From: Domibacillus indicus
Lineage (GTDB): Bacteria; Bacillota; Bacilli; Bacillales; Domibacillaceae
DNA length: 45,802 nt
Direction: 5' to 3'
Assembly: GCF_023715895.1 (NCBI RefSeq)
Contig: NZ_JAMBOO010000031.1
Span: forward strand, 1-45,802
Part shown: piece by piece, positions 1 to 45,802 of the stretch
Layout: each line of letters begins with the position of its first letter
Position numbering within the stretch: the first letter of the stretch is position 1
Position numbers and translations under genes: made by a program
The notes under the pieces: model-generated
Seen by the model: only the letters and a program-made list of their open reading frames with translations
Database searches by the model: none
What the model was told of the DNA's origin: nothing

Positions 1-1
1 A

Positions 2-91
2 CATAAATACATCGAATTCTATAACACCTCAAGGTGTCAAAAGAAACTACATAACCTTTCCCCTGTTGAATATCGTGTGAAGGCTATGTAG
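2..91 (+). CDS. IS3-family transposase OrfB, C-terminal end (partial)
   Basis: The frame is open from the window edge to a TAG at 89-91. It encodes the usual tail of IS3-group OrfB integrases: a YIEFYN segment, then QKKL and NLSPVEYR. The DDE catalytic core lies outside the window, so activity cannot be judged. Just downstream, a GTGTCTACTTGACGGGGGGC block at about 110-131 looks like the terminal inverted repeat of that element type. This element differs from the IS3-family copies at 43314-44510 and 45327-45802, whose ends read TGGATTGTC. Family is known from the motifs; the exact IS name is not recognised. Confidence 0.75.
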   Translation, partial: HKYIEFYNTSRCQKKLHNLSPVEYRVKAM

Positions 92-261
92 CTCTTTATG
101 AGTGTCTACTTGACGGGGGGCAGATCATTCCTTTATGTTGCATTTGGAACGAACTTCATGTTTCACTTTTTCAATTAACGCCCCCGTTACTTTAAGTACA
201 TTATTTCACAAACTTTTTATCGTAGAGAACCTTCAGGATACTGGTCTTATTTCAGTAGAAA

Positions 262-310
262 CAAAAAAAGAATATCAAACAACACCTTAGTTTTAGTGTG
301 TTTGATATTC
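262..310 (-). terminator. Rho-independent terminator of the catE-catD operon
   Basis: The inverted repeat GAATATCAAAC (270-280) / GTTTGATATTC (300-310) has an inner ACAC/GTGT extension. It is followed on the minus strand by a U-tract (A run at 262-269). It sits 22 bp beyond the catD stop. Confidence 0.85.
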
Positions 311-332
311 GGATTACAGTTCAACCCTTCTT

Positions 333-707
333 TTATACTGTTTTTGTTGTATTCATTATTTTTCTCTGACCGAAAAACACAATGACGGCTAAAATAAGAA
401 GAATTAACGGCATCATGGCAACACTGAAACCTTGGCCAGCCATAAGGTGTGTGAACACTGCACCCGCCATCACCACTATTAATAAACCGCTGAAAATAGA
501 AACTAAATTTTTCTTCTTATACCCAATAAGCAAGCCGATCGCTGATATGATTTCAATAGCTCCCACCACATACATGAAACCTGTTCCATATCCATAGACG
601 TTGTTAAATGCCTCCACCTGCATGGGGTTTGCACTCACTTTCATAAACCCGAATAATAAAAATCCAGCAGCCAGTACCCCTTGTAAAATTCGAACTGTCC
701 ATTTCAT
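333..707 (-). CDS. catD: DoxX-family membrane protein, CatD-like
   Basis: A 124-residue integral membrane protein with four hydrophobic segments, typical of the DoxX family. It starts MKWTVRILQGVLAAGFLLFG and carries a GAIEIISAIGLL segment in the middle. I chose the ATG at 707 because an AGGAGG-type site precedes it; the longer open frame upstream overlaps the preceding gene. In Bacillus subtilis a DoxX protein (CatD) is co-transcribed with the catechol dioxygenase CatE and helps resist catechol, quinones and thiol stress. Here the partner catE lies 79 bp upstream on the same strand, so the pairing is kept although the gene order appears reversed. The terminator at 262-310 ends the unit. The role comes from the family and context. 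Confidence 0.8.
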   Translation of the reverse strand: MKWTVRILQGVLAAGFLLFGFMKVSANPMQVEAFNNVYGYGTGFMYVVGAIEIISAIGLLIGYKKKNLVSIFSGLLIVVMAGAVFTHLMAGQGFSVAMMPLILLILAVIVFFGQRKIMNTTKTV

Positions 708-786
708 TGAAAAATTCCTCCTTGTTTTCAGTACTTTATTTCTGGCCAGGTACCTGTCAGCACCCGGCTTGATGCAGCGCATCACA

Positions 787-1641
787 TCAAACAGCCAGTT
801 GAATCCGATTCCCGGCCGGGTCTTCTGTAAAGAATTCCCCGTTCTTTTCCGACACCGAATAGCCCAGCGATTCCAGTTTTGCTGCCGCTGATTTTCTTGT
901 TTCCTCGTTCGGCAGTATAAGTGTATAAAAAAGCATTCCGGCACTGTTCAATGCAGGTTTCGGCGCGTTTTTTCCATGCCAGATGTTTGTCCCGATATGA
1001 TGATGGTATCCTCCTGTTGAAAAAAAGATGCCTTCCGGAAACTCGATTGTAACTTCAAACCCTAACCCGGCCTGGTAAAACTCTTTTGTTTTCTCTAAAT
1101 CTGCTACATGCAGATGCAAATGTCCGATGACGGTCCCTTCTGGTATACCCGTCCAGCTTTCTCCGCCCGCTTCTGCCACGACGCTTTCAAGGTCCATCGG
1201 ACCATTTTTCGAAAAATCAAATTCTCCTGTCTGGTCTCTCCATGTCAATGGATCAGTATCTGCGGCCACTTCGATCCCATTTCCGTCCGGATCTTGAAAA
1301 TAAAGCGCATCGTGGGTCCCGTGATAGGAAGCTCCTTGCAAAGGATACTTAGCTTCAAAAAGATGCACGGTCAGTTTCCCTAGATCTTTACGGGTTGGAA
1401 GAAGCAATGCATAATGGTACAAGCCTGTTGTGCGTGCCTGCTTCGGAACAGCATCTTCAAGCTGTTCGATGGTAAGCAAAGGCGTGATGCCGTCTGCCGT
1501 CACTGTTGCTTTTGTTTCCGACTGATCCGTGATTTGGAATCCCATCAAATCCCGGTAAAACGCAAGAGACCGGCTCAAATTTTCAACTTTTAAATGAACG
1601 TGGCTTGCAAATGTATTAGGTTTGCTATGATAAGAATTCAT
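787..1641 (-). CDS. catE: Catechol-2,3-dioxygenase-like VOC protein, CatE-like
   Basis: A 284-residue protein with two vicinal-oxygen-chelate (glyoxalase/extradiol dioxygenase) modules, the length of B. subtilis CatE. Metal-site motifs are visible: HVHLKV near residue 15, DPDGNGIEV in the first half, GHLHLHV near residue 170, YHHHIGTNIW in the second half, and DPAGNRIQL at the C-terminus. It should open catechol rings using Fe(II)/Mn(II) and clear toxic catechols in the cytoplasm. The ATG at 1641 has a GGAGGTAAAAGA leader. An in-frame ATG at 1695 has the same leader because the start region is tandemly duplicated, so an 18-residue longer form is possible. It is divergent from an HxlR regulator, as expected for YodB/CatR control. 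Substrate is inferred. Confidence 0.82.
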   Translation of the reverse strand: MNSYHSKPNTFASHVHLKVENLSRSLAFYRDLMGFQITDQSETKATVTADGITPLLTIEQLEDAVPKQARTTGLYHYALLLPTRKDLGKLTVHLFEAKYPLQGASYHGTHDALYFQDPDGNGIEVAADTDPLTWRDQTGEFDFSKNGPMDLESVVAEAGGESWTGIPEGTVIGHLHLHVADLEKTKEFYQAGLGFEVTIEFPEGIFFSTGGYHHHIGTNIWHGKNAPKPALNSAGMLFYTLILPNEETRKSAAAKLESLGYSVSEKNGEFFTEDPAGNRIQLAV

Positions 1642-1746
1642 TCTTTTACCTCCTATATTTTTAAGGAATTTATTTCGTTGCAAAAACCCAAGCATTCTTT
1701 TACCTCCTGTACTTTTGATAAATTTATTTCGCTGCAAAAAATAAGT
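1639..1746 (-). repeat. 54-bp tandem duplication of the catE ribosome-binding/start region
   Basis: Two direct 54-bp units (1639-1692 and 1693-1746) each begin CATTCTTTTACCTCCT on the plus strand and end with CAAAAA. Each carries its own Shine-Dalgarno sequence and ATG (1641 and 1695). The period is a multiple of three, so both starts are in frame with CatE. The units differ by a few substitutions, so this is not a very recent or assembly-only duplication. Confidence 0.85.
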
Positions 1747-1804
1747 GTTAGACAAAAACTCTAGAATTGAGGGGATTAGTGATACGATGCACCTTGTTTT
1801 AATT

Positions 1805-1819
1805 TAACTTCTACGGTTA
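1805..1819. promoter_or_regulatory. Candidate operator between catE and the HxlR regulator
   Basis: The TAAC-N7-GTTA inverted repeat lies in the divergent intergenic region. YodB/CatR-type HxlR repressors bind short interrupted palindromes ending in TAAC/GTTA-like half sites. Assignment is by position and shape only. Confidence 0.4.
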
Positions 1820-1901
1820 TAATAATCCCTAGAAAGAATAACTGGAAGTAGGCACTTTAATGTGGCATAGTATACAAAAAGATACCTAAGGAGGAATTTA
1901 T

Positions 1902-2264
1902 ATGGCTAGCGAATGTCACAGTAAAAGAACTGTTGAAACAGCTCTCGAAATTCTTGTTGGTAAATGGAAGCCTGTCATTCTTTTTCATCTAGCGAATAAA
2001 GGAACTTTGCGTTTTAGCGAATTGCAAAAATTGATTCCCGATGTAACTAAAAAGATGCTGACAACTCAGTTAAGAGAATTGGAATACCACGATATAGTTA
2101 ATCGTAAGGTTTATGCACAAATTCCACCAAAAGTTGAATATTCAATAACTGAATACGGAGAAGGGTTAAAGCCACTACTATTGTCAATGCATGAATGGGG
2201 ATTAACACATTTAGAGCACTTAGATGAACTTTACGGGGAAAGTGAAGAAACAACAGGAAAGTAA
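1902..2264 (+). CDS. HxlR/MarR-like redox regulator (YodB/CatR type)
   Basis: A 120-residue winged-helix protein of the HxlR family. It has the typical ALEILVGKWKPVILFHL helix, the LRFSELQKLIPDVTKKMLT recognition region and a YSITEYGEGLKPLL C-terminal segment. A cysteine at position 5 matches the conserved N-terminal cysteine through which YodB and CatR sense quinones and diamide. ATG at 1902 has an AAGGAGG site at the right distance. It is divergent from the catE-catD pair, so it is probably their repressor and is released by thiol modification. Whether it is closer to YodB or CatR cannot be told by eye. Confidence 0.85.
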   Translation: MASECHSKRTVETALEILVGKWKPVILFHLANKGTLRFSELQKLIPDVTKKMLTTQLRELEYHDIVNRKVYAQIPPKVEYSITEYGEGLKPLLLSMHEWGLTHLEHLDELYGESEETTGK

Positions 2265-2265
2265 A

Positions 2266-2292
2266 AAGAGCTGAAAAAATCAGCTCTTTTTT
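2266..2292 (+). terminator. Rho-independent terminator after the HxlR gene
   Basis: AAGAGCTGA / TCAGCTCTT stem with an A-rich loop, followed by a run of T, immediately after the stop codon. Confidence 0.85.
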
Positions 2293-2659
2293 ATTTATTG
2301 TTATTAAACTAAACTGCACCTTTAGTTCAATAAGAAAATCAGCATTGTTCTTTAACAGAACCTACGTAAAAAATGCCTTTTCGGATCAAACGATTGAAAA
2401 AGGCACCTCTATTATGTGGTTTGTCTATTGCTTGTTCACCAATTTGGATGGATTGTTTATCTTATATGGGACTGGAACATCTATCGTAAATTGTTAGTCA
2501 ATAGTATTGGTCTACTATTAACCAATCTGACAGTAAAGTATTTGTCGTTCAAATGAATTTCGCGTAAAAATGTACATATTCGCACTGTCTGAAAACAGGC
2601 TCATTTGCGGCACATGTCCGCCACGCTTGCTCACTGATGCACCGACAGGGTCCGTTAGG
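2293..2659. other. Intergenic stretch, no gene seen
   Basis: I find no convincing coding region: short open frames lack ribosome-binding sites and familiar motifs. The stretch leads into the first of the small-RNA cassettes. Confidence 0.5.
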
Positions 2660-2685
2660 GTTTATCTTCCAGTAACAGCGGGTAA
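2660..2685 (+). promoter_or_regulatory. Sigma-B-like promoter of sRNA cassette 1
   Basis: GTTTAT (2660-2665), 14-bp spacer, GGGTAA (2680-2685). The general-stress sigma-B consensus is GTTTAA - about 12-15 bp - GGGTAT/A. The same arrangement with the same 14-bp spacer recurs at four other cassettes in this window. Confidence 0.7.
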
Positions 2686-2691
2686 AAAAAT

Positions 2692-2787
2692 ACCATGCGA
2701 CGATGCACAACACCTTGGATACCTCAACAGTCGTTGCATCATTAACTCATCTTTTCCCGCCGCGGGGTCGCGACCGCGGCCTTTTTT
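2692..2787 (+). ncRNA. Putative sigma-B-dependent small RNA, cassette 1
   Basis: The predicted transcript is about 96 nt, from roughly 7 bp after the GGGTAA box to the T-run at 2782-2787. The terminator is a strong GCCGCGG (2759-2765) / CCGCGGC (2774-2780) hairpin. A GATGCA (2702-2707) / TGCATC (2735-2740) helix encloses a loop with ACCTTGG and ATACCTCA, C-rich segments that could pair with Shine-Dalgarno sequences. No ribosome-binding site plus start codon is visible inside. The promoter-to-terminator spacing makes an RNA product more plausible than the open frames that cross it. Confidence 0.65.
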
Positions 2788-2798
2788 GGCGTATATAG

Positions 2799-2824
2799 GT
2801 TTATCTTCGCGTCGAAACGGGTAG
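2799..2824 (+). promoter_or_regulatory. Sigma-B-like promoter of sRNA cassette 2
   Basis: GTTTAT (2799-2804), 14-bp spacer, GGGTAG (2819-2824), starting only 12 bp after the T-run of cassette 1. The first bases (GGTTTATCTTC) repeat those of promoter 1 closely. Confidence 0.7.
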
Positions 2825-2830
2825 ATTGAT

Positions 2831-2901
2831 ATTCAGAGTAGCCCCACGCTACCTTCTGCGAGTTTCAACCCTTTGCTGCGGCGGTTACCGCGGCCTTTTT
2901 T
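2831..2901 (+). ncRNA. Putative sigma-B-dependent small RNA, cassette 2
   Basis: The predicted transcript is about 71 nt and ends in a GCTGCGG (2875-2881) / CCGCGGC (2888-2894) hairpin with one G-U pair, then six T. The body carries AGTAGCCCCACGCTACC, in which GTAG/CTAC can pair and expose CCCCA in the loop. It is the shortest of the set. No coding signals are seen. Confidence 0.62.
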
Positions 2902-2911
2902 ATATAATCCG

Positions 2912-2937
2912 GTTTACATTAGCGCTCAAGTGGGTAA
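2912..2937 (+). promoter_or_regulatory. Sigma-B-like promoter of sRNA cassette 3
   Basis: GTTTAC (2912-2917), 14-bp spacer, GGGTAA (2932-2937), placed 10 bp after the T-run of cassette 2. Confidence 0.7.
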
Positions 2938-2943
2938 ACGTTA

Positions 2944-3031
2944 TCATGTGGCAACCACACCCGCCACACCATTCTCCTGAACTATACATAGTTCGTCTTG
3001 TTGGCTGCGGATCTTTCCGCGGCCTTTTTTT
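2944..3031 (+). ncRNA. Putative sigma-B-dependent small RNA, cassette 3
   Basis: The predicted transcript is about 88 nt with three stems: TGTGG/CCACA (2947-2951/2955-2959), GAACTA/TAGTTC (2979-2984/2989-2994) and the terminator GGCTGCGG/CCGCGGCC (3003-3010/3017-3024) with seven T. The segment TTCTCCTGAAC before the second stem is anti-Shine-Dalgarno-like. The first stem, the CTCCTGA box and the terminator are shared with cassette 4 at 10557-10644, so these two are paralogues. Confidence 0.68.
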
Positions 3032-3698
3032 GTGTGCTATTACAGACAAATGTCCAACGAGCCTACTTACGAAAACGCAAATGTGCCGGTTTTCCCGCAT
3101 TTCAACACTTTCCACAGACGTCCACACGCATATTTGTGGCCCGGTGACCGGCGTTCCGTTTTCAATTAAACGTTTCATCAACCTATGTGTAATCTTTTGA
3201 CAAACCTATGCAAAGCCTACCGGCGATTTCGTCTCTACATTATTGATAGCAACGTAGCTGAGATATTTGCTGAGTGTAGGAAATGTAGCCGTTTTCTAAT
3301 CGTGCGGTACGTCGATTTTAATGTTTGCAGGGATAATGGTAACTACCTCTTCCACCTGTCCCAATACAGCCGATCTTCCCAGCACTAGACGCCAGAATTA
3401 TTTATCGGACAGGAATTAGTAAGCCCACTTTTTTTACTTCTGTATTCATTGTTTAATTAAATTTTGCTTTGTATAATAGCGTTATTTTTTGAACAGCTTA
3501 GATTTAGAGCTTTTAACAGTATGTTCAAAAAACTCTCCATTTGTTGAATAAATAATGAAAATCGATATTTGAAAATTATACAAAAATCAGCTATGAACTA
3601 AATGTCTGAAAGAAACAACTTTGAGTGGATATGTGAAAAGAAGAGCTTTCAAACAGACAGATGTCTAACAGCCATTTCATCTATACTTCTTTTTAAAA
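3032..3698. other. Intergenic stretch, no gene assigned
   Basis: No gene is supported. The part 3032-3400 is richer in G+C and short inverted repeats (for example CCGG-TGA-CCGG at about 3141-3151) than 3400-3698, which is A+T-rich. It may hold more, degenerate RNA cassettes, but I see no further GTTT-N14-GGGTA promoter or clean terminator. Confidence 0.45.
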
Positions 3699-4136
3699 TC
3701 ACTCAGGTATATGTTCGATATGTTCATGGGTTTCCAGAAGCTTGTCTAAAAAGGCTGGGTCAAATTCATTTTGGATTTCATATTTCTCGCCATTAATGCT
3801 TAAACGTTTACCCAGGAAAAAGAGTGCATCTGTTACTTCTCCCTTATTCTTTATATTAATGTGATGACTGGTACCCATGACTTCCTCGAAATCTTTTTTC
3901 TTTATCTCTATTCCCTCTATAAATCGCTTTACTTCCTCTATCTCTTTCTCATCTGTTACAGAAATCCTTTTCCCGTTTCTGCCATCTACAATTTCGATCG
4001 AGTCTGCCTGATCCAGTTCCGTTAATGTCTCCCATAGAGCTGAATTTGATGAATCTTGCTGTGCGTTTTGTTCTGAATTTTGGCAGCCAACTAACAGGCT
4101 CGCTGTAATGGTAAAAGCGATCATTTTTTTGTACAT
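3699..4136 (-). CDS. Predicted lipoprotein of unknown function
   Basis: A 145-residue protein with a lipoprotein signal peptide: a charged MYKK start, a hydrophobic stretch and the lipobox LLVGC with the cysteine at residue 18. After cleavage it would be anchored to the outer face of the membrane. The mature part is hydrophilic (about 127 residues) and carries no motif I recognise. An AAAGGGA-type ribosome-binding site precedes the ATG at 4136. The next upstream gene, a small membrane protein, ends 17 bp before this start, so the two probably form an operon. Function unknown. Confidence 0.7.
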   Translation of the reverse strand: MYKKMIAFTITASLLVGCQNSEQNAQQDSSNSALWETLTELDQADSIEIVDGRNGKRISVTDEKEIEEVKRFIEGIEIKKKDFEEVMGTSHHINIKNKGEVTDALFFLGKRLSINGEKYEIQNEFDPAFLDKLLETHEHIEHIPE

Positions 4137-4153
4137 TCTTGATTATTCCCTTT

Positions 4154-4516
4154 CTATTCTGTTGTTTTTCCATGCATTCGAGCATGAAATATGAATCTAA
4201 CCACTGCTACACCCAATAAAAACATAAGTGAAACAAACAGAATATATCCGTCTCTGCCTACGATAACAAAATAATACCCGTCATTCGGAATAAATTTACT
4301 GGACAGAATCATAGAAAGGATGCTTGAAACAAGACTCAATAAAATAACAGATAAAAATCTAAATTCTTTTGATAGAAAGCCTAAGATGCCAACAAACATA
4401 AGTGCAATAAGCAAGGCAATAAAGAAACCTGCTTGGTTAGTACGAGTAGCATACTCGGTATACACAAAAAAGAATGACACAGGAATTATAGACAATAGCA
4501 TCCATAATAATTTCAT
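4154..4516 (-). CDS. Small four-helix membrane protein of unknown function
   Basis: A 120-residue protein with about four hydrophobic segments: LLWMLLSIIPVSFFFVY, GFFIALLIALMFVGILG, FLSVILLSLVSSILSMIL and YILFVSLMFLLGVAVVRF. It ends with a short cytoplasmic basic tail (HARMHGKTTE). It is the first gene of a likely two-gene unit with the lipoprotein 17 bp downstream. I do not recognise the family. Confidence 0.65.
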   Translation of the reverse strand: MKLLWMLLSIIPVSFFFVYTEYATRTNQAGFFIALLIALMFVGILGFLSKEFRFLSVILLSLVSSILSMILSSKFIPNDGYYFVIVGRDGYILFVSLMFLLGVAVVRFIFHARMHGKTTE

Positions 4517-4895
4517 TTTAAATTGCTCCCATTTTCTGTAGTTTTAATTAAATTATAGCTTTTCCAGAAAAGAAAACAATAAAAAATGTGTATTTTTACA
4601 CCAAAATAAGCATAATGTGTATGAGCCTTGAAGTGATAAGTCTGTATGCATATCAATATGGAATTTCCTCACTGTCATAGTCGAAGCTTCACTTTTATTG
4701 TAAATATTTTATATAAATGGATTTATAACTCATTAGTCAATTATAATATAAAAAGAACTCTATGTTATTTAATAAAAAATAACAAGAAAGTGAAGTGGAT
4801 AGTATGACTCTGTATTTAGCTTGTAACACTACTAGAGACCAACATTTTTCAGATTCATATAGAAGCAGGAAAAGCATCGCAAAGGAGAAAGGCTT

Positions 4896-5144
4896 ATGCT
4901 TAAACAACTGTCTGCATGCCAGGAAAAAATGCTGCAGTTTATAGATGACTATGTAAGCGCCAAAAACTATCCCCCGTCTATTCGTGAAATAGGTGACGCG
5001 GTTGAGCTAAAGTCTTCTTCCACAGTAAAGGGCCATCTTGATCGTTTAAAGGCATCCGGATACGTAACCTAGGAACAGGGAAAGCCGAGGACATTGAATG
5101 TGGTGAAAAAAAACGCCATAATTCCAATGAAATTAATTGCTTAA
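4896..5144 (+). pseudogene. LexA-like DNA-binding domain, cut by an in-frame stop
   Basis: ATG at 4896 after AAAGGAGAAAGG opens a 58-codon frame ending in TAG at 5070-5072. The product is the LexA winged-helix domain: LQFIDDY, then NYPPSIREIGDAVELKSSST, then VKGHLDRLKASGYVT. These correspond to the YPPSVREIG and SSSTVHGHL segments of Bacillus LexA. Reading through the TAG gives EQGKPRTLNVV, also LexA-like, until TAA at 5142-5144. The Ser/Lys protease and dimerisation domain is absent, so this is either a relic or a stand-alone DNA-binding domain. The strong ribosome-binding site leaves translation possible. A terminator follows. Confidence 0.7.
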
Positions 5145-5152
5145 TATGCAAA

Positions 5153-5196
5153 AGGAGCAAGAACAGTATGATGACTGTTATTGCTCTCTCTTTCTT
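5153..5196 (+). terminator. Terminator after the LexA-like fragment
   Basis: GAGCAAGAACAG / CTGTTATTGCTC stem with a mismatch, followed by a pyrimidine- and T-rich stretch. Confidence 0.6.
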
Positions 5197-5798
5197 TTCT
5201 TCCATATTAGGGGAATATTCTGCTGTCACTAATGGTATTTTCCTGGAACCTGGAGTGCTTTCTGATCATGGTTGCTGCATTTACTCGTTTAATTGGCTGA
5301 CTGATATAATGATGTAAATAGATGCAGCAGTAAAAAAATTTCTGAATGACTGAAGAAGTAATAGATTATAAAAACTTTATTAACCGTCACAACCATTTTA
5401 TCTGCAAAGACCGATAATTATGATGGTTACAAAGGAGAATACCTTTGTATTAAACCTCAATTTAACGAATATAATTAGGTCCGCTAACCCAATATTAGAT
5501 CTAGAAATTATGTACATATGTTTTTGTTTTACCTTTCAAACGTGTTTTACGTATAGTTTAATCACGTTTGATAAATTAGTAAGAGCTGATTTTTGCAGCC
5601 CATAGCCAGGCTTCATATCATTGTCGGTTATCAATCATAAAAAAGCACAGCTATACGCTGTGCTTTTTACTCTGCTATTTTTTTCTAAGTCATTATTGTT
5701 CTCTAGCTACACGAGGGGCTTTTGAGCCACTGTATTACTAAACACCACTATTTTCTGGCCCATTCCATAACCTTTATTAAATCTTCATAGAATAGGAT
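5197..5798. other. Intergenic stretch with one terminator hairpin, no gene seen
   Basis: A+T-rich, with only short open frames lacking ribosome-binding sites. The hairpin at 5644-5668 is the only structured element I can support. Confidence 0.45.
5644..5668. terminator. Terminator-like hairpin
   Basis: AGCACAGC (5644-5651) / GCTGTGCT (5657-5664) with A-run before and T-run after, able to work in both directions. No gene adjoins it, so it may be left from a lost gene. Confidence 0.6.
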
Positions 5799-5915
5799 TG
5801 GATTGTCAACACCAAATCACCCAACTTTCTTAAGGGATGATCCTTTGTATTCAATTGGACTCACATAGCATAGGGTTCTATGAATTCGTAGCTTGTTAAA
5901 CCAAATTTGTCGAGT
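5799..5915 (-). mobile_element. Terminal remnant of the window's own IS3-family element
   Basis: TGGATTGTCAACACCAAATC and the following 100 bp match, with many substitutions, the transposase 3' end and terminal repeat of the elements starting at 43314 and 45327. Only the end of orfB survives, and it directly abuts R1 copy A. Confidence 0.75.
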
Positions 5916-5920
5916 TTCTT

Positions 5921-6872
5921 CTATAAAAAAGCCAGGGAAGCCGTGTATCAGCGCTTTTCTTCCCCTTCCAATCTAGAAGCAAGACTTATGCGAAAAGGTT
6001 TAGGGGCTGGTACTTTATCATGCCGGGTACGCATGGTTCATTCAGCTATATGGAAGGCATCTATACACACAGGTTAACGCCTGACTATTCCATTGAAATG
6101 GACAAGCGCAGCACAAAGCCTGGATACGCGGTGTTAAATCTGCCGACCGTCTATTCCCTCACCTATCAAGTCATGGATCTGCTTTGTCAGCAGGTTCCAG
6201 TGGCCAATCTGTATATGGAACGGCTAAAAGACCGATGGATCATTCATATGAAAGATGCCCGGTTAAATGGTGTTTCGGTTGAGTTAGCTGACTTCATTAA
6301 GCGTTCGGCTAAACAAGGGCGTATGCGGTATGTTCCAGAGTATGAGGCGCTTAGTATTGAATCAGAGGAGGAATTGCTATCGGTTTCCCTGTCAATTGAT
6401 ATTAAAGATTGGCTTCGCAAAAAGGGAGAACAGACAGGCAAGAGTATGCAGGATATTGCAGCGGAGATCCTTGAAGAAGTGTATAAACGCGAGCAAGGCC
6501 AAAGCGGAGATAACATCAATCATTTTCAAGAATTCAATCAAAATCAGAACTGACTTATCTAAGTCGGTTCTTTTATTTTGTATTCTGTGATTGTAATTGC
6601 TTGATTCCTGCTTTAGTTATAAGTGGAGAACCTATTTCAAAAGCTAAGTGGACCCTTCCACACAGCTTAAACCGCTGTATATTTAACTTAAGTTTTCTAC
6701 GGAAGGGCTATTCTCCATATCCTCATTGATTGGAAACCATATTGATACATCTATTATAAGCGTGCTCCTTGAAATCTAATGCACGTCGTTTAACCTTAAT
6801 GAAAGTCTATCTTGAACACATTTATTATTTTTAAATTTTTATTTGAATTTAGCACATAATACAAAAAAATAC
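5921..6872 (+). repeat. Dispersed repeat R1, copy A (best preserved)
   Basis: About 950 bp: a decayed coding part (5921-6553) and a conserved 3' tail of about 320 bp. The tail contains a GACTTA/TAAGTC terminator just after the stop, a second hairpin AAGCT..GTGG / CCAC..AGCTT (6641-6668) and an A+T-rich end with GAATTTAGCACATAATA. Copies B-F lie at 7826, 11316, 19468, 23541 and 39708, all in the same orientation. I see no terminal inverted repeats or target duplications. Confidence 0.8.
6020..6553 (+). pseudogene. R1-encoded protein of unknown family, 177-codon open part
   Basis: The longest surviving R1 reading frame. Visible segments are FSYMEGIYTHR, KRSTKPGYAVLNLPTVYSL, YMERLKDRWIIHMKDARLNG, IKRSAKQGRMRYVPEYEAL and a charged C-terminal part (DIKDWLRKKGEQTGKSMQD) that resembles a small helical DNA-binding or ribbon-helix-helix segment. 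The ATG at 6020 has no ribosome-binding site. Comparison with copies C and D shows that homology continues upstream (EARLMRKGLGNWYFIVPG) but a 1-nt deletion near 6006 breaks the frame here. I do not recognise the family and give no function. Confidence 0.6.
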
Positions 6873-7130
6873 GTAAAGGGCTATAAGGCAACAGTCAATC
6901 TTTCAGCTGTCTTCCATAGATAAGAAACCTATGCTGAATCATCTACCTTTTACAGAATGACGACCTTTCTGCATGAAAACTATACTTAATCTTTTTAGAA
7001 AAAAGGATGCATTAAAGTTAATTCCTTTAATAAGAGTATTTAAAAGTGAGCATCCGTTTTTTCGCATAATAAGCCTCCTATTTGTTCATTTTATACCTGT
7101 AATACTCGACAAGATGAAAGGAGCTTTCTA

Positions 7131-7406
7131 ATGCAGAATAATCAAGCACCCATTCCATATCCGCCCAGGGCTCTCTCAACAAAAGACGTACTCTATTTAA
7201 AGGATGCACTATCATGGGAACTTCTAGCATTCAAAAAATTTCATTTCTTTGCCCAACAGGTGAGCAATTTAGAAATCAAACAAGCACTCGAAAAAGCAGG
7301 AAAAATGCACCAAGACCACTTTCAGAAGTTACTTCCCCATCTACAAGTGGATAACAATGCTACATTAACCAGCCTGCCCAACCAGCAGCAGGGGCAGCAG
7401 TCGTAA
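7131..7406 (+). CDS. Small CotF-like spore coat protein
   Basis: A 91-residue protein starting at an ATG with GAAAGGAGC upstream. The core STKDVLYLKDALSWELLAFK and the following helices (EIKQALEKAGKMHQDHFQKL) have the pattern of the short CotF/YraG-type coat proteins, which fold as small ferritin-like helical bundles. It ends in a Gln-rich tail. It is followed after 23 bp by a second coat gene, so the two form an operon ending at the hairpin at 7767-7812. Sporulation-stage expression is expected from the family; no clear sporulation promoter was identified. Confidence 0.75.
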   Translation: MQNNQAPIPYPPRALSTKDVLYLKDALSWELLAFKKFHFFAQQVSNLEIKQALEKAGKMHQDHFQKLLPHLQVDNNATLTSLPNQQQGQQS

Positions 7407-7429
7407 CGAACCAAACGGAGGTGGAATAA

Positions 7430-7768
7430 GTGTCAAACCAGCAAAACCAGAATCAAATTGCCAATCCCCAGACAGGACAATTACCAAAAGTAAAAGGGCC
7501 TGATATGAACGACCGGGATTTTATTAATGATGGTCTCAGTACATGTAAATATTTAACGGACAGCTTAAACATTGCTGTACGCGAAGCAAGCCACGAACAA
7601 TTGTATTCAGACATGCTTAAAATTCTTACAGAAACACATCAGAGCTGCCGTGAGCTTTATAATTTGATGTTTCAAAACGGCTGGTACAAGCTTGAGGCCG
7701 AGGAACAACAAAAAATTGATAAAGCTTATAAGCAATTTAACAATTACTCTTCGCAATTTCCTTATTAA
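7430..7768 (+). CDS. CotF-family spore coat protein
   Basis: A 112-residue protein starting at GTG (7430) preceded by GGAGGTGG. After a Gln/Asn-rich N-terminus comes the CotF-like core: DRDFINDGLSTCKYLTDSLN, AVREASHEQLYSDMLKIL and THQSCRELYNLMFQNGWYKL. This is the typical signature of the B. subtilis CotF/YhcQ/YusN group, whose C-terminal end is often YxQFPY-like, as here (SSQFPY). It is the second gene of the coat pair. The exact orthologue is not assigned. Confidence 0.82.
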   Translation: MSNQQNQNQIANPQTGQLPKVKGPDMNDRDFINDGLSTCKYLTDSLNIAVREASHEQLYSDMLKILTETHQSCRELYNLMFQNGWYKLEAEEQQKIDKAYKQFNNYSSQFPY

Positions 7769-7812
7769 AATCAACAGCCCATTGTGAAAACCAACTGGGC
7801 TGTTGATTTTTT
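7767..7812 (+). terminator. Terminator of the coat-protein operon
   Basis: ATCAACAGCCCA (7770-7781) / TGGGCTGTTGAT (7796-7807), perfect 12-bp stem followed by T6. Confidence 0.9.
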
Positions 7813-7825
7813 CGCTAAAATGGGC

Positions 7826-8457
7826 AAGCGTAGCCAGCACAATGCCTAGATATGCTGTGCTTAAATCTGCCGACCATTTATTCCCTTACCTATAAGTAGT
7901 GAAGCTGCTTTATCAGCAGGTTCCAGTGGCCAATCTATATATGGAACGCTTAAAGGACCGATGGGTGATTTATATGAAAGATGCTCGGCTAAACAAGGAC
8001 GTGTGCGGTATGTTCCGGAATACGAAGCACTCAGCACTGAATCAGAGGAAGAATTGCTGTCAGTTTCACTGTCCATGGATATTAAGGACTGGCTGCGGGA
8101 AAAGGAGAACAGACCGGCAAGATTATGCAGGATATTGCGGCAGAAATCCTTGAGAAATATATAAACGCGAAGAAGACCAAAGCAGAGATAATATCAATTA
8201 CTTTCAAGAGTTCAACCAAAATCGGAACTGACTTATCTAAGTCGGTTCTTTTATTTTGTATTCTGTGATTGTAATTGCCTGGTTCCTGCTTTAGTTAAGC
8301 AGAGAATCTATTTCAAAAGCTATGTGGAAGGAACCACGTGGCTTGAACCGCTACATATTTAACTTAAGTTTTCTACAGAAAGGCTCCCCGTTGAATGCAA
8401 ACCATATTGAGCTCTCTTTTAATTGAGTATGTATTTGAATTTAGCGCAAGATATAAA
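7826..8457 (+). repeat. Dispersed repeat R1, copy B (5'-truncated, degenerate)
   Basis: Homology to copy A starts inside the gene (AGCACAATGCCTAGATATGC, the STKPGYAV region) about 14 bp after the coat operon's terminator. The reading frame is broken by stops, an internal deletion and frameshifts, so no full product can be made. The 3' tail is well kept, with the GACTTA/AAGTC terminator and the hairpin AAGCTATGTGG / CCACGTGGCTT (about 8317-8344). Confidence 0.78.
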
Positions 8458-8576
8458 CTACTTATTCTGTTATTTTCCCCATACGCTTAAACACCTGGAA
8501 TCATGAAAGTATAACAGCCACTGCCTCACCCTTCACACGTCTTGTCGGGGAGTTCTTTTAGCAAAAGAGAGATAGC

Positions 8577-8831
8577 ATGCGCAACAAACGAGATGAAAAA
8601 GAAAAACAAGACGAAAATCCACTTGCCGAGGAAAGTGAAATAGCAGTACTGAAGAACAAAAATACCAAGGAAGAGCCGGAGATATTAAAGGAAAACATGG
8701 AAGAAAGGGAACATGCAGAAAATGAAGAAGATGTCAGAACAGAGGATGAGGAAAAAGACGAGGAAGAGATTAGAGAAATAAATGATGAAGACGACGAATT
8801 TTTTGAGGAGTTGATCAATCTGATATACTAA
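8577..8831 (+). pseudogene. Truncated mnxE-like gene (acidic N-terminus only)
   Basis: An 84-codon frame paralogous to the mnxE-like gene at 13758, including about 90 bp of upstream sequence (ACACGTCTTG..GGGAGTTCTTTT) and the GCAAAAGAGAGATAGC leader. It encodes a Glu/Asp/Lys-rich chain ending DDEFFEELINLIY. Where the intact gene has GGC CAA, this copy has TAC TAA, so translation stops just as the MnxE domain begins. The homologous domain sequence (AGTGTGTTAATTATTACTGG) continues for about 20-40 bp and is then lost. A highly acidic free peptide could still be made. Confidence 0.72.
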
Positions 8832-9150
8832 AGTGTGTTAATTATTACTGGCTACTCCGCCCACCACCTGGCTGATATTCATTCCAAGTTGAATGCCGAC
8901 CCATTTTTTCCGGCGAAATACATACACAAATAGAATACTGTATAATAGTATGTCTATAGTCAAAAGACACAGCAGAGTAACTTCCTTCCTTCTTGCACCT
9001 CACTTTCACAGGCTGAATAATTTAATAAAAACAACTTTCTTTGCAATTTTTGCTTGTTATAGCTATGGTATTCTTAAGCAGATATCTCTTGCTCACACAA
9101 ATAAGACCCCTTCTAGCTCAGGGGTCTTACAAAACATCAATAATGCTGTT
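8832..9150. other. Short mnxE-like remnant, then sequence with no gene
   Basis: The first 20-40 bp continue the truncated mnxE copy. The rest holds no supported gene, only the terminator hairpin at 9103-9128. Confidence 0.45.
9103..9128 (-). terminator. Terminator after the zinc-ribbon gene
   Basis: AAGACCCC / GGGGTCTT perfect 8-bp stem, 22 bp beyond the stop of the minus-strand gene; the U-tract is short. Confidence 0.6.
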
Positions 9151-9798
9151 TTACTTCTTTTCCAGCAAAACAAAATCTTTGAATGAGAATAAAGCGGCTG
9201 TTACTGCTGCGCCTGCTGCCGGCTCTTCTTCCTCTTCTTCTTCCAGTCCTAGCACGTCAATTTCTTCTACCGGCTCTGCTGCTTCTGCTTCTGCGCTGTA
9301 AGAAACAGCATTAAAAACAACTTTTGCATCAGGATCCTTACTGATGACTGTGATGCGAATTTCAAATGAAAGAACCGGTGTTGCCATAGGACCGCCATTT
9401 AGTAAGTCTGCAAAAAAGTGCTGCGTCTGATGGCATGGAATTTTCGTTTTTTCTGCCGGCATGACCGGTACAGCCATCGCTTTCATTGGAACCGCCATAC
9501 CAACAGGTGTAGTCATAAGTCCAGCAGAAATAGCCGGGTCGCCCCAGTTCAATACTTCTACTTTCACCTGTACAGAATCTTTGTCAAAGTTTGTGGCAGA
9601 TACCCATAGTTCTTGGGCGACCTGAGCCCCTGCTGCCGCATTCGAAATAGGCCCCGTCGTATATACTTTTTTGTGTTTTTGCTTTTTACACTCCATATCC
9701 TTTTCCTCCTTTTTATAATAATAGGCATTGCAACGTTTGCAATTTTTCACCTTATCGTCATTCTTAGACTTGCAATGATAACATTTCCAACTGCCCAT
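9151..9798 (-). CDS. Zinc-ribbon protein with beta-rich domain and acidic tail, unknown function
   Basis: From ATG 9798 (after GGGAGGGGGG) the product is 215 residues. A short zinc ribbon, CYHCKSKN..CKRC, is followed by a hydrophilic linker. Then comes a domain with VAQELWVSATNFDKDSVQV and VLSFEIRITVISKDPDAKV segments, an even beta-strand pattern, and a Glu-rich tail (GLEEEEEEEP). A second in-frame ATG at 9696, just after the ribbon, has an even better AAAGGAGG site. It would give a 181-residue form without the ribbon. The Met/Pro/Ala-rich centre (TPVGMAVPMKAMAVPVMP) is unusual and could bind copper. Location between coat and mnx genes suggests a spore role, but I do not recognise the family. 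Confidence 0.6.
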   Translation of the reverse strand: MGSWKCYHCKSKNDDKVKNCKRCNAYYYKKEEKDMECKKQKHKKVYTTGPISNAAAGAQVAQELWVSATNFDKDSVQVKVEVLNWGDPAISAGLMTTPVGMAVPMKAMAVPVMPAEKTKIPCHQTQHFFADLLNGGPMATPVLSFEIRITVISKDPDAKVVFNAVSYSAEAEAAEPVEEIDVLGLEEEEEEEPAAGAAVTAALFSFKDFVLLEKK

Positions 9799-10043
9799 GT
9801 ATTCGTTACCCCCCTCCCTATTTATTCCAAGTTTTTTTCTTGGTTCTATATCATATGAACATGCATATAGCGACGTATAATGCATCTAACCAATTTTGCT
9901 AGTTTTTTAAATTAATTGCTCAGCAAAGTACAAAAACAACCTGCGGTCCTCGATGTTTTTTATAAGAATAATCATTCTGCGTGTACATATACATTTTCTG
10001 TAGTTTGGCATAGGCGGGAACATAATGAAAACCCATATGAGGT

Positions 10044-10397
10044 TTGATCAATACCTTTCCGTATTGCTCGAAAAAAGAAAACAGGAACCGCGAACTGAAA
10101 GCAAAACAGACGAAACAAAAGAAAGATTCAGCTCCCCTGCTGGGACAGCACCTACAGAAAACACGCTTGTTTACTGAATACAAAGAACAGGCGAATCTGC
10201 TGCAGATCACAAAATCTGCTCCTCAAAAAAGAAAGTTTTTAATACTGAAAAAACTCTTTAAGATGAGACGAAATCAGCAGGTAATCGTTTTTCAGAAAAA
10301 CGGTGAGCAAGTTGTTGAAACAACAGATAAAATACGGGTCACACCGACGAGTTTCGCAATTTTGAATGATTTGCGTAAAGTAATGTCGTTCATTTAG
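10044..10397 (+). CDS. Small basic hypothetical protein
   Basis: A 117-codon frame starting at TTG with no clear ribosome-binding site. The C-terminal part (RRNQQVIVFQKNGEQVVETT, then TPTSFAILNDLRKV) has a plausible beta-hairpin/helix pattern, while the N-terminal part is Lys-rich. A different frame starting at ATG 10025 (MKTHMRFDQYLSVLLEKRKQ) overlaps the first third, so a frameshift between two parts of one older gene is possible. Family not recognised. Confidence 0.35.
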   Translation: MINTFPYCSKKENRNRELKAKQTKQKKDSAPLLGQHLQKTRLFTEYKEQANLLQITKSAPQKRKFLILKKLFKMRRNQQVIVFQKNGEQVVETTDKIRVTPTSFAILNDLRKVMSFI

Positions 10398-10524
10398 CAG
10401 CGGTACCCGTGAAGACTGATTGCTACTTTCTTTCTTACGTTTTGTCCTCCGTTTGATACCACTGTTAATTGAAATCCGTCTAGTTTCGATGTTTATATGT
10501 CGGTATAGATTTTTTCATTTTGTA

Positions 10525-10550
10525 GTTTACCTTCTCATGGCAACGGGTAG
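10525..10550 (+). promoter_or_regulatory. Sigma-B-like promoter of sRNA cassette 4
   Basis: GTTTAC (10525-10530), 14-bp spacer, GGGTAG (10545-10550). Same spacing as the three promoters at 2660-2937. Confidence 0.7.
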
Positions 10551-10556
10551 GGAAAT

Positions 10557-10644
10557 AATGTGGTAACCACACAACCTCCTGACGACTTTTTTGTTTGCTA
10601 CATACTGGTTGCTTTTTGCTGCGGATCTTTCCGCAGCTTTTTTT
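10557..10644 (+). ncRNA. Putative sigma-B-dependent small RNA, cassette 4
   Basis: The predicted transcript is about 88 nt and paralogous to cassette 3. It shares the 5' hairpin TGTGG-TAA-CCACA, a CCTCCTGACG box (a perfect anti-Shine-Dalgarno CCTCC) and the terminator GCTGCGG (10618-10624) / CCGCAGC (10631-10637) with T7. In cassette 3 the terminator has a G-U where this one has a Watson-Crick pair, so the stem is kept. No coding signals are seen. Confidence 0.68.
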
Positions 10645-10651
10645 ATACACG

Positions 10652-10677
10652 GTTTGATTTACTGACAAAACGGGTAA
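10652..10677 (+). promoter_or_regulatory. Sigma-B-like promoter of sRNA cassette 5
   Basis: GTTTGA (10652-10657), 14-bp spacer, GGGTAA (10672-10677), beginning 8 bp after the T-run of cassette 4. Confidence 0.65.
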
Positions 10678-10683
10678 CAAATA

Positions 10684-10772
10684 AACTATGTAGCTAAGGG
10701 ACACCTCATCAGCCCTGAAAAGTTGCATAACTCCATACCATTTACCACGGATTTGCTTCCGTGGCTTCTTTA
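10684..10772 (+). ncRNA. Putative sigma-B-dependent small RNA, cassette 5
   Basis: The predicted transcript is about 88 nt. An AGGG/CCCT stem presents a loop with ACACCTCATC. The terminator is CCACGG (10745-10750) / CCGTGG (10759-10764) followed by CTTCTTT, a weaker U-tract than in the others. The architecture is the same as cassettes 1-4 but the sequence is more diverged. Confidence 0.58.
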
Positions 10773-11315
10773 TGCTGTCAACTATAATTCCTCAAGCACA
10801 CGGTGACTGTCTTTGTAGACAAATCGATACAGCTTCTTATTAACTTACCATTGTAGAAGCGGCCAAGTTACGGACACGCTCCGTTTTCGTACATATAACA
10901 GCCGTGTATAAATTGGTTATAACGATACTTTCAACGTCTCCGTTTATCGGATGCCCCCTTGCTTAACCAAGACATTCTTGTTTGCCTTATAAACGCCGTA
11001 CATCTTGCTCACAAGCGGATCAGCCACGCCAAGGGTTGACAATATTAGCGGTTTAAAGCGTCGGTAAAACATAACCATTAATTAAAATAATAAGAAGAAA
11101 AAGACCTTGATTATACCTGAATTAATTAGGACTATTTCAGAAAACCACAGAAAGTCGTATGAAGACCAGCCAAGCTGGCTATACTTGTTGTTTTACTCAA
11201 TTTTCTCTGTCCTAACCTTTTTTAGGTAAGCACCAAGCAAGTTAGAAAAATCTGAAGAATTAACGTTAAAAAGAACAATAGAATATTTTAAAAAACTTAA
11301 TTTCCATTAACGTAG
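10773..11315. other. Intergenic stretch, no gene seen
   Basis: No coding region or complete promoter-terminator pair is visible. An ACGGA/TCCGT hairpin with a TTTTCG tail at about 10870-10888 may be a decayed terminator. Confidence 0.4.
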
Positions 11316-12217
11316 TCTGAAAGAATTCAGTGAGCTGCACGAAAAGAAGATTTGGTAAGACAGGCTTTCGCAGCGGTAGTACTACAATAAAAAAGACAAG
11401 GAAGCCTCATACTAGCGCTTTTCTTCTCCTTCCATTCCTGAGGCAAGACTTATGCGCAAAGGTTTATAGGACTGGTACTTTATTGTGCCGGGAACCGATG
11501 AAACATTCAGCTATATGGAAGGGATCTATACACACAGGTTAACACCTGACTACTCCATTGAAATGGGTAAACGCAGTACAAAGCCCGGATATGCGGTGCT
11601 GAATCTGCCGGCCGTCTATTCCCTGACCTATCAAGTAATGGATCTGCTTTATCAGCAGGTGCCGGTGGCCAATATGTACATGGAGCGGTTAAAAGACCGA
11701 TGGGTCATTCATATGAAAGATGCCCGGATAAATGGTGTTTCGGTTGAATTAGCTGACTTTATTAAACGCTCAGCTAAACAGGGGCGTGTGCGATATGTTC
11801 TGGAATATGAGGCGCTTAGTATTGAATCGGAGGAGGAATTGCTGTAAGTATTGGCTGCGAAAGAAAGGTGAACAGACAGGCAAGAGTATGCAGAATATTA
11901 CGGCGGAGCTCCTTGAGGAAGTGTATAAAAGAAAACAAGGCCAAAGTGGGAATAATATCAATCATTTTCAAGAATTCAATCAAAACCGGAGCTGACTTGT
12001 CTAAGTCAGTTCTTTTATTTCTATAATTGTAATTGCCTGGTTCCTGTTTTAGTTAAACGGAAAACCTATTTCAAAAGCTATATGGAAGGAACCATATTGC
12101 TTGAACCGCTACATATTTAACTTAATTTTTCTACAGAAAAGCTCTCCGTCGACTACAAACTATGTTAATAGATTTTTTGACAAAATATATATTTTAATTT
12201 AGTGTATAGTGTAAAAA
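11316..12217 (+). repeat. Dispersed repeat R1, copy C
   Basis: Extends further 5' than copy A (homology from LKEFSEL), with the whole 3' tail. Its second tail hairpin is AAGCTATATGG / CCATATTGCTT (about 12075-12102). Relative to copies B and E, the pair G-C has become A-T on both sides, a compensatory change. Confidence 0.8.
11319..11992 (+). pseudogene. R1 gene, copy C, with several stops and a small deletion
   Basis: Read with its stops, the frame gives LKEFSELHEKKIW*DRLSQR, YYNKKDKEASY*RFSS, EARLMRKGL*DWYFIVPG, then an open part from 11485 to 11847 through FSYMEGIYTHR and KPGYAVLNLPAVYSL. After LLSIESEEELL a deletion removes the codons corresponding to LSVSLSIDIKD, and the C-terminal part (WLRKKGEQTGKSMQ) continues in another frame to TGA at about 11992. 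It is clearly non-functional as it stands. Confidence 0.75.
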
Positions 12218-12392
12218 TATGTATAGTGTGCGAGTGCATACATATAATAAACTATGATAACGTTAACAGCCTCTCGCTTTTGACTACGATTTATGATTCC
12301 AAGTACGATAAGGGTCACCTAGGTTTTGAAATGAACCCTAAAAAGTTAAACTTTTACAATTCAATCCTTATTATTAGTTAACTTACTTTTAC

Positions 12393-13286
12393 TTATGTAC
12401 GTATAGGGAGACTTATTTTCCAGTTTGTTCCTTCCCCTACCTCACTTAACACACTGATTTTCCCATTCATCTCTTTTAAAATCCTAAATGAAACCATCAT
12501 ACCAAGCCCTGTACCCTGTGCCTTTGTAGTAAAGTATGGCTCACCAAGACGGTTAATTTGTGCTTGTGTCATGCCGATTCCTTCATCTTGGATGTTGATC
12601 TGCACGTCAGACGGAGAATCAGTAAGATCTATTTGTATTTTTCCGCCGTTCGGCATTGCTTCAATACTATTTTTTATAATGTTAACTAACAATTGTTCGA
12701 GCTTTCTTCCTTCACTGCATACAAGATAATGATCATTCTTTGTTAAAGATAAGCTGATTTCAACATTATTCATATTCGCTAAAGGAGCAAGGATATTGAT
12801 CACGCGCTGAATTTCTTTAGAAACAGTTGTTTTTCCCTTCTCATTAGTCTCTTTCTTCGCAAAGGTTAAATAGTCATTAATGATTTCTGTAGCACGGTCT
12901 AATTCTTCAATTGCAGTATTGATATAATGATTCCGTACTTGTGAATTTAATCTATCTTCTAAGGAAAGCTGTATAAACCCCCTACTTACGGTTAATGGGT
13001 TCCTCACTTCATGAGAGATACTTGCAGCAAGATGGCTGACCATTTCTAATTTCTCTATCTCAACTAATTTTCGGACTATATCTGAAGGAGCGCTTTCTCT
13101 CAATAGATGGAAAATTTTCTCTTCTGGTGCAGCAGGGAACAATGGCTGATACCCTTTGTAACCGGGTTGATCATCAAAATCAGCAGACCCTTGGCTGTTT
13201 TGTTCCAGATCCAGGTGTTCAACAAGTCGAGCATAGCTTTTAATGATGGCAATCAGCTCTTTTTTTGACAGATTTTCCAGTGACAT
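12393..13286 (-). CDS. Cytosolic sensor histidine kinase, sporulation-kinase type
   Basis: A 297-residue protein without membrane segments. An N-terminal region of about 80 residues has no recognisable PAS motif. The H-box SHEVRNPLTVSRGFIQL follows, with the phospho-accepting His near residue 92, then the N-box NIIKNSIEAM, G1 DEGIGM, F-box PYFTTK and G2 GTGLGM. This is the kinase core of KinA-KinE/KinB-type enzymes that feed the Spo0F phosphorelay. I chose ATG 13286 because AAAGGAG lies 8 bp upstream; the GTG at 13295 is too close to that site. No response regulator gene is adjacent, as usual for orphan sporulation kinases. The signal sensed is unknown. Confidence 0.8.
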   Translation of the reverse strand: MSLENLSKKELIAIIKSYARLVEHLDLEQNSQGSADFDDQPGYKGYQPLFPAAPEEKIFHLLRESAPSDIVRKLVEIEKLEMVSHLAASISHEVRNPLTVSRGFIQLSLEDRLNSQVRNHYINTAIEELDRATEIINDYLTFAKKETNEKGKTTVSKEIQRVINILAPLANMNNVEISLSLTKNDHYLVCSEGRKLEQLLVNIIKNSIEAMPNGGKIQIDLTDSPSDVQINIQDEGIGMTQAQINRLGEPYFTTKAQGTGLGMMVSFRILKEMNGKISVLSEVGEGTNWKISLPIRT

Positions 13287-13436
13287 AAACAGCACTCCTT
13301 TTCCAAATGGCTTTTTTAGTCAAGCTTAAACAACATCTGAGTATTGTTTATATCAGAATAGCACAGCAGAGACTTTCAGACTAGACAAATTGATCTTTTT
13401 GTGTACAACAACTTTTAAATATACCTCACATTTTCT

Positions 13437-13540
13437 GGGACTGACCCCCATTTTTGAGACAGGGCTAAAATACCTTTTAACCAGCCAGATTCCGGTACGC
13501 AGCCGGCGGCTGGTTGTTTAATTTCGCTCGAATAATGAGG
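13437..13540 (+). repeat. MITE-like hairpin repeat M, copy 1
   Basis: About 105 bp, beginning GACTGACCCCCATTTTTGAG and centred on an imperfect CAGCCAG..CCGG / CCGGCGGCTGG hairpin. Related copies are at 21378-21480 (same strand) and 33961-34074 (opposite strand). The outer end resembles IS3-family terminal repeats, so this may be a non-autonomous derivative. Confidence 0.7.
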
Positions 13541-13757
13541 AAACCGAACTGCGAATACAGAATATTACATCTGCTCACTGCATACGCTTCTTTAGTCTTT
13601 ATACAATGACTCGCCAAGAGATTTCTCAGACCTTTTTTTAACTGACTGTTCTTTTCCGAATACCTTTAAACACCTGGAACAATGAAAATTTTAGCAGTCA
13701 CTGCTTTATCCTTTCACACGTCTTGCCGGTGAGTTCTTTTGGTAAAGGAGAGATAGC

Positions 13758-14273
13758 ATGCGCAGCAAACGGGAAGAAAAAGAAAAACACGATGAAAACC
13801 TAGCTGCCGAGGAAAATGAAACAGCAATGCTGAAGAACAAAAATACGGATGAAGAGCCCGAGGTACTAGAGGAAAACGTGGAAGAAAAGGAACATGCAGA
13901 AAGTGAAGAAACCGACGAAAAAAAGAATGAGGAAAAAGACGATGCGGATCATGAAAACGAGGAAAAAGAAGAGGAAGAGGAAGATGATGATGAGGATGAC
14001 GAGTTTTTTGAAGAATTGACCACTTTGATAGGCCAAAGTGTATTAATTATTACCGAAGCGTCTCAATTAAATTTGCTCGGCCAGACATTCAGGCCTATTT
14101 TTTGCGGACCTATTGTTGAAGTAGAGAGAGGCCATCTGACGATTGATCCAGTCACCATCAAAATATTGAATGCGCCATTTTTCCAGTTTCCGTTGCCACT
14201 GTCTATTCCTTTTGAAAAAATCGCCCAGCTGACGCCTTGTTTTGATTGCAGTGAGCGGTTCCCGCTTATTTAA
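13758..14273 (+). CDS. mnxE: MnxE-like subunit of the manganese oxidase, with acidic extension
   Basis: A 171-residue protein with ATG after GGTAAAGGAGAGATAGC. Residues 1-85 are a low-complexity Glu/Lys/Asp-rich tail ending in a nearly pure acidic run. Residues 86-171 match the small copper-binding MnxE proteins that, with MnxF, form the accessory ring of the MnxEFG complex: LIGQSVLIITEASQLNLLGQ, TFRPIFCG, VTIKILNAP and LSIPFEKIAQLTP. Two cysteines in CFDC near the C-terminus and one in IFCG are candidate metal ligands. Described MnxE proteins are about 110 residues, so the acidic extension is unusual. It is followed after 27 bp by mnxF and then mnxG. Expression in the mother cell late in sporulation is expected. 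Confidence 0.82.
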   Translation: MRSKREEKEKHDENLAAEENETAMLKNKNTDEEPEVLEENVEEKEHAESEETDEKKNEEKDDADHENEEKEEEEEDDDEDDEFFEELTTLIGQSVLIITEASQLNLLGQTFRPIFCGPIVEVERGHLTIDPVTIKILNAPFFQFPLPLSIPFEKIAQLTPCFDCSERFPLI

Positions 14274-14300
14274 CGTCAGGAAGAAAGGAAGTGTAAAAAA

Positions 14301-14597
14301 ATGACACCTAGATTTTTTGGTTTAAATGACCACAACGTTATGCATGATGGTGCGCTAGTGGAGCACTTCAGGGCAGCCATTGGCCAGAGGGCTTTTATAC
14401 TGACTCCCTCTTATCCTTTTATGTTTATCGGTGAAATTGTTTCCATAATAGGAGACCAAGTAGAGCTTGCAGTTGAAACAACCCATTTTGCCCAGCTGGA
14501 AAACCGAAACTGGCTCATTCATGTTCACAATATTGAAGTGTTTTATATTGAGTTTCCCGGCGATCCGCGCATTCCAGAGTTAAATGACATGCTGTAA
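14301..14597 (+). CDS. mnxF: MnxF-like subunit of the manganese oxidase
   Basis: A 98-residue protein starting at ATG 14301 (AGGAAGAAAGGAAG upstream). It has EHFRAAIGQRAFILTPSYPF, then FIGEIVSIIGDQVELAVETT, ENRNWLIHVHNIEVFYIEFP and PRIPELND, the pattern of MnxF. Its HVHNIE and HFRA histidines are plausible copper ligands. The predicted beta-barrel arrangement resembles that of MnxE. MnxF pairs with MnxE in a hexameric ring that stabilises and supplies copper to MnxG. mnxG begins 14 bp after its stop, so the two are translationally linked. Confidence 0.83.
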   Translation: MTPRFFGLNDHNVMHDGALVEHFRAAIGQRAFILTPSYPFMFIGEIVSIIGDQVELAVETTHFAQLENRNWLIHVHNIEVFYIEFPGDPRIPELNDML

Positions 14598-14611
14598 CGA
14601 GGAGGAAAACG

Positions 14612-17600
14612 ATGATACGACGTTATCATGTAGTCGCGATTCCCATCCGGATGGTGGTAAACAATTTTGGCGACCATAACCCTGATGGACAGATGTATGT
14701 GTTGAAGGAAAATGAAGCAAAGGTAAAAGAGCTGATTCGCAAAAATCCCTTTACACCGGTAGAACTTGTACAGCCGCTGACGATCAGAGCGAACGAAGGG
14801 GATACTGTCGAAATTCTTTTTGAAAATCAGCTTCCTTTTGCCGCGGGCATGCATTTTCAAGATCTCGATTATAACGTGCTAACGTCAGACGGAGCGAATG
14901 TCGGTTTTAATCCAAGCTCACTGGCCGAGTGCGGCGAACAGCTTCTGTACAGGCTGGATGCCACGTATGAAGGAATTTGTTTTTTCACCGATGTCGGCAA
15001 TGTATCGAGCACCGAAGAAGGCTCCAGTATCCAGGGCCTTTTTGGTACGCTGCTCGTTGAAAAAAGAGGTTCCTGGTGGACCGATCCCGTAACAGGCGGT
15101 CCGATTAACAGCGGCGTGTTCGCGGATATTCACAACCCTTTTCTGCCCTCCTTCCGTGAATATGCATGGTTTTTTCATGATGAAATGGAAGTGGATGACT
15201 TAACCGGCAACCGGCCGCTGAACCCGATGACCAATCAGGAAGCTGAATCGTTTCACGGCGTTAATTACCGGTATGAGCCTCTTCATAACCGCCTGAGGCT
15301 GGTGGAAGAAGGTGTCGTATCTCCCGAGGTTGAGGGCGAAGAGGTTCATCATGACTCCTGGATGTTCGGCGATCCTGCAACGCCGATTCTACGCGGGTAT
15401 CGAGATGACCCGGCCACCATCCGCCTTATTCATGCAGCTGCCAAAGAAACACACGTTTTCCACTACCATGCGCACCAGTGGCTGAGAGACCCGAGTAATG
15501 TTCAGTCTGAATTTGTGGATGCACAGGCGATCAGCCCGCAGTCTCACTACAGCGTTCAGCCTTTATACGGACTTGGAAGTCTGCACGGTGCAATCGGAGA
15601 TGTAATCATTCACTGCCACCTATATCCACATTTTGAAGCCGGGATGTGGGGACTAAACCGGATTTTCGACACATTGCAGGACGGAACCCAGTGTTATCCA
15701 AACGGCACACCGATCGCGCCGCTGCAGCCGTTGCCGGATCGCCCTTGCCCGCCGCGTCCGACAAAAGAAAGGCCAGGATTCCCGAACTTCATTCCCGGAA
15801 AAGTCGGCTGCAAGGCACCCCGGCCTCCTCTTGGCATTGTCGGCGGCCGGGACATGACAGAGCTTGAGAAAAATGCCGCTATACCAAATGCAAGGCCTGG
15901 AGCTGTTTTTGCAGATCCATGCATGAATAATTCGGTCGTCGAGGAGTTCAATATCTCAGTAATTGAGATACCGATTGTGTATAACAAACAAGGCTGGTAT
16001 GACCCAAAAGGAAGAATCTATGTGCGGGATGAAGATCTTGATGATGTGCTGTCCGGAAAAAAAGAACCGGAGCCGCTTGTACTGCATGTAGCAGCCAACA
16101 CATGTATTCGAGTTAATTTTACCAATCGGCTCCCTCACATTTTGGATGGCGACGCATTTCAGCTGGTGACCCGGACCTATGAGACGGCTTTTCATATTCA
16201 CTTTGTGAAATTCGATGTTCTCGTAGCAGACGGCGCTAACGTAGGTTGGAATTATGACAGCTCCGTTCTGCCTAACGAAACCATTCGGTATGAATACTTT
16301 GCCGAAACGGAAGTAAAAGCCTTTTTTGTTCACGATCACTTGTTTCCTGTTTCCCACCAGCAGCATGGCGTTTTTGGAACCATTGTTGTGCAGCCGCGCT
16401 TCTCTCAATTTTTGGATTCTAAAACAGGCGAAGAAACGGATAAGGGCACCGAAATTACGGTTCACAATCCGATTATCCCTGATTACCGTGACTTTGCCCT
16501 GTTTGTCCAAGATTTCGTTTTCTTGTTTGACAAGAACGGCTGTCCGATTCAGCCGCCCCAGTTCCCCGGCTCACAGGACGATCCTGGTATTTTTGCGGTT
16601 AATTATAAAAATGAACCGCTGCAGTTCCGGCTTGGAAAAGACTGTGACCCGGCTTACTCGTTCAGCTCTTATGTCAATGGAGACCCTGTTACCCCTGTTT
16701 TTCAGGCTTATGAAGGAGATTCCATCCGTATTCGGCTGCTGCAGGGTGCCCATGAGGAATCGCACAGCTTTAACCTGCACGGCTTAAGATGGAGATCAGA
16801 ACGGCCCAGCAACGATTCCCAGATCCGTTCACAGCAGCATATCGGCATTTCAGAGTCTTTTACGTTTGAAATGGATATTCCAAGAGCCGGAGATTATTTA
16901 TGGGCTTTTGAAACGGAAGAAGATGTGTGGAACGGCACGTGGGGATTGATTCGTGCATATGACCAGGAAGTGGAGCACTTGATCCCTTTGTATGGCCGGT
17001 CTTTACCTGAACCAAGAACAAGGCCGCTGCCTGAAGTAACCGGAAAGCCTCCGGCTCCCGCTGATCCGCAGGCGACCCTGCCACCTGAGGTAGCGCACAA
17101 TGCGCCGATTCGCCGATACAATGTTGTCGCATTTCAAACACCGATTTTATACAACGCATTTGGAGACCATGACCCATTTGGCATCGTATTTGCTTTAGAA
17201 GAAGATGTAGAGGACATTCTATGCGGCAAAAAAAATCCAGAGCCGCTGGTATTGAGAGGAAATTCTGGTGATCTGGTCGAAGTTACTTTGACCAGCCGGC
17301 TGAGGTTTGATTTATTCCCGTTTCAGGATGGCATTCATCCTTACCCGCCGGTAAAAGAGCAGGCTTTTTATCCGCCATCTCTGCGGATTTCCCTGTATGT
17401 CAATATGCTGGATTATGACGTGACGACTTCAAGCGGCGGCACCATCGGCTTTAATCCCGATCAGACAGTGGGACCTGGCGAAACAATCACGTACCGCTGG
17501 CATGTGCAGGATGCCATGGGTACCTGTGCCATGTGGGATATGGCCGACTTACGGAATCACCGCTCCTTTGGAACGTTCGGTGCTTTTATTGCGGAGCCGC

Positions 17601-18262
17601 GGTTTACAACATACCACGACCCTTATACGCTGGAACCTGTCCGAACAGGCACAAATGTGGTGCTCAGGAACCCGTTTGGCAGTGAATACAGAGAATTTGT
17701 TTTGGTTATGCATGACGGTGTTCGTTTAGAAGATAAGCACGGCAAAGTGATTATCGATCCACTGGACGGCGTCATTCCAGAACCTGATCCTGAAGACGAT
17801 GAAGTAGACACCTATGATTTCGGGTCACGCGGCTTCAACTATCGGACAGAGCGGTTAATTAACCGTTTTAGAAAACATCCAGTTTTAGGTGACTTATTTA
17901 GCTCAAAGGTTCACGGTGATCCGGCCACACCTGTTTTCGAAGCATATCCAGGTGATCCTGTCGTTATTCGGCTTACGACACCGTCTGAACGCCAGAGAGC
18001 GCATACCTTCCACCTTCACGGCCATAATTGGAAATTTGACCCGAGAGATATTGAATCCCGTATTGATTCATACACCGGTCATATGGTTGCCGGTGTCACA
18101 GAAGACCTGCTTTTAATTGGTGGTGCTGGAGGAACGTATAACTATCCTGGGGATTATATGTACCGGTCCGGCAACATTCGCTGGGATATCGAACAGGGAA
18201 TGTGGGGGATTATGCGGGTTCACAGCAAAGTACAGCCCCATTTGCCGCCTTTATCTCATTAA
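14612..18262 (+). CDS. mnxG: MnxG multicopper oxidase (spore Mn(II) oxidase)
   Basis: A 1216-residue protein, practically the length of MnxG from Mn-oxidising Bacillus (about 1217). ATG at 14612 follows GAGGAGGAAAA. It is built from cupredoxin-like repeats (NFGDHNPDG near the start, again NAFGDHDPFG near residue 850). Copper motifs visible: HVFHYHAHQW near residue 282, HCHLYPHFEAGMWG near 333, FFVHDHLF near 571, HSFNLHGLRW near 716 and HTFHLHGHNW near 1131. MnxG oxidises soluble Mn(II) to Mn(IV) oxide on the exosporium/coat surface. There is no signal peptide, as expected for a spore-layer protein made in the mother cell. mnxA-D, found upstream in the classical operon, are absent here. It ends before a shared bidirectional terminator at 18304. 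Confidence 0.9.
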   Translation: MIRRYHVVAIPIRMVVNNFGDHNPDGQMYVLKENEAKVKELIRKNPFTPVELVQPLTIRANEGDTVEILFENQLPFAAGMHFQDLDYNVLTSDGANVGFNPSSLAECGEQLLYRLDATYEGICFFTDVGNVSSTEEGSSIQGLFGTLLVEKRGSWWTDPVTGGPINSGVFADIHNPFLPSFREYAWFFHDEMEVDDLTGNRPLNPMTNQEAESFHGVNYRYEPLHNRLRLVEEGVVSPEVEGEEVHHDSWMFGDPATPILRGYRDDPATIRLIHAAAKETHVFHYHAHQWLRDPSNVQSEFVDAQAISPQSHYSVQPLYGLGSLHGAIGDVIIHCHLYPHFEAGMWGLNRIFDTLQDGTQCYPNGTPIAPLQPLPDRPCPPRPTKERPGFPNFIPGKVGCKAPRPPLGIVGGRDMTELEKNAAIPNARPGAVFADPCMNNSVVEEFNISVIEIPIVYNKQGWYDPKGRIYVRDEDLDDVLSGKKEPEPLVLHVAANTCIRVNFTNRLPHILDGDAFQLVTRTYETAFHIHFVKFDVLVADGANVGWNYDSSVLPNETIRYEYFAETEVKAFFVHDHLFPVSHQQHGVFGTIVVQPRFSQFLDSKTGEETDKGTEITVHNPIIPDYRDFALFVQDFVFLFDKNGCPIQPPQFPGSQDDPGIFAVNYKNEPLQFRLGKDCDPAYSFSSYVNGDPVTPVFQAYEGDSIRIRLLQGAHEESHSFNLHGLRWRSERPSNDSQIRSQQHIGISESFTFEMDIPRAGDYLWAFETEEDVWNGTWGLIRAYDQEVEHLIPLYGRSLPEPRTRPLPEVTGKPPAPADPQATLPPEVAHNAPIRRYNVVAFQTPILYNAFGDHDPFGIVFALEEDVEDILCGKKNPEPLVLRGNSGDLVEVTLTSRLRFDLFPFQDGIHPYPPVKEQAFYPPSLRISLYVNMLDYDVTTSSGGTIGFNPDQTVGPGETITYRWHVQDAMGTCAMWDMADLRNHRSFGTFGAFIAEPRFTTYHDPYTLEPVRTGTNVVLRNPFGSEYREFVLVMHDGVRLEDKHGKVIIDPLDGVIPEPDPEDDEVDTYDFGSRGFNYRTERLINRFRKHPVLGDLFSSKVHGDPATPVFEAYPGDPVVIRLTTPSERQRAHTFHLHGHNWKFDPRDIESRIDSYTGHMVAGVTEDLLLIGGAGGTYNYPGDYMYRSGNIRWDIEQGMWGIMRVHSKVQPHLPPLSH

Positions 18263-18303
18263 CATTGATAAGATTAAACGGTTTATTTCGTTTTCACAGG
18301 GAA

Positions 18304-18336
18304 AAGCGGTGTTCCATAAGGAATACCGCTTTTTTT
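18304..18336. terminator. Terminator between mnxG and the His/Cys-rich gene
   Basis: AAGCGGTGTTCC (18304-18315) / GGAATACCGCTT (18320-18331) with one G-U pair, T-run after and AAAA before, so it can serve both convergent genes. Confidence 0.88.
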
Positions 18337-18346
18337 ATAGAGCTTG

Positions 18347-18937
18347 TCAGCAAAATATGTCAAGCCGTTCTACCCATTTAATTTGATCAAATTGGACAAG
18401 GAACACTTTTTTCTTAAATTCATGCTTATGCTTCTCTCTTTTCTTGAATTCATGCTTACGCTTCTCTCTTTTCTTGAATTCATGCTTATGCTTCTCTTTT
18501 TTCACATTCGCAACAACCTCAATAAAATCGTTTCCTACAAAGATAATTTTTCCTTGAATAACCTTTTCTTCTTCAAAGGCGATCTTAACACGCTCACCGA
18601 TCAGCTGCCGGAAACGAAACACCATGCTGCTTCTTAATCCGCTTAAGCGAAAGCGGAAACGGTCATCGCATAGACATTGATGATGATGCCGAAAATCATT
18701 GTCCTTAAAACCTGTACAGCCGCATGAATGATGTTGGTGGTGGAAAAAACGATGATCATGCAGGTCGAAATCACGGTTCTTAAAGCCTTTACAACCGCAT
18801 GAATGATGTTGGTGGTTAAAAAAGTGATGATCATGCAGGCCAAAATCATGATTCTTAAAGCCGCCTTTGCATCCACAAAAACTGTGTTGTTGATGATGCT
18901 TTCTGCACTCATCACAATGGAAATGCTGTGTGCTCAC
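18347..18937 (-). CDS. His/Cys-rich repeat protein with Sm-like core, coat-like
   Basis: From GTG 18937 (TAGGAGAGATA upstream) the product is 196 residues; an ATG at 18955 lacks a ribosome-binding site. The N-terminal half contains roughly 24-residue repeats rich in His, Asp, Phe and Cys, each with an LHDHxFFxHQHHSCGC-like stretch, good metal-ligand patches. The middle (FRFRQLIGERVKIAFEEEKV, then QGKIIFVGNDFIEVVANV, later FLVQFDQIKWVERL) has the strand order of small Sm-like/DUF2642-type domains. A strongly basic insert of KREKHKHEFKK repeats splits the domain before its last strand. It is convergent with mnxG, so I infer a metal-binding role in the same spore layer. Family not named with certainty. 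Confidence 0.65.
   Translation of the reverse strand: MSTQHFHCDECRKHHQQHSFCGCKGGFKNHDFGLHDHHFFNHQHHSCGCKGFKNRDFDLHDHRFFHHQHHSCGCTGFKDNDFRHHHQCLCDDRFRFRLSGLRSSMVFRFRQLIGERVKIAFEEEKVIQGKIIFVGNDFIEVVANVKKEKHKHEFKKREKRKHEFKKREKHKHEFKKKVFLVQFDQIKWVERLDIFC
18411..18503. repeat. Three 30-bp tandem repeats inside the His/Cys-rich gene
   Basis: Period-30 units CATGCTTATGCTTCTCTC.. at 18421, 18451 and 18481, preceded by a partial unit. They encode the repeated KREKxKHEFKK segments, ten codons per unit, so copy number can vary without breaking the frame. Confidence 0.88.
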
Positions 18938-19171
18938 TATCTCTCCTACTTTCATTCTAAGATTAGATTTATCGAGCTTATATCAGTTTGACAGGATAAA
19001 AATTTTGAGGTTATTTTGCTAAGTGTCTCAACATTAAACAATCTCTTATCATGCCTATCTGAATTTATAAGCTTGCTGTCATTTTATGCTTACTCCATTA
19101 ATCCGAATAAGCGTTGGCCCTTTTCAAATAAAATTCAAATAGGAACGTACCTATTAGTCTTTCATAAAAAA

Positions 19172-19200
19172 AAGAGTGGCTACAAATAGTAAGCCACTCT
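19172..19200. terminator. Terminator-like hairpin
   Basis: AAGAGTGGCT (19172-19181) / AGCCACTCT (19192-19200), A-run on the left side giving a U-tract on the minus strand. It lies just downstream of the ktr remnant at 19214. Confidence 0.7.
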
Positions 19201-19213
19201 GTCTGGATAATGG

Positions 19214-19387
19214 TTATTCTATACTTGAAAATTCGGTTAGACTTTCTCTGTCCCTATTTACTACTAGTAAGTCTCCTTTATGAATAATCTGATCTGGAGA
19301 TGGGGATACGGTGATGTCCATGCCGCTTACGATGGCAATGACACTGATGCCATATTTTGCACGGATATCAAGTTCTACAGACTCTTT
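19214..19387 (-). pseudogene. KtrA/TrkA C-terminal (RCK_C) fragment
   Basis: The minus strand encodes KESVELDIRAKYGISVIAIV, then SGMDITVSPSPDQIIHKGDL and LVVNRDRESLTEF before TAA. This matches the RCK_C ligand-binding domain of the KtrA/KtrC potassium-uptake gating proteins. A stop lies immediately upstream (GGC TGA AAA), and the nucleotide-binding RCK_N part is missing. Only the last 57 codons and the terminator remain, so it is a relic of a deleted gene. Confidence 0.72.
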
Positions 19388-19467
19388 TCAGCCATTCCGT
19401 GGGGATTAATAATTCTTCTATATTGTACTCTTTTGAAAATGTACTTATGTAGAAAACTTGTAGAAGG

Positions 19468-19580
19468 TCTGCTTATACGCAAAGGTCTAGGGAACTGGTA
19501 CTTTATTGTACCGGGAACCAATGATACGTTCAGCTACATGGAAGAGACCTATACACACAGGTCAACACCCAGCTACCCGA
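19468..19580 (+). repeat. Dispersed repeat R1, copy D (short 5' fragment)
   Basis: Encodes IRKGLGNWYFIVPGTNDT, then FSYMEETYTHRSTPSY, and then loses homology. It preserves the frame around GLGNWYF that is broken in copy A (1-nt deletion) and copy C (stop), and so helps rebuild the ancestral sequence. Confidence 0.75.
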
Positions 19581-19860
19581 AATTAAAATTAGCGACGAGG
19601 TTCATTATATCCACGATAATACTTGTGAATAAGTACACCCAAGAGCATTTGCCTGCGGTAACCTGATGATCATAAAACTTGCTTCAGTAAACGGCTGAAG
19701 CAAGTTTTATGATTATTATCGCAAAATAAAATGCAAAAATAGTTTCTTAAATAAAAAAAGCAAGACGAATAAACAGATTATTTCTAAAAAAGGTTGTATT
19801 TTAATTTTTCAGAATATAGAATAATGAAATAGTTATTGTTTACATCAGGAGGTTGCACAA

Positions 19861-21294
19861 GTGATTACATTTTTATCATCTATTATTCTTCTTTTATGCG
19901 GGTATCTTTTTTATGCAAAATTCGTTGAGCGTGTGTTTGTGATTAATGATGCACAGCAAACGCCAGCTTATGAAAAAACGGACGGTCTTGATTACGTTCC
20001 CATGCCATGGTGGAAAGGCTGGTTTATTCAGCTGTTAAATATCGCCGGACTCGGACCCATTTTCGGTGCAGTATCAGGCGCATTATATGGCCCGGTCGCT
20101 TTTATCTGGATCGTAGCCGGTTGTATTTTTGCAGGGGCCGTGCATGATTACTTTTCAGGTATGCTGTCACTACGCCATGGTGGTGCTCAATTTCCAGCTT
20201 TAGTAGCAAAATATTTGGGCAATGCTGTAAAATCAGCAGTCAACGTCATCTCTCTCATTTTAATGATTTTAGTAGCCGCTGCTTTTACAGCAGGACCGGC
20301 ACAGCTGCTAACCCAATTAACGCCGCTTAGTTTTATGACCGCTCTTATTCTTGTTTTTACGTACTTTTTATTGGCTGCTGTTCTGCCTGTTAATCAAATT
20401 ATCGGAAAGATTTATCCGATTTTTGGTGTTATTTTAGTTGTCATGGCTGTAGCTATTGGTGTAGCGCTTCTTTTTGGCGGCAAACCAATTCCTGAGCTGA
20501 CTCTTGCAAACCTTCATCCGGCTGAGCTGCCTATTTGGCCGCTGATTATGGTAACCATCTCATGCGGTGCAATTTCTGGATTCCATTCTACCCAAAGTCC
20601 AATTGTTTCACGGACATTGAAAAAGGAGTCGGAAGGGCGCAAAGTGTTTTACGGAGCAATGATTGGAGAAGGTGTGATTGCCCTAATTTGGGCGGCGGCC
20701 GGCATGACATTCTTTGGCGGTACAGCGGGTCTTCAAGAAGCATTAGCTGCGGGTGGCCCTGCCGGGGTTGTAAATGAAATTTCTGTTTCACTGCTTGGCA
20801 CATTTGGCGGCATTCTGGCGATTCTCGGTGTTATTATTCTGCCTATTACAACAGGCGACACGGCACTTCGTTCATCCCGTATGATTTTATCTGACTGGCT
20901 TTCTGGTTTTGTCAATATGGACCGGAAAGGAATGGTACTGATTATGACGATTGTGGTTAGCGTGCCTACTTTTTACTTATCAACCATTGACTATTCGTTC
21001 TTATGGCGGTATGTCGGTTGGAGCAATCAAGTTGTGGCAGCCGTGATGCTTTGGACGGCGGTTTCATATTTGCTGAAAGAAGGGAAAAACCACTGGATTG
21101 CCGGAGTGCCCGCTGTATTTATGACCGGGGTTGTCTGCACGTATATTTTTTATGCGCCAGAAGGGTTTGGTTTGGCATATGGAGTTTCAATGGCTATTGG
21201 TTTTACGCTTACTGCAATTGTGATTGCTTTATATGTAAGACAGATTTTGCGATATAAACGAATGGAGCCCGATTTACACGTTTCAGCTTCATAA
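19861..21294 (+). CDS. cstA: CstA-family carbon-starvation / pyruvate transporter, short form
   Basis: A 477-residue polytopic membrane protein with about 13-14 hydrophobic segments. CstA hallmarks are present: a GLGPIFGAVSGALYGP loop, CIFAGAVHDYFSGMLSLRHG, the GFHSTQSPIVSRTLKKE segment and LPITTGDTALRSSRMI. GTG start at 19861 after AGGAGGTTG. Members import pyruvate or peptides when preferred carbon is exhausted. Many CstA proteins are about 600-700 residues; the shorter form lacks the long C-terminal extension and is common in Firmicutes. It stands alone, with its own terminator at 21301. Confidence 0.9.
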   Translation: MITFLSSIILLLCGYLFYAKFVERVFVINDAQQTPAYEKTDGLDYVPMPWWKGWFIQLLNIAGLGPIFGAVSGALYGPVAFIWIVAGCIFAGAVHDYFSGMLSLRHGGAQFPALVAKYLGNAVKSAVNVISLILMILVAAAFTAGPAQLLTQLTPLSFMTALILVFTYFLLAAVLPVNQIIGKIYPIFGVILVVMAVAIGVALLFGGKPIPELTLANLHPAELPIWPLIMVTISCGAISGFHSTQSPIVSRTLKKESEGRKVFYGAMIGEGVIALIWAAAGMTFFGGTAGLQEALAAGGPAGVVNEISVSLLGTFGGILAILGVIILPITTGDTALRSSRMILSDWLSGFVNMDRKGMVLIMTIVVSVPTFYLSTIDYSFLWRYVGWSNQVVAAVMLWTAVSYLLKEGKNHWIAGVPAVFMTGVVCTYIFYAPEGFGLAYGVSMAIGFTLTAIVIALYVRQILRYKRMEPDLHVSAS

Positions 21295-21300
21295 AATGGG

Positions 21301-21331
21301 AAAGCATTCTGCATCTGCAGAATGCTTTTTT
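21301..21331 (+). terminator. Terminator of cstA
   Basis: AAAGCATTCTGCA / TGCAGAATGCTTT, perfect 13-bp stem with a T6 tail. Confidence 0.9.
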
Positions 21332-21377
21332 GTTATTTTTTATAAACTTCCTTTAATGAATGGGCCGGCAGCTAATT

Positions 21378-21480
21378 GGAACTGACCTCCATTTTTGAGA
21401 TAGGGATCTGAACACCTTTTAAACAGCAAGCTGCCGATATTGGTTCGGCAGCTGGTTTTCTAATCTAATCCTCAAGACCA
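21378..21480 (+). repeat. MITE-like hairpin repeat M, copy 2
   Basis: GGAACTGACCTCCATTTTTG at the left, AACACCTTTTAAACAGC, then a CAGCAAGCTGCCGA / TTCGGCAGCTGG hairpin. Same orientation as copy 1. Confidence 0.68.
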
Positions 21481-21487
21481 GAGAAAA

Positions 21488-21514
21488 AGCCCGTCGAAGG
21501 TTCTCGAACGGGCT
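21488..21514. terminator. Terminator-like hairpin
   Basis: AGCCCGT (21488-21494) / ACGGGCT (21508-21514) with an A-rich left side; it would end minus-strand transcription from the fragment at 21618. Confidence 0.6.
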
Positions 21515-21617
21515 ACTTTGTTGTTTTATTTAGTTTTTTATTCATTAGATTGTAAAATAAAAGGATAGCATCTCTTATGATAATGCGTGCTGCCATAAGA
21601 ATCTCCTACTTTACATA

Positions 21618-21868
21618 TTACTCGATACGAGAGTGAGCATGTTTTTCATCAAATACATGTCTATCGAGATATTTATGGAACAACCATTCACCAACTGCAA
21701 TAGCAATTGCCGAGATAAAAGAAGCGGCTAGAACATCTCCATCATTAATAAATAGTGATTTACTCATAAGCCAGACGACAAAGAAAGTTAATACTGCATC
21801 TAATAAAGTCGCAATACCATTTCTCTTAGAGTGATCCGCATTACGCTCACGATCGTCGCCTGCTTTGC
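21618..21868 (-). pseudogene. Small membrane protein, 5' part lost at a tnpB insertion
   Basis: The minus strand reads [20 protein letters not shown], then LLDAVLTFFVVWLMSKSLFI, GDVLAASFISAIAIAVGEWL, FHKYLDRHVFDEKH and TAA at 21618-21620. There are two hydrophobic helices and a charged C-terminus. The upstream end runs directly into the tnpB fragment near 21868, with no start codon or ribosome-binding site. I take it as the 3' remainder of a gene disrupted by the IS200/IS605-type insertion. The family is not recognised. Confidence 0.6.
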
Positions 21869-21870
21869 GG

Positions 21871-22041
21871 AATACAAGCCAGCTCTGTTCTGGGTGTGGC
21901 TACCAGCATAAGGATGTAAAAAATCTCGCTGTACGGGTGTGGGAGTGTCCTTCCTGCGGCGTACGTCACGACCGGGACCTGAATGCGAGCCTGAATATTG
22001 AAAAAGAAGCCCTTCGGCTTCTTTCACTTCAGTCTATTTAA
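21871..22041 (+). pseudogene. TnpB (IS200/IS605 family), C-terminal fragment
   Basis: In frame: [20 protein letters not shown], then [20 protein letters not shown], then [14 protein letters not shown] and TAA. This is the TnpB zinc ribbon (CSGC..CPSC) with the final RuvC aspartate in DRDLNAS. The first about 300 residues, including the other RuvC residues, are missing, so the RNA-guided nuclease is dead. The reading frame of what remains is intact, suggesting a recent deletion. Confidence 0.85.
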
Positions 22042-22155
22042 ACTTGGTCATAAAACCGTTGGAATACGGGGTTAGCCTGATTACTGGGGGTCGAAGATCC
22101 TCTTGCCCAGGAATCCCCCACTTCAACCGTCAGGTAAGTGGGCGGTAGTTCAATT
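22042..22155 (+). mobile_element. IS200/IS605 right end with omega-RNA-like region
   Basis: Downstream of the tnpB stop lies a typical right end: GTTAGCCTGATTACTGGGGG, then a CCCACTT (22117-22123) / AAGTGGG (22136-22142) hairpin and GGGCGGTAGTTCAA. In this family the 3' end of tnpB and the right end form the guide (omega) RNA, with the guide read from the flanking DNA after the element end. Here that flank would begin near 22150. Confidence 0.65.
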
Positions 22156-22233
22156 CTGCACCGGTATAAGCACAATATAAATTTTTGGCACCTATTATTT
22201 TTTGACAGTATATATGTGACCTGGGATTAGTTA

Positions 22234-23241
22234 TTAAACGTTGGATTTAAACAACTGAATTTGATCTAAAGCTTTTCCTATTCCTAACGCTACACAATCA
22301 AGCGGGTCCTGAGCAATAAAAACCGGAATACCTGTTTTTTTGTTCAATTCATTATCTAAATTGTTTAACAAGGCTCCGCCTCCCGTTAACGTTATACCTC
22401 TGTCCATAATGTCAGCTGCTAGTTCTGGCGGCGTTTCTTCTAATGTCAGCCTCACTATATCTACTATAGCATTCACAGAGTCACTTAATACATCAGAGAT
22501 TTCAGAACCCGAGATTTCAATCGTCTTTGGGAGCCCAGTAACCATGTCTCGTCCCCGCACGGCTTTTTTTATTTCATCTTTTAAATATCCAGCAGAACCA
22601 ATTTCAACCTTTATACTTTCCGCTGTGCGCTCTCCTATCATCAAATTGTACCGCTTCCGGGCATAGTTAATAATTGCTTTGTCCATCTCATCCCCGGCTA
22701 CTCGTATTGTGTTGCTGGTCACAATTCCCCCTAAAGAAATAACTGCCACCTCCGTTGTACCACCGCCAATATCCACCACCATGCTTCCAATTGGTTCCCA
22801 GACTGGTAAGCCTGCGCCGATGGCTGCTGCCAATGCCTCTTCTATTACATAAGCATCCCTCGCTCCTGCTTCTCTAGCTGCATCAGTAACAGCGCGCTGT
22901 TCAACCGCCGTAATGCTGGAAGGGACACAAATCATCACAAAAGGCTTGCCGCCCATCAGGCTTTTTTTGTTGGATTCCGTTAGAAAATGTTTTATCATAG
23001 CTGTCGTAGAGGCATAATCGGCAATAACCCCCTCCTTTAGAGGGTGAACAACCGCCACACCTTTAGGAGCACGCCCGAGCACCTCTTTGGCGGCGTGTCC
23101 AATGCTAGTAATTTTATTAGATTCTGTTTGAATCGCCACAACAGAAGGCTCTCGAAGCACAATACCTTTTCCCTTTACATAAACAAGTGTGTTTGCTGTT
23201 CCTAAGTCAATCCCAAGATCCTTCGCTCTAATTTTAAACAT
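22234..23241 (-). CDS. mreB: MreB-like actin homologue, orphan copy
   Basis: A 335-residue protein with the full MreB fold. Phosphate-1 loop [20 protein letters not shown], connecting [19 protein letters not shown], adenosine-binding [13 protein letters not shown] and the helix [20 protein letters not shown] are all present, so ATP-dependent filament formation is expected. Overall it is closer to MreB ([31 protein letters not shown]) than to Mbl or MreBH. ATG at 23241 follows GAGGGAGAAGGGAA. mreC, mreD and radC/maf neighbours are absent; mobile remnants flank it, so this looks like an extra paralogue. It may replace or modulate cell-wall elongation under special conditions. Confidence 0.85.
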
Positions 23242-23345
23242 ATTCCCTTCTCCCTCTGAACTGAGTTCTTCTTACTGACCGTTAACTGTTGCTTTAAGGA
23301 TAACCATTGGGTAACAATAATAGTAATCTACAATAACATTATCAA

Positions 23346-23538
23346 TCATTTATCATACTCGTTTTTCGTGATAAATATCGAATAGTGTCTGTAACCAAAT
23401 TGTAAAGGATTTGGAACAACTTTGTATAGGAATTCCGTTTCCTTTCTTGTAATCAAAATCCAGTCTTCATCATCAACTTCGCTCCAAGCGTGCCTTATAG
23501 CTAAAGTTTGATCAAGGATAATTTGGCTGCTCTTTTTT
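23346..23538 (-). pseudogene. Fragment of an unknown small protein
   Basis: The minus strand is open and protein-like: QIILDQTLAIRHAWSEVDDE, then DWILITRKETEFLYKVVPNP and YRHYSIFITKNEYDK before TGA at 23346-23348. No start codon or ribosome-binding site is present; the upstream side runs straight into R1 copy E. I read it as the 3' end of a gene truncated by the repeat. No family recognised. Confidence 0.45.
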
Positions 23539-23540
23539 CC

Positions 23541-24652
23541 AAGCCCTCAGGCTGTTGAAAGAATTTTGCGAGCTGTACGAAAAGAAAATTTGGGAAGACC
23601 TGCTTTCACAGCAGCAATACTACAATAAAAAAGCCAAAAAAGCGGTTTATCAGTAGGTGCCATTGGCCAATTACTAACAAAAGAGTACCTAGACAAAAGT
23701 ATACTTTTGTATAGGTACTCTTTTGTATAGGTATTCTTTTGCACATATACACTTATTATGATTAACGTGTTTTCCTGAACCTAATATAACAGGAAGCACT
23801 CCCACTGTTTAGGATAGAAGCAATATATTTCTCCTATCAAAATTTAAAGATGAAAAATTCCCTTACGCAAGAGAGCGATTTAAAAGAATAACGAATAGAA
23901 GAACGATACTTTGAGCTACATGGAAGGGTTCTATACACATAGGTCAACACCTGACTATTCCATTGAAATGGGCAAGCTCAGCACGAAGCCCGGATATGTG
24001 GTGCTCAATCTGCTGGCCGTCTATTCCCCCGCCTATCAAGTATGGATCTGCTTTATCAGCAGGTTCCCGTAGTCAATCTGTATATGAAACGGTTAAAGGA
24101 CCGATGGGTCATTCATATGAAAGATGCACGGTTAAATGGTGTTTGGGTTGAGTTAGCTGACTTTGTTAAACGCTCAGCAAAACAGGGACGTGTGCGTTAT
24201 GTTCCTGAATATAAAGCACTCAGCATTGAGTCAGAGGAGGAATTGCTATCGGTTTCCCTTTCAGTCGATATTAAAGATTGGCTCCGAACCAAAGGAGAAC
24301 AGACAGGCAAGAGTATGCAGGACATTGCTGCTGAGATCCCTGAAGAAGTATATAAACGCGATCAAGGACGCAGCGGGGATAATATCAATCATTTTTAAGT
24401 ATTAAAGTAAAATTGGAGCTGACTTATTTAAGTCAGTCTTTTATTTTATTTCTGTGATTGTAATTGCCTGGTTCCTGTTTTAGTTAAGCGGAAAACCTGT
24501 TGCAAAAGCTATGTGGAAGGGACCACATGGCTTGAACCGCTACATATTTAACTTCAGTTTTCTAGAGAAAGGCTCTTCGTCGAATACAAACCGTGTTCGG
24601 AGCTTTTTTAAATAAATATATATGTGAATTTAGCACATAATATAAAAAAACA
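23541..24652 (+). repeat. Dispersed repeat R1, copy E, interrupted
   Basis: Two parts: a 5' piece (23541-23662; ALRLLKEFCELYEKKIWEDL, SQQQYYNKKAKKAVYQ, stop) and the main body with the tail (23901-24652). Between them lie about 240 bp that include the palindrome at 23679-23724. The main body is frameshifted near 24040. The longest frame, 24042-24398, runs through YMKRLKDRWVIHMKDARLNG to YKRDQGRSGD. The tail hairpin is AAGCTATGTGG / CCACATGGCTT (about 24505-24533). Confidence 0.78.
23679..23724. repeat. 46-bp palindrome P, solitary copy
   Basis: AAAAGAGTACCTA and its complement TAGGTACTCTTTT flank a CAAAAGTATACTTTTG core. Its length and layout match the palindromes that head the three tandem repeats at 44729, 44939 and 45148, so it is a dispersed member of the same family. 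Confidence 0.8.
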
Positions 24653-24793
24653 AATATGTATATAAAAAATTACGGTTCAGTAAACGGCATCTCAATTTTG
24701 ACTATGAGTGTTTTAAAAATAAGAAAGCGGCCTGTTTATGTTTTTGAGACGTGGAAGATATAAGAATGGCGGCTTTTGATTTCTTACTAAAAC

Positions 24794-24820
24794 TAAGGCG
24801 CTTCTTTAAAAAGCGCCTTA
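24794..24820. terminator. Terminator after the HPr-like gene
   Basis: TAAGGCGCTT (24794-24803) / AAGCGCCTTA (24811-24820), perfect stem, 19 bp beyond the stop of the minus-strand gene. Confidence 0.75.
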
Positions 24821-24838
24821 GCTCTATAATCGTTTTAT

Positions 24839-25101
24839 TTATTCATCAAATCCGTTAGTAAGAATATCACCCAGTACATGAATTGCTTTTTCTTCGTCCC
24901 AGCCATTTGTGATGAGCGTCACGTTATCACCTCGACGAATTGCTGAGGCCATGATGCCCATAATGCTTTTCGCTGCTACCTTTTTTCATTCTTTATCAGC
25001 AAAATCTCACTGCTGAAGGAAGAAGCTTTCTGGACAAAATGAGATGCCATTCTTGATTCAAGACCAGGATCCAGTCCAATCACATTTTGTTTTTGAAGCA
25101 T
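24839..25101 (-). pseudogene. HPr/Crh-like phosphocarrier gene with a 1-nt frameshift
   Basis: Joined across the shift it would give 87 residues: MLQKQNVIGLDPGLESRMAS, FVQKASSFSSEILLIKNEK, then VAAKSIMGIMASAIRRGDNV and EEKAIHVLGDILTNG. This is the HPr fold with the regulatory Ser46 region (KSIMGIM) kept. The PTS-active histidine is absent (PGLESRMAS where HPr has TGIHARPAT), as in Crh. A run of six A (seven expected) after GAATG shifts the frame to a stop after NEKR. An intact version could serve as a CcpA co-repressor. A sequencing error in the homopolymer is the main alternative. Confidence 0.72.
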
Positions 25102-25324
25102 GTCATCTCGCCTTTCTAAATTCACCAAGTAGTTTTTATCCGGTTACTAATTCCCCTTATATTTTTTAATCGTCATTTTTGCGTTCTTTTAAATGCCAAA
25201 CAGAACTCTGTAAATCACGACTTAATGTGGCTCAGCAAGATATTGGACTCTCCCCTTTTAAGCAAACAAAAGATATACTTGTATGAATTATGGTTAGAAA
25301 GTTCACAATTATTCTATCTATTTC

Positions 25325-28300
25325 TTACTTCACTAATTCCACTAATAAATCTCCCGTATTAATCGAGTCACCGTTCTGAATGTACATACTTTTTATTGTT
25401 CCATCAAATGGCGCCTGTACCGTGGTCTCCATTTTCATCGCTTCGGTAATCATAAGATGATCCCCGCGCTTCACTTTATCGCCTTTTTCAAGGATGATTT
25501 TAATGACCGTACCAGGCATTGTGGCCGCAATATGGCCCTCGTTCTTCGGATCTGCTTTTACTTTTGCATTGACGGCTGATTTGATGCTTTCATCTTTAAT
25601 CACCACATCACGCGGCTGGCCATTCAGCTCAAAGCTTAAAATGCGTGTTCCATCTACCTGCGGGTGGCCGATCGAAACGAGTTTCATAATCAGTGTTTTT
25701 CCTGTTTCAATCTCAATTTCTTTTTCTTCACCGAGACGCATGCCGTACAGGAACGTTGGTGTATCGAGAACCGAAATATCGCCATACTGTGCTTTTACTT
25801 TTGCATAATCCGTAAACACTTTTGGATACAGGGCATACGCAATCACATCATGATCCGTTGGTTCTTCTCCGATCTCCTGCTCTAGCTCTTTGCGAAGAGC
25901 ATCGAAATCAACGTCTTCCAAAAGTTCACCCGGACGTACGGTAATCGGTGATTTTCCTTTTAAGATGACTTTCTGCAGCTGCTCTGGGAAGCCGCCCACC
26001 GGCTGGCCAAGATAGCCTTCAAACAGTTCAATCACAGAGTCAGGGAAGTCGATTTTGTCGCCGCGAAGCAGCACTTCTTCTTCCGTCAGGTCATTCTGCA
26101 CCATAAAGAGGGCCATATCCCCGACTACTTTAGAAGACGGCGTTACTTTGACAATATCACCAAACATAAGGTTTACGCGGCGGTACATATCTTTGACTTC
26201 ATCCCAGCGGTCGCCAAGGCCGACGCCTTTCGCCTGCTGCTGAAGGTTCGAATACTGGCCGCCTGGCATTTCATGCTCGTAAATTTCCGTATGCGGCGCA
26301 AGCATCCCGCTTTCAAACGGCGCATAAAACTTGCGGACATCTTCCCAGTAGTAAGAGACTTTTTCAAGCGCATCAATGCGGACAGACGGAGCGCGGTCTG
26401 TTCCTTCGAGTGCATAGTGAAGCGTGTTGGCGCTTGGCTGTGATGTAAGCCCCGCCATTGTGCTGAGAGCCGTATCAACGATATCCACACCCGCTTCAAT
26501 CGCTTTCGTGTACATCAGCACACCGTTGCCGCTTGTGTCGTGCGTATGCAGGTGAACCGGAATATCAACCGCTTCTTTTAATTCAGAAATCAGGCGGTAG
26601 GCAGCCTGCGGCTTCAAAAGGCCGGCCATATCTTTAATGCCCAGAATATGGGCACCCTGTGCTTCCAACTCTTTCGCCATGTTTTTGTAGTATTCTACAT
26701 TGTATTTCGCACGGGATGGATCATCGATATCCCCTGTGTAACAAATCGCCGCTTCGGCAATTTTACCGGACTGGCGGACTGCATCGATGGCAACCTCCAT
26801 GCCTTTTACCCAGTTTAAGCTGTCGAAAATACGGAACACATCAATGCCGGACTCGGCAGACTGCTGGACAAACTCTTGAATGACGTTGTCCGGATAGTTT
26901 TTGTAGCCGACCGCGTTCGATGCGCGAAGCAGCATCTGGAAGAGAATATTCGGTACCTGCTTGCGAAGCGTTTCAAGACGCTTCCACGGATCTTCTTTCA
27001 GGAAGCGGTACGCCACATCAAACGTGGCTCCTCCCCACATTTCCATTGAAAACAATTCTGAAAGAAGGCGGGCCGTTGCGGGTGCGATATGAGTCAGATC
27101 CGTCGTGCGGACGCGTGTTGCAAGCAGTGACTGATGAGCATCGCGCATGGTCGTATCCGTTAAGAGGACTTCTTTTTGTTCTTTTACCCAGTTTACAAGG
27201 CCTTCTGCACCCTGCTCATCCAGGATCTGCTTCGTTCCGCCCGCCGGTTTTTCGGACAGTTTCACTTTCGGGATGCGCGGCGTGTCAAAGACAGGCTTTT
27301 TCTTCTGCTCTATGCCCGGGAACCCGTTCACTGTGATCGTGCCGATGTAATTGAGCATTTTCGTTCCTCGGTCTTTTCGTTTCGGGAAGACAAACAGCTC
27401 AGGTGATTTGTCAATAAAAGACGTGTCATAGCTGCCTGAAATAAAATCTTCATGGCGCATCACGTTTTCCAAAAACGGAATGTTCGTTTTAATTCCGCGG
27501 ATCCGGAATTCCTGCAGATTACGCGCCATTTTCGAGACTGCCTGCTCAAAGGTCATTGCATGAGTGGATACTTTTACGAGAAGCGAATCATAGTATGGCG
27601 TGATCACAGCTCCTTGGAAGCTATTTCCGGAGTCTAAGCGAACGCCGTAGCCGCCGCCGGAACGGTAAGCCATGATGCGGCCTGTATCGGGCATAAAGCC
27701 GTTTTCAGGGTCTTCCGTTGTGACACGGGACTGGATCGCATACCCCATAGTACAAATATCTTTCTGTTCCGGAATGCCTACTTTATCGCTATGAAGGCCA
27801 TGGCCTTCGGCGACTAAAATTTGGGTCTGAACAATATCGATGCCCGTGATCAATTCAGTAATGGTATGTTCCACCTGAACACGCGGATTCACTTCGATAA
27901 AATAAAAATCTTCGCCAGCTGTTAAAAATTCAACAGTCCCTGCATTTAAGTAGTCGACGTTTTTCATCAGCTTTACAGCTGCTTCACAGATACGGTCACG
28001 CAGGTCTTCCGAAATCGAAACTGCCGGTGCTACCTCCACTACTTTCTGGTGGCGGCGCTGAACCGAACAGTCACGCTCATACAAATGAACGACATTTCCT
28101 TCATGGTCGCCGATAATCTGCACTTCAATGTGCTTTGGATTTTGAACAAACTTTTCTACATAAACTTCATCGTTGCCGAAAGCTGCTTTGGCTTCAGACT
28201 TCGCGCGGTCGTATGCTTCACGCACTTCTCCGAGGTTTTGAACAATCCGCATGCCGCGTCCGCCGCCGCCAAGAGCGGCTTTGATGATAATAGGGAAGCC

Positions 28301-28774
28301 ATATTTTTTCCCGAATTCAATGACTTCATCCAAACTACCGACCGGTCCGTCTGTACCTGGAATAACCGGAATTTCCGCTTTTATTGCCTGTGTGCGTGCT
28401 TTTACTTTATCGCCAAACATATCAAGGTGAGCGGATTTCGGTCCAATAAAGATAATGCCTTCCTCTTCGCAGCGTCTCGCAAATTCGATATTTTCAGATA
28501 AAAATCCGTAGCCGGGATGAATGGCATCAACCTCTGCCTGCTTGGCAATTTCAATGATGCCCTCGATATCAAGATAAGCATCAATCGGTTTTTTTCCTTC
28601 TCCTACCAAGTACGCTTCGTCGGCTTTATAGCGATGATATGAACCTGAATCTTCCTTCGAGTAAACAGCTACTGTCCGGATATGTAGTTCTGTGCAGGCT
28701 CGGAATACGCGAATAGCAATTTCCCCACGATTTGCCACTAGAACTTTTTTGATTTTTTGGGTTGTCAAATCCAT
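25325..28774 (-). CDS. pycA: Pyruvate carboxylase
   Basis: A 1149-residue single-chain enzyme that carboxylates pyruvate to oxaloacetate, refilling the TCA cycle in the cytoplasm. Domains in order: biotin carboxylase (about 1-460; KVLVANRGEIAIRVFRACTE, ATP-grasp ALGGGGRGMRIV, FIEVNPRVQVEHT), carboxyltransferase (about 530-800; LLTDTTMRDAHQSLLATRVR, HTHDTSGNG metal ligands, CYTGDIDDP), the linker/allosteric region, and a biotinyl domain with EAMKMET, the lysine near residue 1114. Acetyl-CoA activation and tetramer formation are known for the family. ATG at 28774 has GAAGGGAC upstream. It is a single-gene unit; a 15+15-bp palindrome lies 43 bp upstream. Confidence 0.97.
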   Translation of the reverse strand: MDLTTQKIKKVLVANRGEIAIRVFRACTELHIRTVAVYSKEDSGSYHRYKADEAYLVGEGKKPIDAYLDIEGIIEIAKQAEVDAIHPGYGFLSENIEFARRCEEEGIIFIGPKSAHLDMFGDKVKARTQAIKAEIPVIPGTDGPVGSLDEVIEFGKKYGFPIIIKAALGGGGRGMRIVQNLGEVREAYDRAKSEAKAAFGNDEVYVEKFVQNPKHIEVQIIGDHEGNVVHLYERDCSVQRRHQKVVEVAPAVSISEDLRDRICEAAVKLMKNVDYLNAGTVEFLTAGEDFYFIEVNPRVQVEHTITELITGIDIVQTQILVAEGHGLHSDKVGIPEQKDICTMGYAIQSRVTTEDPENGFMPDTGRIMAYRSGGGYGVRLDSGNSFQGAVITPYYDSLLVKVSTHAMTFEQAVSKMARNLQEFRIRGIKTNIPFLENVMRHEDFISGSYDTSFIDKSPELFVFPKRKDRGTKMLNYIGTITVNGFPGIEQKKKPVFDTPRIPKVKLSEKPAGGTKQILDEQGAEGLVNWVKEQKEVLLTDTTMRDAHQSLLATRVRTTDLTHIAPATARLLSELFSMEMWGGATFDVAYRFLKEDPWKRLETLRKQVPNILFQMLLRASNAVGYKNYPDNVIQEFVQQSAESGIDVFRIFDSLNWVKGMEVAIDAVRQSGKIAEAAICYTGDIDDPSRAKYNVEYYKNMAKELEAQGAHILGIKDMAGLLKPQAAYRLISELKEAVDIPVHLHTHDTSGNGVLMYTKAIEAGVDIVDTALSTMAGLTSQPSANTLHYALEGTDRAPSVRIDALEKVSYYWEDVRKFYAPFESGMLAPHTEIYEHEMPGGQYSNLQQQAKGVGLGDRWDEVKDMYRRVNLMFGDIVKVTPSSKVVGDMALFMVQNDLTEEEVLLRGDKIDFPDSVIELFEGYLGQPVGGFPEQLQKVILKGKSPITVRPGELLEDVDFDALRKELEQEIGEEPTDHDVIAYALYPKVFTDYAKVKAQYGDISVLDTPTFLYGMRLGEEKEIEIETGKTLIMKLVSIGHPQVDGTRILSFELNGQPRDVVIKDESIKSAVNAKVKADPKNEGHIAATMPGTVIKIILEKGDKVKRGDHLMITEAMKMETTVQAPFDGTIKSMYIQNGDSINTGDLLVELVK

Positions 28775-28816
28775 ACTTAATCTGTCCCTTCACTAATAGC
28801 ATTAATAGGAATAAAA

Positions 28817-28848
28817 TAAACTGTTTCTCTTTTAAGAGAAACAGTTTA
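28817..28848. promoter_or_regulatory. Perfect 15+15-bp inverted repeat upstream of pycA
   Basis: TAAACTGTTTCTCTT (28817-28831) and its exact complement (28834-28848), 2-bp centre. It could be an operator, an attenuator in the pycA leader or a terminator for antisense transcription. It lacks a clear T-run toward pycA. Confidence 0.55.
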
Positions 28849-29023
28849 CTTGTCTCATAAGAGGTCAATGAAAAAATGGTTAGATCTATTAACTTTTATA
28901 TACAATATATCGATTCTTTTAGAGTCATAGCATCGACAAGTCCAACATTTTGATATAAATAACAGATACCTTAAACATTCATATCAAAATACAAGAATCG
29001 ACTTAGATGAGCACATGCCCCAT

Positions 29024-29040
29024 TAGAAAGCGATTACAAT
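29024..29040. promoter_or_regulatory. CcpA (cre)-like site
   Basis: TAGAAAGCGATTACAAT fits the cre consensus TGWAANCGNTNWCA with one mismatch (A for T at the first position). It sits between pycA and the MFS gene stop. Confidence 0.45.
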
Positions 29041-29059
29041 ACGTTTTATACTAACTTAA

Positions 29060-30421
29060 TTAGGGCATGGCTTTTTTATAACCTTCCTCTTCCATTTCTA
29101 GATCAAGCTTTTCCCTCGGTTCAATAATAGTGAAGAGAAGGATGAACGTCATTAAAGAGCAGGCTGATAAGAACATAAACACCGTATCCCAATTAAATGT
29201 ATCTAAAATTAAACCTACTACGAACGGAGCAAAAGCACCGCCTAATGAGCCTCCTGTATTAACAATCGAAGCTGCAAGTGGCAATTTTTCTTTAGAGGCA
29301 ATTCCCATAGGATATGCTAAAAACGTAGAATATCCTAAGTTCAGTAAGATACCCGTAACAAGAAGAAGGATACCTAAAAATATTGGGTCATTTGGTGCGT
29401 ACAATAATGCATACATACTGAAAATGGTTGATGCTGCAGTCACGATCATAAGAGGCTTACGACGTTTATTAAAGAAGTTATCCGAAAGCCATCCGCCAAT
29501 TAAGTTTCCTAACATAGCTCCTATCCATGGAGCTGAAGCAACAAATCCCATTTCCATGATGGAATACTTTTTAACGTCTACCAAATAAGTAGGGATCCAT
29601 GTCATAATGGCATAAACAATACCGACCATGAAAAAGTAACCGAGCGTACAACCCCATATATTCCATGAAAGAAAAACCTTCTTAGTTGTATCCAAAGAAT
29701 CTACTTTCTTGGTACGAATAATTTTATCCAACCATTTCATGGAATATTTTTTCTTAGTTCCTTTTGATTTTACATCAGGAGTTGAAAGTTCCTCAGATCT
29801 GATATAATCTATTTCCTCTTTTGAGCAGTGCGGGCTTTCTTCTGGAGTATCCCTTACCAGCCAGAACCAAACTAGAGAGAATAATATACCCGGAATAGCA
29901 AATACATAGAAAACCTCACGCCAGCCAAAATGTAAAATAATAAACGCACACAACGGAGGAACGATCGCCGGAGCAAACTTGATGGCTGACATATAAATAC
30001 CTGTCGCAGTTCCCTTCTCCTTCCCAGGGAACCATCGGTTAATAGTCGTAATAATTCCGACTGGCAGTGGTCCCTCTGCCACACCTAGTAAAAGTCTTCC
30101 AATCTTAAGTTGGAGAGCCGAAGTAGCCGTACCCATAAAAAATGTTGCCACTGAAGTAACAATCATAGAAAAGGTAAATATTTTACGCGTTCCGAATTTA
30201 CTATAGATAAATCCAGATGGAATCTGGATAAGAGCATATCCGAGATAAAAAAGACTAGCCATTGCACCAATATCGGTATTACTCAACTCAAATTCTTTTT
30301 GAAAATATGGAATAACCACACTTATATTAGCCCTGTCTGCCCCGGCAATCATGTAAGTTATAAAGATTATGGCCATGACTACCCAACGAAATCGAGTCTT
30401 TTTTTGTAATGAATTCTGCAT
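29060..30421 (-). CDS. MFS transporter, anion:cation symporter (ACS) type
   Basis: A 453-residue membrane protein with 12 predicted helices. MFS signatures are YFQKEFELSNTDIGAMASLF, GYALIQIPSGFIYSKFGTRK and GRLLLGVAEGPLPVGIITTI, the latter typical of the ACS group (hexuronate, glucarate, galactonate, phthalate permeases). ATG 30421 is preceded by AAGGAGAGTAAC; a 13-residue longer frame has no such site. It is in line with the RraA-type gene 360 bp upstream and the dehydrogenase beyond it, so it probably imports the acid they degrade. cre-like sites at 29024, 30629 and 31639 suggest catabolite repression. The substrate is not known. Confidence 0.82.
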   Translation of the reverse strand: MQNSLQKKTRFRWVVMAIIFITYMIAGADRANISVVIPYFQKEFELSNTDIGAMASLFYLGYALIQIPSGFIYSKFGTRKIFTFSMIVTSVATFFMGTATSALQLKIGRLLLGVAEGPLPVGIITTINRWFPGKEKGTATGIYMSAIKFAPAIVPPLCAFIILHFGWREVFYVFAIPGILFSLVWFWLVRDTPEESPHCSKEEIDYIRSEELSTPDVKSKGTKKKYSMKWLDKIIRTKKVDSLDTTKKVFLSWNIWGCTLGYFFMVGIVYAIMTWIPTYLVDVKKYSIMEMGFVASAPWIGAMLGNLIGGWLSDNFFNKRRKPLMIVTAASTIFSMYALLYAPNDPIFLGILLLVTGILLNLGYSTFLAYPMGIASKEKLPLAASIVNTGGSLGGAFAPFVVGLILDTFNWDTVFMFLSACSLMTFILLFTIIEPREKLDLEMEEEGYKKAMP

Positions 30422-30628
30422 TATGTTACTCTCCTTCTGATAAAGACTTCGCTGTAACATAGATTTCCTTCTAATTTATTTAGTGAAAATCTCCTCGTTA
30501 TCATGTACTTCATTTGTAAATTCCCTTAATATAAAGATTTTCAAATGCTTTAAATCTAAAAGAATGGAAAACTCTAGTTTAATTTCCCAGCACCCTGATA
30601 AATGCCCGGGAAATTCTAGAGCAGTCTA

Positions 30629-30645
30629 TAGAAAGCGGTTGCCAT
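30629..30645. promoter_or_regulatory. CcpA (cre)-like site upstream of the MFS gene
   Basis: TAGAAAGCGGTTGCCAT, two mismatches from the cre consensus; 208 bp upstream of the MFS start and downstream of the RraA-type gene. Confidence 0.35.
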
Positions 30646-30781
30646 CAGCACTACTTAAATAGCAATACATAAAATAACTTACACTCTTGGAATAGTTGCT
30701 GCCAGAATGCGCAAGTTATAAAAACATAGCATACACCATAGTTAGTCTCAATAACCTTAAATCAAATTATTTAGACTAATT

Positions 30782-31477
30782 TCATTTAAAAGTGAATGAC
30801 TTATCTTTAAACTCGCAGCCTCGGTCTTCAAGATTTTTATCAACCCATGTCCGGTCCCAACTCATATTACTGATAGCTTCCATTTCCTGTTGTTCTTTAA
30901 GCAGTTTAGCTTTGGATTTTTCTAGCAATTCATCCGCGTCCTTTGGATTAATGACCACAACACCGTCATCGTCACCGACTAAAATATCACCAGGTTGAAC
31001 TGCTACTCCTCCACAAGAAACAGGAACATTAATTTCTCCAGGTCCATCTTTATATGGACCCCGCGGATTAACTCCTGCTGCGTAAATTGGGATATCCATT
31101 TCTTTTAAAGCTCTTACATCGCGAATAGCACCATCAATTATTATCCCGCCTAACTCTCTTTTTTGAGCCCATAATGCCATTAATTCACCCATAATTGCAT
31201 TTGTTAAATCACCTTGAGCATCCACAACTAATATATCGCCGGGTTGGGCAAGATCAAGTGCTTTATGAAAGACTAGATTGTCACCGGGACGTGTTTTAAC
31301 TGTAAAAGCGGGCCCAAGTAAAGGCACATCATTAATTGGGCGAATTTTAGAATTCATGCAAAACATACGATTCATATTATCCGCAATTACAGAGACTGGT
31401 AAACCATTAAACTGTTTTATTACTTCTTTAGTTGGTCGATTAATATTTGAGTATACACGCATTCCAACATTAGACAT
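30782..31477 (-). CDS. RraA-family aldolase/decarboxylase (HMG/CHA aldolase-like)
   Basis: A 231-residue protein of the RraA/class II pyruvate aldolase family: IRPINDVPLLGPAFTVKTRP, DILVVDAQGDLTNAIMGEL, ELGGIIIDGAIRDVRAL with the substrate-binding Arg and metal-binding Asp in AIRD, and DILVGDDDGVVVINP. Related enzymes cleave 4-hydroxy-4-methyl- or 4-carboxy-4-hydroxy-2-oxoacids to pyruvate plus a 2-oxoacid, and decarboxylate oxaloacetate, using Mg(II)/Mn(II). A GGGGAATTAAG leader precedes ATG 31477. Neighbours (ACS permease, 2-hydroxyacid dehydrogenase, LysR) support a catabolic rather than an RNase-inhibitor role. Confidence 0.8.
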   Translation of the reverse strand: MSNVGMRVYSNINRPTKEVIKQFNGLPVSVIADNMNRMFCMNSKIRPINDVPLLGPAFTVKTRPGDNLVFHKALDLAQPGDILVVDAQGDLTNAIMGELMALWAQKRELGGIIIDGAIRDVRALKEMDIPIYAAGVNPRGPYKDGPGEINVPVSCGGVAVQPGDILVGDDDGVVVINPKDADELLEKSKAKLLKEQQEMEAISNMSWDRTWVDKNLEDRGCEFKDKSFTFK

Positions 31478-31638
31478 AACTTAATTCCCCTTTTCTATTT
31501 TTAATTCATTTATTAAGTGTCAAACAGCAGGTGAAGTCAGTATCACTACATTGTCAGGCGTGTTCCCTGCTTCGACTTTACTTATATTTTCAAAGGATAC
31601 GCGCAGTACAGTTTCTAACACATCTCTAGTCACGCCCC

Positions 31639-31656
31639 TAAGAAAGCGATTACAAT
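31639..31656. promoter_or_regulatory. CcpA (cre)-like site upstream of the RraA-type gene
   Basis: TAAGAAAGCGATTACAAT, same core as the site at 29024; it lies between the dehydrogenase stop and the RraA-type start. Confidence 0.45.
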
Positions 31657-31675
31657 GATTTCATATCTAACTTCA

Positions 31676-32614
31676 TTAAGACATTACAACCCTGTTTAAA
31701 GATTCCTCATTACTCATCAGCCTAACTATTTCATCGACAGCCTCTGTTCCCATTCGAATAAGCGCATCCCTTGTATTTGCTCCATTGTGCGGAGTCCCAA
31801 TAAAATTATTACATGTTAACAACGGATGCTCTTTTGAAACAGGTTCTTCGGCAAATGCATCGATAGCTGCACCAAATAATTTGTTTTGCTGTAATGCATC
31901 ATATAGATCCTTTTCATTGATCACTTTTCCTCTTGATGTATTAATTAGGACTGCATTTTCTTTCATCAAGGAGAGCTCACGTGCGGAAATCAAATTCTCT
32001 GTATCCTTTGTCAAAGGTACTGAGATACTAACTATCTCACTTTCTTTTAGTACTTGATCTAAATGTTCACACTTTATAAATCCTTCTTTTTCACAGATTG
32101 ATTCGCTTGCGTATGGATCATATACAAGCACTTTCGTATTAAAAGCCGCTTTTAGTTTCGTACCTACTAATGTACCTATACGTCCAAGTCCAATTAATCC
32201 AACAGTTTTATTTTGCAGCTCAAAACCAGCCAATTCAAATGGAGAATTTTTTTCAATACCTTCTTTAACCATATTATGTGCCATGGTAACTTTCCTGGCA
32301 CAGTTTAATGCTAGAGCAATAACAAATTCAGCAACTGAGTTCATATTCGCTTGAGGAGTATTTGTCACTATAATCCCTTTGCTCTTTGCATAATCCAAAT
32401 CTATATTGTCTACTCCCACTCCATGCTTTGCGATTATTTTTAGATTTGGCATTTGATCCATTATTTCTTTTGTCATTTTAAATGTCCGTACAATAACTGC
32501 TTCTGCAATAGGGTAGTCTTTACTCTCTACATTTCTCCAATCAACTATATCTAATCTCTCTATCGCGTATTCCAAGGCCTCTGAATCAATAGGGTCGAGA
32601 ATTAAAGTTTTCAT
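31676..32614 (-). CDS. D-2-hydroxyacid dehydrogenase (SerA-like)
   Basis: A 312-residue NAD-dependent enzyme. ATG 32614 follows TGAGGTGAATT; the longer open frame upstream has no ribosome-binding site. Visible motifs: KHGVGVDNIDLDYAKSKGI, the Rossmann loop GLIGLGRIGTLVG near residue 140, catalytic Arg in INTSRGKVINE near residue 230, and catalytic His in TPHNGA near residue 276 with a Glu in between. It lacks the C-terminal ACT domain of biosynthetic SerA. It reduces or oxidises a 2-hydroxy/2-oxo acid, probably in the pathway fed by the neighbouring permease and aldolase. It is divergent from the LysR gene, the likely regulator. Confidence 0.85.
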   Translation of the reverse strand: MKTLILDPIDSEALEYAIERLDIVDWRNVESKDYPIAEAVIVRTFKMTKEIMDQMPNLKIIAKHGVGVDNIDLDYAKSKGIIVTNTPQANMNSVAEFVIALALNCARKVTMAHNMVKEGIEKNSPFELAGFELQNKTVGLIGLGRIGTLVGTKLKAAFNTKVLVYDPYASESICEKEGFIKCEHLDQVLKESEIVSISVPLTKDTENLISARELSLMKENAVLINTSRGKVINEKDLYDALQQNKLFGAAIDAFAEEPVSKEHPLLTCNNFIGTPHNGANTRDALIRMGTEAVDEIVRLMSNEESLNRVVMS

Positions 32615-32933
32615 AAAATTCACCTCATATATAAAAGAATAAGATCCCGTAATTAAATATTTCACTTCATGTACTGCCTGCTCTTTTTCTACATCAATCA
32701 AATGAGCCTAGTATTTAACCTCTATGCCTGGACTTTTGAAGGCGTTTACTATTTATTGTATTACTTTGAATGCCCTTTCAAGACAAATGACTTTACAGTT
32801 CGATGTTATTTCTCTCCCCCATTCAATTAGACAAAATCTTTAATTAACTTTATATTAAATATTAATATAATGATTGTAAAACGAATAAATTACCTATTTA
32901 ATAACATAAAAATTGCTATTCGGAGGCGGAATA

Positions 32934-33812
32934 ATGGATTTTGATTCTATTGAAACTTTTCTCGCAGTTGTTCGAACAAAAACGATCAGTGGCGCAGCAC
33001 AAGAATTACACGTAGCGCAAACGACTGTTAGTCAGCGAATTAAGGTACTTGAAAAAGAATTTGGGGTTCAATTAATTGAGCGTGGGAAAGGAATAAAACA
33101 AATCATTATAACTCCTTTAGGTGAAGAATTTTATAAATTAGCAGAAGAATGGAGTCGTATAGAACAAGAAGCAAATCTGTTAAAAACTCAAGGTCCACGA
33201 TTATCTTTAACCATTGGGGGAGTTGACAGCACTAATACCTTTGTTTTGCCAAGGGTCTTTAAAAAACTAAGTAACCATCAGCCTCCAATAAAGCTTCAAA
33301 TCCATACTTTACATTCTGATATTTTATACTCAGAAGTCGAAAAAAGACATATTGATGTAGCCTACACCCTTAGAGAAAGAATTCATCCAAATGTGAATGT
33401 TGAAAAGTGCTTTATATCGCCTATGGTCGTTCTTAAGCCTTCTGATACGAGTGGCTATAGTTCAGAGAAACTTGACCCTAAAGAATTAGACTCTAATTAC
33501 GAATTATTTATGCCGTGGGGGCTCGAATATCAATCCTGGCATCGCTATTGGTGGGATCCTTTGTCGATTTCCAGAACAAAATTAGACAGTACTCATTTAC
33601 TTTTATATCTTCTCCAAGATCCCATGCAGTGGGCGATTGTCCCAAGCTGGATAGCTAATGAAGCAATTAAACGGGGGAATTACAAAATTTATGAGCTTAC
33701 AGATTCCCCTCCAGATTATACAGTTTATAAACTTACTCACATAAAGCAAACACTGCTTAAGCAAAAGGCTTTAGAAACATTGGATCATCTCTTTCAGGAA
33801 GAGTTTGGTTAA
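32934..33812 (+). CDS. LysR-family transcriptional regulator
   Basis: A 292-residue protein. The N-terminal winged helix (FDSIETFLAVVRTKTISGAA, then QELHVAQTTVSQRIKVLEKE) is followed by a periplasmic-binding-like effector domain. ATG 32934 has CGGAGGCGGA upstream; the open frame from TTG 32913 is less likely. It is divergent from the 2-hydroxyacid dehydrogenase with about 320 bp between starts, the normal LysR layout, so it probably activates 31676-29060 in response to the substrate. The same promoter sequence plus a piece of the gene recurs at 39515-39706. Confidence 0.85.
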   Translation: MDFDSIETFLAVVRTKTISGAAQELHVAQTTVSQRIKVLEKEFGVQLIERGKGIKQIIITPLGEEFYKLAEEWSRIEQEANLLKTQGPRLSLTIGGVDSTNTFVLPRVFKKLSNHQPPIKLQIHTLHSDILYSEVEKRHIDVAYTLRERIHPNVNVEKCFISPMVVLKPSDTSGYSSEKLDPKELDSNYELFMPWGLEYQSWHRYWWDPLSISRTKLDSTHLLLYLLQDPMQWAIVPSWIANEAIKRGNYKIYELTDSPPDYTVYKLTHIKQTLLKQKALETLDHLFQEEFG

Positions 33813-33960
33813 ACGTTCCTGTCACCATTGGCAAGACTGGTGCTGATATAAACCTAAAAGCATGCAGCAAATCAAACCAATCAAAGCCATTTAAATGCGG
33901 TATCATAGAGGGTTCTAAATGGAAAGAACCGCTGATTTGCTTTACTAATGTGTTTTATTT

Positions 33961-34074
33961 TTGTCCTGAGGTGATTCAGGCGAGAAACCAAACAACCAGC
34001 CGCCGGTTACGTACCGGCAGCTGGCTGCTTAAAGGTGTTTTGAACTTTGTCTTAAAAATGGGGCAGTATTTTTC
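33961..34074 (-). repeat. MITE-like hairpin repeat M, copy 3
   Basis: Reverse orientation to copies 1 and 2: CCAGCCGCCGG / CCGGCAGCTGG hairpin, then AAAGGTGTTTTGAAC and AAAATGGGGCAGTA. It ends exactly at the pheA stop codon, so it may act as the pheA terminator. Confidence 0.68.
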
Positions 34075-34943
34075 TATACTTTGCTGGTGGTTTGTCCAAC
34101 TTCATATCCGTAATAACTCCCAAGTACTTGTACACGACAGCCGAGTGCTTCTATTTCAGCAAATGCACCGGGAACAAGCACATCATCCATACGCTGGGCA
34201 ACATCAATAATGAAAAAGTAGTTGCCAAGACCGGTTTTTAGCGGCCGTGATTCGATTTTGGTAAGATTCAAGTTTCGCCAGGCAAATGTTGCGAGGGCTT
34301 GGTGCAGAGTGCCGGGCCTATCGGTTGGCAGTGTTACAATAATGGTCGTTTTGCCCCCTGTTTGCGGCAATGAAAACGTCAATTCTTCATGGGTTTTGGA
34401 CAGCACCAGAAAACGGGTATGGTTAAAGTTGAAATCATGAATATCCGCCTGGGCCGTAAACAATCCGTATTCTTCTGCCGATAATGAGTTGGCAATGGCA
34501 GCAATACACTGCTCTGGATGTTCGTTTACATACTTTGCGGCAGCGGCTGTTGATGTCATTTGCCGGGCCGGAACACCATGAAATTCACGATGCAAAAATT
34601 TATGACACTGCGCAATGGCATGAGAATGCGATAATATACGCTCGGCCTTCTTCCAGCGCAGGGCATGATTTGGATGAACGAGCAAGTGCTGCTGAATGGG
34701 TGCTGTTAACTCCCCTATAATTGTCAGATTAGCTTCATGAAAAAGATGATCGATGGTCATATTAACCGTGCCTTCAATTGTGTTTTCAATCGGTACAACA
34801 GCGAAATCCACCTGGTCCTCCAGTACAAAATCCATACATTCCGGAATCGTAACACATGGAATGCGTTCATCATCCGGAAATGCACCTGAGACAACGCTAT
34901 CAGTGAACGTTCCTGCCGGTCCTAAAAAAGCAATTTTTCTCAA
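34074..34943 (-). CDS. pheA: Prephenate dehydratase
   Basis: A 289-residue enzyme converting prephenate to phenylpyruvate, the penultimate step of phenylalanine synthesis. Catalytic domain: FLGPAGTFTDSVVSGAF, VVPIENTIEGTVNMTIDHLF, MTSTAAAAKYV and the TRF motif in NHTRFLVLS. The C-terminal ACT domain holds GTLHQALATFAWRNLNLTKI and ESRPLKTGLGNYFF (ESRP binds phenylalanine for feedback inhibition). I chose the TTG at 34943 because GGAG lies 8 bp upstream, and it puts RKIAFLGPAG at the N-terminus as in homologues. The TTG at 34970 is an alternative. It is a single gene between the catabolic clusters. Confidence 0.92.
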   Translation of the reverse strand: MRKIAFLGPAGTFTDSVVSGAFPDDERIPCVTIPECMDFVLEDQVDFAVVPIENTIEGTVNMTIDHLFHEANLTIIGELTAPIQQHLLVHPNHALRWKKAERILSHSHAIAQCHKFLHREFHGVPARQMTSTAAAAKYVNEHPEQCIAAIANSLSAEEYGLFTAQADIHDFNFNHTRFLVLSKTHEELTFSLPQTGGKTTIIVTLPTDRPGTLHQALATFAWRNLNLTKIESRPLKTGLGNYFFIIDVAQRMDDVLVPGAFAEIEALGCRVQVLGSYYGYEVGQTTSKV

Positions 34944-35237
34944 GTCTTTCACTCCATTCCTATCATCCAAATAGTTTAAGTGTTCAATCCGAGTACTTCA
35001 ACCGTATTAACCCACTTAAGCCTTTTCAGCTGGCTGTTTTGTTGGCTACTCCCTTTTTCTTTAAGTTTTTGAAAACTAGTATATAATTTTCCTTAGACTT
35101 TGACTGGCGTAATTGCCTTTTCATTTTTCAGAACTTTTATAACAGTAAAAGTTCCCAATCATTATCAGGAACTCTGTCATAGCTAGTTCACTTTTACAAG
35201 CTTCCTAGTAAGATTAGAAATTCATCAAAACTGATTA

Positions 35238-36746
35238 TTACATTTCAACATCTTCTGTTACTAAACGTTTATTTTTTAATGATGAAATCATTGTAATAAA
35301 AATAGCAATAATCGCAATGACCAAAATTGTTCCAGAGATAGGACGAATAAAGAATCCAAAAAAGTTTCCTTCAAAAATAGTCAATGATTGAATTAATGTT
35401 TGTTCAAGCAGCTCGCCTAGAACAAAAGCTAAAATAATAGGCGCCAGAGGAAAATCAGCCTTTTTAAGAAAATAGCCAATAATACCAAAGATCAACATTG
35501 CTCCCACATCAAATAAACTGTTATTTAAACTGTAAGTACCTACAAGAATAATCATAATGATGATCGGAAACAGTAACCGGAAAGGAACCATGGTGATTTT
35601 AGCCCATAAATTCGCCATTGGTAAATTCATAAATAACAGCATTACGTTTCCGATAAACATACTGGCAATAACTGCCCAGACAAAATCAGGCTCCTTTTGG
35701 AATAAGGTAGGTCCTGGCGTAAGTCCGTGCATTACAAACGCTCCTAATAAAACAGCAATAGTAGGAGAACTCGGTATGCCCAACGTAAATAAAGGAATTA
35801 AAGCGCCGCCGCTATATGAATTGTTTGCCGTCTCTGGTCCAGCAACTCCCTCTACTGCTCCATTACCAAATCGGGAAGGGTCCTTCGCGAGCTTTTTTTC
35901 CATAGAGTAGCTTAATATAGTTGGGATAACAGAGTTTGTCCCTGGGATTAAACCTATAAAAAAGCCTAAGATACTACCTCTCCCTATTGATTTCATTGTA
36001 GGCTTCCACTCATCTCGTTTCGGAAAAAGCCCGCTCACTTTCGGCGGCTTTTGAGCATTTGCCCCCATTTGAGATTCAGCATTTAAAAACAGCTCTGATA
36101 AACCAAAGAGTCCCATTGCAATAGAAATAAAATCAATACCACTCATTAAGTGTGTCTGATCAAATGTAAAACGAAGGGTTCCTGTACCCTGATCCATTCC
36201 AATAAACGCTAAAGTCAATCCGAACAGTGCACTGATTCCACCTTTGATTAATGATTTTCCCATTAGACCAAGCAGCAGCGCCATTCCCATAAATACCAAT
36301 GCAAAAAATTCTGGAGGCCCAAATTGCAGTGCTACTCTTGCAAGAGCAGGACCAATTAACACAAGGCCGATGATTGAAACACAGCCGCCTAGAAACGAGC
36401 CAATAGCAGAAACTCCCAAGGCTACACCCGCCCGCCCCTGTTTTGCCAGAGGATGCCCATCAAAACAAGTGATTAGTGAAGCGGCCTCTCCCGGGGTGTT
36501 TATTAAAACAGACGTGATCGTCCCACCATACATAGATCCATAGTATATACCTGAAAGCATGATAATTGCCGAAATAGGTTCAAGAGCAAAAGTCAGTGGA
36601 AGAAGTAGAGCCGTGCCAGCTGTGGGACCAAGCCCTGGCAATACACCAATAAACATGCCAAGAGAAACCCCGATCAAACAATAAAGCAAATTAGCCCATG
36701 TTAATGCTTCACCGAAACCTGATAATAGATAGCCTAGTGATTCCAT
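35238..36746 (-). CDS. tctA: TctA-family permease of a tripartite tricarboxylate transporter
   Basis: The 502-residue large membrane subunit with about 11-12 helices. Family motifs: GVLPGLGPTAGTALLLPLTF, YGSMYGGTITSVLINTPGEA, GFFIGLIPGTNSVIPTILSY and TLGIPSSPTIAVLLGAF. It works with TctB (9 bp upstream) and the lipoprotein TctC to import carboxylates using the ion gradient. ATG 36746 follows GTAGGAGGATGT. It is the last gene of tctC-tctB-tctA. Confidence 0.93.
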   Translation of the reverse strand: MESLGYLLSGFGEALTWANLLYCLIGVSLGMFIGVLPGLGPTAGTALLLPLTFALEPISAIIMLSGIYYGSMYGGTITSVLINTPGEAASLITCFDGHPLAKQGRAGVALGVSAIGSFLGGCVSIIGLVLIGPALARVALQFGPPEFFALVFMGMALLLGLMGKSLIKGGISALFGLTLAFIGMDQGTGTLRFTFDQTHLMSGIDFISIAMGLFGLSELFLNAESQMGANAQKPPKVSGLFPKRDEWKPTMKSIGRGSILGFFIGLIPGTNSVIPTILSYSMEKKLAKDPSRFGNGAVEGVAGPETANNSYSGGALIPLFTLGIPSSPTIAVLLGAFVMHGLTPGPTLFQKEPDFVWAVIASMFIGNVMLLFMNLPMANLWAKITMVPFRLLFPIIIMIILVGTYSLNNSLFDVGAMLIFGIIGYFLKKADFPLAPIILAFVLGELLEQTLIQSLTIFEGNFFGFFIRPISGTILVIAIIAIFITMISSLKNKRLVTEDVEM

Positions 36747-36755
36747 TACATCCTC

Positions 36756-37205
36756 CTACCAACCGTATTTATTTACTGGCAACGGAATGCCGAGCAGACT
36801 TCCAAAAACCCAAAAGACTACACAAGCAACAACCGTAGACATTCCAAGTCCCCAGTACCACTTATAACCGCGACTGAATAACAGAGATAGCGTAAGAATG
36901 CTGCTTAAGAGAAAACCTGCATAGGGAACGATTACGATGAAAAGTAATAAAGACCCCATACTCGCTAGTAGACTTACCAAACCTGCACCTTTCGGTAAAA
37001 CATTCTCAAATAGGATTCTTTCTTTTTTAAATGCAAGGAATAAGTAGATCAGTGACAAAACAATAATAATTCCGCTTGTCCAAGTTGGAAGGAATCCAGG
37101 TCCTGGTCCATACTCGCTGTAATAATCAAGCGAGAGTGATTGCCAAAAAATGATTCCAGCGAAGACAAGGAAGAAAAGACCTACGTAAAAGCTTAAGTTT
37201 TTCAA
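36756..37205 (-). CDS. tctB: TctB-family small permease subunit
   Basis: A 149-residue protein with four hydrophobic segments and the TctB start pattern (FYVGLFFLVFAGIIFWQSLS, then YGPGPGFLPTWTSGIIIVLS). The start is TTG at 37205 with AAAGGA upstream; no in-frame ATG is better placed. It lies between tctC (131 bp upstream) and tctA (9 bp downstream). Confidence 0.88.
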   Translation of the reverse strand: MKNLSFYVGLFFLVFAGIIFWQSLSLDYYSEYGPGPGFLPTWTSGIIIVLSLIYLFLAFKKERILFENVLPKGAGLVSLLASMGSLLLFIVIVPYAGFLLSSILTLSLLFSRGYKWYWGLGMSTVVACVVFWVFGSLLGIPLPVNKYGW

Positions 37206-37336
37206 AAGACATCAGTCCTTTAGTATTTTTTTCTACTATTATTTAGAGCACATTTAATAGAATTTAGTATGGAAATATGAGTGATAGGAAGAAAGAGCTT
37301 TCTCTTCCTTCCCCACTAATTTACACAACTACTACT

Positions 37337-38341
37337 TTACCAATTCAATAGATCTTTAATTCCTTCAATTTCCTTTTCTTCTTTCTGTAAGGAAGCTTCG
37401 AAGGCTTCAGGGTCTTGATAGTTAACCTGCAATCCTGTCTCTTCCATTTTCTTAATATGTTCTTCGTTTTGAATGGCTTTTTCAAATGCATCACGCAATA
37501 CTTTCATTTTTTCCTCATCTACACCTTTTGGTGCAGCATACCCACGACTTGACGAAGAAACAACCCCTTCAAATCCTTCCTCTTCTAAAGTTGGGACATC
37601 AGGTAGAAGTGGTGAACGCTCTTTACTCATTACTGCAAGGACTTTGATTTCTTTATCGTTGTACAATGTTGTCACATCACCAACATTTGCAAACAATACG
37701 TCTACATGACCACCTAGTACAGCTGTTGTACTTTCACCTGCGCCACCGTTTTGAACAGCATTAAATTTTGTTCCAAAGGTTTTGTTCATTTTTAATGCTG
37801 CAATGTGGTCATCGCCCGCAACACCCGTTGATGTAGTAGTGGTAGTATTCTTCTTTGCATATTCTATTAATTCTTCTAGATTATTAAATCGATCTTCATC
37901 TTTTTTAATTGCGATTACTCCAGGATCAGTAATTTGATTTGCGATTAATTCAAAGTCGTCCAAGTTTTCGTCACGGCCTGCATTAGGGTCCATATAGCCC
38001 GTCGTTAAATTTGGTGTGTTAATAAGTGCAATCGTATTTCCATCTGGCTCAGAATTTAAGAGTTCTTCCCAGCCAACCCAGCCACCGCCGCCTGGTTTGT
38101 TTACTACAACTACTGGTACGCCAAGTTCTTTTTCAACATACTGCATAAGTGTACGTGTTCCAAGATCGGAACTTCCACCGGCTGAGTATGAAACGATTAC
38201 CTCAATGGGATCAGAAGGATATGTTTCTGATGCGCTTCCACTTTTACTAACACTTTGTTTGTTCGAACAAGCTGATAAAACCAGAGTAAAACTCAAAAGC
38301 ATAACAGCAAGCATTTTAACTCTATTTATCTTTAAGAACAT
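37337..38341 (-). CDS. tctC: TctC/Bug-type solute-binding lipoprotein
   Basis: A 334-residue extracytoplasmic binding protein. The signal peptide ends in lipobox LVLSAC (Cys near residue 25). Bug-family motifs: IEVIVSYSAGGSSDLGTRTL, PVVVVNKPGGGGWVGWEEL, GHVDVLFANVGDV and LLPDVPTLEEEGFEGVV. It captures a di- or tricarboxylate and hands it to TctAB. An AAGGGGG site precedes ATG 38341. The dehydrogenase gene just upstream (38431) ends 89 bp away on the same strand, so they may share a promoter. Confidence 0.92.
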   Translation of the reverse strand: MFLKINRVKMLAVMLLSFTLVLSACSNKQSVSKSGSASETYPSDPIEVIVSYSAGGSSDLGTRTLMQYVEKELGVPVVVVNKPGGGGWVGWEELLNSEPDGNTIALINTPNLTTGYMDPNAGRDENLDDFELIANQITDPGVIAIKKDEDRFNNLEELIEYAKKNTTTTTSTGVAGDDHIAALKMNKTFGTKFNAVQNGGAGESTTAVLGGHVDVLFANVGDVTTLYNDKEIKVLAVMSKERSPLLPDVPTLEEEGFEGVVSSSSRGYAAPKGVDEEKMKVLRDAFEKAIQNEEHIKKMEETGLQVNYQDPEAFEASLQKEEKEIEGIKDLLNW

Positions 38342-38430
38342 TTAAATACCCCCTTTTAAATTGTGAATTATATTTTGTTTTTCAAAACTTTTTAAAAGAT
38401 ATCAGGCCAAGCCCTATTGTGATTGCACTT

Positions 38431-39350
38431 TCAAAAAGTATTTTCTTGCTGGCTTCTTGTATTTACTAATAAATAATGATCAAGAATTTTGCTGACACTC
38501 TTTGATTGAATTATCTCTTGGTCTATATCCATTTCCATCGAATTTGAGAAGAACGATATTACTCCTTCTGTTACATAGGATTGAAGTTCAGCATTCTTAA
38601 TTAAGTCAAAGCTGTCCAGAACCTCTTTATACCTACGGTTCTTATGAATGACATGGGTAGTAATAAGAGCCTCAGCAAAAGTACTAAAGTCATTATTATT
38701 GATTGTTTTTGAAATGCTTTGCATGACTTCATCCGAAACTTCATAATGCTTAGCAGTAATCAACGTTTCTAAGGTAAGCGCTTCCAAACTTTTCATAAAA
38801 ATGCTTCTTAATAATTTAATACTGGCTGCTCTGCCATTGGGATGGTTTATAGCTTGAGCGTTAAATCCCACTGAGTTTAACAGTAATTCCACTTTTTCCG
38901 AATGCTCTCCAGCTATCAGCAAGGGAATTTGCATCTGTTCCGTAGCCACAGTACCCATAATGGAAGCGTCTACATAAATACCGTTATTAGATGCAATCAG
39001 CGTTTCACTCCTTACCTTTACTTGAGGAGTGCTTGTGGTAAGATCTAAAAATATTGCACCCTTTTTTATTCCCTTGACCACTCCTTCGGCTACTGTTTCA
39101 GAAGCTGAACTGCTTACTAATGAAAGAATAACATCACAGTATTCTCCAATTTGTTCAATTCTTTCAGCGGCATTAGCGCCTATTTTGCTTATTATATCCA
39201 ACAGAATACTATCATTATTATCTAATAAAATATCGTAGACCCTACTTGATTCTTACGTTCAATGAGTTCTTTGGCAAAAATTTGCCCTACTTCTCCAAAG
39301 CCGATAAGACCAATTTTTAGGTTTTTAATGTCATTAATTTCCAGATACAT
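38431..39350 (-). pseudogene. NAD(P)-dependent dehydrogenase with DUF1932 domain, frameshifted
   Basis: The start ATG 39350 (AAGGAAGGTGTCTGT upstream) opens a frame through LKIGLIGFGEVGQIFAKELI that ends at a TAG near 39220. The rest (from about 39240 in the other frame: VYDILLDNNDSILLDIISKI, YCDVILSLVSSSASETVAEG, LDLTTSTPQVK) runs to 38431. A 1-nt change near 39240 joins them. The first part is the NAD_binding_2 Rossmann domain of 6-phosphogluconate/hydroxyisobutyrate dehydrogenases; the C-terminal part (GRAASIKLLRSIFMKSLEAL) is DUF1932-like. It may once have oxidised the substrate imported by TctABC. The 256-codon C-terminal frame may still be translated. Confidence 0.75.
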
Positions 39351-39514
39351 ACAGACACCTTCCTATTTACATTATTGGCCGAGTGTTTGTATAAAAATGA
39401 GAAAATGGACAACTTTCCCGGCAACTGGCGAGAAGCAAAAACATACCTCTTGTTTTAAATTTTCCATTGTTTAAGAGCATGAATTCATGATTCTTTTGTT
39501 ACAGTAAATACCTT

Positions 39515-39706
39515 TTTGAAATAAAGGACTTTACAGTTCAATATTCTTTTCTCCCCTTTCAGTAGACAAAATATTTAGATAACTAAATATTAAATACGAA
39601 CTCAACTATTGTAAAACGAATTAATTACCTATTTAATATCATAAATATTGATATTTGAAGGCGAGAGAATTCATCCAAATGTGAATATTGAAAAGTGCTT
39701 TACATC
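39515..39706 (+). pseudogene. Remnant of a second LysR regulator gene (promoter plus internal piece)
   Basis: 39515-39660 matches, at about 75-80% by eye, the promoter region of the LysR gene at 32934 (GGACTTTACAGTTC, AGACAAAATATTT, TTGTAAAACGAAT, TTACCTATTTAAT). Then, without the start codon, 39664-39706 matches an internal stretch of that gene (ATTCATCCAAATGTGAAT, GAAAAGTGCTTTA; source 33375-33418). Roughly 440 bp of the gene between them is deleted, and the 3' half is replaced by R1 copy F. It is divergent from the frameshifted dehydrogenase. Confidence 0.75.
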
Positions 39707-39707
39707 A

Positions 39708-40004
39708 TTTTCATTGAAATGAGCAATCCCAGCACGAAACCTGGGTATGCGGTGCTCAATTTTCCGACAGTCTATTCCCTGACCTATCAAGTGATGGATC
39801 TGCTTTAACGGCAGATCCCAGTGGCCAATCTGTATATGGAACGGTTAAAAGACCGGTGGATTATTCATATGAAAGATGCCCGGTTAAATGGTGTTTCCGT
39901 TGAGTTAGCCGACTTCATTAAACGCTCGGCTAAATAAGGGCGTGTAAGATATGTTCCGGAATATGAGGCACTTAGTATTGAATCGGAGGAGGAATTGCTG
40001 TCTA
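39708..40004 (+). repeat. Dispersed repeat R1, copy F (internal fragment)
   Basis: Homology from the SIEMxKxSTKPGYAV region to EALSIESEEELLS, with stop codons (for example GATCTGCTTTAA and GCTAAATAAGG). Both 5' and 3' parts, including the structured tail, are missing. It is joined directly to the LysR remnant on the left and to the end of the MFS gene on the right. Confidence 0.75.
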
Positions 40005-40021
40005 TTGCAAGTAGAAAAAAT

Positions 40022-41332
40022 TTATATCAAATCTTTGCTCGGAGTCTTACGAGACCAAACAACTACAGGAATAAGCAATAGTGACAGAATTGCTCCAGAA
40101 AGAGATAGTGCCGCGTAGCTATAATGAGCGGCTACCACGCCTGCTAACACACCGCCTGAGGCACCCGATAATGCAAGCAGGACATCAACCGATCCCTGTG
40201 TTTTTGCCCGAACAGATGGGTGTGCTGCATCTATAATAAGAGCTGTGCCGCTTATTAAGCCAAAGTTCCAGCCAACACCAAGCAGTATCAGCGCGCAGAT
40301 AAGCAGTGCCATTGAGTCTCCCGGCGCAAAAGCTGCCAGTATACCGGAGGCTAGAAGTGTAGCACCCGAAGCAACAGCCATTGCCGTGCGACCCACTTTA
40401 TCTACCAGCAAGCCTGTCAAAGGAGAAGGCAGATACATGGCACCTATATGAAAACCGATGACCAGCCCAACCTCGCTTAAACTATGCCCGTGGTGTCCCA
40501 TATGAACGGGTGTCATGGTCATAATGGCCGTCATAACAAATTGAGTCAAAACCATAACAGTAGCGCCTACGACAATTCCTCTTTTGTTTATTACAGCACT
40601 TTCCTTATGTGATTCCTGCACTGTCCCATCTTTCTCCTGGGCATTTGCTACGGCTGTAGATACAACTAGAGGATCTGGCCGAAGAAAAAGTAAGAGAACC
40701 AGTCCGGCAAGGATGAAAGCAGCAGCAGCCAAGATGAAGGGACCAGCCAAAGCTGGAATCCCGATAGAACCTGCAAATTCCCCCATTACACCGACCAGAT
40801 TAGGGCCCGTAACTGCACCAAAGGTAGTCGAAACCATGGCCATGCTTACAGCCGTTGCCCGCTGTTTAGGTGTCGCCAGGTCTGTACCTGCGTATCGTGC
40901 CTGCAGATTGGCAGCGGTGCCAGCTCCATAAATCAGCAGGGAAGCGAATAAAAGCATAATGCTGTTGAGTAAGGCAGCGACGATAACGCCGATCGCACCC
41001 AGTCCGCCAGCAAGAAAACCAGCTGCGAGTCCTGCACCGCGTCCTAAATGCTGTGAAAGCCGGCCTACAACCAGAGCGGCTCCCGCAGATCCTAACGTAA
41101 GTAAGGCAACGGGAATCCCTGCACCACTTTCCGTCCCCAGCATATCTTGTGCGAGAAGGGCGCCTACCGTTATACCGGCAGCAAGTCCTGCTCCTCCGAA
41201 GATTTGTGCAAGGATTACCACTCTTAATGTTTTCTTATAAAGTTGTTTTTGTTTTTCTGATGAATCAATATAACCTTGCAACCAGGAAGGCTGCTGTTTT
41301 GCCCCTCTGGTGTCTTCTGTTTCCCTTATCAT
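40022..41332 (-). CDS. MFS transporter (drug/metabolite exporter type)
   Basis: A 436-residue membrane protein with about 12 helices: FGGAGLAAGITVGALLAQDM, GRLSQHLGRGAGLAAGFLAG, LLIYGAGTAANLQARYAGTD, PLTGLLVDKVGRTAMAVASG and ILLGVGWNFGLISGTALIID. The GR-LxxR-like loop and RxxRA in ATPKQRATAVSMAMV are typical of MFS exporters. ATG 41332 with AGGAAG 9 bp upstream is preferred to GTG 41341. A perfect 7-bp-arm palindrome at 41422-41440 upstream suggests repressor control, but no regulator gene adjoins. Substrate unknown. Confidence 0.8.
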   Translation of the reverse strand: MIRETEDTRGAKQQPSWLQGYIDSSEKQKQLYKKTLRVVILAQIFGGAGLAAGITVGALLAQDMLGTESGAGIPVALLTLGSAGAALVVGRLSQHLGRGAGLAAGFLAGGLGAIGVIVAALLNSIMLLFASLLIYGAGTAANLQARYAGTDLATPKQRATAVSMAMVSTTFGAVTGPNLVGVMGEFAGSIGIPALAGPFILAAAAFILAGLVLLLFLRPDPLVVSTAVANAQEKDGTVQESHKESAVINKRGIVVGATVMVLTQFVMTAIMTMTPVHMGHHGHSLSEVGLVIGFHIGAMYLPSPLTGLLVDKVGRTAMAVASGATLLASGILAAFAPGDSMALLICALILLGVGWNFGLISGTALIIDAAHPSVRAKTQGSVDVLLALSGASGGVLAGVVAAHYSYAALSLSGAILSLLLIPVVVWSRKTPSKDLI

Positions 41333-41421
41333 AAACTGCACTTCCTAACAAAATAAATTTTCAGCTTTTTAAACTGTCTTTTGTCCCTCCTCCTTTAGAA
41401 GGTCACCGTTTTATCAGCAGT

Positions 41422-41440
41422 TTGGTCAGCTGTTGACCAA
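41422..41440. promoter_or_regulatory. Candidate operator of the MFS exporter
   Basis: TTGGTCA-N5-TGACCAA, a perfect inverted repeat 90 bp upstream of the exporter's ATG, of the size bound by TetR/MarR-type dimers. An ACCGT..TCAGCAG stretch lies beside it. Confidence 0.5.
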
Positions 41441-41452
41441 TAATTAAATAAA

Positions 41453-41494
41453 TAAGAAGCTCGTGATTATATCATTGATAATCATGAGCTTCTT
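41453..41494. terminator. Long terminator-like hairpin
   Basis: AAGAAGCTCGTGATTAT (41453-41469) / ATAATCATGAGCTTCTT (41478-41494), 17 bp with one G-T pair. Confidence 0.65.
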
Positions 41495-41543
41495 ATATTT
41501 TGGAAGAGCAAATGAATGCTTAAAAATCAGACGAAATAAAAAG

Positions 41544-41567
41544 AAGACGACAGTGTCTGGACGTCTT
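41544..41567 (-). terminator. Terminator of the MBL-fold gene
   Basis: AAGACG / CGTCTT stem, with AAAAAG on the left giving the U-tract on the minus strand, just past the stop at 41573. Confidence 0.6.
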
Positions 41568-41572
41568 TCAGT

Positions 41573-42331
41573 TTAAAATGTGTAAGATTCGCCGTCTTCT
41601 GGCACTAAAAGGCTCGCAGAGAATCCTTTTTCCTCAGTGAAGCTTTTTAATTCTTGTCTGGATAATGTCCAGTGGTTTACAGCTTCCATATGAACAGAAA
41701 TGATTTTGGCGTGAGGGGCAGCTTTATGCACTTCATAGATATCATCTTTCCCCATTACGAGAGAACCGCCTTCTAGGAACTGGTTGTCTCCGCCATTTAC
41801 TACGATGATTTCCGGCTTATGGGCATCGAGCGCTTCCTGGATCGCTTCGTACCATATGGTATCTCCAGCTACATACAACGTTTTTTCGTCTTGATGCTTG
41901 AAAACAACACCGCACACAAGGCCAGCGAGCTTCAAGATTTCTCCTCTTCCATGCTCGCCTTTTGTTTTGATTAACTGGATTCCTTCAAAGGCAGTATCTT
42001 CCTGCAGTACCTCGACATTTTGGAAGCCGGCTTTTTTCACTTCTCCAGCATCTTCTTCATTTTGAACAAACATTTTGATCTCTTTTGGCAGTGCTTCTTT
42101 GGCTGCATCATCAAAGTGGTCTAGGTGCAGGTGAGTAACAATAACTGCATCCACGTTAATGATTTCTTCAATGGATGTGGGCAGGCTCACTAAAGGATTG
42201 TTTTGATCCTGTCTTAATGAATTAGGGAAAGGCGGGTAAGTCCCTTTTTCTGATAACATTGGATCGATTAAAAACTTCTTTCCCGCATATTCAACGACAA
42301 TTGTTGCATTACGAATTTGATGTATATTCAT
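41573..42331 (-). CDS. Metallo-beta-lactamase-fold metal-dependent hydrolase (UlaG-like)
   Basis: A 252-residue cytoplasmic protein with the MBL motif VTHLHLDHFDD (His67, His69, Asp71, His72), the later ligands TKGEHGRG and YVAGDTIWYE, and the C-terminal ISVHMEAVNHW. The pattern fits the UlaG-like group of YtkL-type hydrolases that act on esters, lactones or phospho-compounds. ATG 42331 has AAAGGAGTTAATAA. It is divergent from an Lrp/AsnC regulator with 132 bp between starts, so regulation by that protein is likely. The substrate is not known. Confidence 0.85.
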   Translation of the reverse strand: MNIHQIRNATIVVEYAGKKFLIDPMLSEKGTYPPFPNSLRQDQNNPLVSLPTSIEEIINVDAVIVTHLHLDHFDDAAKEALPKEIKMFVQNEEDAGEVKKAGFQNVEVLQEDTAFEGIQLIKTKGEHGRGEILKLAGLVCGVVFKHQDEKTLYVAGDTIWYEAIQEALDAHKPEIIVVNGGDNQFLEGGSLVMGKDDIYEVHKAAPHAKIISVHMEAVNHWTLSRQELKSFTEEKGFSASLLVPEDGESYTF

Positions 42332-42375
42332 ATTTATTAACTCCTTTATCTTTTGAAATTTCCTCTGAACAATGT

Positions 42376-42389
42376 ATAGTCTAAACTAT
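42376..42389. promoter_or_regulatory. Candidate Lrp-type operator
   Basis: ATAGT-N4-ACTAT, a perfect palindrome in the middle of the divergent intergenic region between the MBL-fold and Lrp genes. Confidence 0.45.
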
Positions 42390-42463
42390 GGACACATGAC
42401 GGATACATAAATTAAGTAAAGTCTTTTGGCGGTTTGACTTTATTTATGAAAGGAGTTAAATAA

Positions 42464-42874
42464 ATGTTAGATAACACAGATATGCATATCTTGAAGGAAC
42501 TAACTAAGAACAGTCGGATTACAATGAAAGAATTGGGTGAAAAAGTCCATTTGACTGGACCAGCTACTTCAGCTAGATTGGCGAAATTAGAGGACAATGG
42601 AATTATTGAGGGGTACACCATTAAAGTGAATCAAGTAAAAATGGGGTATCTTGTTCACGCAATTATACATATTTATACGAAAAGCACGAATCATCAACCT
42701 TATCTGTCGTTTATAAAAGAACAAGATCAATACGTCATAAACAACTATAAAATCAGTGGAGAAAGTTGTTATCTTCTCGAATGCAAATTCCCATACAATG
42801 AAATATTAGATGAATTCTTAACAGGTTTGAGCAATTTGGTGAGCTACAAATTATCCATTGTTATTAACAAGTAG
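42464..42874 (+). CDS. Lrp/AsnC-family transcriptional regulator
   Basis: A 136-residue protein: LDNTDMHILKELTKNSRITM, KELGEKVHLTGPATSARLAK and LEDNGIIEGYTIKVNQVKMG form the AsnC-type helix-turn-helix and linker. The C-terminal RAM-like domain (YLVHAIIHIYTK, then GESCYLLECKFP) probably binds a small effector. ATG 42464 follows AAAGGAGTTAA. Lrp proteins form octamers that wrap DNA; the likely target is the divergent MBL-fold gene and itself. Confidence 0.88.
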   Translation: MLDNTDMHILKELTKNSRITMKELGEKVHLTGPATSARLAKLEDNGIIEGYTIKVNQVKMGYLVHAIIHIYTKSTNHQPYLSFIKEQDQYVINNYKISGESCYLLECKFPYNEILDEFLTGLSNLVSYKLSIVINK

Positions 42875-43074
42875 TACATCCATAAACATGCGACATTGTG
42901 AAGGAATACACTTAAACAAACGGAGGCATTAATCCAAGATGAAACAATGCCCCCGCTAGCTTAAGTACAAGTTTTCACAAAGTCGTTAAAGACAAAGAAA
43001 AGCTGAGTAGTAGCTTCACAGCATTACATTTTTCTACGGAATTCTCAAAAACCATTGCCGCGGCCGGTTCTTTT

Positions 43075-43313
43075 TTAACGGGTTTTTCTTTGTCTTAATT
43101 TCTTTGCTTTAGATGATTTAAAGCCTTTTATGACAGGAGTTATCCCTTTTTCTAGCAAGTCTTTAATGTTTTTCTCCGTCAATTTCTTGGAAGCAATGGT
43201 TTTTCCAATGGAAAACGTACATCCATTTGAATATTCCGAGCAGCCAATAAGTGTTTTCCGATCTACCATGCGCCCTTTTTTACAAACCGGACATACGCCA
43301 TAACTGGATTGTG
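43075..43313 (-). pseudogene. topB: 3' end of topB (DNA topoisomerase III), cut by the IS
   Basis: Reading in from the IS boundary: SSYGVCPVCKKGRMVDRKTL, IGCSEYSNGCTFSIGKTIAS, then LLEKGITPVIKGFKSSKAKK and a basic end. This is the C-terminal CPxC..GC..GC zinc-ribbon and tail of Bacillus topoisomerase III. The frame is open up to 43313, where the IS3-family end begins. The remaining more than 600 residues are not on the other side of the element in this window, so the 5' part was lost by deletion or rearrangement. An ATG at 43269 could start a 64-residue product, but nothing suggests it is used. Confidence 0.82.
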
Positions 43314-43331
43314 TGGATTGTCAACACTAAA

Positions 43332-44126
43332 TCAGACAACTTGCTTAAGGGACGATTGTTTGTATGCAATCGGGCTTACATAGCCTAGTGTTCCGTGAAT
43401 CCGCCGTTTATTAAACCAGTTAACATAATCACTGAATTCCAGCGTAAGATGCTCGAGGCTATCAAACTTCATTTGGCTGATAAACTCTGTTTTGATGATT
43501 TTAAATGTGGCTTCCGCCACGGCATTATCGTATGGACAACCTTTCATGCTTAAAGAGCGGCCAATCTGGAAGGCCGCTAACGTTTCATCGATGAGCTGGT
43601 TTTTGAACTCGCTGCCACGGTCAGTATGGAACAGCTGTATATCCCGCAGATCACCTTGAATGGAAGAAAAAGCCCGTGCGACAAGGCTTGCATCTTTGTT
43701 GGGTCCTGTGCTGAAGCCAATGATTTCGCGATTAAAGAGATCGACAAAGATACATACGTAATGCCATTTATTTTTGACTTTGACGTATGTTAAATCACTG
43801 ACGACTACTTTTTTGGCTTCTGTCTGCTCAAACTCGCGTTTTAATTCGTTTGCCTGAGCTGACTCATTACAGGGAGTTTTCTGCGGCTTGAACTGTGCCA
43901 CTGTATAGGAAGAAACAAGCCCTTGTTCCTTCATGATACGGCCAATGCGTCTTCTAGAAACGGTAAATCCACGCTTGTGCAGTTCGACTTTGATCTTACG
44001 CGTGCCGTAGGCACTTCGGTTTTGTTTGAAAATCTCTATGACAGCGCCTGTTACGTCGTCTTCTGACTGACGCTCTTTGGCCTCATAGTAGTACGTACTA
44101 CGGAAGATTTGCAGGACGCTGCACAT
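43332..44126 (-). CDS. IS3-family transposase OrfB (integrase)
   Basis: 264 codons: an N-terminal HTH_21-like part (RRRIGRIMKEQGLVSSYTVA) and the DDE core: VVSDLTYVKVKNKWHYVCIF, then FHTDRGSEFKNQLIDETLAA and NAVAEATFKIIKTEF. The catalytic D, D and E are present. Upstream, the frame continues beyond the nominal start toward orfA (KRNKDKYSVSAMC), so the active enzyme is probably made as an OrfAB fusion by -1 frameshifting near 44160. This copy could be functional. Confidence 0.88.
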   Translation of the reverse strand: MCSVLQIFRSTYYYEAKERQSEDDVTGAVIEIFKQNRSAYGTRKIKVELHKRGFTVSRRRIGRIMKEQGLVSSYTVAQFKPQKTPCNESAQANELKREFEQTEAKKVVVSDLTYVKVKNKWHYVCIFVDLFNREIIGFSTGPNKDASLVARAFSSIQGDLRDIQLFHTDRGSEFKNQLIDETLAAFQIGRSLSMKGCPYDNAVAEATFKIIKTEFISQMKFDSLEHLTLEFSDYVNWFNKRRIHGTLGYVSPIAYKQSSLKQVV

Positions 44127-44167
44127 TGCTGATACCGAGTATTTGTCTTTATTTCGCTTAATGACAT

Positions 44168-44452
44168 TTACTTTCGTCCCATGATCAGCGCGGCTTGCTT
44201 TAAAATATCATTCTCCATTCTGAGCTGCTTTAGTTCCTTGCGGAGTTCCAAAAGCTCCTGCTGTTCAGGAGAACGATTGTCTTTCTCTTTAAAAGAACCG
44301 GAGGTTTCATCCTGGTTGATCCAGCGGTCAAGAGATGACGGAGTCAGATCATATTCATCAATAATCGCTCGTTTCGTTTTTCCATTCTGGTACAGCTGCA
44401 CCATTTGCTTTTTGAACTCAGGCGTGAATGTGCGGCGTTCTCGCTTTGTCAT
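44168..44452 (-). CDS. IS3-family transposase OrfA
   Basis: 94 residues: MTKRERRTFTPEFKKQMVQL, YQNGKTKRAIIDEYDLTPSS helix-turn-helix and a leucine-zipper-like stretch ELRKELKQLRMENDILKQAA. It binds the element ends and joins OrfB through frameshifting. Its stop (TAA after GGACGAAAG) overlaps the region where OrfB's frame is already open. Confidence 0.88.
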   Translation of the reverse strand: MTKRERRTFTPEFKKQMVQLYQNGKTKRAIIDEYDLTPSSLDRWINQDETSGSFKEKDNRSPEQQELLELRKELKQLRMENDILKQAALIMGRK

Positions 44453-44510
44453 AGTTAGAGCTCCTCATCTGTTTTAGGTCAAGTGTACGTGACCTTAATT
44501 TTTCTGTCCA

Positions 44511-44668
44511 GATAAGTGTAGGCGCTCCAGTGTTTGTTGCTGTTCCATAGTCTTTTGGATAGTCGGTTGAGCCGTCCATTTTTCGGGCATCGTTTCAATC
44601 AAATTCTGCACGATTTTTTTATTGTTCTGGATAAAAGTTTCGGATGAACCAGAATCTTTCACTACCAT
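44511..44668 (-). pseudogene. Unknown reading-frame fragment ending at the IS
   Basis: ATG 44668 opens VVKDSGSSETFIQNNKKIVQ, NLIETMPEKWTAQPTIQ and KTMEQQQTLERLHL and then runs into the IS end. There is no good ribosome-binding site, but the composition is protein-like. It is the flank on the side of the IS opposite topB; I do not recognise it. Confidence 0.35.
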
Positions 44669-44728
44669 TGTTTAGAGTTTTATTAGTCTGTCAGCGGCGT
44701 GTCTGGCTCTCATAAGGAATTTTTACGC

Positions 44729-45326
44729 AAAAGTGTACCTAATCAAATGTATACTTTTGATTAGGTACACTTTTAATAAGTACACTTATGATAACTATGT
44801 CTTTCTTCTTCTTGTTGGCCTTAACATCGCTCACAAAGTAAAATTGTTTTCACAGCTGTGCAGCCAAATTGGTTCCTATATACTCGTATTCTGCTCTCTT
44901 CTATTAGATATTTCACTTATGTATACTCCTATATAAATAAAAGTGTACTTGGTCAAATGTATACTTTTATATAGGTACACTTCTGCGAACTATGTCTTTC
45001 TTCTTCCTGATCAAACATCGCTCAGAAAGTAAAAGTGTTTTTACTGCCGTGCAGCCAAACCGGTTCCTGCCTAATCGATTTCTCCTCGCCTAGGATATCC
45101 TTCTCTCTTCTACTAGATATTTTACTTATGTATACTTCTATATAAATAAAAGTGTACCTAAGCAAAGATACACTTTTGAGTAAGTACACGTCTGGTGACC
45201 AAGTCTTTCTTCTTCCTGATCGAACATCGCTCACAAAGTAAAAATGTTTCCACTACCGTGGAGCCAAATAGGTTCCTGCTCACCTACGATAGCCTTCTCT
45301 CTTCTTCTAGATATTTTACTTATGCT
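44729..45326 (+). repeat. Three tandem 210-bp repeats, each headed by palindrome P
   Basis: Units start at 44729, 44939 and 45148 (periods 210 and 209); the third is cut at 45326 by the second IS. Each begins with a 46-bp palindrome (AAAAGTGTACCTA.. / ..TAGGTACACTTTT in unit 1), then conserved blocks ACTATGTCTTTCTTCTTC, ACATCGCTCACAAAGTAAAA, GTGCAGCCAAA..GGTTCCT, CTCTCTTCTA..AGATATTT and ACTTATGTATACTCCTAT. Units are about 80% alike by eye, so the array is old. No open frame spans a unit. Confidence 0.85.
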
Positions 45327-45802
45327 TGGATTGTCAACACTAAATCAGACAACTCTTTTAAAAGACCATTGTTTGTATTCAATTGGGCTTACATAGCCTA
45401 GTGTTCCGTGAATTCACACCTTGTTAAACCAGTTAACATAATCACTGAATTCAAGCGTAAGATGCTCCAGGCTATCAAACTTCATCTGGCTGACAAACTC
45501 TGTTTTGATGATTTTAAACGTGGCTTCCGCCACGGCGTTATCATATGGACAGCCTTTCATGCTTAAAGAGCGGCCAATCTGGAAGGCCGCTAACGTTTCA
45601 TCGATCAACTGATTTTTAAATTCGCTGCCGCGGTCGGTGTGGAACAGCTGGATATCCCGCAGATCACCTTGAATAGAAGAAAAAGCCCGTGCGACAAGGC
45701 TTGCATCTTTGTTTGGGCCTGTGCTGAAGCCAATAATTTCGCGGTTAAAGAGATCGACAAAGATACATACGTAATGCCATTTGTTTTTGACTTTGACGTA
45801 TG
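45327..45802 (-). mobile_element. Second IS3-family copy, partial, with nonsense-mutated orfB
   Basis: Begins TGGATTGTCAACAC and runs off the window. The orfB frame is open from the window edge through FHTDRGSEFK and MKGCPYDNAVAEATFKII, but after VNWFNKV a TGA replaces the Arg codon found in the complete copy (VNWFNKRRIHGTLG). The last about 30 residues are therefore lost. It lies in the same orientation as the copy at 43314, with the tandem repeat array between them. Confidence 0.82.

Follow-up and report, generated by a model that had tools for sequence, protein, structure and literature searches.

A multi-copy family of putative general-stress small RNA genes in tandem arrays in Domibacillus

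Multi-copy families of small RNAs (sRNAs) have been described in several bacterial groups. In Listeria monocytogenes, LhrC is a multi-copy, stress-induced sRNA in which each copy has its own promoter, CU-rich UCCC motifs in the loops and in a single-stranded linker bind mRNA, and the LisRK two-component system is needed; the same source gives five copies and names C-rich motifs in unpaired regions as typical of sRNAs that block Shine-Dalgarno (SD) sequences in low-GC bacteria (PMC4132741), and another account gives seven copies (PMC11697453). The four homologous sRNAs CcsR1-4 of Rhodobacter form one stress-sigma-controlled unit with a ccaF1-CcsR1-4 precursor, and the alpha-r14 (cuckoo) RNAs of alphaproteobacteria hold an anti-Shine-Dalgarno motif unpaired while their stems diverge (PMC8307010, PMC10746234). 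The FopS RNAs of Bacteroides are paralogous sRNAs with 12-15 copies per genome, a conserved seed, a terminator, pairing at the translation start, sigma-ABfr promoters, a response to bile salts and RbpB as a partner (PMC11697453).

We analysed a 45,802-nucleotide stretch of Domibacillus indicus DNA (the window; contig C106 of its own genome, G000) and found that this bacterium appears to carry about 29 related sRNA genes, the majority arranged directly one behind another and the majority equipped with an individual promoter of general-stress type. The family is like LhrC in being multi-copy, with C-rich motifs unpaired and a promoter for each copy, and unlike it in that the promoters are of the sigma-B type and the copies number about 29. 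Unlike CcsR1-4, each unit has a promoter and a terminator to itself, and the phylum is a different one. The family resembles FopS as a large paralogous sRNA family with a terminator and with proposed pairing at the translation start. It differs from FopS, with its sigma-ABfr promoters, bile-salt response and RbpB partner, in these features, in belonging to another phylum and in its tandem units, of which the FopS passages make no mention.

Other regulatory RNAs linked to sigma B are known from Gram-positive bacteria, among them RsaA and the Sbr RNAs of S. aureus and SbrE of Listeria, and a SigB-dependent antisense RNA has reportedly been found in B. subtilis. To our knowledge RsaA, the Sbr RNAs and SbrE are single genes and not multi-copy arrays; what the Domibacillus units would share with them is a noncoding RNA made by a stress sigma factor. 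The first-pass annotation knew of no described Bacillus RNA family with the present layout. In Rfam, at the gathering cut-off, there were 0 matches in the window and 8 in 14 loci, none of them on a cassette. At relaxed E, the window array gave two matches far below the cut-off and L010:4200-4800 gave none. Rfam presumably includes LhrC. Assignment to a known RNA family was set aside, since no Rfam family reaches its gathering score on a cassette. Among the papers listed in the open-licence literature on sigma-B sRNAs, multicopy sRNAs and Domibacillus, none showed such a family.

Read directly from the sequence, positions 2660-3031 hold three plus-strand units, head to tail. In each, GTTTAY and GGGTA stand 14 bp apart and precede the body, a GC hairpin and a T-run. 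GTTTAY to the end of GGGTA spans 25 nt in all three, as expected from the spacing of exactly 14 bp first described, and 11 and 10 bp separate the T-run of one unit from the following promoter, within the 10-12 bp given there. Bodies measure 78-103 nt, and terminator-like hairpins fold in 3/3 units. The remaining two of the five cassettes mentioned at first reading were located at 10525-10771 (units 4 and 5; Table 1). GTTTA-N15-GGGTA occurs at four places in the window, all on the plus strand, against 0.07 expected (100 shuffles, maximum 1). Elsewhere the window contains a repeated ORF family (..FSYMEGIYTHRLTPDYSIEM..STKPGYAVLNL..) with some truncated copies; three members were compared with Pfam, two without a match at E<=0.001 and one with an RHH match below the cut-off. 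By eye, one gene resembles a LexA-like N-terminal domain with an early stop codon, apparently a fragment, and another a 1216-aa protein of repeated multicopper-oxidase/cupredoxin type; an IS3-like transposase has rve_2 and HTH_21 domains.

Two covariance models were used for the search. R1 was built from ten RNAs of tandem rows with the promoter excluded, and R2 from promoter plus RNA, with 37 training sequences, 22 of them from the own genome. R1 gave 31 matches in the own genome at E<=10 and 18 at E<=0.01; perfect promoter boxes accompany 18 of the 31, a figure that is partly circular because many of these matches had been picked by promoter pattern. Across 121 genomes (12 Domibacillus), R1 matched at E<=0.01 in seven, all Domibacillus, and in 0 of 109 relatives outside the genus. 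Outside the own genome this promoter-free model found 20 matches. In 11 of them the stretch examined contains both boxes without mismatch, compared with 35 of 20,000 windows drawn at random from these loci, cassettes included, which supports sigma-B promoters beside the RNAs. Weak R1 matches include what look by eye like ordinary gene terminators, such as C93:373312 and G008:C32:40388.

With R2, the own genome gave 33 matches at E<=0.05 and 29 at E<=4.9e-4, of which 25 lie in nine same-strand arrays of 2-4 units; exact GTTTA/GGGTA boxes are found in 20 of the 29 and are missing from nine. A multi-copy family with clear paralogues in one genome is in line with the earlier view that the cassettes arose by duplication. 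At E<=0.05, 10 of 13 Domibacillus genomes had matches (G121 25, G008 20, G005 7, G010 6, G003 5, G004 3, and G001, G009 and G011 1 each; G002, G006 and the 77% complete G007 had 0). Several of the weak matches in G001, G003, G004, G009, G010, G011 and the own contig C97 have different boxes and may lie outside the family. In a sample of 397 genomes from the order, R2 matched five at E<=0.001; all five are Domibacillus, of which the sample contained nine, and 0 of the 388 non-genus genomes were matched, under stricter filters with which weak matches are lost. The family is apparently restricted to one genus.

The layout alone, defined as a tandem pair of exact promoters 80-110 nt apart and no RNA sequence, was present in 2 of the 397 genomes, both Domibacillus, at six places, against two places for a reversed-pattern control. 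A loose promoter pattern found 77 places in the own genome (36 forward, 41 reverse) and its reversed control 66 (28 + 38), so that this pattern is mostly background on its own; a subset of its places formed short tandem rows with look-alike RNAs and terminators after them. In public named genomes a strict cassette pattern found 17 stretches, 6 of them in Domibacillus (Domibacillus sp. PGB-M46, D. robiginosus WS 4628 and D. iocasae DSM 29979), and the remaining 11, in scattered taxa, look like chance. It had 0 matches in the window because the units there deviate at its fixed positions, GGGTAA or TTGCTGCGG.

Table 1. Features of the window and related loci. G, C and L numbers denote genomes, contigs and loci; positions without a handle are window positions.
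Feature	Location	Strand	Details
Unit 1, landmarks	GTTTAT 2660; GGGTA 2680-2684; T-run end 2787	+	
Unit 1 promoter, sigma-B-type	2660..2684	+	GTTTAT-N14-GGGTA; same sequence in G008 and G121
Unit 1 RNA, group III (predicted)	2685..2787	+	long hairpin UACCAUGCGACGAUGCACAACA...UCGUUGCAUCA, then terminator
Unit 2, landmarks	promoter start 2799; GGGTA 2819-2823; T-run end 2901	+	
Unit 2 promoter, sigma-B-type	2799..2823	+	
Unit 2 RNA, group Ib (predicted)	2824..2901	+	GUAGC-CCCAC-GCUAC hairpin, CCUUCUGCGAGUUUCAACCC, terminator
Unit 3, landmarks	promoter start 2912; GGGTA 2932-2936; T-run end 3031	+	
Unit 3 promoter, sigma-B-type	2912..2936	+	
Unit 3 RNA, group I (predicted)	2937..3031	+	GUGGC-AACCACACCC-GCCAC hairpin, UCUCCUGA, UACAUA motif, terminator GCUGCGGAUCUUUCCGCGGCCU7; R1 75.8 bits, E 4.1e-14 (in R1 training set)
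Unit 4 promoter, sigma-B-type	10525..10549	+	exact boxes
Unit 4 RNA, group I (predicted)	10550..10644	+	ACAACCUCCUGA, CUACAUA, terminator; R1 87.4 bits, R2 84.0 bits (in both training sets)
Unit 5	10652..10771	+	weaker promoter GTTTG-N15-GGGTA; RNA with GGGACACCUCAUCAGCCCU hairpin, terminator; R2 46.2 bits (outside R2 training set)
Unit 5 homologues	L014:4491-4611; L013:4993-5113		
Own-genome arrays	C88; C115; C98; C44; C106		units per array: C88 3 + 4; C115 3 + 2; C98 3 + 3; C44 2; C106 3 + 2
Own-genome single units (four)	C136:36495; C44:79577; C158:55662; C169:136573		
Repeated ORF family	6020-6553; about 7899-8164; 11485-11847; 19280-19666; 24042-24398; L013:3240-3584		
LexA-like fragment	4896-5072		
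Multicopper-oxidase/cupredoxin-like gene	14612-18262		
IS3-like transposase gene	43332-44126		
yjcZ-like genes	L012:4006-4167; L138:5104-5268		similar flanks in L067, L133, L078
DUF2512-type gene	L013:3875-4291	-	
DUF2512-type counterpart	from L014:5124 on		
Second sRNA-like locus	G000:C97:38628-38736 (= L068:3129-3237); L146:3025-3132; L079:4685-4788; L083:5197-5296		

The RNAs can be arranged in groups by anatomy. Group I hairpin arms read GUGGU...ACCAC, or GUGGC...GCCAC, GGUAG...CUACC or GUAGC...GCUAC; CUCCU or a similar word follows, most members have UACAUA, and the terminator is close to GCUGCGGA...UCCGCGGC-U6-8. Group II is shorter, with GGUUU...AACC in some members and a promoter spacing of 13 bp in 3/5, and group III has a single long hairpin. 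For composition we used 41 non-redundant bodies, drawn from 74 of 103 R2 matches with bodies more than 85% alike collapsed; weak, partial or duplicate places were left out (for example L078:1-102 = L145:7000-7102). G makes up 12.8% and C 27.7%, and C exceeds G in 40/41. C-rich 4-nt windows are unpaired at 0.85, compared with 0.63 for all windows and 0.28 for G-rich ones. A C-rich motif in an unpaired region, a feature of SD-binding sRNAs of low-GC Gram-positives, is present in the set.

Several words exceed their frequency in shuffled bodies, an enrichment to which paralogue homology contributes: UACAUA occurs in 18 of 41 bodies (0.9 in shuffles), CCUCC, the core of the 16S tail, in 8 (2.5), CUCCUG in 7 (0.3) and CCUCCU in 8 (1.0). 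CCUCC is absent from window units 1 and 2 and from most group II and III bodies, and the cuckoo/CcsR motif CCUCCUCCC is absent from all 41, CCUCC alone being found in the eight. For CUCC, CCCC, CCUU or CCUC taken together there was no excess (32 bodies against 31.1 in shuffles); CUCC was present in 14 (10.4) and CCCC, near the shuffle level, in 13 (9.8). Folded on their own, the bodies have a mean z of -1.22 against shuffles and fall below -1 in 24/41. The arms of hairpin 1 pair in 92 of 95 cells (permuted mean 48, largest 74), a test that is biased because the arms were chosen by eye. In the terminator stem two pairs have both sides changed, which 141 of 500 shuffles reach; covariation is uninformative there because the stem is so conserved.

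The sigma factor itself is encoded in the own genome (SigB, TIGR02941, 436.9 bits, cut-off 315), with an RsbW gene before it (TIGR01924, 232.6 bits, cut-off 155), a gene for an RsbV-like anti-sigma-antagonist (superfamily match) in the rsbV place ahead of sigB and, in the rsbX place after it, an uncharacterised PP2C-like gene whose only match, SpoIIE, is below the cut-off. SigB scores above the cut-off in 12/13 genus genomes, and the 13th (77% complete) has a fragment. The sigma-B consensus consists of GTTTAA-like and GGGTAT-like boxes 12-15 bp apart, and a SigB promoter is expected before rsbV, as in B. subtilis. Here GTTTA-N15-GGGTA lies 55 bp upstream of rsbV (C91:81479-81503), and its boxes are identical to those of the array units, which strengthens the initial description of their promoters as sigma-B-like. 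DUF2512-type genes divergent from two arrays have sigma-B-like boxes of their own (Pfam was run on one of the two). Separately, four genus genomes contain a second sRNA-like locus with GYATA-N15-GG.. boxes, a small C-rich hairpin, CUCCUA and a terminator; its boxes look like the sigma-F consensus, and it is perhaps a sporulation counterpart.

Because sigma F recognises sequences related to sigma-B sites, the units could be sRNA genes as proposed and yet be driven by sigma A or a sporulation sigma factor, their boxes being merely sigma-B-like. The sigma-F-like boxes of the second locus are what this reading has in its favour; the array units, however, have GTTTA/GGGTA as before the genome's own rsbV and not GYATA, and we hold another driver to be very unlikely. 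Coding potential was also weighed. Seven ORFs of 31-124 aa overlap 2660-3031, and the four other than those of 31, 35 and 49 aa were compared with the orthologous stretch of G008. Two are open there, 2570-2824 (+) with GTG instead of ATG as its start and 2549-2713 (-) with a different end, which would suit small-protein genes, but in G121 one base is absent inside both. In the other two, 2826-3200 (+) and 2900-3181 (-), a 7-nt insertion in G008 shifts the frame, and the Pfam match of ORF 2826-3200, DUF6632, stays below its cut-off (18.5 vs 27 bits). No SD-plus-start motif occurs within the three RNAs, and paralogues differ by many indels. The bodies had been called free of coding signals, and the disrupted frames among the four ORFs checked agree; a protein-coding reading of the region is unlikely, and the notion that every unit is a gene for a short peptide under SigB strikes us as barely credible.

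Conservation bears on two further explanations. Nine comparisons were made for six own loci with matching arrays in G008 or G121. The arrays might mainly sequester SigB-polymerase as decoys, with the short transcripts as by-products, and it fits this idea that promoters are stacked in tandem with early termination and that the boxes are the most conserved part (219/227 = 96.5%). Against it, the RNA bodies (928/979 = 94.8%) exceed the promoter spacer (209/234 = 89.3%), have recurrent words and fold better than shuffles, and some units with weakened boxes have kept the RNA (C98:56641, C44:79577); decoys are an improbable account. Alternatively, an interspersed or selfish repeat of the REP/MITE kind might resemble promoters and terminators by chance. 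A multi-copy, genus-only sequence of varying copy number, with yjcZ-like genes shared by some flanks, could be such an element, but the units stand head to tail on one strand with 5-11 bp between them in 15 of 18 measured gaps (38-47 bp in three), the bodies differ among units while boxes and terminator (584/622 = 93.9%) stay constant, and the bodies are conserved relative to flanks of 75.4%, a value possibly too low because stretches included may not be homologous. Window 2558-3100 also had no match in collections of 72,556 plasmid and 50,697 phage records, on which grounds an origin in mobile DNA was rejected. We judge a repeat element quite improbable.

Whole units differ between close relatives. 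G008 has all three units of the window array, at 93.5% identity over 1 kb, and G121, assigned to the same species as the own genome, has unit 1 only, with units 2-3 absent. G121 matches window positions 2556-2787 and 3019-3532, and the join falls in the shared terminator; the simplest reading of this one case is that units 2-3 were lost in the G121 line. In unit 1, the RNA from UACCAUGCG up to the terminator stem shows no difference among G000, G121 and G008, and in G121 one A is absent near the 5' end and two terminator positions are changed. The promoter of the first C115 unit (C115:148308, E 0.024) was apparently lost in the own genome; the counterpart of this unit in G008 has exact boxes. 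Small yjcZ-like genes (PF09680, two tested) lie upstream of sRNA units, and the surroundings common to several loci suggest segmental duplication.

We also asked how the RNAs would pair with mRNAs. Matches of at least 6 nt to the 16S tail occur in 16/41 bodies, compared with 8.9 in shuffles (largest 15), and matches of at least 5 nt in 31/41, compared with 26.4 (up to 34). The word AGGAGGTGGT is the complement of the group I seed and is present at seven places in the own genome. Four of these are sRNA units, read on the other strand; each of the remaining three lies, by eye, at ribosome-binding distance before a start codon, once in front of a tatC-like gene and twice in front of citrate-transporter-like paralogues (names by eye). 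The citrate-transporter-like genes are at C115:4492 and C136:148187, and their SD sequences are complementary to group I RNAs over 12 and 10 nt. This placement is weak evidence because such purine words tend to be ribosome-binding sites anyway. In a duplex test with 14 of the 41 RNAs and 40 of 60 genes, chosen for having an SD, the energy was -14.6 kcal/mol at the start region, compared with -12.5 and -12.3 within genes and -10.2 upstream. Shuffled sRNAs reached -14.1 kcal/mol at the start region, and composition therefore explains most of the preference. The composition of these RNAs makes them generally SD-seeking, and their pairing with targets does not exceed what this control gives.

Taken together, we consider it likely that the units belong to one multi-copy family of regulatory sRNAs that are induced by stress, act in trans and lower translation through SD pairing. 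The sequences show the anatomy, the extent of the family in the genome, its conservation, a gene for SigB and one difference in unit number; transcription, SigB dependence, mRNA pairing and repression are what we infer. Under stress, SigB-RNA polymerase would start at the GTTTAY-N13/14-GGGTA promoter of every unit and stop at the terminator of the same unit. The resulting RNAs, roughly 70-100 nt long, would each combine a short hairpin with a C/U-rich, G-poor part that contains CCUCC or CCCC in some and UACAUA in most of group I. The C/U-rich part would pair with purine-rich SD regions of mRNAs and so reduce translation. Many units in parallel may let dosage rise quickly to a high level, and differences in loops and seeds may confer partly different targets; the overlapping targets suggested at first reading are plausible for units with a common CCUCC. 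Arrays would gain and lose whole units, with recombination between near-identical terminators as a likely route. A bolder proposal, which we advance only tentatively and regard as rather doubtful, is that the bank of about 29 sigma-B sRNA genes recombines through its terminators and acts jointly as an SD-directed brake on translation that competes with the 16S tail, with units specialised by their loops. If this is true, few bacterial sRNA gene families would be as large, and the brake on translation under stress would be a graded one.

The initial observation was right, the evidence supports its first interpretation well, and the scale, about 29 units and nine arrays, goes beyond what was then stated. 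RNAs of this kind are known from LhrC, CcsR, the cuckoo RNAs and FopS, and the family, its copy number and its self-contained sigma-B build look new. Among the families compared, the largest has 12-15 copies (PMC11697453) vs about 29 here, and for none is a comparably regular build described, in which promoter, hairpin, seed and terminator are followed by the next promoter about 10 bp on. This Domibacillus genome would contain a large undescribed set of putative stress-induced regulators that, judged from their sequences, probably inhibit translation by base-pairing to ribosome-binding sites. An array with three units in the own genome has a single one in G121; the set offers a natural experiment in the growth, divergence and loss of sRNA families, and bears on the need for dosage in a general stress response.
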